From positions 1-64,000 of the forward strand of contig CANIVU010000008.1 in the NCBI GenBank assembly GCA_947470805.1: 64,000 nt of DNA, given 5' to 3'. The notes under the pieces were generated by a model. It saw only the letters and a list, made by a program, of their open reading frames with translations. It made no database searches and was not told where the DNA came from. The stretch comes from Acidobacteriota bacterium. Lineage in GTDB: Bacteria; Acidobacteriota; Terriglobia; Bryobacterales; Bryobacteraceae. Below, piece after piece: positions 1-64,000 of the stretch; the stretch's first letter is position 1; each line of letters begins with the position of its first letter. The position numbers were made by a program, and so were the translations under genes.

Positions 1-4
1 CCAT

Positions 5-30
5 AAAACAAGTACTTCTAAACTTGTTTA
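5..30. other. small A/T-rich inverted repeat at window start
   Basis: Bases 6-13 and 22-29 are perfectly complementary 8-mers around an 8-base loop, followed by an A/T-rich stretch. It could be the terminator of a gene ending left of the window or part of a promoter region. There is no long T-run, so the role is open. Confidence 0.3.
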
Positions 31-66
31 TTATAGGGAAATGAGATTTGGGTTCGTAAGGCTTGA

Positions 67-345
67 ATGGTATTCCGGGGCGTAGTGGCCGTTGTATCCA
101 TTCTCGCCGGCCGAAAGGTGATGGGCGAAGAACTGCGGTTTATTCCCCTCTCCCGCGGCGAGTCTCTACTTGCTGAAGGGGACAAGCGATTGCGTGTGAC
201 CCGAGCCCGGAAGGGCGAAGTCGATCCCGAAGTTTTGGAGCGCGATCTGCGGCAATACGCAGGGCGCGTGGTGGCAGCCGACGCAACCGAGTATGACGAT
301 CAGTGGCTGTACGGTTGCGTCGACATGTCCCAACACCAGACCTAG
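67..345 (+). CDS. small hypothetical protein (92 aa)
   Basis: A short open frame with no family I recognise. Its codons look normal for this genome (many G/C-ending codons). The N-terminal 20 residues are hydrophobic and basic, the rest is rich in Arg, Glu and Asp, with two C-terminal Asp/Tyr clusters and a single Cys. An internal ATG at 121 (preceded closely by AGG) would give a 74-residue soluble protein and may be the true start. It converges on the cytochrome c gene with only nine bases between. No function is proposed, and it might not be expressed. Confidence 0.35.
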   Translation: MVFRGVVAVVSILAGRKVMGEELRFIPLSRGESLLAEGDKRLRVTRARKGEVDPEVLERDLRQYAGRVVAADATEYDDQWLYGCVDMSQHQT

Positions 346-354
346 GCCGGGCTC

Positions 355-762
355 TTATTTCAGGGATTTCAGGTAGGCGAGCACGGCTTCGGCGTGTTCG
401 GGCGAATACTTATACATGGGCATGGGCGGGCCGGCGGGTTTGCCGTTGGGGCCGAGTCCGGTCTGCAGATACTTGATGAGAGCGCCTTCGCCCCATTTGG
501 TCCAGAGCTTGCCGGAGGGCGTGAGATCGGGCGAGGTTTTATGCCAGCCGGGCGGGGGCGTGCCGAGGGGCTGAATGTCCATAATGGTCCCCTTCATCCA
601 CTTGGATTTATCGAGTTCGCCCTTGTCATTTTTAGGCGTGTGGCAGGAGGCGCACTGTCCGATATTTTCGACGAGATATCGTCCTAATTCGAGCTGTTTC
701 TTGTCCTGTGCGCAGGCCGGCAGAGCCAGGACGGCGAACGCGATTGCGGTGCGAAGGTGCAT
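355..762 (-). CDS. secreted c-type cytochrome (135 aa)
   Basis: Small exported class I cytochrome c. A Sec signal peptide ends near residue 18 (hydrophobic core, then ALPACAQ). The haem-binding motif CASCH lies at residues 37-41, and Met114 or Met116 in the PPMPM segment is the likely sixth iron ligand. The C-terminal helix (YSPEHAEAVLAYLKSLK) is typical of the cytochrome c fold that closes over haem. It would carry electrons in the periplasm, partner unknown. It is the last gene of a minus-strand run, about 10 bases after the ABC permease gene. An AGGG about six bases before the ATG supports the start. Confidence 0.85.
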   Translation of the reverse strand: MHLRTAIAFAVLALPACAQDKKQLELGRYLVENIGQCASCHTPKNDKGELDKSKWMKGTIMDIQPLGTPPPGWHKTSPDLTPSGKLWTKWGEGALIKYLQTGLGPNGKPAGPPMPMYKYSPEHAEAVLAYLKSLK

Positions 763-772
763 AGACCCTATG

Positions 773-3700
773 CTACTCCGAGCGGAGGGATTCGAGCAAA
801 GGCGAGTGGAGCGCGGCGAGGGTGGCGATCCAGGTTGAGAGGAGTCCGACGGCGGCGACGATGACCAGGAGCGTTGTAAGCGCGACGAAGGGGAGCGAAT
901 GGGCGCGCTGGGCGAGCGCCGGGCTGACGGCGATGAGCGCGCAGACGGTTCCGATGAAGAGACCGGCGGCGAGGAGGGCGGCGTTTTCCAGGAAGACTAC
1001 CGTCATGACTTCGCGCTGAGTATAGCCAACGGCGCGGAGGAGCGCGAGTTCGCGGCGCCGTTCGAGGACGTTGCGGAGAAGGACGGCGGCGAGGCCGATG
1101 GTGCCGATGAGCAGTCCGAGGGCGCCGAGGGCCTGGAAGGTAGAGAGGTAGGTGTTTTCGACGCGATGGAACTGAGCGAGGCGATCGCCGGCGGGCGTGA
1201 CGTCGAAGCCGCTGTCGGAGAGTGATTCTTCGAGCGCGGAGGTGACCATGCCCCACATGGCTTCAGGCGCATCGAGAAGGAAGAGGCGGTGGCCCTGCTC
1301 TTCGGGGAAGATACGGAGAAAGGCTTCTTCGCCGATGAGAATTTCGCTCTGGAAAAGGCTGCCGGAGAGGGTGCCGACGATTTGGAGGCGGATGGGGTCT
1401 ACGCCGTGCGGGATATCGAGGGTGTCACCGATGTGTTTGTGGAGTACGTATTCGAGCGTGTTGGCGTCAACCATGGCGGGGACGAGGCCTTTGGGGAGCG
1501 TGGCGCCGAGTTGGGTCCAGGCGTCAGGCGGGGAGACTCGGAAACGATTCTCGGCACGGAACGCCGCGGGGACGCCGACCATCTTTGGCCGCGTGGGTTG
1601 ATAGAGATTCAGACAGCTGACGTCTTCCCCGGGGCGGACACGGAAGGCGGCTACGCGGAGGCCGCGGACGGCGTCTTCATTGATGTTGAGCGCGGCACGG
1701 CCATCGATGGAGGAGAGGTTTTGATAGATAGGCCATTGCGATTCGGCGAGCAGTGGGTAGCCGCCGGTGCCGGACTGTTTGGAGGCGTCGAAGGCGCCTG
1801 GGCTTTGGCGAAACGCTTCGAGCGCGACGAGCAGGAAGACGGCGAGCGCGATGAGCAGGATGGTGAGGAAGCTGCGGCCGGGTTGTTGGGCGGCGCTGGC
1901 GAGGGCGAGGTCGGTCAGTGACTGGACGGGTTGCAGGCGCGGGCTTTCGAGCCAGAGGCGACAGTAGAGAGCGCCACCTGTGAGCAGGCATGAGCCGGCT
2001 CCGAAGAAGCCGCCTTCCGGGGGGACGCGGCCGAGGGCGCTGAGGGCAACGAGTGTGATGCCGCCGAGCAAGAGCAGGAGGGCGGCGATGCGGAGCCAGT
2101 GGGGCGTTTTGAGAATGGTCTCGGGCCGGGCTCCGGAGAGGAGTTGGCGCGGGGACATTTTGCGGAGGCGGCGGAGGCTGACGGTGATGATGATGACGGC
2201 GATGACGACGCCTTGGAAGACGGCGGCGGTGAAGGGGGCTGGGGCGAAGTGGAGGGTGAGGCTGGTGGTGCCGACTGCGTCCACCCACCAGGTGCGTAGG
2301 GCATAGAGGATGAAGGCGGAGTAGCCGATGCCGAGGAAGATGCCGAGGACCGAGCCGGCGATGCCGAGTAGAATTCCCTCGCGGAGGAAGACGCGGCGGA
2401 CGGCGCCGCGATCGAAGCCCAAGGCCTGATAGAGGCCGATTTCGCGCAGGCGTTGTTCGACACCGAGGCGGAAGAAGAGCGCCGTCAGCAGCAGCGCGGA
2501 GACGAGGAGGAAGAAGCTGAAATAGCCAAAGTATTCGCCGAAATCGGTGGTGCCGCGGGAGGCTTCATCGGCTTGCTGATGGGGAAGGAGGAGGGAGATG
2601 CCGTCGCGGGCGAGGTCCGTACTCGGGGTGAGGTTGAGGTTTGGCGGGGTTGCGTTTTCTGGCGCGTAGAAACGAATGGCGGTGACTTTTCCAAAGCGGT
2701 TTTGCCAGAGTTTCTGGCCTTCGGCGAGGTTGATGGCGGCCTTGGGCGTGGTGCGGTAGTCGTCCCAGTATTTTTCGTCCTGGGGGCGGATTTTGTTGAG
2801 GTCGAGCGGGAAGGGCGGGTCCCAGTCGCTGAGGCTGACGGTGTCGGAGATGCCGGGATAGTCGGGCGCCATTTGGCGATCGCCAAGGATTTCTCGGGGC
2901 TGGATGGCGTTGAGGGCGAAGGTATTGGAGCCGGTGAGGAGGCGCCCCTCCTGTTTCCAGAGATAGTAATCGAGCGTGACGGGATCGCCGATGTTGGCCT
3001 GGAGCTGGGCGGCGGCCCAGTCGTTGAGTACGATCGCGCCTTCCGGCACGTTTTCCCGGGCGGCGACGAGGGAATAGGGGATGCTGGCGGTGGCGGTACG
3101 AATGGCGTTGGCCATGTACATCAGAAACACTTCGGGCCGGAGATTGTCCTTCTTCGCGGTGGCGAGAGCGCGTTCCACCTGATCATCGCGGAGGAGGCCG
3201 GAGGGGCTTTCGAGTTGAATGCAGCGACAGGCGGCGGGGCGGGTGATGCGGAGGCCGACGTCTTCCAGGCGGAGATGGCCGAGGAGGGGAAGGTCGCTTC
3301 GGAGCTCGTCGGGGAGGAGGAGCATGTTGGCGCGGGCATCAAGCAGGAGTTCCTTCTGCAGGGTGCTGAGCTTGACGAAGGCGGCGCGGACGGCGCCCTG
3401 GCGCGGTTGGAGCGTGAAGCCACCGATGCCGTCATCGGGGAGAGCGGAGCGGTACCGGAATCGGGTGGTGCGAACGGCTTGCTCCTTGCGGGCATGGAGC
3501 GATTCCTGGGGGATTTCGCTGGGCTTTTCGATGCGAAGGAGGATGCCTTCCCCGTCCTGGGCGCTGAACTCGTCGGCGAGCGGTTGGCTGAGGACGATAT
3601 CGCGTTCGGCGCTGAGCGGGTTGGGCAGTTTGTGCAGTTTCCAGAAGCGATCATCGACGCCGTAGACGAGGACTTTGCTGGCGGACCGGTTCGTGCTTTG

Positions 3701-3973
3701 GTGCTTCACGACGGCTTCGAAGAACAGTACGGGGGCGGAGGCGGAGCCGACTCGTTGGGCGAGCGCTTCGGTGAAGGGTTGGGCGGCGACGATGGCGGTG
3801 CCGGTGTTGCCGATGCGGCCGGTGGCGATGCCGCGCAGGCTTTCGCGGACCGATTCGCCGACGAGCGCGGAGCCGGCAAGCGCGGCGGTGGCAATGGCGA
3901 GGCCGGCCACTACGGCGACATTCGTCCGCCAGTAGTGCCGCAAACCGCGCTGCGTCAGGTCGCGCCGTGTCAT
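773..3973 (-). CDS. ABC transporter permease, FtsX/MacB type (1066 aa)
   Basis: Inner-membrane permease of the MacB/LolCE superfamily. It has an N-terminal anchor (residues about 17-40), a long periplasmic domain, a membrane block near residues 480-600 containing the FtsX-type stretch REIGLYQALGFDRGAVRRVF, a second periplasmic domain, and a C-terminal membrane block with the repeated signature RRRELALLRAVGYTQREVM. Two FtsX cores in one chain of over 1000 residues fit a full permease that would not need a heteropartner. The ATPase gene lies immediately upstream, four bases away. Families of this type extract lipoproteins or export peptides and lipids by mechanotransmission; the substrate cannot be told from sequence. 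The adjacent glycosyltransferase and carboxylate-reductase genes hint at an envelope lipid or glycoconjugate. Confidence 0.85.
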   Translation of the reverse strand: MTRRDLTQRGLRHYWRTNVAVVAGLAIATAALAGSALVGESVRESLRGIATGRIGNTGTAIVAAQPFTEALAQRVGSASAPVLFFEAVVKHQSTNRSASKVLVYGVDDRFWKLHKLPNPLSAERDIVLSQPLADEFSAQDGEGILLRIEKPSEIPQESLHARKEQAVRTTRFRYRSALPDDGIGGFTLQPRQGAVRAAFVKLSTLQKELLLDARANMLLLPDELRSDLPLLGHLRLEDVGLRITRPAACRCIQLESPSGLLRDDQVERALATAKKDNLRPEVFLMYMANAIRTATASIPYSLVAARENVPEGAIVLNDWAAAQLQANIGDPVTLDYYLWKQEGRLLTGSNTFALNAIQPREILGDRQMAPDYPGISDTVSLSDWDPPFPLDLNKIRPQDEKYWDDYRTTPKAAINLAEGQKLWQNRFGKVTAIRFYAPENATPPNLNLTPSTDLARDGISLLLPHQQADEASRGTTDFGEYFGYFSFFLLVSALLLTALFFRLGVEQRLREIGLYQALGFDRGAVRRVFLREGILLGIAGSVLGIFLGIGYSAFILYALRTWWVDAVGTTSLTLHFAPAPFTAAVFQGVVIAVIIITVSLRRLRKMSPRQLLSGARPETILKTPHWLRIAALLLLLGGITLVALSALGRVPPEGGFFGAGSCLLTGGALYCRLWLESPRLQPVQSLTDLALASAAQQPGRSFLTILLIALAVFLLVALEAFRQSPGAFDASKQSGTGGYPLLAESQWPIYQNLSSIDGRAALNINEDAVRGLRVAAFRVRPGEDVSCLNLYQPTRPKMVGVPAAFRAENRFRVSPPDAWTQLGATLPKGLVPAMVDANTLEYVLHKHIGDTLDIPHGVDPIRLQIVGTLSGSLFQSEILIGEEAFLRIFPEEQGHRLFLLDAPEAMWGMVTSALEESLSDSGFDVTPAGDRLAQFHRVENTYLSTFQALGALGLLIGTIGLAAVLLRNVLERRRELALLRAVGYTQREVMTVVFLENAALLAAGLFIGTVCALIAVSPALAQRAHSLPFVALTTLLVIVAAVGLLSTWIATLAALHSPLLESLRSE

Positions 3974-3977
3974 AGGG

Positions 3978-4646
3978 CTAAGCCGTGCGTTCCAGGTGGC
4001 GTCCGCGCATGGTGAACTGCCGGGGGAATTCGGCGGCGATGGCGGGGCTGTGGGTGACGATCATGAGGATGCCGCGCATCTCCTTCTGCAGTTCGGCCAG
4101 GAGGGTGAGGACCTGCCAGGCGGTGGCTTCGTCGAGGTTGCCGGTGGGTTCGTCGCAAAGGAGCAGTTTGGGCTGGCGGATGAGGGCGCGGGCGATGGCG
4201 ACCCGCTGCTTTTCGCCGCCGGAGAGCTGGGCGGGGAAGTGGTCGATGCGGGGTGTGAGGCCGGCGCGTTCGATGAGCTCTTTGGCGCGGTCGATGACGG
4301 TGTCGTCGCGTTCGCCGACGAGCGTGGGCGTGAGGACGTTTTCGAGCACGGTGCACTGGGGCAGCAGGCAGTGGTCCTGAAAGACGAAGCCGATGCGGGT
4401 GTTGCGGAAGCGGGCTTGTTCGGCTTCCTTGAGTTTCCAGGGCTCGACGCCGTCGAAGGAGAGTTGGCCGGAGGTGGGAGGGTCAAGGAGGCCGAGGATC
4501 TGCAGGAGCGTACTTTTGCCGCTGCCGGAGGGGCCCATGATGGAGAGGGCGTCACCGAGGTTGAGATCCAGGTTGACGTCTTCCAGGACCGGGACAGGGC
4601 CGGCCGCCGATTCGTAGGTCTTCGATATCGCGCGCGCTTGTAGCAT
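3978..4646 (-). CDS. ABC transporter ATP-binding protein, LolD/MacB type (222 aa)
   Basis: Cytoplasmic ATPase partner of the downstream FtsX-type permease. The Walker A motif GPSGSGKST is at residues 38-46, the Q-loop region is FVFQDHCLLPQ, the signature LSGGEKQRVAIARAL is near residue 141, and Walker B LLLCDEPTGNLD is near residue 161, followed by the H-loop MIVTHS. The PTGNLD form is characteristic of the LolD/MacB/FtsE branch. Length is standard. An AGAGG sits about five bases before the ATG. It follows the glycosyltransferase gene by six bases and precedes the permease by four, so the three are probably co-transcribed. Confidence 0.92.
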   Translation of the reverse strand: MLQARAISKTYESAAGPVPVLEDVNLDLNLGDALSIMGPSGSGKSTLLQILGLLDPPTSGQLSFDGVEPWKLKEAEQARFRNTRIGFVFQDHCLLPQCTVLENVLTPTLVGERDDTVIDRAKELIERAGLTPRIDHFPAQLSGGEKQRVAIARALIRQPKLLLCDEPTGNLDEATAWQVLTLLAELQKEMRGILMIVTHSPAIAAEFPRQFTMRGRHLERTA

Positions 4647-4652
4647 GTGCCT

Positions 4653-5933
4653 CTATGCGAATGCGGCCAGTTGTGCCGCCGCCATGGAGCCTGCCGAGTA
4701 GAACTGGCGGACCCCTTCGGCGCCTTGCTCCGCCAGTGTCGCACGGCGCGCAGGATCGCAAATCATATTTTCCAACGTTTCGGCAAGCGCGTGCGCGTCT
4801 TTCGGTTCGACGAGTATGCCGCCGCCGGTGCGATTGAGAATTTCCGGGAAGGCGCCGTGGGCGGGGAGGACGACGGGCGTGCCGTTGGCAAGGGCTTCGA
4901 GGACGAATAATCCTTTGGGTTCGACGTATTCGGTGGGGACGCAGAGGAGGTCGATATCGCGGAGAAATTTCATTTTTTCCTCGCGGGAGAGGGCGCCGTG
5001 GTAGGTGAATTCGGAGCCGAGGCCAGCGGCGTCGAGCGCAGCCTTTTCCGTTTCAAAGTAGCCTTGGTGTTCGGGGAGCATATAGCCGGCGGCCTCCAGA
5101 CGGAGCGGGGGCAGGCCGGGTTTTTGACGGAGCAGGCGGTAGGCTTCGCAGAGATGGTGGAAGCCCTTGGCCGGATCCATGCGGGCGAAGAAGCCGATTT
5201 TAACGACGTCGTGGGCGGGCTTGGGCGTGGCGTCGCAATCGTCGAAGGAGATGCCGAGCGGGACGATGCGGGTTTTCTCAGGCGGGATACCGATGTACTC
5301 GCTCATGAAATTGGCGTAGTAGCGGCTGACGGCGAGAAAGCGATCGACGTGGGGAATGGCTTCGCGGATGAGGCGTTTGGATTCGGATTTATATGGTTCC
5401 GGGAGGCCTTCGAGGAAGAGGTCCTCGCCCTGCAGCGAGCAGACGATTTTGGCTTTTGGTGCTACGCGGCGGAGCGGTTCGGCCATGGCGATGAGGAGCG
5501 TGAAGGGCAGGCTGATGACGTCGAAGGCGGGTTCGCTTTTGAGCCAGGCGGAGAGTTTGCGGAACTCTTTGGCGATGGGGCCGCGTTCGCCGCGGAGCAT
5601 GTCGACGGTCATTTCTCCGAGGAACTGCGGGGAGACGCCGACGGACTTTTGCGAGGCTTTGCGCAGGGCCCAGTTGTTATCGAATAACATTCGGTCCAGG
5701 AAGGCCGGAGTGTACCGGAAAAAGGCCGATTTTTGCTGCAAATAGACAGCAATCCCGCCGAAGAAGACACGGCCGTCGGAGACGTTTTCTTCGTCCGTTA
5801 AAGTGGGCGTATAGACGGGCATGAGTACGACGTCATGCCCCTGCCGCTTGAGTTCAGCGGCGAGGGCATTGTCGCGCATGCAGGAGCCGCAGTACATATT
5901 GGCGGCTCCCGCAGTGACGTGCAAAATACGCAT
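4653..5933 (-). CDS. glycosyltransferase family 4 protein (426 aa)
   Basis: GT-B fold retaining glycosyltransferase. The N-terminal domain opens with MRILHVTAGAANMYCGSCMRDN, a glycine-rich acceptor loop as in GT4 enzymes. The C-terminal domain has the nucleotide-sugar site: FARMDPAKGFHHL near residue 240 and the E-x7-E element EPKGLFVLEALANGTPVV near residue 342. It transfers a sugar from an activated donor to an unknown acceptor on the cytoplasmic side. The ATG shares a base with the stop codon of the upstream LuxC-like gene (TGATG), so translation is probably coupled. The operon partners suggest a role in an exported glycolipid or envelope glycan. Confidence 0.85.
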   Translation of the reverse strand: MRILHVTAGAANMYCGSCMRDNALAAELKRQGHDVVLMPVYTPTLTDEENVSDGRVFFGGIAVYLQQKSAFFRYTPAFLDRMLFDNNWALRKASQKSVGVSPQFLGEMTVDMLRGERGPIAKEFRKLSAWLKSEPAFDVISLPFTLLIAMAEPLRRVAPKAKIVCSLQGEDLFLEGLPEPYKSESKRLIREAIPHVDRFLAVSRYYANFMSEYIGIPPEKTRIVPLGISFDDCDATPKPAHDVVKIGFFARMDPAKGFHHLCEAYRLLRQKPGLPPLRLEAAGYMLPEHQGYFETEKAALDAAGLGSEFTYHGALSREEKMKFLRDIDLLCVPTEYVEPKGLFVLEALANGTPVVLPAHGAFPEILNRTGGGILVEPKDAHALAETLENMICDPARRATLAEQGAEGVRQFYSAGSMAAAQLAAFA

Positions 5934-7357
5934 CAGGCAACGGTTTCCAGCACGCTTTGGAAGGCGCGCCGGGCGTAGAGGTGATCGAACAAATTGCCTT
6001 CGTGCGGCTGATCCCAGCTGATCTTCATGGTGGAGATGGGACCGAAGTTCAGCCGGCCGATGTGGTTGTTGGCGAGCAGGCGCTGCTGCAGGGCGCGATC
6101 GCTGGTGATGGCGGTGCAGACGAGCGTGGGGCCGAGGCAGTCGGGCAGTTCTTCGGGCGAAACCTGCACGACGCTGGCGTAAGGGAAGAGGAACTCGCGG
6201 TTGGCGAGGGCGTGCGATTTGTCGACGTGGACGACGGCGGGGAGCACGTAGGTGCAGCCGTCTTTTTCGGCGACGCGCGGGGTGCCGCGTTTGGCTTCGA
6301 CGAGATCGACGGCGCCATCCATTTCCTGATCGATCATGGCGGAGATGCGGCGGGCGATGTCCGGAGAAGCGAACGGGGCGACGGCGGCTTCGGGATCGTC
6401 CTCGGCGCGCGGGGCGATTTTGGCGAAGCGTTCGGCGAGGGCTTCGGCGATCTCCTTGCCATTGGCGGTGGTCCAGACGGACGAGCAGTTGACACAGGAG
6501 CGGCCGGAGTTCTGGGCGATGGAATCGGCGATGAGGTCGATGTACTTCTCCCAGTTCTTGGCGCCTTCGTCGGCAAGGATGACCTTGGAGTAGCCGGGAC
6601 CGTGGATTTCGATGCGCGGGTCGCCGGACCAGGCCTTGGCCGCGCCGACGTCACCGAACAGCATGCCGCGGCCGGTTTGGCGAAGGATTTCGCCGCCGCC
6701 GCCGTGATTGGTGGAGTAGTAGCCGAAGGCCTCCGGGGGCACGCCGGCCTTGATGTAGGCCTGGGCGATGCGGTATGGCGTCCAGGGTTCGGAGCCGCCG
6801 GGCTTGAGGATCAGCGGCGTTTTGAAGGCGATGGCCGGGGCCCACAGCGAGTGCACGCCGGGCGAGTTCGAGGGCAGGATGACGCCGAGCGACTTGCCGC
6901 GAGGGAAGAAGCTGAGCGCGCGGCCGCCGATTTCGCCGTAGCCGCGGTCGAGCATGTCGAGATCGGGCAGACGGGTGAGGCCGGATAGGACCGTTTCCAT
7001 GGAGTCCAGGACGCCACGGACCTTTTCCATGTTGCGGCGCACCATGACGTTGGGCGAACCGGTGGTGCCGGTGATCTGCTTGACGATATCGTCTGGCGAC
7101 TGCATGGAGTCCCCGAGCGGGAGTTCGTCTTCGGCGAAGTGTTTGGCGGCTTTCTTGGCCAGCGCGATGAGTTCGCGCGTGGTGAAGCCCTGCAGAGCGG
7201 CCTGCATTTCGCCCTGTTTTAACAGGTCGCGACGGATGAGGCCGATGTTGGCCTGGCTGATTTCGGCAAGCTGTTCGCCGGTGCGGTAGTGGTACGCCCG
7301 GTTCACGTCGATCGATTTATACGGCTTGCCCTGCCGCAGAATCGGGATGTGGATCAT
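5933..7357 (-). CDS. LuxC-like acyl/aryl reductase, aldehyde dehydrogenase fold (474 aa)
   Basis: Aldehyde-dehydrogenase superfamily protein resembling the acyl-CoA/acyl-protein reductase branch (LuxC type), which reduces an activated carboxylate to an aldehyde with NADPH. The cofactor domain carries GVILPSNSPGVHSLW (residues 158-172) and LILKPGGSEPWTP. The probable catalytic cysteine is Cys288 in QNSGRSCVNCSS, with Cys291 nearby. An upstream in-frame start would add 35 residues but would overlap the preceding gene; the ATG at 7357 lies two bases after that gene's stop and gives a normal N terminus. The neighbour is a PaaK/LuxE-like adenylating protein, so together they look like a two-component carboxylate reductase. 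The substrate is unknown. Confidence 0.75.
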   Translation of the reverse strand: MIHIPILRQGKPYKSIDVNRAYHYRTGEQLAEISQANIGLIRRDLLKQGEMQAALQGFTTRELIALAKKAAKHFAEDELPLGDSMQSPDDIVKQITGTTGSPNVMVRRNMEKVRGVLDSMETVLSGLTRLPDLDMLDRGYGEIGGRALSFFPRGKSLGVILPSNSPGVHSLWAPAIAFKTPLILKPGGSEPWTPYRIAQAYIKAGVPPEAFGYYSTNHGGGGEILRQTGRGMLFGDVGAAKAWSGDPRIEIHGPGYSKVILADEGAKNWEKYIDLIADSIAQNSGRSCVNCSSVWTTANGKEIAEALAERFAKIAPRAEDDPEAAVAPFASPDIARRISAMIDQEMDGAVDLVEAKRGTPRVAEKDGCTYVLPAVVHVDKSHALANREFLFPYASVVQVSPEELPDCLGPTLVCTAITSDRALQQRLLANNHIGRLNFGPISTMKISWDQPHEGNLFDHLYARRAFQSVLETVA

Positions 7358-7359
7358 GA

Positions 7360-8451
7360 CTAGTAGACCCCCTCGACGACGGACTTCTGGAATTTCGAGA
7401 ACGGGCGGACGTTGCGGACGCCGTCCCAGGGATACTGATCGCAGGGGGCTTCGCGTTCGCATTCGTCGCGTTCGAGGAACCGCGGAATGAAAGTTTCCTT
7501 GGTGAGCGTGGTGAGGCGGACGCGGCCGGTGGCGCCGTAGGGAACCAGCTCAAGCGGGTTGTCCGGGTTGACCACTTCGAGCAAGGCGCGGGGAGCCGGC
7601 GGATAGTAGATGATGGCCCAGTTGTCCTCTTTGGCGGGGGCGCGGTGGGTGGCCAGGCCCATGAGCGTGTTGCCGTAGGTGGGGGCGAAGTAGACGTCGG
7701 GTCCGAGCAGTTCTTCCACGGCGAAGCGGTGAAACTGGGGCGTCATTTCGGTGCCACCGCAGAACACGCCTTTGATGCCGTATTTTGCGAGATCGATCTT
7801 CTCACAAAGGGCTTCGAGCAGCTTCGGCGTGGTGAACATGCACTTGACTTCGTTGGCGCGGAGGATGGTGAGCGCCTGGTCGATACAGTGTTGCTTGTAG
7901 AGTTCAGCTTCGCGGATTTCGCCGCGTTTGATGAGCTTGATGACCCAGCGGGGATCGAGATCGACGCAGAAGGCGATGCCGCCGCGGTGCTGGGCGAGGT
8001 GCTCAACGGCCAGGCGCAGGCGGCGCGGGCCGGAGGGGCCGAGCATGAGCCAGTCAGACCCTTTAGGGAAGGCGGCGTCGGGGAGCGTTGTGGAGAACTG
8101 TTCGTAGTCGATGCGGAAGTCGTTGATCTGCATGCGCGACTTGGGCACGCCGGTGGACCCGCCGGTTTCGAAGACGTAGACCGGTTTGTCGGCATAGCCT
8201 TTCGGGACCCAGCGACGAACGGGGCCGCCGCGGAGCCAATCGTCTTCAAAGTTGCCGAATTTGTCCAGGTCGGCGTAGTTGTGGACTTCCTTACGCGGAT
8301 CCCAACCGGCTTTTTCGGCCCAGTTGAGCCAGAACGGACAACCGGTTTCGGGGTTGAAGTGCCACTCAATAATTTCGCGGACGTGGGCGTCGAGGGCTTC
8401 TTTGGACGCCTGGACTCGGGCTGCTAGTTCGGGTGCATTCGCTGTGGACAT
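7360..8451 (-). CDS. LuxE/PaaK-like acyl-activating enzyme (363 aa)
   Basis: Member of the AMP-forming adenylating superfamily, of the short LuxE/phenylacetate-CoA-ligase-like kind. The phosphate-binding loop is ETGGSTGVPKSRM (around residues 94-106), the A5-like segment APTYGNTLMG is near residue 248, and TGRVRLTTLTKETFIPRFLERDE near residue 308 corresponds to the GR-v-TdL region. At 363 residues it lacks the full C-terminal lid domain of acyl-CoA ligases, as in LuxE. It would activate a carboxylic acid with ATP and pass the acyl group on, presumably to the LuxC-like reductase encoded two bases downstream. It is the first gene of the minus-strand operon and is divergent from the beta-propeller gene at 8535. 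Confidence 0.72.
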   Translation of the reverse strand: MSTANAPELAARVQASKEALDAHVREIIEWHFNPETGCPFWLNWAEKAGWDPRKEVHNYADLDKFGNFEDDWLRGGPVRRWVPKGYADKPVYVFETGGSTGVPKSRMQINDFRIDYEQFSTTLPDAAFPKGSDWLMLGPSGPRRLRLAVEHLAQHRGGIAFCVDLDPRWVIKLIKRGEIREAELYKQHCIDQALTILRANEVKCMFTTPKLLEALCEKIDLAKYGIKGVFCGGTEMTPQFHRFAVEELLGPDVYFAPTYGNTLMGLATHRAPAKEDNWAIIYYPPAPRALLEVVNPDNPLELVPYGATGRVRLTTLTKETFIPRFLERDECEREAPCDQYPWDGVRNVRPFSKFQKSVVEGVY

Positions 8452-8534
8452 GAGACTCCTATATTACTGGCAGATTCCTCTGCTTTGCAGTGGTTGTAAT
8501 TTCCGTGACATCAAGGGCATCGCATAATGAAGAC

Positions 8535-10004
8535 ATGGTTCCCTGGATTGTTGCCGCGCTGGCCGGCCTGCTCGTCTTTGTGATTGTTCGCCGTAAGGTG
8601 CCGATGTGGCGGAAAGTATTGTTCGCGGGGCCTTTTGTGGCGGTGTTTGCCGTGGCGCTGCTGTTTGCCGCGGGGATGCGCATGGAAATGGAAGGCGGTG
8701 GCATTCCCAAATTTGTTACCTTCCAGAATCCGGAAAAACAGGCGGCGCAGATTGAGGCGGACCGGGCGCGGGAGGCGGCGACAGTGCCGGCCGCTCCGGA
8801 AGCTGTGAAAGAGACCGTTGCGCCGGTGGCGGAACCGACCGTGGTGCAGGCGGCCGTCACGGCGGCTTGGCCGGATTTCCGTGGCGCGGCGCGGGACGGG
8901 ATATCGACAGAAAAGATCTTGACCGTGTGGCCGGGCGGGAAGCTGCAGGAGCTGTGGCGGAAGCCGGTGGGGGGCGGTTGGGCGTCGTTTGTGGTGGCTG
9001 GGAAGCTGGCCTACACGATTGAACAGCGACGGCAGCAGGAGGTGGTGGCGGCCTACGACGTGGCGACGGGGCGCGAGGTGTGGGCGCATAAGTATGCGGC
9101 CGATTTCCAGGAGTCGATGGGCGGGCCGGGGCCGCGGGCGACGCCGACGTGGCACGAGGGGAAGATCTACTCGATGGGCGCGACGGGAGAGATGTTTGTG
9201 CTCGATGCGCTGACCGGGAAGGTGATCTGGCACAAGAACATATTGGAGGACAACGGCGCGGAGAACATTACGTGGGCGATGTCGGCGTCGCCGTTGATTG
9301 TGGACGACACGGTGGTGGTGCAGCCGGGGGGCGCGTCGAACAAGTCGATTGTTGCTTACAACAAGAACACCGGGGCGCGGGTCTGGGGCTCGTTGGGGGA
9401 CCGGACGTCGTATGCGTCGCCGATGTTGGTGACGCTGGCTGGCAAGCGGCAGATTATTACGATTACCGCGCTGCGCGCGGTGGGGCTGGACGCGGCGAGC
9501 GGGAAGCTGTTGTGGGAGTATCCGTGGACGACGGAGTACGACATCAACAGCGCGCAGCCGATTGTGGCGGGGCCGAACCAGGTGTTGATTTCGTCGGGCT
9601 ATGGGCACGGCGCGGCGATGCTCGAGATCAGCGCGGGCGGGGCGAAGAAGCTGTGGGAGAACAAGAAGCTGAAGAACAAGTTCAATTCGAGCGTGTTTTT
9701 GAATGGGTATATCTACGGCTTCGACGAATCGATTTTTACTTGTATTGACGCCAAGACCGGCGAGCCGACTTGGAAGGCAGGCCGGTACGGCTACGGGCAG
9801 GTGCTGGCGGCGAGCGGGCATCTGGTGATCACCAGCGAGCAGGGCGAGGTGGTGTTGTTGAAGGCGGACCCTACGGCACATAAGGAAGTGGCGAAATTCC
9901 AGGCGCTGGAAGGGCGGACGTGGAACATCCCCGCGATTGCGGATGGGCGGTTGTTCGTGCGGAATGGCACGGAGATGGCGGCGTACAAAATTTCAGGACA
10001 ATGA
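8535..10004 (+). CDS. membrane-anchored PQQ-type beta-propeller protein (489 aa)
   Basis: Two hydrophobic segments (residues about 3-18 and 27-45) anchor an extracytoplasmic domain after an Ala/Pro/Val-rich linker. The rest is a BamB/PQQ-dehydrogenase-like propeller, with blades shown by recurrent aromatic-Gly-Lys patterns such as AYDVATGREVWAHK, VLDALTGKVIWHK and GLDAASGKLLWEY. Such proteins act as scaffolds or, if PQQ is bound, dehydrogenases; no catalytic signature is evident, so a scaffold role is as likely. I chose the ATG at 8535 because the earlier frame start adds 15 polar residues ahead of the anchor. The stop overlaps the start of the following TonB receptor (ATGA), pointing to translational coupling and a joint job. 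Confidence 0.8.
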   Translation: MVPWIVAALAGLLVFVIVRRKVPMWRKVLFAGPFVAVFAVALLFAAGMRMEMEGGGIPKFVTFQNPEKQAAQIEADRAREAATVPAAPEAVKETVAPVAEPTVVQAAVTAAWPDFRGAARDGISTEKILTVWPGGKLQELWRKPVGGGWASFVVAGKLAYTIEQRRQQEVVAAYDVATGREVWAHKYAADFQESMGGPGPRATPTWHEGKIYSMGATGEMFVLDALTGKVIWHKNILEDNGAENITWAMSASPLIVDDTVVVQPGGASNKSIVAYNKNTGARVWGSLGDRTSYASPMLVTLAGKRQIITITALRAVGLDAASGKLLWEYPWTTEYDINSAQPIVAGPNQVLISSGYGHGAAMLEISAGGAKKLWENKKLKNKFNSSVFLNGYIYGFDESIFTCIDAKTGEPTWKAGRYGYGQVLAASGHLVITSEQGEVVLLKADPTAHKEVAKFQALEGRTWNIPAIADGRLFVRNGTEMAAYKISGQ

Positions 10005-12469
10005 GACTCTTACTAATTCTGGCGAGCGCAGGCTGGCTGTTGGCGGCGGATATGCGCGTTTTTGACGGGCAGGGCAGGGAATTGCGCGATGTTCGGGTGG
10101 AGGAAATCAGCGCTACTGAGGTGCGGGTGACGGCGCCTGGGTACGCCCCGGTGACGGTGGCGAAGGGCGCCGCGGCGGTGACGCTTTCGCGCATCACCGT
10201 GCTGGCGACGCCGGGGCTGGCCGAAGAGGTGATGATTCGGCCGGAGATGGTGCTGGCCGGGGACCGGCCCACGGAATCGACCGTGGCGCACACGCTGGAG
10301 ACGCAGCCGAATGTGATGTTGCAACAGACGGGCGCCGGGCAGGTGTCGCCGTTTCTGCGCGGGCTGACTGGTTATCAGGTGCTGAATCTGGTCGACGGCG
10401 TGCGGTTCAACAACTCCACGTTTCGTTCGGGACCGAACCAGTATCTGGCGTATCTGGAGCCTAGCCAGGCGTCGCATGTGGAGGCGATGCTGGGGCCGAG
10501 CGGAACGCAGTACGGCAGCGATGGGTTGGGCGGGACGATCCAGGTATTGACCGACCAGGCACGGTTCGACGCTTCGCCGGCGTGGCACGGGGACCTGTCA
10601 ATTCTTGGCCAGACGGCTGACCTTTCGGCCGGGACCGCGGCGGCGATTTCGCGGGGCACGGACAAGGTTTGGTTTCAGGTGGGCGCGGCCGGGCGGCGGC
10701 ACAATAACATCCGCGCGGGACAGGGATTCGATTCGCGCAACGTGTTGACTCACTACTTCGGCTACTCCAACGAACAGGTGCGCGACGTGTTGGGCAACCG
10801 CTTGTTGGACACGGCCTATACGCAGGGCGGCGCCCACGGAAAGTTCGCGGTTCGTCCGGACGAGAAGCAGAGCTGGACGACGTGGTATCAGCGCGGCGAG
10901 GTGCACGGACTGCGGAATACGAAGGACTTGTGGGGCGGGCTGGGACGGTTGCAATCGACGCTGAGCCCCCAGATCCTGGACCTGTTTTATACGCGCTACG
11001 AAAGGCTGCAGCTGGCGGGTTTTGACTCGCTGAGCGGCCGGTTTTCGGTGAATCGCCAGCAGGACGGCGGCACGCGCCAGGGGCTGCGGACGACCGACTC
11101 TGTAACAACGGAATTCAATCAAGTGCGCTCACTGGGATATGCAGGGCAGGGCATTACGCACGTGCAGCGCCACACGGTGCTGAGCATGGGAGGGGAAGTT
11201 TACGACGAAGCGGTGCGTTCCACGCGCCGGGTGAATGGAGCGGCCGTGCGGCCGTTGTATCCGGACAATTCGCAGTACCTTATTGGCGGTGTGTATGCGC
11301 AAGGGGCAACCGAATATCGCCGCCTGCGGGCCGGCTACGGGGTCCGCTATTCGCGTGTTTCCTACTCCAATCCAGCCAACCCGGCATTCAATATGCCCGT
11401 CTCCGCACAGACGTTCAACGACTGGACGTGGCAGGCGAGTCTCCTCTATAAACTCACGCCATCGCTGGCGTTGCACGGGTTGGCGGGCCGTGGTTTCCGG
11501 GCGCCGAATTTGAACGATCTGGGCGCGATCGGGCTTAACGATTTGGGTTACGAGGTGCCGGCGCGGGAGGCGTCGAACGCTCTCCTGTCGGACTCCTCCG
11601 GCGAGGGCGCCATCTCCAAAGGCGTGCCGTTGCGGACGTTGGGCGTCGAGCGGTTGCGAAACTTAGAAGCGGGGCTGCGCTGGCAGACCGGCGGGCACCG
11701 GGCGCGGCTGCAGTTCTTCGACGCGGAGTTGCAGGACCCGATTGTGCGGCGCACGCTTCTGTTCCCCGTGAATGCCGTGCCCACGGCGATCGCCGGGTTG
11801 GCGGTGACGCCGATTCCTCAAACAGCGGCGCAGCGGGCGCAAGGAGTGGTGACGGTGGCGAGTGCCATTGACCCCCGCGCGCTGAAGTCTTTCGTCAATG
11901 ACGGGCGTTCGCGCTACTGGGGCGTGGAGGCGAACTGGGAGCAGCGGCTGAGCAGCCGTTGGAGCTGGGTGAACAACTACTCGTTCCTGCTGGGCCGTGA
12001 CTTGGACCCGAATCGGAACATTCGCCGATTGCCGCCGCAGCAGGGTTCGACGCGGCTCCGTTACAACGCGACGAAGTTCTGGGCGGAGGCGCAACTGGCG
12101 GCCAGCGGTGCGCAGGACCGTCTGAGTGGCGGCGATCGCGACGACGAACGAATCGGCGCCAGCCGGCGACGGCAGGACATTGCGGACTTCTACAACTCCG
12201 CCCGCGGCGCGCAGGTGCGTGGGGCGGAGACGCTGCTGCAGATCCAAAACCGAGTGTTGCCCGGGCTGGCCGATTCGGTGCGCGTGACGCTGTTCAACAG
12301 CACGCCTGGCTGGGCCAGCGTGGACCTTCGCGCTGGCCTGCCGTTGACGGAGCAGGTGAGCGTGGAAGCGGCGTTGACGAACATTGCGGATCGCAACTAC
12401 CGCGTCCACGGCTCGGGTATTGATTCGCCGGGGCGATCGGCGCACGTGCAATTGCGCTGGCGCTTTTAG
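10001..12469 (+). CDS. TonB-dependent outer-membrane receptor (822 aa)
   Basis: Outer-membrane beta-barrel importer. A signal peptide (MRLLLILASAGWLLAADMR) is followed by a short beta-rich domain, then the plug (residues about 75-200: ETQPNVMLQQTGAGQVSPFL, a VDGVRFNNS loop, and GPSGTQYGSDGLGGTIQVLT). The barrel ends with LRWRF, giving the expected terminal aromatic residue. The plug pattern resembles haem/haemoglobin and cobalamin receptors, but the ligand is not certain. The start at 10001 was chosen because it gives the signal peptide and overlaps the upstream propeller stop by four bases. The stop overlaps the convergent VOC gene by four bases. Confidence 0.88.
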   Translation: MRLLLILASAGWLLAADMRVFDGQGRELRDVRVEEISATEVRVTAPGYAPVTVAKGAAAVTLSRITVLATPGLAEEVMIRPEMVLAGDRPTESTVAHTLETQPNVMLQQTGAGQVSPFLRGLTGYQVLNLVDGVRFNNSTFRSGPNQYLAYLEPSQASHVEAMLGPSGTQYGSDGLGGTIQVLTDQARFDASPAWHGDLSILGQTADLSAGTAAAISRGTDKVWFQVGAAGRRHNNIRAGQGFDSRNVLTHYFGYSNEQVRDVLGNRLLDTAYTQGGAHGKFAVRPDEKQSWTTWYQRGEVHGLRNTKDLWGGLGRLQSTLSPQILDLFYTRYERLQLAGFDSLSGRFSVNRQQDGGTRQGLRTTDSVTTEFNQVRSLGYAGQGITHVQRHTVLSMGGEVYDEAVRSTRRVNGAAVRPLYPDNSQYLIGGVYAQGATEYRRLRAGYGVRYSRVSYSNPANPAFNMPVSAQTFNDWTWQASLLYKLTPSLALHGLAGRGFRAPNLNDLGAIGLNDLGYEVPAREASNALLSDSSGEGAISKGVPLRTLGVERLRNLEAGLRWQTGGHRARLQFFDAELQDPIVRRTLLFPVNAVPTAIAGLAVTPIPQTAAQRAQGVVTVASAIDPRALKSFVNDGRSRYWGVEANWEQRLSSRWSWVNNYSFLLGRDLDPNRNIRRLPPQQGSTRLRYNATKFWAEAQLAASGAQDRLSGGDRDDERIGASRRRQDIADFYNSARGAQVRGAETLLQIQNRVLPGLADSVRVTLFNSTPGWASVDLRAGLPLTEQVSVEAALTNIADRNYRVHGSGIDSPGRSAHVQLRWRF

Positions 12470-12849
12470 AGCCGTTCGGGGAGCGGGGTTGCGCGCTGCA
12501 GCAGATGGAGGATATTGCCTTCCGGATCTGTGAAGAACACCACGCGGTTGCCCTTGCTCTCCATCGGTTCGGTGATGAAGTGAACGCTCTTGGCGGTGAG
12601 GCGGACGAAGGCCGTATCGAAGTCAGACACCGTCAGTGCCAGGTGTCGGATGCCGGGCGTTTTCATGGTAGTGGCGGGCCGCTCACCTTCGGAGTGGATC
12701 AGTTCCAACATGGTGCCGTTTTCGGCGCGTACGAAGATGGCGCCGGCGGACTTGTAGTTAATCTCGAAGCCGAGCGTTTCCACGTACCAGTCGGCGAGTG
12801 CCGCGATATCGGTGGAGGCAATGGCTGTATGTTCAATTCCGGTGATCAT
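12466..12849 (-). CDS. VOC/glyoxalase-fold protein (127 aa)
   Basis: Small vicinal-oxygen-chelate protein with two beta-alpha-beta-beta-beta modules. The metal ligand positions can be read: His7 (GIEHTAIAS), Glu53 in TMLELIHSEG, His70 in GIRHLALTV, and Glu near residue 113 in FFTDPEGNILHLLQ. The family includes glyoxalase I, dioxygenases, isomerases and resistance proteins; the residue set is compatible with a metal-dependent enzyme, but the substrate cannot be assigned. It sits between two TonB receptor genes and lies 12 bases after the minus-strand receptor's stop region, so it may be unrelated to them. Confidence 0.8.
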   Translation of the reverse strand: MITGIEHTAIASTDIAALADWYVETLGFEINYKSAGAIFVRAENGTMLELIHSEGERPATTMKTPGIRHLALTVSDFDTAFVRLTAKSVHFITEPMESKGNRVVFFTDPEGNILHLLQRATPLPERL

Positions 12850-12861
12850 GACACTACCAGC

Positions 12862-14910
12862 TTACTTGCCCCGGAAGCGGAACGTGAGCCCGGCGGAGAA
12901 GGTGACCGGGTAGCCCGGCGTGCCATGGATGGCGGGGCGCGCCGGGCCGCCCGCAAATGGTCTGGATTCGATGTAATTCTGCGTTTCGTAGTAGCGGCGG
13001 TTGGTGAAGTTATCGATTGAAAACAGGAAGTCGGCCTGGCGGCTAAGGCGGCGGACGAGGCTCATGTCGAAGACGGTGTGGCCGGTGGCACGGAGGGATG
13101 CGTCCTGCTGATCGAGCCGGTAGCTGTTGATCGCGCGGACGCGCGCGGAGCCGCTCCAGCCTTTCCAGGCGGCGACGGTAATAGCGCCATTGGCGGTGAA
13201 ATGCGGGGCGCGGTCGACGTAGGCGCGAGGGGCCGTGTCGCGGTAGAAGGCGTTCAGCACCTTCGTGATGCCGCCGCTGAGGGAGACGTGGCGGGTGAGT
13301 TGCAACGACGATTTTGCCTCCACGCCGTAGGCGCGGCTTGGGCCAAGGAATTCGAGCGTGCCATCGTCGGCGACGTAGACCATTTCGTTGGACCGGTCGA
13401 TCCAGAAGGCGTCGGCGGCGAGGGAGAACCGATGCCAGTTGGAGGCGACGCCGGCTTCGTAAAAATCGGTGGTGGCGACTCTGGTGCTGTCGCGGCGGGT
13501 GAGGATGCTGCGCGCGTCGATGGAGGAGATCCCGCGGCCGTAATTGGCGTGCAGGGTGATGGGGATACGCCGCGTGGGCGTGTAGGCGAGGCTGAACTTT
13601 GGCTGCCAGCGGGCGGCGGGCTCGGCGGCCGATTGGGCCGGGGTGAGCCGGTCGCGCACGTCGAAGCGGAAGACGTCGTAGCGGAGGCCAGCCGTAGCCA
13701 GCAGTTTCCCCGCGAAAAAGCTCAAGTTTTCCTGGGCGTAGCCGGCGCCATTGATGACGTTGGCGTTGGCGGCGGTGGTGACGCCGATTGGGTCGCGCCC
13801 GATGCGCGGGTAGAGGCCGACGTTGATTTGATTGGCGTGGAAGTTGCCGCCGGCGGTGAGGTAAGAATACGACGCGCCGGTTTTGTGGGGCAGTAGATAT
13901 TGGGCGTTGGCGCCTTGGACGAGACGCGAATCGTGTTGCTGAATGGCGTCGCCGTGGATGGGGTCGTTGAGGAAAAACGTGAAGTTGGAATAGAGATCGA
14001 ACAGGGACCGCGTGGCGAAGCCGTCAAGCTTCCAGATGGCTCCATTTTTCATCTCCTGGCGGAAATATGCGGCGGCGGTGGCGGCGCGGATCTTGCCGCC
14101 TTCACCGGGGTCGAGATAGCCGAAACGATCGAGCTCGCCGGTGGCGACCAGGTCCAGCGGGATCTGGCCGGAGGAGTTGTATCGGTTGAGTCCTCCATTG
14201 AATTTGAAGCCCACACTGCGCTGGCCGCTGAGGCGGCGCGTAACGTTGGCCGTCAGGTTGTCGCGCCGGTAACCGAGTGATTTCACGAAGGGCCCGTCGG
14301 TGTGCGAGCCTTCGTAGGCGAAAAACGAGTCGACGTTTTTGATGTCGGGGCTGACGGCGAAGAAGCCGCGCTGCGTGTTAAAGGATCCTCCTTGCGCGCG
14401 GATGGTGAACTGGTCCGGCAACGATTCGCGAAGCCGGATGTGGACGACGCCGAGGCCGCTGAAGTCGCCGTATTCCGCGCTAAATGGGCCGTTGATGAGA
14501 TTGGCCTCCTGGATCAGTTCCGGGGTCAAACTCTTCAGGCTGCCCAGATAGCCCTGGCCGTGGCCTTGTGTACTCTGGTTCTGCTGGACGTTGTCGACGA
14601 GGATCTTCATGCCACCGTTCACGCCGCCGTGATCGAGGTTGAATCCGAAGCGGCGGATCTCGATCGACTTGCCTCCGCCTTCGTGCTGACCGGCGTTGAT
14701 TCCGGCGTTCAGCTGATGAAAAACCTGGTCATCGCGGGAGAAGAGCGTCTGTTCAAAAACCTCTTTGTTGCGATGATCGATGGCGGGCTCCACGGGCGGC
14801 GCGGTGATGGTGATGCTGGTATGCACCTTGGGCAGATCGGCCTTCGGCTCCTGCCCGTGTATCGCCGCCAGCGACAAGGCCAGCGCTGCCATTTTTGGGG
14901 AAATGCGCAT
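12862..14910 (-). CDS. TonB-dependent outer-membrane receptor (682 aa)
   Basis: Outer-membrane receptor with signal peptide MRISPKMAALALSLAAIHGQ. The plug region has an unusual SIEIRRFGFNLDHGGVNGGM stretch, then VDNVQQNQSTQGHGQGYLGS and INGPFSAEYGDFSGLGVVHI, as in copper/siderophore-type receptors. The barrel ends GLTFRFRGK, with the terminal Phe followed by three extra residues. The frame is open well upstream; starts at 15150 or 14931 would place 80 or 7 residues before the signal peptide, so I chose 14910. It is divergent from the propeller gene at 14977, the two sharing a 66-base promoter region. The imported ligand is unknown. Confidence 0.85.
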   Translation of the reverse strand: MRISPKMAALALSLAAIHGQEPKADLPKVHTSITITAPPVEPAIDHRNKEVFEQTLFSRDDQVFHQLNAGINAGQHEGGGKSIEIRRFGFNLDHGGVNGGMKILVDNVQQNQSTQGHGQGYLGSLKSLTPELIQEANLINGPFSAEYGDFSGLGVVHIRLRESLPDQFTIRAQGGSFNTQRGFFAVSPDIKNVDSFFAYEGSHTDGPFVKSLGYRRDNLTANVTRRLSGQRSVGFKFNGGLNRYNSSGQIPLDLVATGELDRFGYLDPGEGGKIRAATAAAYFRQEMKNGAIWKLDGFATRSLFDLYSNFTFFLNDPIHGDAIQQHDSRLVQGANAQYLLPHKTGASYSYLTAGGNFHANQINVGLYPRIGRDPIGVTTAANANVINGAGYAQENLSFFAGKLLATAGLRYDVFRFDVRDRLTPAQSAAEPAARWQPKFSLAYTPTRRIPITLHANYGRGISSIDARSILTRRDSTRVATTDFYEAGVASNWHRFSLAADAFWIDRSNEMVYVADDGTLEFLGPSRAYGVEAKSSLQLTRHVSLSGGITKVLNAFYRDTAPRAYVDRAPHFTANGAITVAAWKGWSGSARVRAINSYRLDQQDASLRATGHTVFDMSLVRRLSRQADFLFSIDNFTNRRYYETQNYIESRPFAGGPARPAIHGTPGYPVTFSAGLTFRFRGK

Positions 14911-14976
14911 TCTCAATAGAGTACGAAACATCCCCGTAAACGGATTGCCGATTCGGCGAGTTATGATTACCAAATC

Positions 14977-16386
14977 ATGCGCACGCGTCTCTTCGCCGCT
15001 GTCCTGCTGACGTTGGCCAATCTGGCCGCTGGAGAATGGCCGCAGTTCCGTGGGGTGAACAGCTCCGGCGTCTCCGATGAGAAGAACTTGCCGGTCTCGT
15101 TTGGCCCGGATCACAACGTCGTTTGGAAGACCGCGCTGCCGGCCGGCCACTCCTCACCCGTCTTCAGCAAAACGCAGATTTTTGTCTCTGCCTACGACAA
15201 GAACGGTATCTACCTGATTGCGCTGAACCGCAAAACGGGCAAGGAAAACTGGCGCCGGACGATTCCCCGGCCGCGCGTGGCTGAGCATCACAAATCGTCG
15301 ACGCCCGCCAGTCCATCCCCGGTAACCGATGGCGAAAACGTCTACGCCCTTTATAACGATTTCGGGCTGATTTCGTTCGACGCCGCCGGGAAAGAACGCT
15401 GGCAGTTCGACCTGGGTGCGATCAATAACCCCTTCGGCCTGGGCACCTCTCCGGTGCTGGCGGGCAAGACGCTGCTGCTGAACATTGATGCCGAAAGCGG
15501 CTCGTTCTTTATGGCGTTGGACAAGGACACAGGCAAGCGAAAGTGGCGCCGGGAACGTCCGGACTACACCCGCGGTTTTTCGACGCCGGTCCTCTACAAA
15601 CCCGCCAACGAACCGTTGCAGGCGCTGATCGCCGGGTCCAATACTCTGATGGCTTACTCGGTGGAGACCGGTGAACCAATCTGGTGGGTGAATTCGCTGA
15701 CGTGGCAGTTGAAGCCGACGCCGGTTATTCATGGAGATACGGTCTACGTCCTTGGTTGGGCAGGTGGTTCCGACGAAGGTGCGCAGGAGAACATTCCCGA
15801 TTTCGCGACCGTGCTGAAAACGCGCGATACAAACAAGGACGGCAAGTTAACCAAAGAGGAAATTGCCGACGACCGGTTGACCAAGGACTGGGCCGCCATG
15901 GATCTGGATCGGACAGGGTTTGTCGAGGAGCGGGATTGGAAGATGTATCAGCGCCGCCGCAAGGTGGTGAATGCCGTGAATGCAATCAAACTCGGCGGCC
16001 GTGGTGATATGACCGATAAGTCGGTGCAGTGGCGTTACTATAAGTCGCTGCCGAATGTACCGTCGCCGCTCTATTATGATGGCGTTATCTATTTGACCAA
16101 GGAAGGCGGCATCATGACGGCGCTGGATGCCGAGACCGGCGCGGTTCTGAAACAGGCACGGCTGACCGGCGCGCTGGGGGACTATTTTGCCTCGCCGGTG
16201 GCCGCCGATGGCCGTATTTACGCCACTTCGCAGGAAGGCAAGGTAGTGGTCATCAAACCCGGAAAGGACTGGGAGATTTTGGCTGTCAACCCGCTCGGGG
16301 AGGCCGTGAACGCGACTCCGGCGTTTGTCGATGGCCGGATCTTTATTCGTACGCACGAACATCTCTATTGCTTCGCCCAACAATAA
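14977..16386 (+). CDS. secreted PQQ-type beta-propeller with EF-hand pair (469 aa)
   Basis: A signal peptide (MRTRLFAAVLLTLANLAAG) precedes a propeller that begins EWPQFRGVNSSGVSDEKNLP, the standard start of the acidobacterial/planctomycete PQQ-like family. Blade motifs include ALNRKTGKENWRR, ALDKDTGKRKWRR and ALDAETGAVLKQ. Inserted in the propeller is a calcium-binding EF-hand pair: DTNKDGKLTKEE at residues 284-295 and DLDRTGFVEERD some 20 residues later. Calcium probably stabilises the inserted loop. No dehydrogenase active site is recognisable, so the protein may be a periplasmic scaffold or binding protein. A close paralogue begins ten bases downstream. Confidence 0.82.
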   Translation: MRTRLFAAVLLTLANLAAGEWPQFRGVNSSGVSDEKNLPVSFGPDHNVVWKTALPAGHSSPVFSKTQIFVSAYDKNGIYLIALNRKTGKENWRRTIPRPRVAEHHKSSTPASPSPVTDGENVYALYNDFGLISFDAAGKERWQFDLGAINNPFGLGTSPVLAGKTLLLNIDAESGSFFMALDKDTGKRKWRRERPDYTRGFSTPVLYKPANEPLQALIAGSNTLMAYSVETGEPIWWVNSLTWQLKPTPVIHGDTVYVLGWAGGSDEGAQENIPDFATVLKTRDTNKDGKLTKEEIADDRLTKDWAAMDLDRTGFVEERDWKMYQRRRKVVNAVNAIKLGGRGDMTDKSVQWRYYKSLPNVPSPLYYDGVIYLTKEGGIMTALDAETGAVLKQARLTGALGDYFASPVAADGRIYATSQEGKVVVIKPGKDWEILAVNPLGEAVNATPAFVDGRIFIRTHEHLYCFAQQ

Positions 16387-16396
16387 TAGCCGGCGC

Positions 16397-17803
16397 ATGA
16401 AACTCTTCTTTTTCCTTACTTCACTTACTCTGTTCGCCGCCGACTGGCCGCAGTATCGTGGCGTGAATGCGCTGGGCGTCACCCAGGATCGTAACTTGCC
16501 CGTGGAGATGGGACCGGAGAAGAATGTCATCTGGAAGGCCGACGTGCCGCCCGGGCATTCGTCTCCGATTCTGGCCGGTCCGCGCGTCTTCCTGACGGCG
16601 GTGGATCTGGAGGCACTGTTCACCATCGCCCTTGATCGCGCGACGGGCAAACAACTGTGGCGGCGTGAGGCGCCGCGCCCACGGAAAGAGACATTCCTGA
16701 AGACCAATTCGGCCGCCTCCGGCACACCCGCGAGCGATGGAAAAATGGTGGTCGTTTTCTTTGGCGACTATGGCCTGTTGGCCTATTCGGTGGAGGGAAA
16801 GCCTCTCTGGCAACTCCCGCTGGGCCCTTTCAACAACATGAACGGCCACGGCTCCTCGCCGGTGATCATCGACGATTTGGTGCTGATTATCTGTGATCAG
16901 GATACCGATTCCTACTATCTGGCGATCGATAAAGCGACCGGCAAGGTGCGCTACAAAGTGGAGCGCCCGGAGACGACGCGGGGCTACGCCACGCCATCGG
17001 TGTGGCGGCCGAAGAGTGGCCCGGCGGAGTTGATCGTGCCCGGCGCCTACATCACGACGGCGTATGAATTGAAGTCCGGCAAAAAGTTATGGTGGGCCGG
17101 CGGCATGGCGTGGCAGTTGAAGGGCGCGCCGGTGATTGTGGGCGACCGTATGTTCCTGAACTCCTGGGAGAGCGGCGGGGATATGGAAACGCCGCCCGAT
17201 GTGGATGAATGGACGGTGGTGGCGTCTAAGTTTGATCGCGACGGGGACGGAAAACTGAGCGTGGAAGAGTCGGCCGGAGCTGGGCTGAAGAACGCCGCGG
17301 CGGTGTCCAATTACGATCTGAACCACGACAACTTCATGGACGAGCGCGATTGGGCGTTTCTGAAGTTGCACCGGCAGGCGCAGAATTCGGTGATGTCTAT
17401 TCAGTTGGGCGGGCGCGGTGATGTCACGAAGACGCACGTCCGCTGGCGCTATCGGAAGTCGCTGCCGAACTGCTCAACGCCGCTGGTTTATAACGGCGCG
17501 CTGTGGATGGTGAAGGACGGCGGCGTGATGACGACGTTGAACCCGGAAACGGGCGAGGTATTGAAACAGGGCCGCATTCCGAATGCGCTGGAGCCCTACT
17601 GGGCGTCGCCGGTGGGGGCCGATGGAAAGGTTTATATGATCAGCCAGGCCGGGAAACTGTCGGTGTTCAAGGCCCAGGGCGATTGGGAAATCCTCAAGGT
17701 GAACGATTTGAACGACGAAGTGTTCGCCACCCCTGCGCTCGGGGACAATCGGATCTACGTGCGGACGCGCTCGACGCTGTACTGTTTCGGCTTGCCACAA
17801 TAG
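16397..17803 (+). CDS. secreted PQQ-type beta-propeller with EF-hand pair, paralogue (468 aa)
   Basis: Tandem paralogue of the preceding gene, with the same architecture: signal peptide MKLFFFLTSLTLFAADWP, the family start DWPQYRGVNALGVTQDRNLP, blades such as ALDRATGKQLWRR and AIDKATGKVRYK, and an inserted EF-hand pair (DRDGDGKLSVEE from about residue 280 and DLNHDNFMDERD). The first loop is a near-perfect canonical EF-hand, better than in the upstream copy. The ATG at 16397 was chosen over an upstream frame start because it begins the signal peptide and lies ten bases after the previous stop. Co-transcription of both propellers and the downstream nitroreductase-like gene is likely. Confidence 0.82.
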   Translation: MKLFFFLTSLTLFAADWPQYRGVNALGVTQDRNLPVEMGPEKNVIWKADVPPGHSSPILAGPRVFLTAVDLEALFTIALDRATGKQLWRREAPRPRKETFLKTNSAASGTPASDGKMVVVFFGDYGLLAYSVEGKPLWQLPLGPFNNMNGHGSSPVIIDDLVLIICDQDTDSYYLAIDKATGKVRYKVERPETTRGYATPSVWRPKSGPAELIVPGAYITTAYELKSGKKLWWAGGMAWQLKGAPVIVGDRMFLNSWESGGDMETPPDVDEWTVVASKFDRDGDGKLSVEESAGAGLKNAAAVSNYDLNHDNFMDERDWAFLKLHRQAQNSVMSIQLGGRGDVTKTHVRWRYRKSLPNCSTPLVYNGALWMVKDGGVMTTLNPETGEVLKQGRIPNALEPYWASPVGADGKVYMISQAGKLSVFKAQGDWEILKVNDLNDEVFATPALGDNRIYVRTRSTLYCFGLPQ

Positions 17804-17807
17804 GGGG

Positions 17808-18494
17808 ATGCCTCAGCCGCCGCGTTTTGTGCCGCTTGTTTGGAACCGTGTTCCAGAATCGGAGCAACTGGAGGCGATCCGCGAATTCGAGGCGACGATG
17901 CGGACGCGGCGCACGGTCCGCGAGTTTTCCCCTGAGCCGGTGCCGCTGGAACTGATCGAACGGGCAATTGCCGTCGCCGGGACCGCGCCGAGCGGTGCGA
18001 ACCAGCAGCCATGGCGTTTCGTCGTCGTCGGCGATCCGGCGGTGAAGCGCGAGATTCGATTGGCGGCCGAGGCGGAGGAGCGGGAAAACTACGAACGCCG
18101 GTTTCCGCCTGAGTGGCTGGCGGCCCTGGCTCCGTTCGGTACCGATTGGCACAAGGAGTTCCTGGAGGTTGCGCCGTACTTGATCGTGGTTTTCCGGATC
18201 GACTACGGGCTTTCCGCGGAGGGGGGCAAGCAGAAGCACTACTATGTGAACGAATCGGTCGGAATCGCCACCGGATTCCTGCTCGCGGCGCTGCACGTTG
18301 CCGGATTGGCGACGTTGACGCATACTCCGAATCCGATGGGGTTCCTGGCGAAGATCTGTGGGCGGCCCGCCAATGAAAGAGCTTTTCTGTTAATTCCCGT
18401 CGGCTACCCGCGAGCGGGAACCACATTGCCAGACATTTCAAAGAAGAAGAAAGAAGATATCTGTTTGGTGCTCGAGTCGCCCGGTGCGCAGTAG
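17808..18494 (+). CDS. nitroreductase-fold flavoprotein, iodotyrosine-deiodinase-like (228 aa)
   Basis: FMN-dependent nitroreductase superfamily. RTRRTVREFSPEPVP (residues 32-46) and GTAPSGANQQPW (58-69) form the FMN site; NPMGFLAKICGRPANERAFLL near the end is the usual C-terminal flavin region. The lid carries Glu91, Tyr95 and Lys116 in ENYERRFPPEW...GTDWHK. As I recall them, the substrate-clamping residues of iodotyrosine deiodinase have the same spacing (Glu, +4 Tyr, +21 Lys). This suggests reductive dehalogenation of halotyrosines or action on a zwitterionic aromatic substrate, rather than a general nitroreductase. It follows the second propeller by four bases. Confidence 0.75.
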   Translation: MPQPPRFVPLVWNRVPESEQLEAIREFEATMRTRRTVREFSPEPVPLELIERAIAVAGTAPSGANQQPWRFVVVGDPAVKREIRLAAEAEERENYERRFPPEWLAALAPFGTDWHKEFLEVAPYLIVVFRIDYGLSAEGGKQKHYYVNESVGIATGFLLAALHVAGLATLTHTPNPMGFLAKICGRPANERAFLLIPVGYPRAGTTLPDISKKKKEDICLVLESPGAQ

Positions 18495-18502
18495 TACCTT
18501 CG
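18493..18502 (+). promoter_or_regulatory. RGTACYTTNG element upstream of Flp pilin 1
   Basis: A 10-base sequence (agtaccttcg) 149 bases before the start of pilin 1. Similar elements occur at 137-158 bases before pilins 2, 3 and 4. The shared sequence and distance suggest a binding site or promoter feature for the pilin family. It also forms one arm of a small hairpin with 18507-18512. Inference from pattern only. Confidence 0.4.
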
Positions 18503-18641
18503 CTATGGTACTAACGATTCATGAGTACGTTTTTCCCCTAGACTTCGGGTTTTTCCCTAATCTCAATATCTCTGCGGTCAGTCTACTATTGCATTAGCCG
18601 CAAGCAAGACGGCACACACGAGAACCGAGAGGAACGAGAAT

Positions 18642-18842
18642 ATGAAGCGGATCAAGCAGATGATTTTGACGGCCAAAGTTTGGCAGGACACGAAAGGACA
18701 AGACCTGATCGAATACGCCCTGATGGCCGGATTCGTCGCGGTCGCCGCTGGTGCCATTATGCCTGGCGTCTCCGATAACATCAGCCAGATTTTCTCGAAG
18801 ATCAGCAGCTCCATGGGCAGCGCCGCCAGCCAGGGTTCGTAA
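18642..18842 (+). CDS. Flp/type IVb pilin 1 (66 aa)
   Basis: Class IVb (Flp) prepilin. The leader ends in KG at residues 18-19 and is followed by QDLIEYALMAGFVAVAAGA: cleavage after Gly19, Glu at mature position +5, then the hydrophobic polymerisation helix. The tail is short (NISQIFSKISSSMGSAASQGS). This copy has the most divergent leader of the five (MKRIKQMILTAKVWQDTKG) and DN where the others have TN before ISQ. A strong ribosome site (AGAGGAACGAG) precedes the ATG. Flp pilins make thin bundle-forming pili assembled by Tad machinery, which is not in this window. Confidence 0.93.
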   Translation: MKRIKQMILTAKVWQDTKGQDLIEYALMAGFVAVAAGAIMPGVSDNISQIFSKISSSMGSAASQGS

Positions 18843-18866
18843 TCGCCCTAGTTCGATTGAACTCGC

Positions 18867-18936
18867 CGAAACGGCGGAAGTCCCGCTCCCCCCTATTTCC
18901 AGGGTTGTGAGGGCCGGGCTTCCGCCGTTTCGCTTT
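18867..18936 (+). terminator. hairpin terminator after pilin 1
   Basis: A perfect 14-base stem (18867-18880 with 18919-18932) encloses a 38-base loop, and CTTTT follows. It begins 25 bases after the pilin 1 stop. The stem core (cggcggaag) recurs in the hairpin after pilin 2. Confidence 0.65.
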
Positions 18937-18980
18937 TCCGGCGGTCATTTTGCCCTTCCGGAATTTCCCATGCGGCCGAC

Positions 18981-18990
18981 AGTACTTTCG
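18981..18990 (+). promoter_or_regulatory. RGTACYTTNG element upstream of Flp pilin 2
   Basis: The sequence agtactttcg lies 158 bases before the pilin 2 start, after the terminator of pilin 1. It matches the elements before pilins 1, 3 and 4, consistent with each pilin having its own promoter. No experimental class of site is claimed. Confidence 0.4.
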
Positions 18991-19138
18991 TTCTACCGTG
19001 AAAGGATTTTTCTGAGTATGTTTCTCAGTCAGTTCGCGTACTCCTGCTGATTTAAAGGGGGGCCAGTTCCCTGTAACTTTGGAAGTGCAGCCGGGACAAT
19101 AAAAACTAAAGATGGTTGCAGGGAGAGGAATACACAAT

Positions 19139-19339
19139 ATGAACCGTATCAAGAACTTTTTCTGGACGCTCCAGATCCTGAAGGACACCAAAGGCCAAGA
19201 CCTGATTGAATACGCCTTGATGGCCGGCTTCGTGGCCGTTGCCGCTGGCGCGATCATGCCGGGCGTTTCGACCAACATCAGCCAGATCTTCTCGAAGATC
19301 AGCAGCTCGATGGGCAGCGCCGCCAGCCAGGGCTCCTAA
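19139..19339 (+). CDS. Flp/type IVb pilin 2 (66 aa)
   Basis: Flp prepilin with leader MNRIKNFFWTLQILKDTKG, cleavage after Gly19 and mature QDLIEYALMAGF helix with Glu at +5. The frame is open 27 bases further upstream, but the ATG at 19139 matches the start of the other copies and follows the conserved leader ttgcagggagaggaa, a strong ribosome site. The mature part is identical to pilin 3 apart from single residues in the tail. It has its own upstream element and downstream hairpin, so it is probably a monocistronic unit. Confidence 0.93.
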   Translation: MNRIKNFFWTLQILKDTKGQDLIEYALMAGFVAVAAGAIMPGVSTNISQIFSKISSSMGSAASQGS

Positions 19340-19370
19340 GCTCTCAACGAATCCCTGGGATTCGCCGTTT

Positions 19371-19436
19371 ACGGCGGAAGTCCCGGTCTAGTCTCGCGAA
19401 AGCGGGCCGGCCGGACTTCCGCCGTTTCGGCGTTTT
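19371..19436 (+). terminator. hairpin terminator after pilin 2
   Basis: Bases 19371-19383 pair perfectly with 19413-19425 around a 29-base loop, followed by TTCGGCGTTTT. The stem shares its core with the hairpin after pilin 1, suggesting that the gene-plus-terminator unit was duplicated. Confidence 0.6.
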
Positions 19437-20076
19437 ACGGACCTGCTTTTTGCGTGGAGTTCGCCGTGGTGAACAGCGGATGTTGGTGCTGCGGGTGTGG
19501 TTGGCTCGGCGCCGGCGCTGGAATTCGGCCTTGCGGTTTGATCAACCGCGATGAGGACAAATCTTTGTACCATCGGGGGATTTTCGATATCACGCGGCCT
19601 CGGGTACGAAATTCCGGTCAGGCCCGGTCCGGCGGCGGAGATCAGGCTTGGGCCGGTGCTTTGGATGCGCACCAGGGAGCCGGAGAATGGAATGGGGCTG
19701 TGTCGCTACCGGATTCAGACCAGGCGGAGTGCACCAGACGGAATCCCTCTCTCCGCTAATTGGCTTGGACTTCCTCCTAGGAGGTGATCTACGCTGCGGA
19801 AACTCAAGGGGCCTTGTGGTGCTAAGGGCATCTGTTGGCGGGCGCCCCAGTGCTATGCCAGGACTCGAATGAGGCGTAAGAGACGCTCGGGGGCTGTCCA
19901 GGATGGGAACGGCAGGAGCAGTTAGCCACGCCGGAGGAAGGTTGACTGTCTTTGAACGGGCTGTTCGAATTTGTCAGCCATTCCGGTAGCGTTTGTGTCC
20001 CGTTGGCCTGTGGACCGTCCAGTGTCAAGGTGGAGTGGGCCTTGGGGCACGTCTGCGCCCATTCCTGCGCCTCGGC

Positions 20077-20314
20077 GCTCACCAAAAGTTGACCACTTCT
20101 AATCGGACAGAGTTGACTACGTCGAAAACACACGTTGCCACGTGGCACGGAACGGCGAGCGTCAGTTCATCACCCGCGCCGCTGGCGCATAAGTTCTTTA
20201 GTCGGTATGGCGGCGGCGTTCTCATCCGCGCGGCGCGGCCGCTCTCGTCGAGCACCTCACCCGGCGCAGATTTCGCGAAATCCGGCCCTGACTGGTGGTC
20301 AACTTTTGGTGAGC
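20077..20314. repeat. 238-bp segment bounded by perfect 20-bp inverted repeats
   Basis: Bases 20077-20096 and 20295-20314 are exact reverse complements (core accaaaagttgaccac). The segment between is 198 bases with no intact gene. Terminal repeats on a short non-coding segment suggest a MITE or the collapsed ends of an insertion sequence. The repeat reminds me of the ends of IS21/IS481-type elements, but I cannot confirm this. No flanking target duplication is visible. Confidence 0.55.
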
Positions 20315-20698
20315 AGGGGTGGGTCATTTCTTGCGAGCGCCGAAGTTCCGGTGGGGGGCGCAGGCGTGGCGCCCATTCGATCCAAGACAGAAATGCGAGA
20401 ATCGACGTGGATGATCGGCATATGGAACTTCCGCAATTCCGGTACAGTGCCGACGCACAATTCGCGCCGTTCACCGGAGGCGCGGGGCCCCGAACCGGCC
20501 GGAGTAACGAGGGTTGATTTTCTTTTTGTTGGGCGGGGGAATTATCGACCGGATCGCTCGTAATACTCCGCGTGGAGTGGCACTTCGAGGCGGGTTTCGT
20601 GTGAATGGCCGGAGTCCTAAACCGCGTTCCACTTCGAAACGCTCAGATTTGTGACGCCCCGATCTTGCTACTGACAGGACCATAACTGGCTTGGTTAC

Positions 20699-20708
20699 AG
20701 TACTTTGG
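20699..20708 (+). promoter_or_regulatory. RGTACYTTNG element, distal copy before pilin 3
   Basis: agtactttgg at 252 bases before pilin 3, further than the usual spacing, with a second copy 115 bases downstream. It could be a relic of a duplicated upstream region. Confidence 0.3.
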
Positions 20709-20813
20709 TTCCGCCTTGCAAAGCGATTTCGGTCCTCTTTGGGGGCATGCGTGGGGGGGCGGCCGGACGGTCTCGAAGGCAGGACGGAGGACTCTTGGGT
20801 TTCAGTACTTTAG

Positions 20814-20823
20814 TTTATATATT
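20814..20823 (+). promoter_or_regulatory. RGTACYTTNG element upstream of Flp pilin 3
   Basis: agtactttag at 137 bases before the pilin 3 start, followed by an A/T-rich tract (tttatatattcc) suited to promoter melting. It matches the elements before pilins 1, 2 and 4. Confidence 0.4.
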
Positions 20824-20950
20824 CCACGAAAAATCTGAGAAATATCCATTGGCCAATTAGGGGGTCCTGCTGATTGGTCGCGCCCTGGAATCCAGTTATC
20901 TTTGAATCAAGCAGGCGGTACGAACCGTTTGCAGGGAGAGGAACAAAACA

Positions 20951-21151
20951 ATGAACCGTATCAAGAATCTTTTCTGGTCGCTGCAGATCCTGAAGGACAC
21001 CAAGGGCCAAGACCTTATCGAATACGCCTTGATGGCCGGCTTCGTGGCCGTTGCCGCTGGCGCCATCATGCCTGGCGTTTCCACCAACATCAGCCAGATC
21101 TTCTCGAAGATCGCCAGCTCGATGGGCAGCGCCTCCAGCCAGGGCTCCTAA
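20951..21151 (+). CDS. Flp/type IVb pilin 3 (66 aa)
   Basis: Flp prepilin with leader MNRIKNLFWSLQILKDTKG, cleavage after Gly19, then QDLIEYALMAGF with Glu at +5. The tail (SKIASSMGSASSQGS) differs from the other copies by single substitutions. The conserved ttgcagggagaggaa leader precedes the ATG. It is the first pilin after the 1.5 kb gene-free interval and has its own upstream element and downstream hairpin. Confidence 0.93.
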   Translation: MNRIKNLFWSLQILKDTKGQDLIEYALMAGFVAVAAGAIMPGVSTNISQIFSKIASSMGSASSQGS

Positions 21152-21187
21152 GCTCTACGCAGGCCTAAAAGCCACAGATAACGACGG

Positions 21188-21216
21188 AACGGGACTTGGA
21201 ACCAGGTCCCGTTTCT
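21188..21216 (+). terminator. hairpin terminator after pilin 3
   Basis: Bases 21188-21195 pair with 21206-21213 (aacgggac with gtcccgtt) around a 10-base loop, ending in TTTCTC. It lies 36 bases after the pilin 3 stop. Confidence 0.55.
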
Positions 21217-21271
21217 CATTGTGATCCGAATAACTGATTCCCATTGGCCGCATCTGTTTGTATCAGGTTTT

Positions 21272-21307
21272 GGTACTTTCGGCGACACGAAGGGAACGGT
21301 ACCTTAG
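21272..21307 (+). promoter_or_regulatory. two RGTACYTTNG elements upstream of Flp pilin 4
   Basis: ggtactttcg at 21272-21281 and ggtaccttag at 21298-21307, 148 and 122 bases before the pilin 4 start and 26 bases apart. Further downstream, ttagtataatctt (from about 21364) resembles a -10 region. Confidence 0.4.
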
Positions 21308-21419
21308 CAACAATCAGTGTCTGAATAGGGCCTTCTGCTCATTTTCAATGACTCCAGGGATCGTTAGTATAATCTTAGCAGCCCAAAGATAAGTGGTTGC
21401 AGGGAGAGGAATAATCACA

Positions 21420-21620
21420 ATGAACCGAATCAAGAATCTTTTCTGGTCGCTGCAGATCCTGAAGGACACCAAGGGCCAGGACCTCATCGAGTACGCACTG
21501 ATGGCCGGCTTCGTCGCCGTTGCCGCCGGTGCCATCATGCCCGGTGTTTCCACCAACATCAGTCAGATCTTCTCGAAGGTCGCCAGCTCGATGGGCAGCG
21601 CCGCCGCTCAGGGCTCCTAA
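21420..21620 (+). CDS. Flp/type IVb pilin 4 (66 aa)
   Basis: Flp prepilin identical in layout to pilin 3: leader ending KDTKG, mature QDLIEYALMAGF, tail SKVASSMGSAAAQGS. The ATG at 21420 follows the conserved gttgcagggagaggaa leader; an open extension of nine codons upstream is not used in the other copies. Synonymous differences from pilin 3 are scattered while the protein is nearly unchanged, which indicates selection to keep the sequence. Confidence 0.93.
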   Translation: MNRIKNLFWSLQILKDTKGQDLIEYALMAGFVAVAAGAIMPGVSTNISQIFSKVASSMGSAAAQGS

Positions 21621-21656
21621 TCTCTTAACCGAATTCAACACGGCTCACGCCGTTCC

Positions 21657-21690
21657 CAAACGCGGCTCCTTCGGGAGCCGCGTTTGCTTT
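21657..21690 (+). terminator. strong intrinsic terminator after pilin 4
   Basis: A perfect 13-base stem (21657-21669 with 21674-21686) capped by a TTCG tetraloop and followed by CTTT. It lies 36 bases after the pilin 4 stop and is the clearest terminator in the window. Confidence 0.8.
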
Positions 21691-21879
21691 GTGGTTCCTA
21701 CGTTCTTTCTATGGCATGCTGGCGCCCCAAACAATAGATATTCCCCTTGGTTCTAGTTCTATTCCGCGCAAAAATCGGACACGCCTTAAGGTCTTCAACC
21801 GATTTCTCCCGTTCGCGTTCCCGCCTACCATCAAGTCAGCGGTCGGCTAAATCCGGCCGCACGAGAGGAATTACGACGT

Positions 21880-22080
21880 ATGAACAAAATCAAAAATCTC
21901 TTCTGGACGCTACAGATCCTGAAGGACACCAAAGGCCAAGACCTGATTGAATACGCTTTGATGGCCGGCTTCGTTGCCGTTGCCGCGGGCGCGATCATGC
22001 CGGGTGTATCCACCAACATCAGCCAGATCTTCTCCAAGGTCGCCAGTTCCATGGGCAGCGCCGCCGCGCAGGGCTCGTAA
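21880..22080 (+). CDS. Flp/type IVb pilin 5 (66 aa)
   Basis: Fifth Flp prepilin (leader MNKIKNLFWTLQILKDTKG, mature QDLIEYALMAGF, tail SKVASSMGSAAAQGS). Its mature sequence equals that of pilin 4. The ribosome site is CGAGAGGAATTACG rather than the gttgcagggagaggaa leader of pilins 2-4, and no RGTACYTTNG element was found upstream, so this copy may be regulated differently, as might pilin 1 with its own leader sequence. It converges on the glycosyltransferase gene ending at 22155. Confidence 0.93.
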   Translation: MNKIKNLFWTLQILKDTKGQDLIEYALMAGFVAVAAGAIMPGVSTNISQIFSKVASSMGSAAAQGS

Positions 22081-22106
22081 GAGTCTGATTTAGCAGGTAC
22101 TCTCCC

Positions 22107-22142
22107 ACCGCCGCCGCGGGTGCGAAAGCACTCCGGCGGCGG
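22107..22142. terminator. GC-rich hairpin between convergent genes
   Basis: Bases 22108-22116 (ccgccgccg) pair with 22134-22142 (cggcggcgg). It lies between pilin 5 and the minus-strand glycosyltransferase and could end transcription in both directions, although no T-run follows. Confidence 0.45.
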
Positions 22143-22154
22143 AACTGTCTTCGC

Positions 22155-23738
22155 TTAACGCACCCGGTAGATTGCCGTGGGACCGGAACCGAATAGAAGC
22201 TCCAACCGCCCGTCCGAGCTTAGCGACTTGAGCAGTTTTTGTTGCTCCTCGGATGGCATGTCACGGCCATAATCCCAGTCGTTCAGCAGGAAGTAGTCGA
22301 GGTGATGCTTGCGGGCGTACGCCGGCGCTTCGGCGTGATCCGCCGTCCGGGCCGCATGATCTTCTCGGTACCAGTGGATCGTGTTCAGAATCATTTCCAG
22401 CCCAGAGCCCTGGCGACCGGTCCGCAGGTAGAGTAGCGGGTCGTTTTCCGACAGGAATCGGGCCTCGGCAGGGAGCTTTTCCCGGATAAACTGCATCGCT
22501 GATTCCGACTGTTCCAGCCGATGCGCGTGCTCCTCATAGAATTGCGGCAGTCCATCGGTCAGCAGTTCCCATTGCCGCCAACCGCAGAACAGGAGCGCAC
22601 CCGCCAGCAACCCGCCAATGATGCCTCCGGCTACCTTTTGGCTCGTTTCCGGCTTCTGGAACACCTTGTAGATGTTCTCGCCCAGGCGTCGCAACTCCAG
22701 ATACAGCCCGGCCAGCCACAACGGCGCGACGGGGAGCATGAGCCGTTCCGTCGGGGGGAAGTGCCAGAAAACGAGCATCCCGGCGTAGATCAGGGCGAAT
22801 CCGGCATAGGGTACATACAGCGATTCCCGTTTCTCCTTCACCATGCGACCTATGCCGATAATGCCCGCAATCGCCAGACTTTCCGCCAAAACTTTGTCCA
22901 ACAGGGAGCGGGTGGTATTGGGGAGGAGCAGTGCCCCCAGACCGTGCAGCACGCCGTCTATATTTTTCCAGGCATAGAGGTGCGCTTCCCGCCACTGGAA
23001 GATGGACAGGTAGTAGCCGAAATAGTTGGTGTAGTACAGCGTTACCGCGTCATTTCCAGGCGTTTTGTTCGTGAATGACCAACCCATCCACCCCAGTACA
23101 AACGGCAACATGCCGGCGGCGAACAGGGCCATCTGCTTCCACCGTGATCGCAAGCCGAAATACAGCAGCGCCACCGGCAGCAGCGCAATGCCGGCCGTTC
23201 GCGATAGGAACGTCAGCCCGGCAAGGATCCCAGCCGCCAAAGCCCAATACGGCTTCTCCTTCGACAGGCAAAGGAGCGAAACCAGAAGCAGAAACGTGAA
23301 CTGCATTTCGCTCAGCATGGCGGTGCTGAACAGTACGACGTAAGGGTTTAGCGCCCACATCGCGCCCAACAGCAGCACAACGTTCTCGCTGACCTCCGCC
23401 TTGATCAGCCATTGCCGGAATGCCACCAGAGAAAGCGGCAGCCAGATCCAGCACAGGAACATGGCGGCGGGCAGGTTGTCGGGATAATGCGGGTTGATCC
23501 GCCACGCAACCGAGAGCAAAGCGGGCCACAACGGCGGGTATTTGGTCTGTGCCGGGGATTTCGGCAGACTTTCGATGGCGAATGTATTCGTCTCCGCCAG
23601 TGATTTCGCGCTGACGTAGTAGATTCCGTCGTCGTGATACTCGCTGGCGTGAGGCATGGCTCGCCACTCCCAGGCGTACCAGGCACCCGGGAGTAGCAAG
23701 GCTAGAAACGCGAAGGCTCGCAGTGCTTTGATCAGCAC
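22155..23738 (-). CDS. GT39/ArnT-like membrane glycosyltransferase (527 aa)
   Basis: Polytopic GT-C protein: about ten hydrophobic segments follow an N-terminal anchor (ALRAFAFLALLLPGAWYAW). The first periplasmic loop contains the DDGIYYVSAKSLAETNTF segment, with the acidic catalytic pair expected in lipid-linked sugar transferases, and KYPPLWPALLSV matches the usual P-P-L/Y-P motif. The C-terminal 120 residues are soluble. It transfers a sugar from a polyprenyl-phosphate donor outside the cytoplasm. The start is taken as the GTG at 23738, two bases from the stop of the LarA-like gene; an ATG at 23846 would overlap that gene by over 100 bases. Confidence 0.75.
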   Translation of the reverse strand: MLIKALRAFAFLALLLPGAWYAWEWRAMPHASEYHDDGIYYVSAKSLAETNTFAIESLPKSPAQTKYPPLWPALLSVAWRINPHYPDNLPAAMFLCWIWLPLSLVAFRQWLIKAEVSENVVLLLGAMWALNPYVVLFSTAMLSEMQFTFLLLVSLLCLSKEKPYWALAAGILAGLTFLSRTAGIALLPVALLYFGLRSRWKQMALFAAGMLPFVLGWMGWSFTNKTPGNDAVTLYYTNYFGYYLSIFQWREAHLYAWKNIDGVLHGLGALLLPNTTRSLLDKVLAESLAIAGIIGIGRMVKEKRESLYVPYAGFALIYAGMLVFWHFPPTERLMLPVAPLWLAGLYLELRRLGENIYKVFQKPETSQKVAGGIIGGLLAGALLFCGWRQWELLTDGLPQFYEEHAHRLEQSESAMQFIREKLPAEARFLSENDPLLYLRTGRQGSGLEMILNTIHWYREDHAARTADHAEAPAYARKHHLDYFLLNDWDYGRDMPSEEQQKLLKSLSSDGRLELLFGSGPTAIYRVR

Positions 23739-23739
23739 A

Positions 23740-25023
23740 CTAGTGGGCGAGATCCAGATCTTGCGGAGCGAACAACGTGGTGCGGAAGTTGCCAGCCGAG
23801 TCGAGTTCGAACGCTTCCGGCTCACCCAGAATTTCCAGGTCGCCACGTTCTTTGATCTGCGGCAGAAGGTTTTCGCTCAACGCGATGGGCGAGAGAACGA
23901 GCGTGTTCTTGATCCAACCCAGCGTGACGTCCTTCGGATCCAGTTTGCCCACGGTCGGCCAGAACTTCTGCAGGCAGAGCAGATCGCTGCCGTAGTGCAG
24001 CGGCGTCTTCACGGCGCTGGGGCTGGACGCGGTCAGGGAGTTGATCGAGGTCGGATTCCAGTCCACCTTGCCGAGCAGGCGATCGTGGATGACGTCCGCC
24101 ATGCCCAGGCCGACGGCGTTGCCGTAGCTAAGGCTAGACAGGTCACGGAGATAGACGCGCTGGAACTTCGGGCCGGGCCAGGGGTTGTATTCGCCGTTTA
24201 CGCCGCGGTTGGCCACTTTGGTGTCCATGCCGGCGCCGGAGATGTTCTTGCCGATCTCGTCAATCATGAGGATGTCGAGATCGAAGGGAACGCGTGCCAT
24301 CCAGGACTTGGTGAGCTCCAAGAGTTGCTCTTCCTGGGCTTCCATCGTTTCCACCGGCACGGCCGTCAGTTGCGCCGTCTTGTGGTGGGCGTCTTCGAGA
24401 ATGGCCAAGCCGCCGAGGATCTTGCCCGAACCCAACACCTGCCGGCCCACGGAGCGAATGACGTGTTCCAGACCCAGGCGGTAGGCATAGGTGTGGTACC
24501 GTTGGGCACCGGCGAACTTGCCGAGGCCGATCGCCATCATTTTGAACAGGCCGCTTTCAATTTTGCCGGCAAAATCGGTGTGCCATTTCACACGGCCGAG
24601 GAGCATAACGCCATCGGCGTCATAGGCAACCTTGTCCATAAAGGCTTCAATGCCATTGGAGTCTTTGCCGAGGGAAACCACTTCCAACTGGCTGATCACC
24701 GGGCAACCCATCGTCGCTTCGGTAATGCCGTAGTGGGCCAGCACGTCGGCTTGGCCGGCGGCCGTCGCCGCACCGTGGGAGCCCATCGCGGGGAAGATAA
24801 AGGCTTCGCAGCCCGCACCCTTCCAGAACTCCACCGCCGCCTTGGCGATGATGGCAATATTTGTGATGCCGCGGCTACCAACGCCGATCCCGACACGACC
24901 ACCCGGCTTGACGCGGGAAGCGAAGGGCGACGCCTTCAATTCAGCCAAAACCGACCCGGCTACGTCTTTGAGACCACGGTCAGGAAAGGTTTGTTTAACA
25001 CGGATAATGCGCGGCAGTTCCAT
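23740..25023 (-). CDS. LarA-like (DUF2088) protein (427 aa)
   Basis: Homologue of the nickel-pincer lactate racemase family. The N-terminal domain has GVGSRGITNIAIIAKAAVEF and FPAMGSHGAATAAGQ (residues about 76-90). True lactate racemases carry a GTHR-type motif at this place; the GSHG form marks a different subfamily, probably acting on another 2-hydroxy acid or sugar acid. The C-terminal half includes ILMIDEIGKNISGAGMDTKV. A role in sugar-acid metabolism would fit the uronate genes nearby, but this is inference. The cofactor biosynthesis genes larB/C/E are not in the window. Confidence 0.7.
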   Translation of the reverse strand: MELPRIIRVKQTFPDRGLKDVAGSVLAELKASPFASRVKPGGRVGIGVGSRGITNIAIIAKAAVEFWKGAGCEAFIFPAMGSHGAATAAGQADVLAHYGITEATMGCPVISQLEVVSLGKDSNGIEAFMDKVAYDADGVMLLGRVKWHTDFAGKIESGLFKMMAIGLGKFAGAQRYHTYAYRLGLEHVIRSVGRQVLGSGKILGGLAILEDAHHKTAQLTAVPVETMEAQEEQLLELTKSWMARVPFDLDILMIDEIGKNISGAGMDTKVANRGVNGEYNPWPGPKFQRVYLRDLSSLSYGNAVGLGMADVIHDRLLGKVDWNPTSINSLTASSPSAVKTPLHYGSDLLCLQKFWPTVGKLDPKDVTLGWIKNTLVLSPIALSENLLPQIKERGDLEILGEPEAFELDSAGNFRTTLFAPQDLDLAH

Positions 25024-25027
25024 TTAG

Positions 25028-25047
25028 GGGAGTATACCAATACTCCC
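25028..25047. promoter_or_regulatory. 20-bp inverted repeat just before the LarA-like start
   Basis: Bases 25028-25035 (gggagtat) and 25040-25047 are perfect reverse complements around a 4-base loop, ending four bases before the ATG of the LarA-like gene (minus strand). It may be an operator or a hairpin that limits ribosome access; no T-run supports a terminator. Confidence 0.4.
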
Positions 25048-25084
25048 TGGTTTTGGGAGTGCCTGGGTTTGAGTCGCGTCCGGG

Positions 25085-25720
25085 TTAGGTGGCGTCGATC
25101 GAATCCTGCCATTCGCGCTCCAGCATCCGCGAATACTCGCCGGATGCGTAGAGATCGAACGGGAAGGCCGTCGAGCGGATCTGCCGGCTGGTCTGCTGGC
25201 TTTGGTAGCAGGCGTACATGTGGTCTGCATACCGGTAGTAGTGACGGATGAAGGCGTCGGCCAAGTCATCCCGGCCGGGCGCATCGGCGAACACCATGTT
25301 CAGCCCCATCGCACGCGAGAATATGGACCGATAGTCGGCCACCTGCCACTTGCGCAGCTTTTCGCGAACCAGTTCCGGCGGATCATCCACCAGCAGGTTG
25401 GCAAAACTCTGCTCTTTCACACCCTCGGCCTGCAAAACCGAATCGCGGTTCACAATATCCATGCACTGCTCAATCCACCGCGTCAGGTCCTTCCCGACGT
25501 AGTAGAGCATCCGAATCTCGCAGTACCGCCCATCGAGCAGCTTCCGATCGAGCTCCGAAACCGAGAACTCATTATTTGGCAGGAACCCCTGCAGCATCAT
25601 GCTGGCGCGCGTGCTTTCGACCAGTTTGTTGGGCCCCGCCGCGTCGGAAAACGGGTGCAAAATGAGCGGCGGAAGCTTCCAAGACCGGTCTACAGGCGCG
25701 AAAATCGTCGTGTTGGACAA
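25085..25720 (-). CDS. hypothetical protein (211 aa)
   Basis: No family recognised. A soluble, mainly helical protein with no signal peptide or membrane segment. Notable stretches are LILHPFSDAAGPNKLVESTR near the start, ELDRKLLDGRYCEIRMLYYV, and an aromatic C-terminal helix (FIRHYYRYADHMYACYQSQQ). The start is a TTG at 25720, supported by an AGGAGAGG about nine bases upstream. It lies between the M28 peptidase and the LarA-like gene, with a 61-base gap to the latter. Codon use is normal for the genome, so it is probably a real gene. Confidence 0.65.
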   Translation of the reverse strand: MSNTTIFAPVDRSWKLPPLILHPFSDAAGPNKLVESTRASMMLQGFLPNNEFSVSELDRKLLDGRYCEIRMLYYVGKDLTRWIEQCMDIVNRDSVLQAEGVKEQSFANLLVDDPPELVREKLRKWQVADYRSIFSRAMGLNMVFADAPGRDDLADAFIRHYYRYADHMYACYQSQQTSRQIRSTAFPFDLYASGEYSRMLEREWQDSIDAT

Positions 25721-25782
25721 CGGGTTAAGCCTCTCCTTCCAATCTAATCGGCGGAATGCCGGGAAAGGAATAGATGATCTTT

Positions 25783-27609
25783 TTATTTCCGTGCGGTCAG
25801 TAGTACCCGAACGGTGAGAGTTTCCCCACCCCGCAAAACCTTTACTTCCACATTGTCGCCCGGCTTTTTTTGACGCAAAAGGACGGTGAAATCCATCAGA
25901 TTCTGCACCTTTTTGCCGTCAAAACTGATCATTATGTCGCCTGCTTTGAGCCCCGCCTTGGCGGCCGGGGTCCCTTCGCGGACGTCAGCGAAGCGAACGC
26001 CGGTGGGCGGCTCGGCAAAATCCGGGATCGAACCGAACGCCGGACCGTAGCCGCTGCTGCCGCCGGAGGAGGATGTTCCGGTGGCATGGGAGGAAGGAGC
26101 GGGCGGCAGAACGCGCACGTACTGGGGCCGGGGCGAGTCGGAGGAAAGGTTTTGTAGCGCCCCTCCGATGTAGCCCAGCAGCTGGGCGGCGGACTGGGAA
26201 TTGATCTTCTCCCAGGTGTCCGAAGGCTTGTGATAGTCGCCGTGGAGGCCGGAGAAGAAGAACAGCACCGGGACCTGTTTCGTCGTGAACGACGTATGGT
26301 CGCTGGAGCCGTAGCCGGCGGTCTCGGACATGTCGAACTTGAAGCCTTCGGGCTGGGGGAGCTGTTTCAGAAGATCGTTGAAGTTGGCGCCGGTACCGCT
26401 GCCGCCGATGAAGATACGCCCGTCCTTAATCCGGCCAATCATGTCCATATTGATCATGGCGACGGCTTTTTCGATAGGCAGGAGCGGGTGGTTGACGTAG
26501 TAGCTGGAGCCAAGGAGCCCCAATTCTTCGCCGGCGAAGGTCATGAAGAGCACGCCGCGCTTGGGCTTGGGCTGCGAGCCCATCCACCGCGCCAATTCCA
26601 TGACGCCGGCTGAGCCGCTGGCGTTGTCGTCGGCGCCCAGGTGGGGCTTGCCGATCATGTTCGGGGCCATGGAGAACTGTTCACCCATGCCGAGGTGGTC
26701 ATAGTGGGCGCCGACGACGACATGCTCGTCCGATTCGCCGGGCAGGTAACCCACCACATTGCGAACCGTCTTGACGACGCGTTCGACGTCGGCCTTCACC
26801 GTGACCTGGATGGTGGCCGGAAGGGCAAAGGACCGGGGCTTCAGGTCCTTGTCGATATCGCGATAGATATCGCGGAGGTTCTTGCCGGCCTTCTCCAGGA
26901 GTTTCTCCCCGGCTTCGGCTTTCATCATCAGGAACGGGATGCCGGCGTTGGCCGGGCCGGCCGAGCGGGCAAATTTTTCCAGATCCCCGGAGCCGGAACC
27001 GAGAATGTCCGACAGCACGATGGCGGCCTTGGCGCCGTGGAGTTTAGCGTTAGTAGCCTTGGCATCGAACTGGGCGTGGCGGGTGTAGACGCGGCCGGCA
27101 AAGGGGCTCTTGTCGTCGGTTTCCTGCGGTTCGCGGCGGAAAAAGACGACAATCTTGTCCTTTACATCGATGCCGGCGTAGTCGTCGTAGTTGTACTCGG
27201 GCGCGGTGATACCGTAGCCGACGAAGACCACTTCACCGCTTGCTTCACCGGCGCCGGTGAAGTTCAACGGGATGTACTCTTTGTCGAACTCGAGCGTCTC
27301 TTTTTTGCCGTCGAACTGCATCGTCAACCGGTTGGCGCCGCCGAGTTTGGCGTGGGTGGTGACGGGGAACTTCTGGAAGTAACTGCCGTTGACCGGCTTC
27401 AACCCGGCCGCTTTAAACTCTTTGGCGATCAGTTCCGCGGCCACTTCCAACTCTTTAGAGCCGGTACCGCGGCCGCGCATTTTTTCCGATGCCAGCACCT
27501 TGACGTAGTTCAAATAGTGTTCGGCGTCGAACTTTAACTCTTTGGGCATCTCCGCGGCCCAGAGCGCGGCGCCGGCAAGGGCGCCGGCGAACAGTTTGAA
27601 TTTGGTCAT
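25783..27609 (-). CDS. secreted M28 zinc aminopeptidase with C-terminal PDZ domain (608 aa)
   Basis: Exported metallopeptidase. The signal peptide is MTKFKLFAGALAGAALWAAE. A PA domain occupies residues about 120-260, and the M28 catalytic domain follows with metal ligands and general base in GAHYDHLGMG (near 301), GADDNASGSAG (near 323), FAGEELGLLG (near 360), NMDMIGR and SDHTSF (near 438). A PDZ domain closes the protein (REGTPAAKAGLKAGDIMISF, residues about 520-605) after a Ser/Gly-rich linker. It removes N-terminal residues from peptides in the periplasm or outside; the PDZ domain probably selects or docks substrates. It starts eight bases after the DsbA-like gene. Confidence 0.9.
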   Translation of the reverse strand: MTKFKLFAGALAGAALWAAEMPKELKFDAEHYLNYVKVLASEKMRGRGTGSKELEVAAELIAKEFKAAGLKPVNGSYFQKFPVTTHAKLGGANRLTMQFDGKKETLEFDKEYIPLNFTGAGEASGEVVFVGYGITAPEYNYDDYAGIDVKDKIVVFFRREPQETDDKSPFAGRVYTRHAQFDAKATNAKLHGAKAAIVLSDILGSGSGDLEKFARSAGPANAGIPFLMMKAEAGEKLLEKAGKNLRDIYRDIDKDLKPRSFALPATIQVTVKADVERVVKTVRNVVGYLPGESDEHVVVGAHYDHLGMGEQFSMAPNMIGKPHLGADDNASGSAGVMELARWMGSQPKPKRGVLFMTFAGEELGLLGSSYYVNHPLLPIEKAVAMINMDMIGRIKDGRIFIGGSGTGANFNDLLKQLPQPEGFKFDMSETAGYGSSDHTSFTTKQVPVLFFFSGLHGDYHKPSDTWEKINSQSAAQLLGYIGGALQNLSSDSPRPQYVRVLPPAPSSHATGTSSSGGSSGYGPAFGSIPDFAEPPTGVRFADVREGTPAAKAGLKAGDIMISFDGKKVQNLMDFTVLLRQKKPGDNVEVKVLRGGETLTVRVLLTARK

Positions 27610-27617
27610 GTGCTTTC

Positions 27618-28538
27618 TTATTTCGGTAACAGGGATGGCAGGGTCAACTCGCAGCCGCAGTTTTCCCCAGCGTTCTTAGCGGTCTTCTGGTATTCGATTT
27701 CGAACTCGATGATCTGTTTCAGTTGCGGCCAGCTGAGGTTGCCGGCCAGTTTGCGGCCATTGACGAACAGGGTTGGCGTGGAATTAACGTCAAGCGCGCG
27801 GCCTTCGGCGAAGCTCTTGTTGACGTCCTCTTCGGTGGACTTGGCGTCGAAGCACTTCAACACGGGCGGGGCAGCGATCTTATTGTCAACGAGGAACCCT
27901 TCGAGTTTGGCGCGGAAGGTCTCGGCGGTCAACTGCTCTTGCTTGTCGAAGGCCCAATCGTGGAACGGCCAGAATTTGTCCTGCTCTTCGCGGTAGATGC
28001 AGCGGCCGGCAATGGCGGCCGGTTTGGCCCAATTGTGAATCTGTTCGAGCGGGAAATCCTTGAAGTACGCGCGCACTTCCTTGCTGAAGGTCTGGATGAG
28101 GTTGGCGCGAAGCATCTTGGCCTCTTCCTTGCAGTGCGGGCATTGGAAGTCACTGAAGATGACCACCACAACCGGGGCGCCGGAGGTGCCGATGCCGGGG
28201 GCGAAGGTCGTCTTCAGCCCGTCGATATTGGCTTTGAAAGGGTTTTCCTTGACGTCGAACGACGAACCCTGGATGACCTTTTCGCCGTTCTTCGACACGA
28301 AGAAGCTGGCTACCTGGCTGGCGTTGCCCATCGATCCGGTGACGGAAACCTGCAGCATGCCATCGATTCCGCTCGGCTTGGGGTCACCGACAGCAACCGA
28401 AATCTGCGCCGGCCAGAGGAACAGATGGCGTACGTAGGCTTCGAGCGTGGGCTTATCGAGAAATGACTTTTGCGCCACGGGCGGCGTTTGCGCCACGGCG
28501 AGAGACAAAAAGAAAAGGCCGGATACAAGAAAGCGCAT
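27618..28538 (-). CDS. secreted DsbA-like thioredoxin-fold protein (306 aa)
   Basis: Periplasmic thiol oxidoreductase of the DsbA/Thioredoxin_4 type. The signal peptide MRFLVSGLFFLSLAVAQ is followed by a 100-residue N-terminal domain, then the thioredoxin fold with VVVIFSDFQCPHCKEEAKML; the active-site CPHC (residues about 132-135) is the same dipeptide as in E. coli DsbA. The cis-Pro loop is STPTLFVNGRKL near residue 268. It would form or isomerise disulfides in exported proteins. The start codon lies in the loop of a long hairpin (28515-28561) and lacks a clear ribosome site. The M28 peptidase gene follows by eight bases. Confidence 0.82.
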   Translation of the reverse strand: MRFLVSGLFFLSLAVAQTPPVAQKSFLDKPTLEAYVRHLFLWPAQISVAVGDPKPSGIDGMLQVSVTGSMGNASQVASFFVSKNGEKVIQGSSFDVKENPFKANIDGLKTTFAPGIGTSGAPVVVVIFSDFQCPHCKEEAKMLRANLIQTFSKEVRAYFKDFPLEQIHNWAKPAAIAGRCIYREEQDKFWPFHDWAFDKQEQLTAETFRAKLEGFLVDNKIAAPPVLKCFDAKSTEEDVNKSFAEGRALDVNSTPTLFVNGRKLAGNLSWPQLKQIIEFEIEYQKTAKNAGENCGCELTLPSLLPK

Positions 28539-28561
28539 CGCTTTTTATTGTATCCGGCCTT
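28515..28561 (-). terminator. hairpin containing the DsbA-like start codon; probable uxaA terminator
   Basis: On the minus strand, a perfect 14-base stem (28548-28561 with 28515-28528) is extended by an inner AAAGCG/CGCTTT pairing with the ATG in the apical loop. TTCTTTTTG follows directly. Position (47 bases after the uxaA stop) and T-run fit an intrinsic terminator for uxaA, yet it covers the first eight codons of the next gene. Confidence 0.65.
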
Positions 28562-28607
28562 AGCGGATCGTAAATGGAAACCAGTACTACGACTACATTT
28601 CCTATAC

Positions 28608-30170
28608 CTACATCACGGGGCCAATACGCCAGGGTACGAACTCCTGGTGGCCGAGCGTTTCGGCGCAGGTACGCTCGCCGCTGGCGACGCGCATGATCAT
28701 GTCGTAGATCTCCTTGCCGATGCCGGGTACGGTGGCTTCGCCGTCGGCAATGCGGCCGGCGTTGATGTCCATGTTGTCCCGCATGCGCTTGTACATGTTG
28801 GTGTTCGTCGCCACCTTAATGACGGGCACGGTGGGGAAACCGATAGCGCTGCCGCGGCCGGTGGTGAAGACGATGATGTTCGATCCGCCGGCGGCGAGGC
28901 CGGTAAGCGAAGCCGGGTCGTAGCCGGGCGTGTTCATGAAGCAGAAGCCGGGGCCGTGGATGCGTTCGGCGTAATCGAGCGCTTCGTTGAGCGTCGACGT
29001 CCCGCCTTTGGCGACGGCACCGAGCGATTTTTCGACGATGTTGGTCAGGCCGCCTTCTTTGTTGCCGGGCGAGGGGTTGTCGTTGAAGCTGGAGCCTTCG
29101 AACTGGCTCAAGTAGCGCTTGTAGCCGGTGACGAAGCTGAGGAGGCGATCGGCCACGGCGCGGTTGCGGGAGCGCTTGACGAGCAGGTGTTCGGCGCCGA
29201 AGATCTCGGTGGTTTCGGCCAGGACGGAAGCGGCGCCGATTTCGGCCAGCAGGTCGGAGGTGTAGCCGAGGGCGGGGTTGGCGGTGATGCCGCTGAACGA
29301 GTCCGACCCGCCGCAGTTGAGGCCGACGGTGATGAGGTTGCCGGGGAGTTCGACGCGCTGTTCGGCGGCGAGTTGGTCCATCTGTTCGATGATGAACTTG
29401 CGCGCGGCGTCCACGCTGCCGCGGGTGCCGCCGGAGTTCTGGAGCGTCATGCCCATCAGGCGCGAGGAGCGCGGGGCGTTGGCGCCGAGGTAGTGATCGA
29501 TCTGATTCACTTCGCAGCCGAGGCCGAGGATGATGGCCGCGCCGACGTTCGGATGGGCCAGGATGCCAGCCAGCGTGCGCTGCAGTTGTTGCGTGTCCGG
29601 ACCGATGGACATGCCGCAGCCTTCGCCGTGCGGGAAGGCGATGACGCCATCGACGCCGGGGGGCAGTTTGGTGCCGTCGAAGCTGTGGGCGATGAGTTCG
29701 GCGGTGTGGGCGGCGCAGTTGGACGCGGCGACGACGGCAACGTAGTTACGGGTGCCGGCGCGGCCGTCTTCGCGCTTGTAGCCCATGAAGGTGGGCATGT
29801 TGGCGGGCAGGGCGGGGAGGGGCACTTCGATGGCGGGGAACTCGTAATCGAACGCCTGTTCCTCAAAGCCAACGTTGTGCACGTGCATGTGCTGGCCCTG
29901 TTCGATGCTCATCTTGGCGCGGCCGATCACCTGGCCGTAGCGGTAGATGATCTCGCCCTGGGCGATGTTCTGGAGCGCCACTTTGTGCCCGGCGGGCACG
30001 GCGTTTTTGACCTTGAAGGCGACTTCGCCGACCTTCAGATCCTGACCCTCGGCGAGCGGCACGCGGGCCACGGCGACGTTATCCATCGCATTGAGGTGAA
30101 TGGCGGAATTTTCCGCCGTCGGCAACTTGGCAATATCGAGGAGACTCATCGTAGTAACACCGTTTCGCAA
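28608..30170 (-). CDS. uxaA: altronate dehydratase, full-length UxaA (520 aa)
   Basis: Converts D-altronate to 2-keto-3-deoxygluconate in galacturonate degradation, using iron or manganese. The N-terminal SAF-like domain (residues 1-100) contains AIHLNAMDNVAVARVPL and is followed by the large catalytic domain (GYKREDGRAGTRNYVAVVAA, FPHGEGCGM, NCGGSDSFSGITANPALGY, NTPGYDPASLTGLAAGGSN). The length is a little above the usual 490-510. The partner isomerase uxaC is about 19 kb away on the other strand. The HIT-like gene upstream overlaps its start by 25 bases. Cytoplasmic. Galactarate and altronate dehydratases are close relatives, so the exact sugar acid is not fully certain. Confidence 0.85.
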   Translation of the reverse strand: MRNGVTTMSLLDIAKLPTAENSAIHLNAMDNVAVARVPLAEGQDLKVGEVAFKVKNAVPAGHKVALQNIAQGEIIYRYGQVIGRAKMSIEQGQHMHVHNVGFEEQAFDYEFPAIEVPLPALPANMPTFMGYKREDGRAGTRNYVAVVAASNCAAHTAELIAHSFDGTKLPPGVDGVIAFPHGEGCGMSIGPDTQQLQRTLAGILAHPNVGAAIILGLGCEVNQIDHYLGANAPRSSRLMGMTLQNSGGTRGSVDAARKFIIEQMDQLAAEQRVELPGNLITVGLNCGGSDSFSGITANPALGYTSDLLAEIGAASVLAETTEIFGAEHLLVKRSRNRAVADRLLSFVTGYKRYLSQFEGSSFNDNPSPGNKEGGLTNIVEKSLGAVAKGGTSTLNEALDYAERIHGPGFCFMNTPGYDPASLTGLAAGGSNIIVFTTGRGSAIGFPTVPVIKVATNTNMYKRMRDNMDINAGRIADGEATVPGIGKEIYDMIMRVASGERTCAETLGHQEFVPWRIGPVM

Positions 30171-30700
30171 ATCTGTTCGTTCAGGTGGACCTTCAACCGT
30201 TTCCCAACGGGGTGGATCCAGAGGCCCGTTCCGTCTTTCGGCACAGGGATGTCTTCCAGGCGGTTGACGTAAATCGCTTTGCCGCTATCAACGCCCTTCA
30301 GTAGTTTTCCAATGTGGATGTGGAGGTGACATTGGGTGCGGACTTTGACCCCATTGTATGCCACGCCCCAGTTGTCGCCCCAGAGCTGTTTCGCCTTGTT
30401 GATGGCCTCGCGCCACAGCTGGTTGCGTTCCTTGGCGGAGAGGTGGCGGAGTTCGTGCACGTCGCGGGCGACGATCCGGCGGGGGAGCGCGAGGGTCCGG
30501 TTGGCCTTGCGCGGGTTGGCGTCTTTGAGGAAGAAGAATTCGACTGATTCCGGTTGTTTGTAGGCCTCATTGGTCAGGCTGCAAACGCGCGCGGAGAGGG
30601 TTTCGGGTTGGGCGGGGTCGCACCCGCAGCGGTCAATCGCGGCCCAGGCGGCGAGGTTCGCCGCTGCCACTACTACAAGCTTTCGCCACATCCCGATCAT
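30146..30700 (-). CDS. HIT-like hydrolase, CDP-diacylglycerol-pyrophosphatase type (184 aa)
   Basis: An N-terminal signal/anchor (KLVVVAAANLAAWAAIDRCG) is followed by a HIT-superfamily domain. The signature RTQCHLHIHIGKLL (near residue 125) gives the H-x-H-x-H of this branch, as in Cdh, which hydrolyses CDP-diacylglycerol to phosphatidate and CMP at the membrane. GTGLWIHPVGKRLKVHLNEQ near the end fits the same family. Two in-frame ATGs (30700 and 30691) precede the anchor; either could be used. The gene overlaps uxaA by 25 bases and is divergent from the glycosyltransferase gene at 30731, though no functional link to uxaA is obvious. The cdsA gene elsewhere in the window makes the proposed substrate. 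Confidence 0.68.
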   Translation of the reverse strand: MIGMWRKLVVVAAANLAAWAAIDRCGCDPAQPETLSARVCSLTNEAYKQPESVEFFFLKDANPRKANRTLALPRRIVARDVHELRHLSAKERNQLWREAINKAKQLWGDNWGVAYNGVKVRTQCHLHIHIGKLLKGVDSGKAIYVNRLEDIPVPKDGTGLWIHPVGKRLKVHLNEQICETVLLR

Positions 30701-30730
30701 TCTATCGCGTGCGGTTTCTATACTGGTTAG

Positions 30731-33091
30731 GTGCAACTGAATTGGGCGCGCCGGTGGGCGCCGCTCTTGGCTCTCGTCATCGTTTATCTGGGCTGGACCA
30801 CGGCGTTCGGACTCTATGGTCCGGACGAGCCGCGCTATGCGTCGATCGCGCGGGCGATGGCGGCGACCGGGGATTGGATTACGCCGCGCCTGGATGGGGA
30901 GGCATGGCTGGAAAAGCCGCCGCTGCTCTATTGGATGTCGGCGATTGGATTCCGGCTGGGGCTGGGGCCGGAGAGCGCGCCGCGCGTGCCGCTGGTGCTG
31001 GCGTCGGTTGTGTTTTTGGTTTGGTTCCGGTTCTATCTGCGCCGGTGGTTGGCGGACGGGCAGGCCTTCTGCGCGGCGGCGATGCTGGCCACTTCGGCCG
31101 GGTGGATTGCGTACTCCTATGTCGCGGTGACGGATGTGCCGCTGACGATTTGTTTTGCCGCTGCCATGCTGGTCAGCCTGGCGTGGATTGAAGAGGGTCG
31201 CGCGCGGGACGCCGTCTTGGCGGGTGTGCTGTTTGGCCTGGCCGTGTTGGCGAAGGCGCTGGTGCCGTTGGCGCTGGCCGCGCCGTTGGCCTGGTTCGCC
31301 CGAAAGCGGTGGCGGCAGTGGCCGTTGCTGGTGGGGGCGTTACTGGCCGTGGCGCTGCCCTGGTACGTCGCCATTACACGGCTGGAGGGTTGGGCGTTCA
31401 TTGATGAGTTGATCATCAAGCACCACTTCAGCCGTTTCGCTACCGATGAATTGCAACATGTGCAGCCATTCTGGTTTTATCTGCCGGTGCTGCTGGGGCT
31501 GTTGGCGCCGTGGTTCTGGCTGCTGGGCCGTGCGCCGTGGCGGGAGGAGCGGTGGCGCTATTTCCTGGTGTGGGTGTTGTGGGGCCTTCTGGTGTTTTCG
31601 GCGAGTGCCAATAAACTGCCCGGTTATGTGTTGCCATTGACGCCGGCGCTGGTCGTGCTGATGGCGGCGGGCGTGGCTGATGGCGCTCGCTGGCCGCGGC
31701 GAGTGGCTGGGGCGATGTTGGGCTTGATACTGTTGGTGAAGTTGTTTGCGCCGCCGTTTTTGGACGCGCAGATTACCGCGCGCCAGTTGAGCCGGCAGGT
31801 AACGGCGGATGCCTGCGCGGAGGGGGTTTCGCGCGGGTTGCGCTATGGGTTGCATTATTATGCTGAAAAGCCGATGCTCGACTGCTGGCAAACGCCAGGG
31901 GCGGCGGCGGTGCCGGTTAGCGCGTCCGTGGGGCCGCGCGAAGCTCGCTACTCGATCACCCATTCCGCCACGCGTACGTTGACGGGGCGCCTTCTGGTTT
32001 TCGCGTCGCGGCAGGCCCCGGTGGGGGATGTGGTGTTGCCGGTGGAGAATGAACCGAACCTGGTGTGGATGTCGGCGCGCGAGGTGCTGCAGTGGCCCGC
32101 CGGGCAGGCCGTGACGCTGGATCCGATGTCGCTCGCGTTCCCCGGGCCGATGACAGCCACCGATGCCGGGAAGTTCTATTTCTCAGTGATTTTCGATCCG
32201 GAGCACGACTTCCCGTATGCCGGGCTGAGCTCCGAAGATTTGCGCAGTCAACTCACGGTGATTGACGATTTCGATCCGAAAGCCGACCGGGTTCATGCCT
32301 TTGCCTTGTCGCGTCGTGCGGGCGTAGCTCCGTTGCCGCGCGCCACGTTGGAGTTGCGGAGCGAGCTGCTTTCGCGGTTCCATCACCGGCCTGTGACGCT
32401 GCGGGCCGATGTGGTGCCAGGCACGCTGCCGGGGCGCGTGCTGGTGTTGCATGCGTTCGGCGAGACGTTCGCGCGGAGCCATCTGCGGAGTACCTTGCAT
32501 GGACCTGCGCCGACATTGATCTACTTGCATTGTGTGGACCAATTTGGCCACCACGCCTTTACCGATTCCGATGTGAACGGACCGTGGACTCGCGCGTTGC
32601 TGGAAGAGTTGCTGCCCGCCCTGGGGCCGGGGCCGGTGCCGGGGTTGTTGGGTGAAGGCTTAGGCGGTTGGGCAGCGGTGCGGCTGAAACAGCTGCACCC
32701 GGAACGCTTCGGCGCGGTGTGGGCGGTACGGCCGGATCCGCTCGATTTCCGGAACTTTTTCGGCGTCGATTTGACGCGCGAAATCGGCAGCTTCTATCGC
32801 GATGAAAAAGGCCGGCCGCGGCCATTTGTGCCGGCGTGGAGCATTGCTTCCTCGGCTCTGCGAGAAAACGTACTCGGCCCCGATGGCGGGCGCTGGGAGT
32901 CCTGGGAAACCATCTTCGGCCCGCGAACGAGCGAGGGCGTAAGCCGCGAACTGTTTGGCCGCGCCGATGGCGCCGTGGACAAAACGGTGGTGGCGGCATG
33001 GCTGCGTTACAACCTGGCGGCGCGGCCGATGCCGCAGGGCGTCCGCATTATTTCGGAAGCCGAACTGCCAGCCATCCTACAATTGAAATAA
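30731..33091 (+). CDS. ArnT-like glycosyltransferase fused to a degenerate esterase domain (786 aa)
   Basis: Residues 1-345 are a GT39/ArnT-type GT-C module: N-terminal membrane segment, the acidic loop YGPDEPRYASIARAMAATGD, WLEKPPLLYWM, and about ten more hydrophobic segments. From about residue 400 a soluble domain resembles secreted esterases (PTLIYLHCVDQFGHH, WAVRPDPLDFRNFFGVDL, FYRDEKGRPRPF). Where that family has the nucleophile motif GHSSGGW, this protein has GEGLGGW (641-647), so the serine is Gly643. The fused domain is therefore probably non-catalytic and may bind a glycan or lipid product. No frameshift is visible at the junction. The stop overlaps the selD start (TAATG). Confidence 0.78.
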   Translation: MQLNWARRWAPLLALVIVYLGWTTAFGLYGPDEPRYASIARAMAATGDWITPRLDGEAWLEKPPLLYWMSAIGFRLGLGPESAPRVPLVLASVVFLVWFRFYLRRWLADGQAFCAAAMLATSAGWIAYSYVAVTDVPLTICFAAAMLVSLAWIEEGRARDAVLAGVLFGLAVLAKALVPLALAAPLAWFARKRWRQWPLLVGALLAVALPWYVAITRLEGWAFIDELIIKHHFSRFATDELQHVQPFWFYLPVLLGLLAPWFWLLGRAPWREERWRYFLVWVLWGLLVFSASANKLPGYVLPLTPALVVLMAAGVADGARWPRRVAGAMLGLILLVKLFAPPFLDAQITARQLSRQVTADACAEGVSRGLRYGLHYYAEKPMLDCWQTPGAAAVPVSASVGPREARYSITHSATRTLTGRLLVFASRQAPVGDVVLPVENEPNLVWMSAREVLQWPAGQAVTLDPMSLAFPGPMTATDAGKFYFSVIFDPEHDFPYAGLSSEDLRSQLTVIDDFDPKADRVHAFALSRRAGVAPLPRATLELRSELLSRFHHRPVTLRADVVPGTLPGRVLVLHAFGETFARSHLRSTLHGPAPTLIYLHCVDQFGHHAFTDSDVNGPWTRALLEELLPALGPGPVPGLLGEGLGGWAAVRLKQLHPERFGAVWAVRPDPLDFRNFFGVDLTREIGSFYRDEKGRPRPFVPAWSIASSALRENVLGPDGGRWESWETIFGPRTSEGVSRELFGRADGAVDKTVVAAWLRYNLAARPMPQGVRIISEAELPAILQLK

Positions 33092-34113
33092 TGTCCGATC
33101 GCAAGTTGACAGCGCACGTAAAAGCCGCCGGTTGAGCGAGCAAATTGAGTCCAAAGGTTTTGGACCAGGTGCTCGGCGCTCTGCCGAAACAATCCGATCC
33201 GCGTGTGCTGATAGGCTTCGACACGTCCGACGATGCCGGGGTCTTCCAGCTGACGCCGGAGTCTGCCCTGGTGCAGACGGTCGATTTTTTCACGCCCATC
33301 GTGGACGATCCTTATCTGTTCGGCGCAATCGCGGCGGCCAATTCGCTCTCCGATGTCTACGCGATGGGCGGTGTGCCGATCTCGGCACTTTCGATTCTGG
33401 CGTGGCCGCGCGACGGGGACACCGAGGACCTGGGCCAGGTGCTGCTGGGCGGGTTGGACAAGATGAAAGAGGCCGGGTGCGTGATTCTGGGTGGGCATAG
33501 TGTGGCCGACCCGGAGCCGAAGTTTGGCTACGCCGTCACCGGCACGGTGCATCCGCAACGGGTGCTGGCCAATGGCGGCGCGCGGCCGGGCGATGCGCTG
33601 GTGTTCACGAAGGCCATTGGCACGGGCGTGATTTCAACGGCGTTGAAGCGGGGCACGGCGACGACGGCGCATATGGACGCCTCGATCGTCAGCATGCTGA
33701 CGTTGAATAATCTGGCTTGCCAGGCGATGCTGGCGGTCGACGCGCATTCGTGCACCGATATCACGGGCTTCGGGCTGTTGGGCCATGCGCGGGAGATGGC
33801 GGCCGCGAGTGATGTGACGCTTATCATCGAATCGGCCAACGTGCCGCTGCTGCCGGGCGCGTACGAGTACGCTGCCGCCGGCGCCGTTCCGGGTGGACTT
33901 AGGAATAATATGGAGTTTGCCGGATGTGCGGTTAGTAAGATGCGCGAGATCGACCCGGCGTTGGAATACTTACTCTATGACCCGCAGACGTCCGGCGGAT
34001 TGTTAATCGCGATGCCGGAAGGCGATGTCGCGAAAATGCAGGCACTCTACCCGCCCGCGCGCCGGATTGGGCGCGTGGTGGAGCGGCGAACGACACTATT
34101 GGAAATCGAATGA
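33091..34113 (+). CDS. selD: selenide, water dikinase, selenocysteine-containing SelD (340 aa)
   Basis: Makes selenophosphate from selenide and ATP for selenocysteine and selenouridine synthesis. The true start is the ATG at 33091, not the internal AGT-region start. The frame reads through a TGA at 33133-33135 to give KLTAHVKAAG-U-ASKLSPKVLDQ, with Sec at residue 15, exactly where SelD proteins carry the catalytic Cys or Sec. The rest is intact: GFDTSDDAGVF, TVDFFTPIVDDPYLFGAIAA, SDVYAMGG, GGHSV, ITGFGLLGHAREM, DPQTSGGLL. A SECIS-like hairpin follows the TGA. The start overlaps the upstream stop by one base and the stop overlaps pyrF (ATGA). Without Sec decoding only a 14-residue peptide would result. 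Confidence 0.9.
33133..33174 (+). promoter_or_regulatory. selenocysteine UGA and SECIS-like hairpin in selD
   Basis: The TGA at 33133-33135 is followed by a bipartite hairpin: lower stem 33138-33141 with 33171-33174 (GAGC/GCTC), then a perfect 7-base upper stem 33149-33155 with 33159-33165 (GTCCAAA/TTTGGAC) and the loop GGT. Bacterial SECIS elements lie just downstream of UGA and have a GU-containing apical loop bound by SelB; this fits. Confidence 0.75.
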
Positions 34114-34796
34114 ACCCCATCATCATTGCTCTGGATTGCGATACGGCGGCCGAGGCGCGCTCGATTGTGGACGCGACGTCGAAAACGGTTGGCTTCTATA
34201 AAGTCGGCCTGGAGTTATACGCCGCGGCGGGCATGGAGTTTGTCCGCGAACTGATCAAGAGGCGGAAGAAAGTGTTCCTCGATTTGAAATTGAATGATAT
34301 TGGGGAGACGGTGCGGCGGTCGACCGCGGTGATTGCGAAAAGCGGAGTCAGTTTGCTGACCGTACATGCCGAACCGCAAGTGATGCGGGCGGCGGTGGCG
34401 GGGCGGGGAACTGGCAAGTTGAAGATCCTGGGTGTGACGGTGCTGACGAGCCTGGACCAGGTGGACGTGCACGAGATGGGTTACACGATTGCGATCCGCG
34501 AGCTGTTCGATCTGCGGGTCCGGAATGCCGTGCGGGCCGGGGTGGATGGGTTGGTTTGTTCGCCGCTCGAAGTAGGCGATGTGCGCAAGGCCGTGGGGCC
34601 GGATAAGTTGCTGGTTACGCCGGGTGTGCGGAGCGCGGGCGCGGCCAAGGGAGACCAGAAACGGGTGGCGACGCCCGCGCAGGCGATGGCCGATGGGGCG
34701 AGTCATTTAGTGATTGGTCGGCAGGTGACCCGGGCGGCGGATCCGAACAAAGCGGTGCGGGAAATTCTGGCGGAATTGAAGCTGTCGGGTCGATAA
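34110..34796 (+). CDS. pyrF: orotidine 5'-phosphate decarboxylase (228 aa)
   Basis: Last step of UMP synthesis: decarboxylation of OMP. A TIM barrel of normal length with the catalytic Lys/Asp array: ALDCDTAAEA (residues 8-17), the KVGLELY segment, FLDLKLNDIGETV (Asp-Lys-Asp around residues 58-66), and the phosphate-binding VTPGVRSAGAAKGDQKRVATPAQAM near residue 170 followed by DGASHLVIGRQVT. The start overlaps the selD stop by four bases, so translation is probably coupled. Cytoplasmic. A weak hairpin lies 25 bases after the stop. Confidence 0.95.
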   Translation: MNPIIIALDCDTAAEARSIVDATSKTVGFYKVGLELYAAAGMEFVRELIKRRKKVFLDLKLNDIGETVRRSTAVIAKSGVSLLTVHAEPQVMRAAVAGRGTGKLKILGVTVLTSLDQVDVHEMGYTIAIRELFDLRVRNAVRAGVDGLVCSPLEVGDVRKAVGPDKLLVTPGVRSAGAAKGDQKRVATPAQAMADGASHLVIGRQVTRAADPNKAVREILAELKLSGR

Positions 34797-34820
34797 AGAA
34801 AATCGATAACTCCGCCGAGT

Positions 34821-34846
34821 AACCACGCTGCGGTGGTGTTTCTTTT
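34821..34846 (+). terminator. weak terminator-like hairpin after pyrF
   Basis: A short stem (accac with gtggt) around a GC-rich loop is followed by GTTTCTTTT. The stem is only five pairs, but the T-rich tail and position after pyrF fit a terminator for the 30.7-34.8 kb operon. Confidence 0.35.
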
Positions 34847-35074
34847 ACGGGGCGATCCGTTTGCCGCTTCTGTTTCAATGAGTTAGCGGCAGCAGGTTTG
34901 ACAACGCCTGCGGTGTGGCGCTGGATCGCGATCTGTTTCACGCCGTTGACCCCTTTTTTTCAATCTGCTAACAATGACGTACATCTATGCTCGTATTCGC
35001 TCAACGCGAAGCGAGAATGCAGGTTGTCGCCACGCCGCCGGTGATCCCGGTCAGGCATGCTTTTGGGGAAAAAC

Positions 35075-38000
35075 ATGAATAAAACTGGTTTCAAGCTCCT
35101 GGGGGGTCTTCTCCTGGTTGCTTCGCTTGCTTTCGGTCAGACGACCACGTCGGTGACTGGTCTTGTGACCGATCCCTCCGGCGCGGTTGTCCCGAAGGTA
35201 TCCATCGAACTGAGCAACATTGATAACGGCACGAAGCGGGATGTCACCACTGACGCCAACGGTGCCTATTCGGTTCCGCAAATGACGCCGGGCAACTACC
35301 GGATTACCGCGAAGGCAAGTGGATTCTCTACAGCGGTGCTGACCGGTCTGCGTTTTCTGGTTAATACGCCTGCTACGGTGAACATCAAGTTGGAAGTCGG
35401 CACGATTTCCGACACGGTTTCGGTTTCGGCGGAATCGGTCCAATTGAACACGGTGGACGCCAGTATCGGCAACTCCTTCGGGACAAAGCCGATTCTGCAA
35501 CTGCCCTTCGAAGGCCGCAACGTGGTCGGCCTGCTGTCTTTGCAGCCCGGCGTGACTTTCGCCGGTGAGAACCTGACCGGCAGTTACCGCGGCGGCAACG
35601 TCAACGGCGGCAAGAACGATCAGGCGAACGTCACCCTTGACGGCGTCGACGTGAACGACCAGCAGAATCGCGATCCGTTCACCAGCGTGCTCCGCGTGAC
35701 GCTCGATAGCGTCCAGGAGTTTCGCGTTGTGACCACCAATGCCAACGCCGAACTCGGCCGCTCTTCTGGTGCGCAAGTTTCGCTCGTCACCAAGAGTGGC
35801 AGCAACGAACTGCACGGCTCGGCGTATGAGTTTCTGCGCAACAAAGCGACCAATGCCAATTCGTTCTTTAACAACACGAACGGCGTAGGACTGGCGAAAC
35901 TGAATCGCAATGTGTACGGCGCCTCGCTCGGCGGCCCCATCAAGAAGAACCGCCTGTTCCTCTTCGGCAACTACGAAGGCCGCAAGGATCGCCGCGAGGA
36001 TTCTGTTCTTCGTACCGTTCCCACCGCCAGCCTGCGCGAAGGCACGGTGAAGTACATCCGCAGCAATGGTTCCGTCGCCGAACTCACGCCGGCCGACCTC
36101 CGGACCCGCATTGACCCATTGCAGATCGGCCCGAACGCCGCCGCCCTGGCCATCCTCAAGCAGTATCCGCTGCCGAACGACGCCGCCGCCGGCGACGGCA
36201 TCAACACAGCCGGTTACCGGTTCAACGCCCCCATCAAGCTGGACCAATATACCCTGATTTCCCGCGCCGACTATATCGTTGACGCCGCGGCCAAGAACAC
36301 CGTCTTCCTGCGCGGCAACCTGCAGAAGGACGTGTTCCGCGACGTGTCCCAGTTCCCCGGCCAACCTTCGACGAACAGCAACCTCAACAACAGCAAGGGC
36401 CTTGCCACCGGTTGGACCTCTACCATCGGCTCTAACAAAGTGAGCAACTTCCGCTACGGCATCACCCGCGTCGGCGTGGAAAACACCGGTATTTCGAATC
36501 AGCAGTTTGTCAATTTCCGCAACATCGACCTGATCAACTCCGACGCTCGCGCCTTCATCCGCAAGACTCCGGTGCACACGCTGGCCGAGGACTTCAGCTG
36601 GATTAAAGGGAAGCACGAAGTGAAGTTCGGCGCCCAGATGCGCTTCATCCGGAACAGCCGCGTCAACTACGGCAATTCGTTCTCGAGCGCGACCACCAAT
36701 GCGTCGTGGCTGAACGGCAGCGGTGCGACCCTGAATGCACCTCTCACCGATATCGCCTCCGCCGCGCGTGTCGCCTACCGCGATGCGACGATGGCCGTAC
36801 TGGGCATTGTGTCGCAGGGTTCGGCTCGCTACAACTACGACAAAACGGGCTCGCCGCTCGCGCAGGGTGCGCCTGTCGTCCGCCAGTTCAACGCGGAAGA
36901 GTACGAGTTCTACGGGCAGGATACCTGGAAAGTTAGCCGCGCCCTCACCGTGACGGCCGGACTCCGCTGGGGCCTGATGCCGCCTATTTATGAAGCCAAT
37001 GGCGTTCAGACCGTCGCCGAACAGCCGCTAGCCTCGTTCTTCGATCAACGCGTCGCCCTTGCCAACGCAGGCCTCTCCCAGGCGGCCGTGGCTCCGGTGC
37101 GTTATGTGTTGAAGGAACAGCCGGGCGGCCGCGATTTGTACCCGTTCGCGAAGAAGAACCTCTCGCCGCGTCTCGGCCTGGCCTACTCGCCGCAGGGCGA
37201 CTCCGGCTTGTCGAAGTTCCTCTTCGGCGGCGCCGGTAAGACCGCGATTCGCGCTGGTTTCGGTATGTACTACGACGTCATGGGCAGTGGACTCATCACC
37301 AATTACGATGCCTCCGCGCTCGGCCTTTCCACGTCGCTGTCCAATCCGTCGAGCAGCCTGACCGCCTCCACCGCCCCCCGCTTCGCCGGGCTGAACTCGA
37401 TTCCCGCCGGCCTCCTGCCCGCGGCTCCGGCCGGCGGCTTCCCGGTGACGCAGCCTAACAACTTCGCCATCACCAACAGCCTCGACGATCAGTTGAAGAC
37501 TCCCTACTCCATGAACCTGAACTTCTCGGTAGGCCGCGAATTCAAACATGGAATCTTCATCCAGGGCTCTTACGTCGGCCGCCTCTCCCGCCGGTCTCTC
37601 ACCAGCGAAGACATCGCCATGCCGACCAACATTAAGGACCCCGCCTCGGGCGTCACCTATTTCGAAGCCGCCAGCGCCCTCGCCCGGCAACTGAACGCCG
37701 GCGCCAACCCGGCGACGATCGCCAAAATCCCGTACTTCGAAAACATGTGGCCCGGCTTGGCCACGGCCACCAGAACTGCTACACAGGTTGTTGCCGATGA
37801 GTTCGACTTCAACGCGCCGGATTACACCTCCGCTTTGTACGATCTCGACGTGGCCTGCGATCCGGGTTGCAGCAAACTGGGACGCTACGCCTTCTACAAC
37901 CGCCAGTTCAGCTATCTTCGTACGCTCCGCTCCATCGGCAAGGGCAGCTATCACGCCATGCAATGGACGGCGACGAAGCGCTTCACCTCCGGTGACAGCA

Positions 38001-38716
38001 TCACCCTGAACTACACCTGGTCCAAGTCCATCGATTTGGCTTCCCGGCCGGAAAATTCCACCGCGAGCAACGGCACAATTATCAATGCCTTCAGCCGCAA
38101 TCTCTTCCGCGCCGTGTCGGACTATGACTCGCGCCACCAGTGGAATGCGAACTTCGTTTACGGTCTGCCCATGGGCAAGGGCCGGAAGTACCTGACGCAG
38201 GGTGGCCTGGTGAACGCCATCGTCGGCGGTTGGCAGATTGGCGGCCTCTACCGGCAGTCCACCGGCTTGCCCACCTCCGTTGGCAACGGCCGCTACTGGC
38301 CCACCAACTGGAACATTACCGGCAATGCCACCCAGATCGCGCCTGTGCAGGACGGCACCAACCGGAACGCCGTTGCGCCTCCTGGCGGCAAGTCCGGCGT
38401 CAACCTGTTCCAGAATCCGGTCGCGGCCGTCAAGGCGTTCCAGAACACCTTGCCCGGTCAGACCGGTGATCGCAACAATATCCGTGGCGATGGCAACTTC
38501 AACATCGACATGAATCTGGCGAAAACCTTCACCATGCCTTATAGCGAGAAGCACAAGGTGCAGCTCCGCTGGGAAGTGTTCAACCTGACCAACAGCACCC
38601 GCTTTGATCCGTTTGCTACTTCGGCTGACCTCGGCAACCTGGGATCGTTCGGTAAATACACCGACACGCTCACTCTGCCACGCGTCATGCAGTTCGCTCT
38701 CCGTTACGACTTCTAA
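35075..38716 (+). CDS. Oar-like TonB-dependent receptor (1213 aa)
   Basis: Large outer-membrane protein of the acidobacterial Oar/CarboxypepD_reg-TonB group. The signal peptide MNKTGFKLLGGLLLVASLAFGQ is followed by a carboxypeptidase-regulatory-like beta domain (TSVTGLVTDPSGAVVPKVSI to residues about 100), the plug (LQLPFEGRNVVGLLSLQPGV, GGKNDQANVTLDGVDVNDQ), and a long barrel ending LPRVMQFALRYDF with terminal Phe. TTGGGGAAAAAC before the ATG at 35075 is a good ribosome site; the earlier in-frame start is not needed. It is followed by a strong terminator and a close paralogue. Such receptors import oligosaccharides or peptides; ligand unknown. Confidence 0.9.
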   Translation: MNKTGFKLLGGLLLVASLAFGQTTTSVTGLVTDPSGAVVPKVSIELSNIDNGTKRDVTTDANGAYSVPQMTPGNYRITAKASGFSTAVLTGLRFLVNTPATVNIKLEVGTISDTVSVSAESVQLNTVDASIGNSFGTKPILQLPFEGRNVVGLLSLQPGVTFAGENLTGSYRGGNVNGGKNDQANVTLDGVDVNDQQNRDPFTSVLRVTLDSVQEFRVVTTNANAELGRSSGAQVSLVTKSGSNELHGSAYEFLRNKATNANSFFNNTNGVGLAKLNRNVYGASLGGPIKKNRLFLFGNYEGRKDRREDSVLRTVPTASLREGTVKYIRSNGSVAELTPADLRTRIDPLQIGPNAAALAILKQYPLPNDAAAGDGINTAGYRFNAPIKLDQYTLISRADYIVDAAAKNTVFLRGNLQKDVFRDVSQFPGQPSTNSNLNNSKGLATGWTSTIGSNKVSNFRYGITRVGVENTGISNQQFVNFRNIDLINSDARAFIRKTPVHTLAEDFSWIKGKHEVKFGAQMRFIRNSRVNYGNSFSSATTNASWLNGSGATLNAPLTDIASAARVAYRDATMAVLGIVSQGSARYNYDKTGSPLAQGAPVVRQFNAEEYEFYGQDTWKVSRALTVTAGLRWGLMPPIYEANGVQTVAEQPLASFFDQRVALANAGLSQAAVAPVRYVLKEQPGGRDLYPFAKKNLSPRLGLAYSPQGDSGLSKFLFGGAGKTAIRAGFGMYYDVMGSGLITNYDASALGLSTSLSNPSSSLTASTAPRFAGLNSIPAGLLPAAPAGGFPVTQPNNFAITNSLDDQLKTPYSMNLNFSVGREFKHGIFIQGSYVGRLSRRSLTSEDIAMPTNIKDPASGVTYFEAASALARQLNAGANPATIAKIPYFENMWPGLATATRTATQVVADEFDFNAPDYTSALYDLDVACDPGCSKLGRYAFYNRQFSYLRTLRSIGKGSYHAMQWTATKRFTSGDSITLNYTWSKSIDLASRPENSTASNGTIINAFSRNLFRAVSDYDSRHQWNANFVYGLPMGKGRKYLTQGGLVNAIVGGWQIGGLYRQSTGLPTSVGNGRYWPTNWNITGNATQIAPVQDGTNRNAVAPPGGKSGVNLFQNPVAAVKAFQNTLPGQTGDRNNIRGDGNFNIDMNLAKTFTMPYSEKHKVQLRWEVFNLTNSTRFDPFATSADLGNLGSFGKYTDTLTLPRVMQFALRYDF

Positions 38717-38733
38717 TAACGGAACTTTACGGT

Positions 38734-38766
38734 AAAAGGGCGGCTCCTCGTGGGCCGCCCTTTTTG
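38734..38766 (+). terminator. intrinsic terminator after the first Oar-like receptor
   Basis: An 11-base stem (38734-38744 with 38754-38764), loop of nine bases, then TTTTTGTTTTTG. The T-run overlaps the region just before the next receptor's start, so the second gene needs its own promoter or read-through. Confidence 0.8.
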
Positions 38767-38784
38767 TTTTTGTTACCGTTAGGC

Positions 38785-41700
38785 ATGTGGAAGTGGGCGT
38801 TGTTTCTCCTGCCAGGTCTGGCTCTCAGTGGCCAGGCGCTCTCGTCGCTGAGCGGTTCTGTTACTGACCCCTCCGGCGCGCTAATACCCGGTGCGTCGAT
38901 CTCGCTTGTCAACGCAGCCACCGGCGCCAAACGCGCCGCCACCTCCGATAGCGCCGGTAATTATACTTTCCCCCAACTCTCTCCAGCCACCTACACGCTC
39001 TCCGCCGCCGCCGCCGGCTTCCGCTCTCTCTCCCTCACCGGCGTTACCGTACAAGTCCAATCCCCGGCCACGCGCAACATCGAACTCGAACTCTCCGCCA
39101 CCGCCGACTCCGTTACGGTCTCCGCCGAATCCAATCCCGTCAACACGCAGGACTCCTCCCTCGGCAATAACTTCTCGTCAAAACCAATCCTCCAACTCCC
39201 TTTCGAAGGCCGCAATATTATTGGACTTCTCGCCCTCCAACCCGGCGTCACTTACTACGGCGAAAATAACCCGTCCAGTTATCGGTCCGGCAACGTAAAT
39301 GGAGGTAAGTCCGATCAGGCGAACATCACGCTCGATGGCGTCGACGCCAATGATCAGGACTCGCGCGCCAGCTTCACCACCGCCTTCCGTATCTCGCTCG
39401 ACACCGTGCAGGAGTTCCGCGTCGTCACCACCGGCGCCAACGCCGATCTCGGCCGCGCCTCCGGCGCCCAGATCTCCCTCGTCTCCAAAGGTGGCACCAA
39501 CGACGTGCACGGCTCCGCCTACGAATTCCTCCGCAACAAAGCCACCAACGCCAATAGCTTCTTCAATAACCAGGCCGGCGTCCCGCTGGCTAAGTTGAAC
39601 CGCAACATCTACGGCGCAACCCTCGGCGGGCCGGTCCGCAAAAACCGCCTCTTCCTCTTCGGTAACTACGAAGGCCGTCACGATAGCCGCGAAGATTCCA
39701 CCGTCCAGCGCGTCCCCGCACAAAGCCTCCGCGACGGCCAGTTGAAGTACCTCCGTACGGACCGCACCACCGCCACCCTCACCCCCGATGACGTGAAGAC
39801 CCGCGTCGACCCGCTTGGCACCGGTGCCAACGCCGCCGCCCTCGCCGTGCTCCGCTCATACCCCCTGCCCAATGACTCCAGCACCGGCGACGGCCTCAAC
39901 ACCTCCGGCTTCCGTTTCAACGCCCCCGTCCGCCTCCACTGGCAGTCCTACATGACGAAGTTCGACGCCATCCTCGACAAAGCCAGCAAACACACACTCT
40001 TCGTCCGCGGCAACCTGCAAGACGACAAGGAAAACGAAATTCCCCAATTCCCCGGCCAGCCGCCGAATAACACCAGCCTCGATAACAGCCGCGGCCTCGC
40101 CGTCGGCTGGAATGCTGTATTGACTAACTCCCTCGTAAACACCTTCCGCTACGGCATCACGCGTACAAGCTTCGAAGACACCGGCCTTTCGAAGGAATCG
40201 TTCGTCTACTTCCGCAACCTGGAACCAGCCACCGGCGACACGCGCGCCTATATCCGCAAAACGCCCACCCACACCTTCGCCAACGACGTCACCTGGACCC
40301 ACGCCCGCCACGACTTCAAGTTCGGCGGCGTCCTGCGCTTCATCCGCAACTCCCGCAACGACTATTCCAACTCCTTCCACGAAGCCACCGCCAATCCCAC
40401 CTGGCTGTCGGACGCCGGCGCCTCGCTCAACACCCGCCTCACCGATATGGCCCGCGGCAGCCAGACGCAGTTCCGCGAAGCCGCGATGGACTTGATCGGC
40501 ATCGTCAGCCAGGGCACGGCCCACTACAACTACACGAAGACCGGGCAGGCCCTCGCCTTGGGCGCCCCCATCGCCCGCCGCTTTGACGCTGAAGAGTACG
40601 AACTCTACGCCCAGGACACCTGGAAAGCCACCAAGACCATCACGCTCACCTACGGTCTCCGCTGGTCGCTCATGCCCCCTGTCCACGAAGCCAGCGGAAC
40701 GCAAACCTCCACCCGTATTCCTCTCTCAGATTTCTTCGCCCAGCGCGCCGCCTATGCCGATAACGGCATCCCTCAATCCCGCGTCGCCCCCGTCGAATAT
40801 CTCCTGAAGGAACAGCCCGGCGGTCGCGATCTCTACCCCTTCCACAAGAAGAATTTCGCCCCCCGCTTCGCCGCCGCCTGGGCCCCCGGCAAAACGGTCG
40901 TCCGCGCCGGCTGGGGCATGTACTATGACCTGATCGGCGCCGGCCTCATCTCGAATTACGACTCCGTTTCCCTCGGCCTCCAGTCCAACATTTCGAACCC
41001 CAGCGGCTCGCTCACAGCCGCCACCGCCCCGCGCTATACCGGCCTCCACTCCATCCCCGCCGGTCTCCTCCCCGCCGCCCCCGCCTCCGGTTTCCCCCTC
41101 GTCGCGCCGAATCTGTTCGACATCAATTCCGCCATCGATGACAAAGTCAAACCGCCCTACACCATGAATATGAACTTCACCGTCAGCCAGGATTTCGGCC
41201 GCGGCTGGTTCGTGCAGGGCTCCTACGTCGGCCGCCTCTCCCGCCGCTCTCTTCTCTACGAGGACATGGCCCAACCCACCAATCTGCGAGACTCCATTTC
41301 CGGCGTGACGTACTTTGAAGCCGCCCAACAACTCGCCCGCCTCGCCCTCGCCAATACACCCGCCGCCGGCGTGCAGAAAATCCCCTACTGGGAAAACATG
41401 TTCCCCGCCGCGGCCAACGCCACCCTCTCCGCCACCCAGCGCGTCTACCAGCGCTACCTGAACAACTCGCCGGACTTCGTCACCGCGCTCTACCAACTCG
41501 ATACCACCTGCACGCCCGCCTGCAGCAAGTTCGGCAAATACGCCTATTTCAACTCGCAGTACGCCTTTCTCGGCGCATTGCGCAGCGTCGGCAAGGGCAA
41601 CTACAACGGCATGCAGTTTTCCGTACGCAAGACCTTCGCCAACGGCGATCAGCTCGACTTCAACTACACCCTTTCCAAATCCATCGACCTCGGCTCCCGC

Positions 41701-42342
41701 CCCGAAAGTTCGCAATCCTCCGACGGGACAATCATCAACTCCTGGAACCGCGCCCAGTTTCGCGGCGTGTCCGATTACGACGCCCGCCATCAGTTCAACG
41801 CCAACTGGATCTACGGCCTGCCATGGATGAAGAAGAGCCGCTTCCTCGGTGGCTGGCAATTGGGCGGCCTCTACCGCCAGTCCTCCGGGCTGCCCATTTC
41901 CTCCTCTAACGGCCGCAATTTCCCAACAAACTGGAACATCGCCGGCTACGCCACGCCCACCGGTCTGCCCTTCCAGGACGGCACAAACAAGAACGCGCCC
42001 GCCCCCACCGGCGGTACCTCCGGCCCCAATATTTTCCAGAATCCGGTGGCCGCCTTCGCCGCCTTCACCTCGTCGCTCCCCGGCCTGCCCGGCCCACGCA
42101 ACGGCATCCGCGGCGATGGCAATTTCAACATCGACATGAACCTGGGCAAAACGTTCCAAATGCCCTGGCGCGAATCCCACTCCATGCAGTTCCGCTGGGA
42201 AGTCTTCAACGTCACCAACACCGCCCGCTTCGACCCCAAATCGATCGACCTCACCATCGGCGCCCAAAGCACCTTCGGCAAATACACCGACACCTTCACC
42301 CTCCCCCGCGTCATGCAGTTCACGCTCCGCTACGCCTTCTAG
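38785..42342 (+). CDS. Oar-like TonB-dependent receptor, paralogue (1185 aa)
   Basis: Tandem paralogue of the receptor at 35075, with the same order: signal peptide (WALFLLPGLALSGQ), regulatory-like beta domain (SLSGSVTDPSGALIPGASI), plug (LQLPFEGRNIIGLLALQPGV, GGKSDQANITLDGVDANDQ) and barrel ending LPRVMQFTLRYAF. Protein identity is high throughout, but codon use is not: this copy uses C-ending codons almost exclusively, far more than its neighbour. I chose the ATG at 38785; a TTG seven codons earlier is possible but overlaps the terminator tail. No clear ribosome site precedes it. Confidence 0.88.
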   Translation: MWKWALFLLPGLALSGQALSSLSGSVTDPSGALIPGASISLVNAATGAKRAATSDSAGNYTFPQLSPATYTLSAAAAGFRSLSLTGVTVQVQSPATRNIELELSATADSVTVSAESNPVNTQDSSLGNNFSSKPILQLPFEGRNIIGLLALQPGVTYYGENNPSSYRSGNVNGGKSDQANITLDGVDANDQDSRASFTTAFRISLDTVQEFRVVTTGANADLGRASGAQISLVSKGGTNDVHGSAYEFLRNKATNANSFFNNQAGVPLAKLNRNIYGATLGGPVRKNRLFLFGNYEGRHDSREDSTVQRVPAQSLRDGQLKYLRTDRTTATLTPDDVKTRVDPLGTGANAAALAVLRSYPLPNDSSTGDGLNTSGFRFNAPVRLHWQSYMTKFDAILDKASKHTLFVRGNLQDDKENEIPQFPGQPPNNTSLDNSRGLAVGWNAVLTNSLVNTFRYGITRTSFEDTGLSKESFVYFRNLEPATGDTRAYIRKTPTHTFANDVTWTHARHDFKFGGVLRFIRNSRNDYSNSFHEATANPTWLSDAGASLNTRLTDMARGSQTQFREAAMDLIGIVSQGTAHYNYTKTGQALALGAPIARRFDAEEYELYAQDTWKATKTITLTYGLRWSLMPPVHEASGTQTSTRIPLSDFFAQRAAYADNGIPQSRVAPVEYLLKEQPGGRDLYPFHKKNFAPRFAAAWAPGKTVVRAGWGMYYDLIGAGLISNYDSVSLGLQSNISNPSGSLTAATAPRYTGLHSIPAGLLPAAPASGFPLVAPNLFDINSAIDDKVKPPYTMNMNFTVSQDFGRGWFVQGSYVGRLSRRSLLYEDMAQPTNLRDSISGVTYFEAAQQLARLALANTPAAGVQKIPYWENMFPAAANATLSATQRVYQRYLNNSPDFVTALYQLDTTCTPACSKFGKYAYFNSQYAFLGALRSVGKGNYNGMQFSVRKTFANGDQLDFNYTLSKSIDLGSRPESSQSSDGTIINSWNRAQFRGVSDYDARHQFNANWIYGLPWMKKSRFLGGWQLGGLYRQSSGLPISSSNGRNFPTNWNIAGYATPTGLPFQDGTNKNAPAPTGGTSGPNIFQNPVAAFAAFTSSLPGLPGPRNGIRGDGNFNIDMNLGKTFQMPWRESHSMQFRWEVFNVTNTARFDPKSIDLTIGAQSTFGKYTDTFTLPRVMQFTLRYAF

Positions 42343-42370
42343 CCAAACATGCGAAAATAAAGGCTTCCGC

Positions 42371-44999
<2,629 letters not shown>

Positions 45000-45013
<14 letters not shown>

Positions 45014-45989
45014 TACGGACGTAGTCGTCGTTGGCGCGGGGCCTACGGGCCTCGCCTGCGGCATTGAGTTGGGACGGGCAGGCGTGCGTGCCGTCCTGAT
45101 CGACAAGGGCTGCGTCGTCAATTCGCTCTATAACTACCCGACGAACATGGTGTTCTTCACCACGCCGGAGCTGCTCGAAATCGGCGACATCCCCATGACG
45201 TCGCTCAACGAAAAACCCAACCGCACCGAGGCGTTGAAGTACTACCGCCGGGTGGCCGATCACTACAAACTCGACATCCGCCAGTATCAGCGCGTCGAAT
45301 CGGTAAGCGGTGAAGATGGCGCCTTCCTCGCCATCGCCTGTGATCAAAACGGCGACACGCACGAATACCGCGCCAAGAAAATCATCTTCTCCACCGGCTA
45401 CTACGACAAGCCCAACTACCTGAACGTCCCTGGCGAAGATCTGCCCAAGGTCATCCACTACTACCGCGAGGCCCACGCCTACTACGGCCACGACGTGCTG
45501 GTCGTCGGCGCCAAGAATTCCGCCGCCATTGCCGCGCTCGAATTGTGGTGGACCGGCGCCCGCGTCACCATGGTTCACCGCGGCCCGGAGATCCACCGCC
45601 ACGTCAAATACTGGATCAAGCCGAACATCGAAAATCGCATCAAGAACGGCGAAATTCCGATGTATTTCAATAGCAGCGTGAAGGAAATCTGCGCCCACGA
45701 CGTGGTCCTGAATACCCCGGACGGCGAAGTCACCATCAAGAACGACTTCGTCTTCGCCATGGTCGGCTACCACCCCGATTTCGAATTCCTCGCCGCCCAC
45801 GGCATCACGCTCGATCCCGAAACCCGCCGCCCCTACACCAACCCCGAGACATTCGAAAGCCAGCGCCCCGGCATCTATCTCGCCGGCGTCATCGTGGCCG
45901 GCGTCCACACCAACGAAATCTTCATCGAAAACGGCCGTTTCCACGGCAAATCTATCGCCACCGCCATCGCCGCCCAACTCGCCCACTAA
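45000..45989 (+). CDS. ypdA: YpdA-family (bacillithiol disulfide reductase-like) flavoprotein (329 aa)
   Basis: FAD/NADPH-dependent pyridine-nucleotide oxidoreductase without a CxxC redox motif, as in YpdA. FAD-binding VVVVGAGPTGLACGIELGRAG is at residues 7-27, the NADPH site VLVVGAKNSAAIAALELWW near residue 168, and the family segments NMVFFTTPELLEIGD and GVHTNEIFIENGRFHG are present. YpdA regenerates bacillithiol from its disulfide, which implies a bacillithiol redox buffer in this organism; the bsh genes are not in the window. I chose the ATG at 45000, which overlaps alaS by 14 bases; an earlier start would add 33 basic residues of alaS overlap. Confidence 0.85.
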
Positions 45990-45993
45990 GCCC

Positions 45994-46818
45994 ATGCGCG
46001 TCCTCCACCTCGACTCCGGCCGGGAAATGCGCGGAGGCCAATTCCAGGTCCTCCAACTCATCGACGAACTCTCCGCGCGCGGCATCGAACAGCAATTCTT
46101 GAGCCCCCACGGCGAGCCCTTCTCCCTCCCCAAACTCCGCGCCCGTTTCGACCTCGTCCACGCCCACGACGCCAAGAGCCACACCCGCGCCGCCCTCTTC
46201 GCCAAAGCCCCGCTCATCGTCAGCCGCCGCGTGGCATTCCCCATCAAAAACACCTGGACCAGCCGCTGGAAATACCGCCAGCCCGTACTCTTCCTCGCCG
46301 TCTCCAAATACGTCGCCGGCAAGCTCATCGAAGCCGGCGTCCCCGCTCACAAAATCGAAATCGTCTACGACGGCGTGCAGTCCCTGCCGTTCTCCACTCG
46401 CACCGGCCCGCTTATCGCCCCCGCCTCCACGGACCCCATGAAAGGCTCCGATCTCATTCGCCAATCCGGCCTCGAAGTCGAATTCACCACCAACCTCCCG
46501 GAAGCCCTCAAAACCGCCCGCGGCCTGCTCTACATCACCCGCGAAGAGGGCCTCGGCTCGGCCGCGCTCCTCGCCATGAGCGCCGGCGTTCCCGTCGTCG
46601 CCAGTCGCATCGGCGGCCTCCCGGAAATCGTCGAACACGAACGCACCGGCCTACTCACGGTCAACGATCCCCGCGAAATCGCCAACGCCGCCGCCCGCCT
46701 CCTCACCCCCGAATCCGACGCCTGGTCTCAGCAGGGCAGGGAACTGGTCCACCAGAAATTCCTCACCTCCCACATGGCCGAAGCCACCCTCGCCGCCTAC
46801 CGCCGCGCCATATCGTGA
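45994..46818 (+). CDS. short GT4-type glycosyltransferase (274 aa)
   Basis: GT-B fold glycosyltransferase with an N-terminal MRVLHLDSGREMRGGQFQVLQL glycine-rich loop and a C-terminal donor site containing YITREEGLGSAALLAMSAGVPVVASRIGGLPEIV (near residue 172), with the E-x7-E pair. It is about 100 residues shorter than usual GT4 enzymes, the missing part being the start of the second Rossmann domain (residues about 135-150). It may be a compact variant or have lost activity. It begins four bases after ypdA; no acceptor can be named. Confidence 0.75.
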   Translation: MRVLHLDSGREMRGGQFQVLQLIDELSARGIEQQFLSPHGEPFSLPKLRARFDLVHAHDAKSHTRAALFAKAPLIVSRRVAFPIKNTWTSRWKYRQPVLFLAVSKYVAGKLIEAGVPAHKIEIVYDGVQSLPFSTRTGPLIAPASTDPMKGSDLIRQSGLEVEFTTNLPEALKTARGLLYITREEGLGSAALLAMSAGVPVVASRIGGLPEIVEHERTGLLTVNDPREIANAAARLLTPESDAWSQQGRELVHQKFLTSHMAEATLAAYRRAIS

Positions 46819-46831
46819 GAAACTGCAAAAC

Positions 46832-48205
46832 ATGCTCCTCACCCGCCGTGCCGCGTTCGGCACGTTAGCCACCCTCGTTGCTCAGGCCCAGCAACAGCCC
46901 CGCCCGAACATCGTCTGGATCCTCGGTGACGACCTCGGCCCCCAACTCGGCTGCTACGGCCACCCGCTCGTTCACACCCCCAACGCCGATCGCCTCGCCG
47001 CCGAAGGCGTCCGCTTCACCCACTGCTTCACCACTGCCCCCGTCTGCTCCCCCTCCCGCTCGGGCTGGAACACCGGCGTCTATCAAACCACCATCGGCGC
47101 CCACAACCACCGCAGCCACCGCAAGGACGGCTACACCCTTCCCGACGGCGTCCGCCTCGTCTCCCACCGCCTGAAAGACGCTGGCTACTTCACCGCAAAT
47201 GTCACCCAGCTCACCCCCGAACTCCGCGTCCCCGGCAAGACCGATTTCAATTTCAAGGTCGACAAACCCTTCGACGGCACCCACTGGCGCCAGCGCCCCG
47301 CAGGTCAACCCTTCTACGCCCAGATCAACTTCACCGCGCCCCACAAAGGCCCGCAGTGGCCCCTCGCCCGCAAGCAGGCGAAGTTAATAGACCCCGCCAA
47401 AGTCGAACTCCCGCCCTACTATCCCGATCACCCCACCGTCCGCGACGAAGTCGCCAACTACCTCGATGCCGTCAACAACTGGGACCGCCAACTCGGCGTC
47501 GCCCTCGATGAACTCAAAAAAGACGGCCTCCTCGACAACACCATCATCTTCGTCTTCGGCGATAACGGCCGCTGCCTCCTTCGCGGCAAACAGTGGCTCT
47601 ACGACGCCGGCACCCACGTCCCGCTAATCGTCCGCTGGCCCGGCCACCTCAAGCCCGGCACCGTCCGCAAGGACCCGGTCATCTCGCTCGACATCACCGC
47701 CGCCACCCTCGACGCCGCCGGCATCGAACACCCCAAGCTCTTCCACGGCCAGTCGCTCTTCAAGAAGGCGAAACCCCGCACCGAGATCTTCACCGCCCGC
47801 GACCGCTGCGACATGACCGTCGACCGCATTCGCGCCGTCCGCGATGCCCGCTACAAGCTCATCCACAACTTCTACCCCGAGCGTTCCTACGCCCAGTTCA
47901 ACGAATACATCAGGTCCAGCTACCCCACCCTCACCGTCCTCCAAACCCTCGCCAAAGAGGGCAAATTGAACGAACTCCAAGCCCGCTGGGTCGCCCCCAC
48001 CCGCCCCGAGTTTGAACTCTACGACCACCAGGCCGACCCCCACGAAGTCCATAACCTCGCCGCCGACCCCGCCCACAAAAAAGCCTTCGAGCGCCTCAAA
48101 AAGCGCCTCGATCAATGGATCACCGAAACCAACGACCAGGGCCGTACCGCCGAACCCCGCGCTGTGCTCGAAGCCGAAGAACCCCGCCTCAACGTCGTAA
48201 AATAG
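46832..48205 (+). CDS. secreted sulfatase, formylglycine type (457 aa)
   Basis: Type I sulfatase that hydrolyses sulfate esters. RPNIVWILGDDLGPQ (residues 24-38) supplies the calcium-binding Asp pair, and CSPSRSG at 72-78 is the consensus whose Cys is converted to formylglycine. FGDNGRCLLRGKQWLYDAGTHVPLIVRWPG is the conserved GKxxxYexGxxvP region. The C-terminal sub-domain includes YELYDHQADPHEVHNLA. An N-terminal twin-arginine-like start (LLTRRAAFGTLATLVAQAQ) suggests Tat or Sec export. Placed directly before uxaC, it may desulfate uronate-containing polysaccharides before uronate breakdown. Confidence 0.9.
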   Translation: MLLTRRAAFGTLATLVAQAQQQPRPNIVWILGDDLGPQLGCYGHPLVHTPNADRLAAEGVRFTHCFTTAPVCSPSRSGWNTGVYQTTIGAHNHRSHRKDGYTLPDGVRLVSHRLKDAGYFTANVTQLTPELRVPGKTDFNFKVDKPFDGTHWRQRPAGQPFYAQINFTAPHKGPQWPLARKQAKLIDPAKVELPPYYPDHPTVRDEVANYLDAVNNWDRQLGVALDELKKDGLLDNTIIFVFGDNGRCLLRGKQWLYDAGTHVPLIVRWPGHLKPGTVRKDPVISLDITAATLDAAGIEHPKLFHGQSLFKKAKPRTEIFTARDRCDMTVDRIRAVRDARYKLIHNFYPERSYAQFNEYIRSSYPTLTVLQTLAKEGKLNELQARWVAPTRPEFELYDHQADPHEVHNLAADPAHKKAFERLKKRLDQWITETNDQGRTAEPRAVLEAEEPRLNVVK

Positions 48206-48218
48206 GAAGGTCACCGCA

Positions 48219-49622
48219 ATGCCATTCATCCACGACGATTTCCTCCTCCAGACCGCCGCCGCTCGCGAGCTCTATCACACCTACGCCAAAGACGAGCCCA
48301 TTCTCGACTACCACTGTCACCTCTCGCCGCAGGAAGTAGCCTCCAATCGCCGCTTCAAAAATCTGCACGAAATCTGGCTCGAAGGCGATCACTATAAGTG
48401 GCGCGCCATGCGTGCCAACGGCATCCCGGAAGAGCTGATCACCGGCTCGGCCAGCCCCCGCGAGAAGTTCCAGGCCTGGGCCAAAACCGTCCCCTTCACC
48501 CTCCGCAACCCGCTCTACCACTGGACCCACCTCGAACTCCTGCGCTACTTCGACATCCCTGAAATCCTCAACGAAGACACCGCTGAATCCATCTGGAATC
48601 GCGCCAACGAACGGCTCGCAACGGACGAACTCTCCGCCCAGGGCATCCTCGGCAAGTTCAAGGTCCGCGCCCTCTGCACGACGGACGACCCCACCGATTC
48701 CCTCAACGAACACAAGCAAATCGCCGCCTCCGGCCTCGCCACCCAGGTCCTCCCCGCCTACCGTCCCGACAAGTTTCTCGCCGTCCACGACCCTGCCATC
48801 TTCAACGCCTGGACCGCCAAACTCGAAGCCTCTGCCAACACCGAAATCCGCGGCTTCCAAAGCTTCCTGGACGCTCTCGCCAACCGTCACGACTACTTCC
48901 ACTCCATGGGCTCCCGGCTCTCCGATCACGGTCTCAACACCGCCTTCTCCGACCCCTGTTCCCACGAAGACGCCGCCAACATCTTCGACCGCGCCCGCAA
49001 CGGCCAACCCGCCGACGCTACCGAACACGCCCACTTCGGCAGCTATCTCATGCACTTCTTCGGCCGCCTGGACGCCGCCAAAGGCTGGACCAAGCAGCTC
49101 CACCTCGGCGCCCGCCGCGCCAACAACACCCGCATGTTCCGCCAGGTCGGCCCCGACACCGGCTTCGACTCCATCGGTGACTGGCCGCAAATCGACGCCG
49201 TTGCCCGCTATATGGACAATCTCGATCAGGCCGGCGCCCTGCCCAAGATGATTCTCTATAACCTCAACCCGGCCGATAACTACGCCTTCGCCACGGTGAT
49301 AGGGAACTTCCAGGACGGCTCTGTCCCCGGGAAGATCCAGTTCGGCAGCGGCTGGTGGTTCCTCGATCAGAAAGAGGCCATGGAGATGCAGATCAACGCT
49401 CTCTCCAACTGCGGCCTGCTCTCCCGCTTCGTCGGCATGCTGACGGACTCCCGCTCCTTCCTCTCCTACCCGCGCCACGAATACTTCCGCCGCACGCTCT
49501 GCAACATGCTCGGCCGCGACATCGAAAACGGCGAACTGCCGAACGATATGCCGCTCGTCGGTGGGATGGTACGGAATATCTGTTACTCGAACGCCAAACA
49601 GTATTTCGCGCTCCCCGAATAG
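48219..49622 (+). CDS. uxaC: glucuronate/galacturonate isomerase (467 aa)
   Basis: Isomerises D-glucuronate to fructuronate and D-galacturonate to tagaturonate, first step of cytoplasmic hexuronate catabolism. Amidohydrolase-fold protein of standard length: ILDYHCHLSPQEVASNRRF (residues about 29-47) provides the metal histidines, followed by the usual KFKVRALCTTDDPTDSLNEH, MGSRLSDHG, MTDSRSFLSYPRHEYFRR and the C-terminal RNICYSNAKQYF. An AGGAAGGT lies seven bases before the ATG. Downstream altronate dehydratase is encoded about 20 kb away. Confidence 0.95.
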   Translation: MPFIHDDFLLQTAAARELYHTYAKDEPILDYHCHLSPQEVASNRRFKNLHEIWLEGDHYKWRAMRANGIPEELITGSASPREKFQAWAKTVPFTLRNPLYHWTHLELLRYFDIPEILNEDTAESIWNRANERLATDELSAQGILGKFKVRALCTTDDPTDSLNEHKQIAASGLATQVLPAYRPDKFLAVHDPAIFNAWTAKLEASANTEIRGFQSFLDALANRHDYFHSMGSRLSDHGLNTAFSDPCSHEDAANIFDRARNGQPADATEHAHFGSYLMHFFGRLDAAKGWTKQLHLGARRANNTRMFRQVGPDTGFDSIGDWPQIDAVARYMDNLDQAGALPKMILYNLNPADNYAFATVIGNFQDGSVPGKIQFGSGWWFLDQKEAMEMQINALSNCGLLSRFVGMLTDSRSFLSYPRHEYFRRTLCNMLGRDIENGELPNDMPLVGGMVRNICYSNAKQYFALPE

Positions 49623-49639
49623 AGAATCAAATTCACACG

Positions 49640-49674
49640 CCGTGGCTATTGACCGATAACGTTAATAGCCATGG
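49640..49674 (+). promoter_or_regulatory. inverted repeat covering the HDOD gene start codon
   Basis: Bases 49640-49650 and 49664-49674 pair in 10 of 11 positions; the ATG (49671-49673) is inside the 3' arm. No ribosome site is seen upstream. In mRNA this could hide the start codon, or in DNA it may be an operator (half-site tggctatt). Confidence 0.35.
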
Positions 49675-50492
49675 CGAAAAGTCCTGATGTTACAAAATCG
49701 CTCGCCGCAATCCCGCCGTTCCCGCAAATCGCCACCGATGTCCTGAATCTGCTGAAGGATCCTGATGTCCCCATGCAGCGCGTCGTCAGCATGGTGGAAA
49801 AGGACGTCTCCCTCACCACTGCGATTCTGAAACTGGCGAATTCCGGCCTATATGGCCGCAAACGCACGATTGGATCTATCCGCTCGGCCTTTCGCGCGCT
49901 CGGCGCCGAGACGTTCTCGCAGACCATCATCCGGACCGCTGTGAAGGACTACGTTGGCCAATCCATGCCCACTGCCGATCTTAATCGCTGCTGGGCGCAC
50001 TGCATCGCCTGCTCGGAAATCAGTAAGATTCTCGCCACCGGTCTCAACTTCCCTCCCGACGTTGCCCTTTCCGCCGGCCTCCTGCACGATCTCGGCCGCT
50101 TTGGCCTCGCCATCGCCGCGCCCGCTAAACACAATCAACTTCTCAATGGGGAAGGCTACATCGATATCATCGATGCCGAACGCGAACTCTTCGGTATCGA
50201 CCATACCGAAGCCGGTCGTATCCTCGCCGAACAATTCAATCTGCCGGACGAAATCCGCATCGTCGCCGGCCGTCACCACGATCACATCAGCGGCGACGAA
50301 CCCGACATGCTCTCCGTGGTCAGCGTCGCCTGCTCGGTCGCCAGCGCCGTCGGTTTCCAGGTCGTCGCCCCAGCGATTCCCAAAACCCTCGATGATGTCA
50401 TCGCCAACGCTCCTGCTCCCATGCGCGGCCGTATCTCGCCAGACGTCGAAGCCTGGATGACCGCCCTGCTCAACGTCGTCGGCCACAGCTAA
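49671..50492 (+). CDS. HDOD-domain signalling protein (273 aa)
   Basis: HDOD proteins are HD-domain relatives that usually lack phosphodiesterase activity and relay signals in motility, c-di-GMP or cell-cycle control. The family pattern is clear: AIPPFPQIATDVLNLLKDPDVPMQRVVSMVEKDVSLTTAILKLANSG at residues 10-56 and LSAGLLHDLGRFGLAIAAP near residue 127. The second half retains several HD-like residues (LLHDLGR, GRHHDH), so residual metal binding is possible. It is followed 55 bases later by the prepilin peptidase gene; a role in pilus control is possible but unproven. Confidence 0.88.
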   Translation: MAKSPDVTKSLAAIPPFPQIATDVLNLLKDPDVPMQRVVSMVEKDVSLTTAILKLANSGLYGRKRTIGSIRSAFRALGAETFSQTIIRTAVKDYVGQSMPTADLNRCWAHCIACSEISKILATGLNFPPDVALSAGLLHDLGRFGLAIAAPAKHNQLLNGEGYIDIIDAERELFGIDHTEAGRILAEQFNLPDEIRIVAGRHHDHISGDEPDMLSVVSVACSVASAVGFQVVAPAIPKTLDDVIANAPAPMRGRISPDVEAWMTALLNVVGHS

Positions 50493-50547
50493 AACATTCC
50501 CATCCCGGTCTGTTTTATCCCCCTTCCTGCTATCGTGTTCTATAGCC

Positions 50548-51366
50548 ATGCTCGAAGCCATACTGGCAGGACTCTTCGGCCTTCTCATCGGCAGTTTTCT
50601 CAATGCTTGTATCTTCCGCTTCCCGCGGGATATCACCATCTGGGACCCGCCTCGCAGCTTCTGCCCCTCCTGCGAAAAGTCCATCGCCTGGTACGACAAC
50701 ATCCCCGTACTCAGCTACCTCCTCCTCCGCGGCAAATGTCGCAACTGCGGCTATTCCATCCCCCTCCGCTACATCGTAGTTGAATTACTTTGCGGAATAA
50801 TGTACTTTTTAATTGTGCAGCGCTTCGGCCTCTCTCTCATTGCCGGTAAACTCGCGCTATTCGCCGCTATCAATCTCCAGCTCATCGCCACCGATTTTGA
50901 GGAACGCATTCTCCCCGATGAGTTCACTCTCGGCGGCGTCATCGTCGGCCTCCCGCTCGCCTGGTTCTCTCTTCTCCCGGTCTCTTTTTCCGCGCTCTTC
51001 GTCCCCATGGGCACGTCGCTTTCGGTTCACTCGCTCGTTGAATCGGCCCTCGGTGCCGCGTTCGGTTACGGCTCGCTGTGGACCATCGGCGCGCTCTATC
51101 GCAAGTTCCGCGGCCAGGAAGGCATGGGCATGGGCGATTTTAAAATGGCTGCCATGATGGGCGCGTTCCTTGGGCTGATGCCCATGTTGTTCGCCTTGAT
51201 GATCGGTTCTGTGCTCGGTGCTGTGGCCGGTTTGGCCGTGATTCTCCTCACGAAAGAGGAGGCGTCTACCTATGAAGTTCCCTTCGGCTCATTCATGGGA
51301 ATCGCGGCGCTGGCCGTCGCCTATATGGAAGCAGTGCGAGGATTGGCTGATGCTGTTGTACACTGA
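50548..51366 (+). CDS. pilD: type IV prepilin peptidase, A24A family (272 aa)
   Basis: Membrane aspartic protease and N-methyltransferase that cleaves prepilin leaders. The cytoplasmic zinc/methyltransferase domain has CPSC at 39-42 and CRNC at 64-67; the catalytic aspartates are in LIATDFEERILPDEF (Asp116 or nearby) and GMGMGDFKMAAMMGAFLG (Asp197). About eight membrane helices. The N-terminal domain distinguishes it from the short TadV/CpaA-type peptidases of Flp systems, so it may serve type IVa pili or type II secretion as well as the Flp pilins at 18.6-22.1 kb. The gene starts 55 bases after the HDOD gene. Confidence 0.92.
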   Translation: MLEAILAGLFGLLIGSFLNACIFRFPRDITIWDPPRSFCPSCEKSIAWYDNIPVLSYLLLRGKCRNCGYSIPLRYIVVELLCGIMYFLIVQRFGLSLIAGKLALFAAINLQLIATDFEERILPDEFTLGGVIVGLPLAWFSLLPVSFSALFVPMGTSLSVHSLVESALGAAFGYGSLWTIGALYRKFRGQEGMGMGDFKMAAMMGAFLGLMPMLFALMIGSVLGAVAGLAVILLTKEEASTYEVPFGSFMGIAALAVAYMEAVRGLADAVVH

Positions 51367-51378
51367 GGAATTACGCTG

Positions 51379-52194
51379 ATGAAAGCGCTCCTGGAGAGTC
51401 TCGGTCCCAGCGATCCGGACCTGGCTCTTGCTCTGGCCATCGATCCGCAACGCCTCCCTGCCCATGTGGCCGTCATTATGGACGGCAATGGACGCTGGGC
51501 CAATCGCCGTTTGCTGCCCCGTGTCGCGGGTCATCAGGCTGGCATTCAACCCGTTCGCACCACGGTCGAAACGTGCTCCGCGCTCGGATTGGAAGCACTC
51601 ACCCTCTATGCCTTCTCGGTCGAAAACTGGAAGCGCCCGCGCACCGAAGTCGACACGCTCTGGAGCCTGCTCCGTGTCTATCTCCGCAAGGAACTGGCCA
51701 CGCTGCAGGAAAACAACGTCCGCCTCAACGCCATCGGCCGCCTGGAGTATCTCCCCGCCGCCGTTCGCGAAGAGCTCGATTCCACCATCCGCGCCACCGA
51801 ATCCAACACCGGCCTCCGCCTCAATCTGGCCATCAACTACTCCGGCAAAGCCGAACTCGTCGATGCCGTCAATCAGCTGATCTCGAAAGCCCGCCAGTCC
51901 GGCACGCTCGATTCGCTCCGCGTCACCGAAGAATCCCTCGCCGCCAATCTCTACACCGCCGGCCTGCCCGATCCCGATCTCCTCATCCGCACCTCCGGCG
52001 AACTCCGCGTGTCGAACTTCCTTCTCTGGCAAATCGCCTACGCCGAAATCTACGTCACCGAAACCTTCTGGCCCGATTTCAAACGTCGCGATCTGCTCAA
52101 CGCCATCGTCGACTATCAAAAACGGGACCGCCGCTTCGGTGGGCTCAGCGCCGTTGATGCCCAGGCTCTGGCGGAAGCGGTGCCCACCAGATGA
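51379..52194 (+). CDS. uppS: isoprenyl (undecaprenyl) diphosphate synthase (271 aa)
   Basis: cis-Prenyltransferase making the undecaprenyl carrier used for peptidoglycan and glycan export. Signature HVAVIMDGNGRWANRR at residues 29-44 (catalytic Asp35), LEALTLYAFSVENWKRP, and the C-terminal LLIRTSGELRVSNFLLWQIAYAE with the final Glu-rich metal site ETFWPDF. An extra 20 residues precede the core. GAGGAATT lies before the ATG. It overlaps cdsA by four bases, the standard uppS-cdsA arrangement. It is a likely source of the lipid-linked sugars needed by the GT39-type enzymes in this window. Confidence 0.95.
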   Translation: MKALLESLGPSDPDLALALAIDPQRLPAHVAVIMDGNGRWANRRLLPRVAGHQAGIQPVRTTVETCSALGLEALTLYAFSVENWKRPRTEVDTLWSLLRVYLRKELATLQENNVRLNAIGRLEYLPAAVREELDSTIRATESNTGLRLNLAINYSGKAELVDAVNQLISKARQSGTLDSLRVTEESLAANLYTAGLPDPDLLIRTSGELRVSNFLLWQIAYAEIYVTETFWPDFKRRDLLNAIVDYQKRDRRFGGLSAVDAQALAEAVPTR

Positions 52195-52964
52195 AGCGGG
52201 TCGTCACCTCGCTCATCCTCATTCCCACCATAACCTGGGTTGTTCTCTTCGCCCCGCAGTTCGTCTTTGCGGCCACCGTCTGCCTGTTCGCCTCTCTCTG
52301 CTGGATGGAATACGCGGGCATCGCCACCCACTACGGAGCGCGCTTTTCTGTCCTCGCCGGTTGGCTCCCTGGCCTGGCGTTCCTGCTCATCCAGCGCGAT
52401 GAGCTCCTGCTGCTCATCGGTCTTGTCCTGGCCGCCCTCGGCTTCGCCCTCCGCACCGCCAATCTCAAGGACGCCTTCCCCTCGGCCGGCCTCTACACTC
52501 TCGGCATTCTCTACACGTTCGGCATGTGGCGCTCGGCCATCGCGCTCCACACCAACTCCAAGTACTGGCTCCTCTTCGCGCTCACCATCAACTGGGTCGG
52601 GGACACGGCTGCGTTCTACGTCGGCCGCGCCATCGGCAAACACAAGCTCGCCCCTGCCATCAGCCCCGGCAAGAGTTGGGAAGGCGCCATCGCCAGCGCC
52701 ATCGCCGCGGGGCTCTATGGGGTCTTCTTCCTCCGCTGGCTGCTGCCCGATGTGCCCCTCCATTTCGCCCTGCTCTTCGCCATCGCCGGCAACGCCGCCG
52801 GCCAGATTGGCGACCTTGCCGAATCCGCCCTCAAACGCGGCGCCGGCGTGAAGGATTCCGGCACCACCCTCCCCGGCCACGGCGGTTGGCTCGACCGGCT
52901 CGATTCCAGCCTCTTCTCCATGCCCGTCGTCCATCTGCTCATCCGCCTTTGCCAATTGCCATAG
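52191..52964 (+). CDS. cdsA: phosphatidate cytidylyltransferase (257 aa)
   Basis: Makes CDP-diacylglycerol from CTP and phosphatidate in the inner membrane. Multi-helix protein with the family signature NWVGDTAAFYVGRAIGKHKL, then PAISPGKSWEGAIAS and the C-terminal KRGAGVKDSGTTLPGHGGWLDRLDS. Length is normal. The ATG overlaps the uppS stop (ATGA), indicating translational coupling. The HIT-like gene at 30146 may encode the reverse hydrolase. The next gene, the disrupted sensor, begins 30 bases downstream and is probably unrelated. Confidence 0.95.
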   Translation: MKRVVTSLILIPTITWVVLFAPQFVFAATVCLFASLCWMEYAGIATHYGARFSVLAGWLPGLAFLLIQRDELLLLIGLVLAALGFALRTANLKDAFPSAGLYTLGILYTFGMWRSAIALHTNSKYWLLFALTINWVGDTAAFYVGRAIGKHKLAPAISPGKSWEGAIASAIAAGLYGVFFLRWLLPDVPLHFALLFAIAGNAAGQIGDLAESALKRGAGVKDSGTTLPGHGGWLDRLDSSLFSMPVVHLLIRLCQLP

Positions 52965-52994
52965 GGAGGATGACACTGCTACGATGCGACGAGC

Positions 52995-53732
52995 ATGATG
53001 CTCCACTTCGGCGAATTTAGACTGGATGTCGACCTTCGCCGCCTCTGGCGCGGGCCCGCCGAAATCGTCCTGGCGCCCAAGGCCTTCGACCTCCTCGCCT
53101 ACCTCGCCCAGCGTCCCGGTGCCGTCTGTAGCCGCGACGAACTCTTCGCCGCCCTCTGGCCCAATACCTTCGTCGACGATCACGCTCTCTCCGTCCAAAT
53201 CGCCGACGTCCGCCGCGCCCTCGGCGATTCGCCCAAGTCCCCCCAATACATCGAAACCCGCTCTCGCCGCGGCTACTGCTTTCTCGCTGCAGCCAACCCC
53301 GCTTCCGCCCCCGTCGCTGCCGCGCCGCCACCCCCGCCGCCCGCCGCGCCCATCCCCGAAACCCGCTACGCCGTCAGTGGCGACGTCAACATCGCCTACC
53401 ATGTCTTCGGCTCCGGCCCCATCGATCTGGTCTTCGTCATGGGCTGGGTCTCGCATCTCGAATACTTCTGGCGCGAGCCCCGCTTCGCCGCCTTCCTACG
53501 CCGCCTCGGCACCCTCGCCCGCGTCATTCTTTTCGATAAGCGCGGCACCGGCCTCTCGGACCGCGTCCCCTCTCCCAACTCCCCACCCTCGAACAGCGCA
53601 TGGACGACGTCCGCGCCGTCATGGAAGCCGCCGGATCCCAACGCGCCGTCCTCTGCGGCGTCTCCGAAGGCGGCCCGCTCTGCACCCTCTTCGCCGCCAC
53701 CCACCCGGAAAAAACCCTCGGCCTCGTCATGA
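52995..53732 (+). CDS. winged-helix regulator / alpha-beta hydrolase, N-terminal part of a frame-disrupted gene
   Basis: The first 100 residues are a CadC/OmpR-type winged helix (GEFRLDVDLRRLW, LLAYLAQRPGAVCSRDELF, ALSVQIADVRRALGD, IETRSRRGYCF). After an Ala/Pro linker, an alpha/beta hydrolase domain begins (RYAVSGDVNIAYHVFGSGP, FVMGWVSHLEYFWREP, ILFDKRGTGLSDRVP to about residue 196). Beyond that the reading becomes low-complexity Pro/Ser and is out of frame; the natural continuation LPTLEQRMDDVRAVME is in the next frame, entered near 53565-53590. The expected product would join this part to the frame at 53600. One missing C in the CCC-rich stretch would explain it. Confidence 0.6.
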   Translation: MMLHFGEFRLDVDLRRLWRGPAEIVLAPKAFDLLAYLAQRPGAVCSRDELFAALWPNTFVDDHALSVQIADVRRALGDSPKSPQYIETRSRRGYCFLAAANPASAPVAAAPPPPPPAAPIPETRYAVSGDVNIAYHVFGSGPIDLVFVMGWVSHLEYFWREPRFAAFLRRLGTLARVILFDKRGTGLSDRVPSPNSPPSNSAWTTSAPSWKPPDPNAPSSAASPKAARSAPSSPPPTRKKPSASS

Positions 53733-54643
53733 TCGGCAGCTACGCCCGTCGTCTCCGCGATGCCGATTATCCCTGGGGCCCTACCCGCGAAGACCGCGAT
53801 CTCTACTGCCGCTACATCCGCGAAAACTGGGGCGGCCCCGTCGGCATTGAGGATCGCGCCCCCTCGCTCGCAACCGACCCCGCCTTCCGCGACTGGTGGG
53901 CCACCTACCTCCGCATGGGCGCCAGCCCCGGCGCCGCCGAAGCCCTCACCCGGATGAACGCCGATATCGACGTCCGCCCCATCCTTCCCACCATCCGCAC
54001 TCGCACCTTGGTCCTCCACCGCCGGGACGACAAGTGCCTGCTCCTGGAAGAAGGCCGCCTCATGGCCGACCGCATCCCCGGCGCCCGCTTCGTCGAACTC
54101 GATGGCGCCGACCATCTCCCCTTCATCGGTGACCAGGAACCCCTCTTCGCTGAAATCCAATCGTTCCTAGCCCACAGTGCCAGCGCCATCGAACCCGAAC
54201 GCTCCCTCGCCACCATCCTCTGCGTCGAAATCCCCACGCCCGATCTCGCCCGCCTGCAGATCCATCTCCGCCGCGAAATCGGCTGGTTCCGCGGCCGCCC
54301 CGGCGATCTCGGAACCGGCGCGCCGCTCGCCACCTTCGATGGGCCCGCCCGCGCCATCCGCTGCGCCCACTCCATCGTCACCCACGCCGGTGGCTACGGC
54401 GTCCGCCTCCGCGCCTCACTCCATACGGGCGAATGTGAGTTCGATCAGAAGGGCCTCCCCGCCGGCTCCGCCGTCATAATGGCCGGCACTCTGCTCCCCC
54501 AGTCGCCCCTCGGTGGCGTCGTCGTCTCCCGCGTCGTCAAGGATCTCGTCGCCGGCTCCGGCATCCGCTTCTCCGATGGCCGAAACCTCCAAATCCCCGG
54601 CCACCCCGACCCCTGGGAGCTCTACGAAGTCGTCGGCTGCTGA
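53600..54643 (+). CDS. alpha-beta hydrolase / cyclase-like domain, C-terminal part of the frame-disrupted gene
   Basis: Continuation of the gene at 52995 in another frame. It carries the hydrolase nucleophile elbow GVSEGGP (Ser in G-x-S-x-G), the acid/base end of the triad (RTLVLHRRDDKCLLLEEG and DGADHLPFIGDQEP), and then a domain resembling class III adenylate/guanylate cyclases (TILCVEIPTPDLARLQ, ATFDGPARAIRCAHSIV, RASLHTGECE, VVVSRVVKDLVAGSGIRFSD). The expected metal-binding Asp residues are largely replaced (Glu in CVEIP, none evident later), so it is probably not an active cyclase. The first codons overlap the upstream frame by 133 bases. It may be translated separately, be joined by frameshifting, or be a decayed gene. 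Confidence 0.6.
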   Translation: MDDVRAVMEAAGSQRAVLCGVSEGGPLCTLFAATHPEKTLGLVMIGSYARRLRDADYPWGPTREDRDLYCRYIRENWGGPVGIEDRAPSLATDPAFRDWWATYLRMGASPGAAEALTRMNADIDVRPILPTIRTRTLVLHRRDDKCLLLEEGRLMADRIPGARFVELDGADHLPFIGDQEPLFAEIQSFLAHSASAIEPERSLATILCVEIPTPDLARLQIHLRREIGWFRGRPGDLGTGAPLATFDGPARAIRCAHSIVTHAGGYGVRLRASLHTGECEFDQKGLPAGSAVIMAGTLLPQSPLGGVVVSRVVKDLVAGSGIRFSDGRNLQIPGHPDPWELYEVVGC

Positions 54644-54731
54644 CCCCGTATAAAGGAATTACAATTTCCTTACCACCCGGTGATCATTTCCCTAGGCCTT
54701 TTCCGTATTGTCGATTGCAGAGGAACTTGCA

Positions 54732-55760
54732 ATGAACATACCGGAACACGTAAAAGGCGGTCGAGAACTCATCCCAGGCCAGGCGTTTGACCTCACCGTT
54801 CCCGTCGGCCGTCCCGGTCGAATAACGATTTTTGCCTCCGCGCGCCGTCGCTCGCTCCACCTGTCGGCCCCCGCGCATTACCGGGTCGAACTCTACCAGC
54901 CCGGCTCCATCCACCCCGTCGCCGTCCGCGAAGTCGAAGGCCTCGGCCTGCTCAGCATCCTCGAGTTCGACGCCCGCAACAGCGCCGACCTCTGGACCGC
55001 CCGCATTATCAACATCAACAGCCTGCCGCTCCAGGTGGCCCTCGAAGTCTCCTACCCCGGCATCGAAGACCTGCAGGTACGCCACTTCCCATCGCATTTC
55101 TTGGAAGCCATCGCCAGCCGCCTCTTCGCCGAAACCACCGTCTGCCTCCAGCACGGTCGCAACGCCAGCTCCATCCGTTTCGCCCCCAGCCTCGGCGTGC
55201 GTGACTTTCGTTTCACCGTGCCCGCGCTCGAACGCCGCGTCTCCCCGCCGCTCCTGCCCGAACTCCAGATCGTTGAACAGATTAGCGACATCAACAGCAA
55301 CTCCATTCGCATGCGCCTCCTGCCCGGCTCGGTCGCCAACCCCGGCGGCACCCTGCGCCTGGAGATCGGGTTTGAGGAGGACGGCGACGAACTGATCGGC
55401 AGCTTCCCCATCCACCTCGCCCACATGAAGCTGCTGGTGGAACTCGATCTCGGCTGTGCCGACAACCGCATCTCGTTCAACAACGTCCGCGTCACCTTCG
55501 ATTTCGACATCGACATCCAGCCCCTCCCCGTCTGGATGTACAACCCCATGTTCGACTTCCAGGACCGGCTCCAGGAAGCCGTCCGCACCGGTGTCCGCTC
55601 GGCGTTTGAAGACGTTGATACCGTCGAATCGGCCACCCTCGGCTTCACCCGCGGCTTGGAGATGGTGCTCGGCACCACCGCCCGCATCGCTATGCTCCAA
55701 CTGGAAAACGGCCAGCTCTGCCTAAGCCTCTTCCGCCAGGCCCAATCCGCCGTAGCCTAG
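54732..55760 (+). CDS. conserved-looking hypothetical protein (342 aa)
   Basis: No family recognised. A soluble, beta-rich protein without signal peptide or membrane segment: alternating hydrophobic strands (RITIFASARRRSLHLSAPAH, VRVTFDFDIDIQPLPVWMYN), then a short helical C-terminal section (FQDRLQEAVRTGVRSAFEDV). The beta-sandwich-like first half suggests a binding or structural role. GAGGAAC about five bases before the ATG at 54732 supports this start over one eight codons earlier. It stands alone, with 100 bases before it and a 29-base palindrome after it. Codon use matches the C-rich style of this section. Confidence 0.7.
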   Translation: MNIPEHVKGGRELIPGQAFDLTVPVGRPGRITIFASARRRSLHLSAPAHYRVELYQPGSIHPVAVREVEGLGLLSILEFDARNSADLWTARIININSLPLQVALEVSYPGIEDLQVRHFPSHFLEAIASRLFAETTVCLQHGRNASSIRFAPSLGVRDFRFTVPALERRVSPPLLPELQIVEQISDINSNSIRMRLLPGSVANPGGTLRLEIGFEEDGDELIGSFPIHLAHMKLLVELDLGCADNRISFNNVRVTFDFDIDIQPLPVWMYNPMFDFQDRLQEAVRTGVRSAFEDVDTVESATLGFTRGLEMVLGTTARIAMLQLENGQLCLSLFRQAQSAVA

Positions 55761-55796
55761 TGCGTCCTCCGGTAAATCCCAATACCCCCCCCTCCT

Positions 55797-55825
55797 AAAT
55801 CCTGGGTGACTGTCACCCAGGATTT
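55797..55825. promoter_or_regulatory. perfect 29-bp palindrome upstream of the sugar isomerase gene
   Basis: Two 14-base arms, 55797-55810 and 55812-55825, are exact reverse complements around one central base (core ctgggtgactgtcaccca). It ends 53 bases before the isomerase start and 37 bases after the stop of the previous gene. No T-run follows, so an operator for a dimeric repressor is more likely than a terminator. Confidence 0.5.
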
Positions 55826-55878
55826 GTCCGATGCCGACCTTCGGCGCCACATCCGCGATACTATGGGCAGCAAAGCTC

Positions 55879-56778
55879 ATGCGCCATCCGCTCCTCCTCC
55901 ATTCCGTCAGCTACGCCGGCCTCTGGGGCCAGGCCTTCCTCCCCATCGACGCCTTTCTTGCCAAAGCCGAATCCCTCGGCTATGACGGCGTCATGCTCAT
56001 GGCCAAGCGCCCCCACGTCTCCCCCCTCGACTACGGTCCCGCCGAGCGCGCCCACCTTCGCGCCCAGCTCGCCAAACACAATCTCGACCACAACATCCTC
56101 GCCGGCTACTGCGACCTCACCACCGGCCTCGACCGCCGCGACATCCCCCACAAAGAAATCCAGCTGGCTTACCTCAAGGAGCTCTGCCACCTCGCCCACG
56201 AAATCGGCGTAAAGACGGTCCGCATCTTCACCGGTTACGAGTCCGCCCACGCCAGCTACCCCGAACAGTGGAACCTGGTCGTCGACACGCTTAAAGAAGC
56301 AGCCCGCCACGCAGCCGAATACGATGTGGTGCTCGGCCTCCAGAACCACCACGACATCGGCGTCGGCTACGAAGCCCTGCACGACATTCTCCACACCATC
56401 GACTCGCCCAACCTGAAAGCCCTCTACGACGCTTGGGCCCCCGCCCTCCAGGGCGTCGACATCGAAACCGCCGCCAGCAAGCTCGCCTCCCACACCGTCC
56501 ACACGACGATTGCCGACTACCAACTCCGCCCCCGCTATAAGTACCGGCCCGACCTGATTAACTACGAATCCCAGACCCCCGCTGTCGTAGCGGTGCCAAT
56601 GGGCGAAGGCTTCATCGACTACAGTCTCTTCCTCCGAGCCCTAAAGACCCACGGCTTCCAAGGCTCCATCGCCTACGAAATGTGTTCCCCGCTCAAAGGT
56701 GGAGGCAGCCTGGAAAACCTCGACCTCTGCGCCAAGCGCTTCCTCGCCTGGGCCACCGAATCCCACCTCTGCCCCTAA
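55879..56778 (+). CDS. sugar phosphate isomerase/epimerase-family protein (299 aa)
   Basis: TIM-barrel protein of the xylose-isomerase-like/AP-endonuclease-2 superfamily. Recognisable elements are the strand-helix YDGVMLMAKRPHVSPLDYGP, VRIFTGYESAHASYPEQWN, LGLQNHHDIGVGYEALHDIL with metal-binding His/Asp candidates, and the C-terminal GSIAYEMCSPLKGGGSLENLD. Such enzymes interconvert keto and aldo sugars or inositols; the substrate cannot be given. I chose the ATG at 55879 because the earlier in-frame start overlaps non-coding sequence and adds no conserved residues. A palindromic operator-like site lies just upstream. Confidence 0.8.
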   Translation: MRHPLLLHSVSYAGLWGQAFLPIDAFLAKAESLGYDGVMLMAKRPHVSPLDYGPAERAHLRAQLAKHNLDHNILAGYCDLTTGLDRRDIPHKEIQLAYLKELCHLAHEIGVKTVRIFTGYESAHASYPEQWNLVVDTLKEAARHAAEYDVVLGLQNHHDIGVGYEALHDILHTIDSPNLKALYDAWAPALQGVDIETAASKLASHTVHTTIADYQLRPRYKYRPDLINYESQTPAVVAVPMGEGFIDYSLFLRALKTHGFQGSIAYEMCSPLKGGGSLENLDLCAKRFLAWATESHLCP

Positions 56779-56939
56779 CCCGGATTTCCCCTGGTACCGG
56801 GTAACCGGGAAACCCCGTGATTTCGGAATTCCCCGGTCGGTTCGATTCGCCCTCTTTCAGGCCCGCAGACCGCCGGTCCCCCTCCCATGGGGCCCGGATG
56901 CCTGAAAAAAGCACTCCAAAACCGCGCCAAAATGCACCG

Positions 56940-56974
56940 TTTTGCACGCTTTCTGGTGCAAAAAACGTGCAAAA
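56940..56974. promoter_or_regulatory. inverted repeat in the ilvD upstream region
   Basis: Bases 56940-56948 (ttttgcacg) and 56966-56974 are perfect reverse complements, spaced 17 bases, with a third related gtgcaaaa between. They lie about 90 bases before the ilvD start within a 285-base gap that also holds short GC-rich self-complementary sequence (56785-56815). Possible operator or attenuator. Confidence 0.35.
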
Positions 56975-57063
56975 TGACACCCCAAAAACGGATTCCGAGC
57001 GCTTCTCCCGGTCCCGGAGGGCTGGATTGCCGGTCGCGATCCGGTAAAATGGAAGGGTCAATC

Positions 57064-58905
57064 ATGCCTCCCTACCGCTCCCGCACCTCCACCCATGGCC
57101 GCAACATGGCCGGCGCCCGCGCCCTCTGGCGCGCCACCGGCATGAAGGAAGGGGACTTCGGCAAACCCATCATCGCCATCGCCAACTCCTTCACCCAGTT
57201 CGTCCCTGGTCACGTGCATCTAAAGGACTTAGGGCAAATGGTCGCCCGGGAGATCGAAGCTCACGGCGGCGTTGCCAAGGAATTCAACACCATCGCTGTC
57301 GACGATGGTATCGCCATGGGCCACGGCGGCATGCTGTACTCGCTCCCCTCGCGCGAACTGATCGCCGATTCGGTCGAATACATGGTCAACGCGCACACCG
57401 CCGACGCGCTCGTCTGTATCTCGAATTGCGATAAGATTACCCCCGGTATGTTGATGGCAGCATTGCGCTTAAACATCCCGACTGTGTTCGTCTCCGGTGG
57501 CCCTATGGAGGCCGGCAAGGTCAATTGGCAGGGCACCACCCGCTTTGTCGACTTGGTCGACGCCATGATCGAAGCCGCCGACAAGCGCGTCTCCGATGCC
57601 GATGTCGCCGAAATGGAGCGCTCGGCCTGCCCTACCTGCGGCTCCTGTTCCGGCATGTTCACCGCTAACTCCATGAATTGTTTGACCGAAGCGCTCGGCC
57701 TCGCGCTTCCCGGCAACGGTTCTCTGCTCGCCACCCACGCCGCCCGCAAGGATCTCTTCCTCCGCGCCGGGCGCCTGTCGGTGGACTTGGCCAAGCGCTA
57801 CTACGAGCAGGACGACGCCTCGGTCCTCCCGCGCAACATCGCTAACTTCGAAGCTTTCGAGAACGCGATGACGCTCGACATCTCCATGGGCGGCTCCACC
57901 AACACGGTGCTCCACCTGCTCGCCGCGGCCCGCGAGGCGGAGATCAACTTTACCATGGCGGACATCGATCGTCTTTCTAGGCAAGTTCCTTGTTTGTCTA
58001 AGGTTGCGCCAGCAACAAACAAGTATCACATGGAGGATGTACATCGGGCTGGCGGCGTCATGGCCATCCTCGGCGAGCTCGACCGGGCGGGGTTGCTGCG
58101 CCGCCAGACGCTGACCGTCCACTCCCCCACCATGGCCGATGCCCTGGCCAAATGGGACATTGTGCAAAGCACCGACGAGGCCGCCAAGGAGTTCTACCGC
58201 GCTGCTCCCGGTGGCGTGCCGACCCAGGTGGCCTTCAGTCAAAATCGTTACTATCCAGAGTTAGATTCTGATCGAACAAATGGCTGTATCCGTAACAAAG
58301 AAAACGCCTATTCGCAAGATGGCGGCTTGGCTGTCCTGTTCGGCAATCTGGCTGAACGCGGCTGCATTGTGAAGACCGCTGGTGTGGATGAGAGCATTCT
58401 GAAGTTCCGTGGCGTTGCTAAAGTCTGCGAAAGCCAGGAGGAGGCGGTCGACCGTGTCCTTGGTGGGCAGATCGTCCCCGGAGACGTGGTTGTCGTTCGC
58501 TACGAAGGGCCGAAGGGTGGTCCCGGGATGCAGGAGATGCTCTATCCCACCAGCTATCTGAAGTCGGTCGGTCTGGGCAAGCAGTGTGCGCTGCTCACCG
58601 ATGGCCGGTTCAGCGGCGGCTCCTCGGGCCTCTCCATCGGCCATGCCTCGCCCGAAGCGGCGGCCGGCGGCACGATCGGACTGGTGGAGGAAGGGGACCC
58701 GATCGAGATTGATATCCCCAATCGAACCATTCATTTGGCTGTATCAGATGAAGTGTTGGCTTCACGTCGTGCCGCCATGGAAGCACTCGGTGCCAAGGCC
58801 TGGAAGCCGAAGAATCGGGAGCGTGTGGTCTCCGCCGCGCTGAAGGCCTACGCCTCGCTCACCACCTCCGCCGATACCGGCGCCATCCGCCGCTCGCTCG
58901 ACTAG
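57064..58905 (+). CDS. ilvD: dihydroxy-acid dehydratase (613 aa)
   Basis: Iron-sulfur enzyme dehydrating dihydroxy acids in valine, leucine and isoleucine synthesis. It matches the E. coli length and start ([20 protein letters not shown]). Cluster cysteines are in [15 protein letters not shown] and [17 protein letters not shown]; the Mg site and C-terminal [20 protein letters not shown] are intact. GGAAGGG upstream supports the ATG at 57064; the open frame before it reads through non-coding sequence. Codon use is mosaic: two stretches (about 57960-58045 and 58245-58310) use A/T-ending codons unlike the rest. The final CTAG serves as the stop for this gene and for the convergent cyclase gene. 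Confidence 0.95.
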
Positions 58906-60527
58906 CGGACAGAGAAGATGATCGGATAGAGCCGCTCGAAGTACCAAAGTCGGGCAAAGTAGAAGCCAATCGGCGACGGGACGTAGGCCCCGTCGCCGAT
59001 TGCCGTTTCGAGCCACGCTTCGCCGCGGGCCAACGCGGTCGGATCGGTGCCAGCTAAAGCGGATAGCGCCAGTCCGGTTTCCTCGATGCTGGAGGCCAGT
59101 CCTTTGTCGCCACCCCAGCCGCCATCGGGGTTCTGCGCACCCAGCAGCCACTTGGCGCCCCGGTCCCACATGGGTTCCGACTTGGGGACACCCTGGAGAA
59201 CCCGGGCGGTTCCGTATACTGGATTCTCATCATTGGCTTGGAATTGATTTCCAAACCAAAGTGGTATCCAAGCGCCGTCATCTCGTTGCACGCGTTCAAG
59301 ATATGCGAGCGCTGCTTTCCGTCCGGCTAGGATCCGCGCCTGCAGCGCCGGCAGTTCTGCCTCCCAGGCGGCGAAGGCCTGCAGGGCATGGGCTGTGATG
59401 TCCTGGCTGCTGCGATCGAATGGAAGTTTGCCCCAGCCCCGGCAGAAGGTCGGCATTCCCCCGTCGCGGTTCTGCAGGTCGAGCAGCCAGGTGATGCCCA
59501 TGGCGGCCGATTCCCGTACCCGATTGTCCAGATTTCCGAGATGGCGCAGGGCGACGAGGGCCCCGGAGGTGTCGTCAGCGTCTGGCACGCCGCCGGGCAG
59601 GTCGGTCCAGGCCCAGCCGCCGGGCGGCGCTCCCGTGTAGGGGTGGCGGATGCGGTACTGCTGGCCGAGAAGCCATTCCCGGATCTGATTCCGGTCCGCG
59701 GCTGGCAGTTTCTCTCCCAGCGCGTTCACGGAAAGAGTTGTGACCCAAGTGGCGAGATTGGTATCGATCGGCCAGCTGCCATCCGTGCGGACCGAGGCTT
59801 CCAGGAAGCCGATCCCTTTGCGGACGACTTCATGTGAATTGTAGCCTGCTGCCAATAAGCTAATGGAAACAAAGCTTGTTAGTGGAGTCGCTTCCAGGAA
59901 GCCCCCGTTCACCGGCTGGATCGACTCGAGCACATTGAGCGTGCAGCTGGCCGTCGCGGCCTTCAGTGGATTCAGTTGCCGTCCTTTCCGCCAGCGAACG
60001 TGGCCGATGGCGATAAGTGCAGGTAACGCATAGCTAACTACCGGTAACTGTAACCAACGAAACCATTTCTGCGGACAGGCAGCGAGTTCGAACGGCAGTT
60101 GTGGCACCAGTTGCCAAGGCACGATACCCGCGACGGCAAGGACAGTGAGGATCGGTACGGAAAAGGTCTGATCGCTGCCGTAGCGAGACGCGATGGCTGT
60201 CGCGAGCCTCGCCGGCTCCAGCGAACCTGATTCGTGTAGCATCCACGCCTTGGCCCGGTCGCAAGGGCGTCCGCAGAGTGTGAATGCCGCCCAGCACAAA
60301 GCGGTGGTGGATATGTTGCTGATGCTACGGACGGTATCGCCCCAGCCGCCATCGGGGTTCTGGGTGCGTTCGAGCCAGTCGAGCCCGCCGGCGACGAGCT
60401 TCTCCCGTCCGCCTGCGAGGTGGAGTGCCATAACGGCGGTGGCGGTGGAGAGCGCGCTGCTGGACAACTCGCCGACCCAATGCCCTGCCGGGCCGCGCTC
60501 GGCCAGGAGCCGCTCGGCGGGTGTCAT
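58902..60527 (-). CDS. squalene-hopene-cyclase-like terpene cyclase (541 aa)
   Basis: Double alpha-barrel class II triterpene/diterpene cyclase relative. The DxDD catalytic acid motif is DADD at residues 316-319 ([12 protein letters not shown]), preceded by [13 protein letters not shown]-type repeats include QNPDGGWGD (56-64), [17 protein letters not shown] and [12 protein letters not shown] near residue 470. At 541 residues it is about 90-150 shorter than bacterial squalene-hopene cyclases, so substrate and product may differ. It is the last gene of the minus-strand terpenoid operon and its start may overlap a repeat-protein frame by four bases. It may act on the prenyl diphosphate or squalene-like product made upstream. 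Confidence 0.82.
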
Positions 60528-60958
60528 TGCGCGTGCCTCCTGCGGCTACTCGCCGGACGTGTCATTCGAAGGGCTTGATTCCACGGTTGACAGGCGGGGA
60601 CCCGGGTCGAAGCGCAGGTGTGGCGGCTGGTCGGGCTGTGGTTTGTGGCGTAGTCCGCGGGGGGGGCCGGGATGCGGACTGCGGCTTGGTGCTGCCGGGG
60701 AGCGGGTGGACCGGGTTTGTCCGGAATGCGGACTGCGGCGTGGGTCTGGTTGAGGGACGGGATGTGAGTGGCGGCGTTGGGTTGCCGGGGCGCGGGGGGA
60801 CTGGGTTTGGCCGAGATGTGGGCTGCGGCGTGGGACTGGCTGGGAGCGGGCGGCTCAGGGCTGGCCGGGATGTGGGTTGAGGCGTCGGTCTGGCTGTTGG
60901 CCGGTATAAGGGCTGCGTCGTGGGAGTGGAAGCGGGCCGGGATGGGGGGCGGCGTCAC
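60524..60958 (-). CDS. possible Pro/Ala/His-rich repeat protein (144 aa, GTG start)
   Basis: A frame exactly between two terpenoid genes: the GTG at 60956-60958 overlaps the upstream stop (GTGA) and its TGA overlaps the cyclase ATG (ATGA). It encodes at least five imperfect repeats of 12-19 residues with the pattern [Q/H]-x-x-A-A-x-[H/R]-I-P, often followed by a PxPPAP linker. The DNA shows matching imperfect repeats. No known domain. The coupling geometry supports translation, but repeats can keep frames open by chance and the codon use is biased by the repeat itself, so it might be a non-coding repeat tract. Confidence 0.4.
   Translation of the reverse strand: MTPPPIPARFHSHDAALIPANSQTDASTHIPASPEPPAPSQSHAAAHISAKPSPPAPRQPNAATHIPSLNQTHAAVRIPDKPGPPAPRQHQAAVRIPAPPADYATNHSPTSRHTCASTRVPACQPWNQALRMTRPASSRRRHAQ
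60565..60954. repeat. imperfect tandem repeat tract between terpenoid genes
   Basis: Degenerate direct repeats of roughly 36-57 bases, with recurring words such as gggatg(c/t)ggactgcgg and gctgcggcgtggg on the plus strand, fill the gap between the prenyltransferase-like and cyclase genes. Strand composition is strongly G-rich. It coincides with the possible repeat protein above. Confidence 0.6.
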
Positions 60959-61836
60959 AGGCTCAGATGCCCCAGGGCCAGGAGGCCGTAGTAGGTGTAC
61001 TCGCAGTCGGCGGCGTCGTCCATCCAATTGCCGTAGAAGGCGCCTTTGTTGGTCCAGAGTGAGTCGACGAAATCCAGGCAGACTTCCTGCACTTCACTGA
61101 TCGACACCTTCATGCCGGCCAGGGCTTGGAGCGCTGTCGCGGTGGAGAGGAGATCCGGAATCGGCGCGGCGGGCACGGCGTAGAAGCCGCCATCCTTATG
61201 GCAGCGCGCCAGGAGCCACTCGCCGAGGCCTTCCGGATACGGCTCGCCCAGGAGGCGGAGGATCGTCGCGGCGGCGGCTGTTGATGGCGTCAGCCCTAAC
61301 ATCTGGTCCGGCTGGTTGGCGTAGCCGCCGTCGTCGGCCCTTAGCAGGGCCAGGCAGCGCAGCATCTCCTCTGGTTCGGGCATCGGCTCCCGCAGGTCCT
61401 GGTAGGCCGCGGCCACCATGAAACAGGCATATGCGGTGCCGCCGTCGGAGCCCGCCACCGTGTTGTAGCCGCCTTCGGGCGTCCGGTATGACTCCAGACG
61501 GCGGGTGATCGCGGCGGCGTCGAGCGGTAGGGCTCGCGGTCCGCACACGTCCGCCCAGCAGCGGATGAGGCAACAGAGGTGGATCAGGTCCAGGTCCTCG
61601 CCGTTGCCGTACGTGCGCAGAAACCCATCAGTCTCCGGGGGGACGGCGGCGCCGAGCGCGATCAACCCTTCGAGGCCGAACACCGAGTAATAGAGATCAG
61701 GCGTGCCTGCACGGTCGCAAAACCCACCTGAGGGGGCCAGCTGCGACCGTAGAAACGCTTCGACTAGCGGCGCCGAATCACCCAGCTGCTTCGGCGACAG
61801 CCGCGCGATCTGCAGCATTTCGAGTCTCAAACTCAC
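60955..61836 (-). CDS. prenyltransferase/squalene-oxidase-repeat protein (293 aa)
   Basis: Single alpha-alpha barrel protein resembling protein prenyltransferase beta subunits and one half of terpene cyclases. Repeats are visible as GGFCDRAGTPDLYYSVFGLEGL, PEGGYNTVAGSDGGTAYACFM, DGGYANQPDQMLGLTPSTAAA and DGGFYAVPAAPIPDLLSTAT. The end (NWMDDAADCEYTYYGLLALG) has Asp-Cys near where zinc ligands occur in prenyltransferases. No DxDD motif, so it is not a class II cyclase by itself; it may pair with the cyclase or prenylate a substrate. Its start overlaps the polyprenyl synthase gene by 59 bases. Confidence 0.75.
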   Translation of the reverse strand: MSLRLEMLQIARLSPKQLGDSAPLVEAFLRSQLAPSGGFCDRAGTPDLYYSVFGLEGLIALGAAVPPETDGFLRTYGNGEDLDLIHLCCLIRCWADVCGPRALPLDAAAITRRLESYRTPEGGYNTVAGSDGGTAYACFMVAAAYQDLREPMPEPEEMLRCLALLRADDGGYANQPDQMLGLTPSTAAAATILRLLGEPYPEGLGEWLLARCHKDGGFYAVPAAPIPDLLSTATALQALAGMKVSISEVQEVCLDFVDSLWTNKGAFYGNWMDDAADCEYTYYGLLALGHLSL

Positions 61837-63454
61837 GGCACCAACCTTTGATTTCCACCTGGAAGATCTTGCCCACCACGCGGCGCAGCAGCCCTTTCAG
61901 GCTTGGATTCTCGAGCGCCGGCAGGGACCGGACGGCTTCCTCTTTGTACGATTCGAGCAGTTCGCGGCAACGCTCCTCGGCGAGTTCGCCGACCAGGATC
62001 GGCGACACCTCACCTTGGCGCAACCAGGCTTGTTCGATGGCGGCTTTGCGCTCGCCTTTCGCCCGCTCATAGGCAATCGACAGCGGCAGCGACGGGCGGA
62101 CATCGGCCGGGGCCATGTCGTCCAGATCGTCACGGATCTGATAGGCGATGCCGAGCGCGTCGCTATACTTGCGCAGCACTTCGACGACATCGTCATCGGC
62201 GCCGGCGAGCAGCGCGCCCACTTCGAGCGACACCGCGAAGGCCGGTGCCGTCTTCTGGCGGAAGATCTCCAATACTTCGAGGCTCGACATGACGCGCGGC
62301 TTGCGCATCCACGCCAGTTCCGCGCCCTGGCCGAGGCATAGAGTCCGATGACCTTGGGCGGCGGCTTGCAGTACGCGGCCCGGGGCTCCGGACATGGCGA
62401 TGAGGCGGTAGCCTTCGCCGACGAGGAGGTCGCCGCAGTTCAGTGCCATGGGCACGCCGTGTTCGACGTGCAGCGCTTCGGTGCCGTAGCGTTCGGCATC
62501 GTCATCCTCGATATCGTCGTGTACGAGCGAGGCTTTGTGGAAGCACTCCATGGCGACGGCGAGCTGCTTCAGGGCCCGCGGCATCTCCGCATCGGGATCC
62601 GATTGCAGTGCCTTCCAGGCGCAGACCGTGAGGAACGGGCGCCAACGTTTGCCGGCGCGGGCAAGCCATTCGCGCGAGATGCGATCCGTTTCGCCGGGCG
62701 CTTCGGGGCCCATGATTTCCCGCAGACCGGCCGGGGTGAACCACTCTTGCACTTCGCGGCGCAGGGCATCCAGATCCATGCGGCGGGTCTTGTCTTCTCC
62801 GCTCAAATGGATGACGTCCCAGACCCATTCGATATCGACCGACGTATCCTTGCAGTCGTCCTGCAAGAGCGGAATGGCGATACCGGGAACGGCGGCGGCT
62901 TCCATGTAGGGGAACGCTTTTTCGAGCACGCTCAGGCAGCTGATGCCGACGATGGCATCGATCTTACCCGTCTGAATCAACGCCATGACGAGCGCGGAGC
63001 CTTCGGCCACCAGGACGGCGTAACCCAGCTTTTCCGCCTCTTCCTGCAGATCCTGAATGGAGCACAGGCCGCACTGTTTGCAGAGCAGGCCGAAATCGTC
63101 GAAGGGGGCGGGGCACTTGTCTTCGACGCGCAGGCACTTGGGCATCAACAGCAGGCGGCGTTGGTAGGGAACGGTGGCCAGTTGTTCGCGCCAGACTTCG
63201 TTGTTGAGCAGGACGCCGACGTAATCGGTAAAGAGAGGATCGATGGCGGCGGCGCGGACGATCTCCTCAGCCCCGAGGCGGAGTTCGTCCAGCACGAGCG
63301 GCGGGACGAAGCGTGTCGAGTGTTCGGCCACGTAATCGGTGACGAACTGCTTCAGATGCTCGCGTTCGGCGCGGGTCTGCGGGACATTTTCCTGGGGCTG
63401 CCGGCTGGGCAGAACAGGGATCCGTTTCGGGAGTTGTAGGATCGGCAGTAGCAT
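61778..63454 (-). CDS. DUF116-like domain fused to polyprenyl synthase (558 aa)
   Basis: N-terminal residues 1-240 resemble DUF116 proteins: LLLMPKCLRVEDKCP with Cys107 and Cys114, then LLCKQCGLCS with Cys125, Cys128 and Cys131, plus Cys173 and Cys201, probably binding iron-sulfur or zinc. Residues 255-540 are a trans-prenyl diphosphate synthase: GKRWRPFL (268-275), first Asp-rich motif DDIEDDD (313-319), second motif DDLDD (442-446). It would make a C15-C20 or longer prenyl diphosphate; chain length is not predictable here. The fusion of a redox-like Cys domain to a prenyl synthase is unusual. It follows the radical SAM gene by nine bases. Confidence 0.82.
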   Translation of the reverse strand: MLLPILQLPKRIPVLPSRQPQENVPQTRAEREHLKQFVTDYVAEHSTRFVPPLVLDELRLGAEEIVRAAAIDPLFTDYVGVLLNNEVWREQLATVPYQRRLLLMPKCLRVEDKCPAPFDDFGLLCKQCGLCSIQDLQEEAEKLGYAVLVAEGSALVMALIQTGKIDAIVGISCLSVLEKAFPYMEAAAVPGIAIPLLQDDCKDTSVDIEWVWDVIHLSGEDKTRRMDLDALRREVQEWFTPAGLREIMGPEAPGETDRISREWLARAGKRWRPFLTVCAWKALQSDPDAEMPRALKQLAVAMECFHKASLVHDDIEDDDAERYGTEALHVEHGVPMALNCGDLLVGEGYRLIAMSGAPGRVLQAAAQGHRTLCLGQGAELAWMRKPRVMSSLEVLEIFRQKTAPAFAVSLEVGALLAGADDDVVEVLRKYSDALGIAYQIRDDLDDMAPADVRPSLPLSIAYERAKGERKAAIEQAWLRQGEVSPILVGELAEERCRELLESYKEEAVRSLPALENPSLKGLLRRVVGKIFQVEIKGWCREFETRNAADRAAVAEAAG

Positions 63455-63463
63455 CAGGGGCCT

Positions 63464-64000
63464 TTACGAGTATGCGCCAAAACCGAAGAACCAGTGCTTC
63501 TTGGCGAAGCGGTACATCCAGTGGTCTTCGGGGATTTCATTGCCGGGGTCGTGCTGGCTGTTGCGCGGTTCGAGCGCACGAAGTTCGGCGAGGGCTTCCT
63601 GCCGTTGCGTCGTGTCGCGCGCGCCGTACTTCACCACTAAACCCTCCACCAGGTCCGGCCGTTCCAGCATCACGCAACCGCGAGTGGCGCCGGCCGAAGT
63701 TTTCCGGAAGTCCTTGAGGAACTCCGATTGGGTCATTGTCTCAAAAACGCTCGCCCCATCGTGGATGGTCTCTTTGGCGAATTGGATGATGGGGCAGGGT
63801 TCGATGTCGCCGTAGGGACTGATGTGATGGCTGACGCCGGTGGCCATGGGGCAGAGGGCTTCGCCTTTGTCGTCCCAATAGGCGTCGACGATGGCGATGG
63901 GCAGTTTCTTGCGCATCTCCACCATGAACTTGCGCACGCGACGGACCTGTTCCTGGCTGAGCGCCAGATGCGAGGCCGGCTTGGGGCCGACGACGCGATA
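63464..64000 (-). CDS. radical SAM/SPASM-type protein, C-terminal part (cut by window edge)
   Basis: The frame is open to the right end of the window (last codons read YRVVGPKPASHLALSQEQV), so the gene begins beyond 64000. The visible 178 residues include CPMATGVSHHISPYGDIEPCPIIQFAKE, a cluster-binding C-terminal element of radical SAM enzymes in the HpnH/SPASM style, and RGCVMLERPDL with another Cys. The N-terminal CxxxCxxC motif would be outside the window, so this is inferred. It is the first visible gene of the terpenoid operon, nine bases before the DUF116-prenyl synthase gene; DUF116 and radical SAM genes are known to co-occur. Confidence 0.7.
   Translation of the reverse strand, partial: YRVVGPKPASHLALSQEQVRRVRKFMVEMRKKLPIAIVDAYWDDKGEALCPMATGVSHHISPYGDIEPCPIIQFAKETIHDGASVFETMTQSEFLKDFRKTSAGATRGCVMLERPDLVEGLVVKYGARDTTQRQEALAELRALEPRNSQHDPGNEIPEDHWMYRFAKKHWFFGFGAYS

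Follow-up and report, generated by a model that had tools for sequence, protein, structure and literature searches.

According to the available portion of PMC4561486, selenophosphate synthetase (SelD) is present in 26% of reference prokaryotic genomes and 19% of those genes carry selenocysteine (Sec), which always occupies the same position of the enzyme, and the bacterial SECIS elements of Sec-containing SelD genes were recovered. The limits for a bacterial SECIS (bSECIS) stated in the accessible part of PMC13188914 are a loop of 3–9 nt with a G in the first two loop positions, an upper stem of 4–16 bp, a spacing of 16–37 nt and a minimum free energy (MFE) of −7.5 kcal/mol or lower. In the accessible text of PMC1794560, 20% of the Sec-to-Cys conversions detected fell in the SelD family, 11 Cys homologues were found in organisms still making selenoproteins, and some Cys homologues retained remnant SECIS-like structures. 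For the acidobacterium Occallatibacter riparius, three known selenoprotein genes are given in the available part of PMC12013277. A literature search combining Sulfopaludibacter and selenocysteine returned no paper, and one combining Solibacter and selenoprotein returned only papers that were unrelated by title and abstract start; a Sec-SelD record for the species studied here may be unreported.

Here we describe selD in a 64,000-nt stretch of an acidobacterial genome, hereafter the window. An initial annotation, made from the sequence of the window, had proposed that this gene is a selenoprotein gene hidden behind an in-frame UGA. The observation was confirmed, and the comparative data described below support its interpretation. 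Genes of this kind are well known in bacteria, and Sec-SelD, the accompanying hairpin and the conversion of Sec to Cys have all been published; the window selD is a typical representative of its family.

Reading frame and gene neighborhood of selD

The selD frame lies on the forward strand at 33091–34113 and encodes 340 residues plus stop when TGA is read through as U. As the initial annotation had described, its ATG at 33091 overlaps the TAA of the preceding ORF (TAATG at 33089–33093), an in-frame TGA, the predicted Sec codon, follows at codon 15 (33133–33135, forward strand), and the frame then stays open to a TGA at 34111–34113. The peptide around the site reads MSDRKLTAHVKAAG-U-ASKLSPKVLDQ. 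When the UGA is treated as a stop, the listed ORF has its start at TTG 33145 (33145–34113, forward strand, 322 aa), and the gene model loses both its N-terminus and the site residue; this truncation had been foreseen for standard gene calling and is corrected by the read-through model.

The upstream ORF (30731–33091, forward strand), whose TAA overlaps the selD ATG, showed ArnT-like similarity below the curated cut-off. Downstream, pyrF, encoding orotidine-5′-phosphate decarboxylase (34110–34796, forward strand), shares an ATGA overlap with the selD stop, and a pyrF match was found in 27 of the 66 SelD loci searched, the window's included, some of these loci being too short to show pyrF. Further along the window, ORFs of 1219 and 1192 aa (35057–38716 and 38764–42342) lie in tandem; their translations are alike by eye, and from their appearance we presume them to be TonB-dependent Oar-type outer-membrane proteins.

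Family assignment of the read-through product

The protein query for the profile, Pfam, structure-chain and named-genome comparisons had Cys in place of the UGA-encoded residue; since selD also terminates in TGA, the query was one residue longer at its end than the true product. The product was assigned to SelD by TIGR00476 with an E-value of 2.9e-111 and 371.6 bits against a curated equivalog cut-off of 125, covering positions 1–308 of the 311-position profile, and it contained Pfam AIRS and AIRS_C, that is, both AIR-synthase-type domains. Across the whole genome a single place exceeded 125 bits, the SelD cut-off, and the next among the matches listed scored 57.4. Compared with the Cys-containing SelD of PDB chain 3u0o_A, a selenide, water dikinase of solved structure, the product was alignable over residues 5–312, and residue 15, encoded by UGA, paired with Cys17 of 3u0o_A, which we take to be the essential catalytic residue of SelD. 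The initial annotation had recognized the residues flanking the UGA as those of the SelD active site, and 3u0o_A has Cys where the window has UGA.

Sec and Cys codons at the site in related SelD genes

We scored the site codon in 65 SelD loci, a set that is not a random sample, being composed of the 30 best-scoring loci of one search, the 30 best-scoring of a second and five of the seven stretches of a third, and that contains the window's own locus (L032). The codon was TGA in 52, TGC in 12 and TGT in one, so that every locus scored had either TGA or a Cys codon, and the TGA loci spanned several families of the class. These were drawn from 67 loci (L025–L091), of which the site pattern missed L035, L089 and L091; L035 (TGC) was added by hand, and L089 (TGA) and L091 (a Cys-type fusion) were left out of the scored set. 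The peptide KLTAHVKAAG, encoded by the ten codons that precede the TGA, was little changed in the relatives and matches the SelD profile from position 1.

The same site was seen in two further searches. In 61 genomes, including that of the window, 31 SelD matches over the cut-off, all in different genomes, each held one in-frame TGA, as did a short SelD fragment below the cut-off in G026. A scan of named genomes gave 80 SelD loci, 61 with TGA, 14 with Cys and five unplaced by the site pattern, a tally read from the printed peptides on a set that overlaps the 65 scored loci; among the TGA loci were some from Clostridia and one from a Desulfohalobiaceae record. Of the named records retained, the closest was Candidatus Sulfopaludibacter sp. 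SbA3 (Acidobacteriota, Terriglobia, Bryobacterales, Solibacteraceae), with 88% identity, which makes it very probable that the genome of the window belongs to this group.

In a tree of 64 SelD proteins built with the site left out, the best tree required a minimum of 8 changes between Sec and Cys (7–8 on bootstrap trees), four of which were forced by well-supported branches; L090 was dropped as too short, and L055 sat on a very long branch with unsure placement. Among the 13 genomes with Cys-SelD, selB was found in 12 and tRNA-Sec above 60 bits in 10, so that loss of the trait does not by itself account for the Sec-to-Cys change. The related SelD loci form a compact set with several Sec/Cys changes at one site.

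A separate arrangement was found in L091 (G050), where a Cys-type SelD (MRCAGCGSK) is fused behind an oxidoreductase-like part. In the neighboring family f3 genomes, SelD matches sit in open frames of 749–832 aa, L091 being the one that was read. A SelD fused to an NADH dehydrogenase-like domain is described in the available portion of PMC4561486; the SelD domain is common to both, and L091 differs in being of the Cys type behind an oxidoreductase-like part.

A hairpin with a conserved apical stem downstream of the UGA

The two-part hairpin with a GGT loop that had been noticed after the TGA is present as a bacterial SECIS-type fold at 33138–33174 on the forward strand. Its apical stem (33149–33165, forward strand) has seven perfect pairs and the loop GGU at 33156–33158, 20 nt from the UGA, and its lower stem pairs 33138–33142 with 33170–33174. 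For the 39-nt element the folding energy is −15.8 kcal/mol (z −3.83), a value equalled by 0 of 200 dinucleotide shuffles, and a wider 51-nt stretch around it gave a z of −2.23 with 5 of 200 shuffles as good. When the same 14 codons were recoded synonymously, none of 300 recodings folded as well as the window sequence (z −3.87). Compared by hand on the computed fold, the hairpin lies within all four limits in the accessible part of PMC13188914 (loop 3, GGU; stem 7; spacing 20; −15.8 kcal/mol). Scanning the window against Rfam, with the gathering thresholds applied, returned 0 matches.

Across the relatives, the complete set of the first six apical pairs was present in 44 of the 47 distinct Sec rows as against 3 of the 13 distinct Cys rows. 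Relative to synonymous recodings, the median z was −2.77 in the 52 Sec rows and −1.95 in the 13 Cys rows, and a rank test on these folds gave a p of 0.0006, with related rows treated as independent. The lower stem of the window is not conserved, its eight pairs forming in 14 to 43 of the 47 distinct Sec rows, and the conservation argument therefore rests on the apical stem only. Two-sided changes in the apical stem were few, namely A-U to G-C at pair 22-28 in six rows and G-C to A-U at 17-33 in one, so covariation alone is weak and the synonymous-recoding control is the better test. By that control the weakest Sec rows were L040 (z −0.11, 141 of 300 recodings as good), L031 (−0.93, 50) and L036 (−0.90, 45). 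Since the TGA and the apical stem both recur in relatives, their occurrence at selD is not due to chance.

The Cys rows are not clearly free of structure, given their median z and the six further rows, of the 13 distinct ones, that keep five of the six apical pairs. L068 still folds well against its recodings (z −3.32), and L041, L055, L072 and L087 fold no better than theirs. In L027, the Cys-type locus of G003 from the window's genus, three of the six apical pairs are present by eye and a z of −3.01 is reached via a different structure. L027, L035 (G020), L041 (G031) and L087 (G025) have a Cys-codon SelD despite selB, selA and tRNA-Sec in the genome, each having lost one to four of the six apical pairs by eye. 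The TGA-type locus L025 (G054) has a shifted hairpin of other sequence with the loop AAUCC, stable at −15.9 kcal/mol.

Sec machinery and a second UGA-containing gene

The initial annotation had asked for selA, selB, tRNA-Sec and other Sec proteins in the genome, and absence of selB and tRNA-Sec would have spoken against it; the machinery genes and one further UGA selenoprotein gene were found. We detected selA (478.9 bits), selB (376.7 bits, over the cut-off, in a 621-aa ORF with SelB winged-helix domains) and tRNA-Sec (72.1 bits against a gathering score of 47), which ARAGORN called as tRNA-SeC(tca) with anticodon TCA. The acidobacterial genome is thereby indicated as able to decode Sec.

Searches of this genome for selenoproteins covered SelD, formate dehydrogenase and SelW-type proteins. 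A second UGA gene encodes the formate dehydrogenase-N alpha subunit (TIGR01553, 1352.4 bits when read through) at C32:7307–10318 (L176:3308–6319), with 1003 residues from the chosen start, a TAT signal match and a TGA at codon 194 in ARL-U-HGPTV. Its hairpin (loop GUU, 19-nt spacing, −13.5 kcal/mol) lies inside the limits in the accessible part of PMC13188914 and does not stand out from shuffles, 33 of 200 of which fold as well (z −0.88). This is a different enzyme from the window SelD, and a UGA with a hairpin inside those limits is common to both. No SelW-type protein (TIGR02174) and no tRNA 2-selenouridine synthase (TIGR03167) was found in the genome at E 0.001, the latter leaving the selenouridine trait unsupported.

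In the 61-genome search, a TGA SelD match occurred in 32 genomes, and in 28 of these tRNA-Sec scored above 60 bits. The other four, G018, G023, G027 and G034, have a TGA SelD yet no tRNA-Sec above 60 bits; at E 1e-60, selB was absent from G018 and G023 and present in G027 and G034, and among the four selA was over its cut-off in G018 and G027 only. The assemblies of G018, G023 and G034 are fragmented (330–1030 contigs), and the missing Sec genes of these three may stem from fragmentation or mixing of the assemblies; the assembly of G027, 96% complete, consists of 50 contigs. G018 (580 contigs, 99% complete, 7% contaminated) combines a TGA-type SelD and selA with no tRNA-Sec over the gathering score, and also holds a second SelD fragment at a contig edge.

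Interpretation of the in-frame UGA

Starting from the reading frame, its conservation, the constraint on the hairpin and the machinery genes, all observed directly, we regard the window selD as almost certainly encoding a Sec-containing selenophosphate synthetase in which UGA 33133 would be read as Sec via a SelB-bound hairpin. Were UGA 33133 instead a real stop, a truncated SelD would be made from TTG 33145, where such a start is indeed present, and the first 14 codons would be a leader peptide. This is highly improbable, given that KLTAHVKAAG before the TGA is kept as protein in relatives and fits the start of the SelD profile, that the site is TGA or Cys in 65 of 65 loci scored, and that the shortened SelD would be without the site residue.

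The Cys codons at the site in 13 of the 65 loci would also fit a sequencing error for a true TGC or TGT, and a nonsense mutation in a dead gene (pseudogene) is a related possibility; against both stand the recurrence of TGA in 52 of the 65 loci and 61 of the 80 named-genome loci (the sets overlap) and the intactness of the remaining selD frame, and we consider this explanation more improbable still. Least probable of all is decoding of the UGA as a standard amino acid, for instance Trp, by a code change or plain read-through and with no Sec. This reading has nothing beyond the open frame in its favor; against it, selD itself ends in TGA, the site alternates only with Cys codons in the 65 loci scored, and SelA, SelB and a tRNA-Sec with a TCA anticodon are all encoded in the genome.

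On the preferred reading, that of a Sec-containing SelD, the selD UGA is very probably read as selenocysteine in the enzyme's own active site, and known biology suggests how coupling, SelB binding, Sec insertion and catalysis would proceed. Translation would begin at ATG 33091, with probable coupling to the stop of the upstream gene, and the hairpin just 3′ of UGA 33133 would be bound by SelB with GTP and Sec-tRNA-Sec, so that Sec is put in at UGA 33133 in place of termination. Sec15 would then be the catalytic selenol with which SelD turns selenide and ATP into selenophosphate, and SelA would turn selenophosphate into Sec-tRNA-Sec, feeding both SelD and the Sec-containing formate dehydrogenase-N.

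A Sec-containing SelD would depend on its own product for its synthesis, which makes a self-feeding loop conceivable, in which Sec in SelD switches the selenium supply, and so the Sec-formate dehydrogenase, on sharply, and Cys relatives with SelB respond in a graded way. We think this idea unlikely; if it were true, the class would be a natural series for asking why SelD keeps or drops Sec.

Comparison with known Sec-containing SelD

Set against the bacterial Sec-SelD genes described in the available parts of PMC4561486 and PMC13188914, the window selD is alike in enzyme family, in the site of the Sec codon, in the downstream SECIS-type hairpin and in the machinery genes. No difference of substance was found in this comparison, and the window adds a species record.
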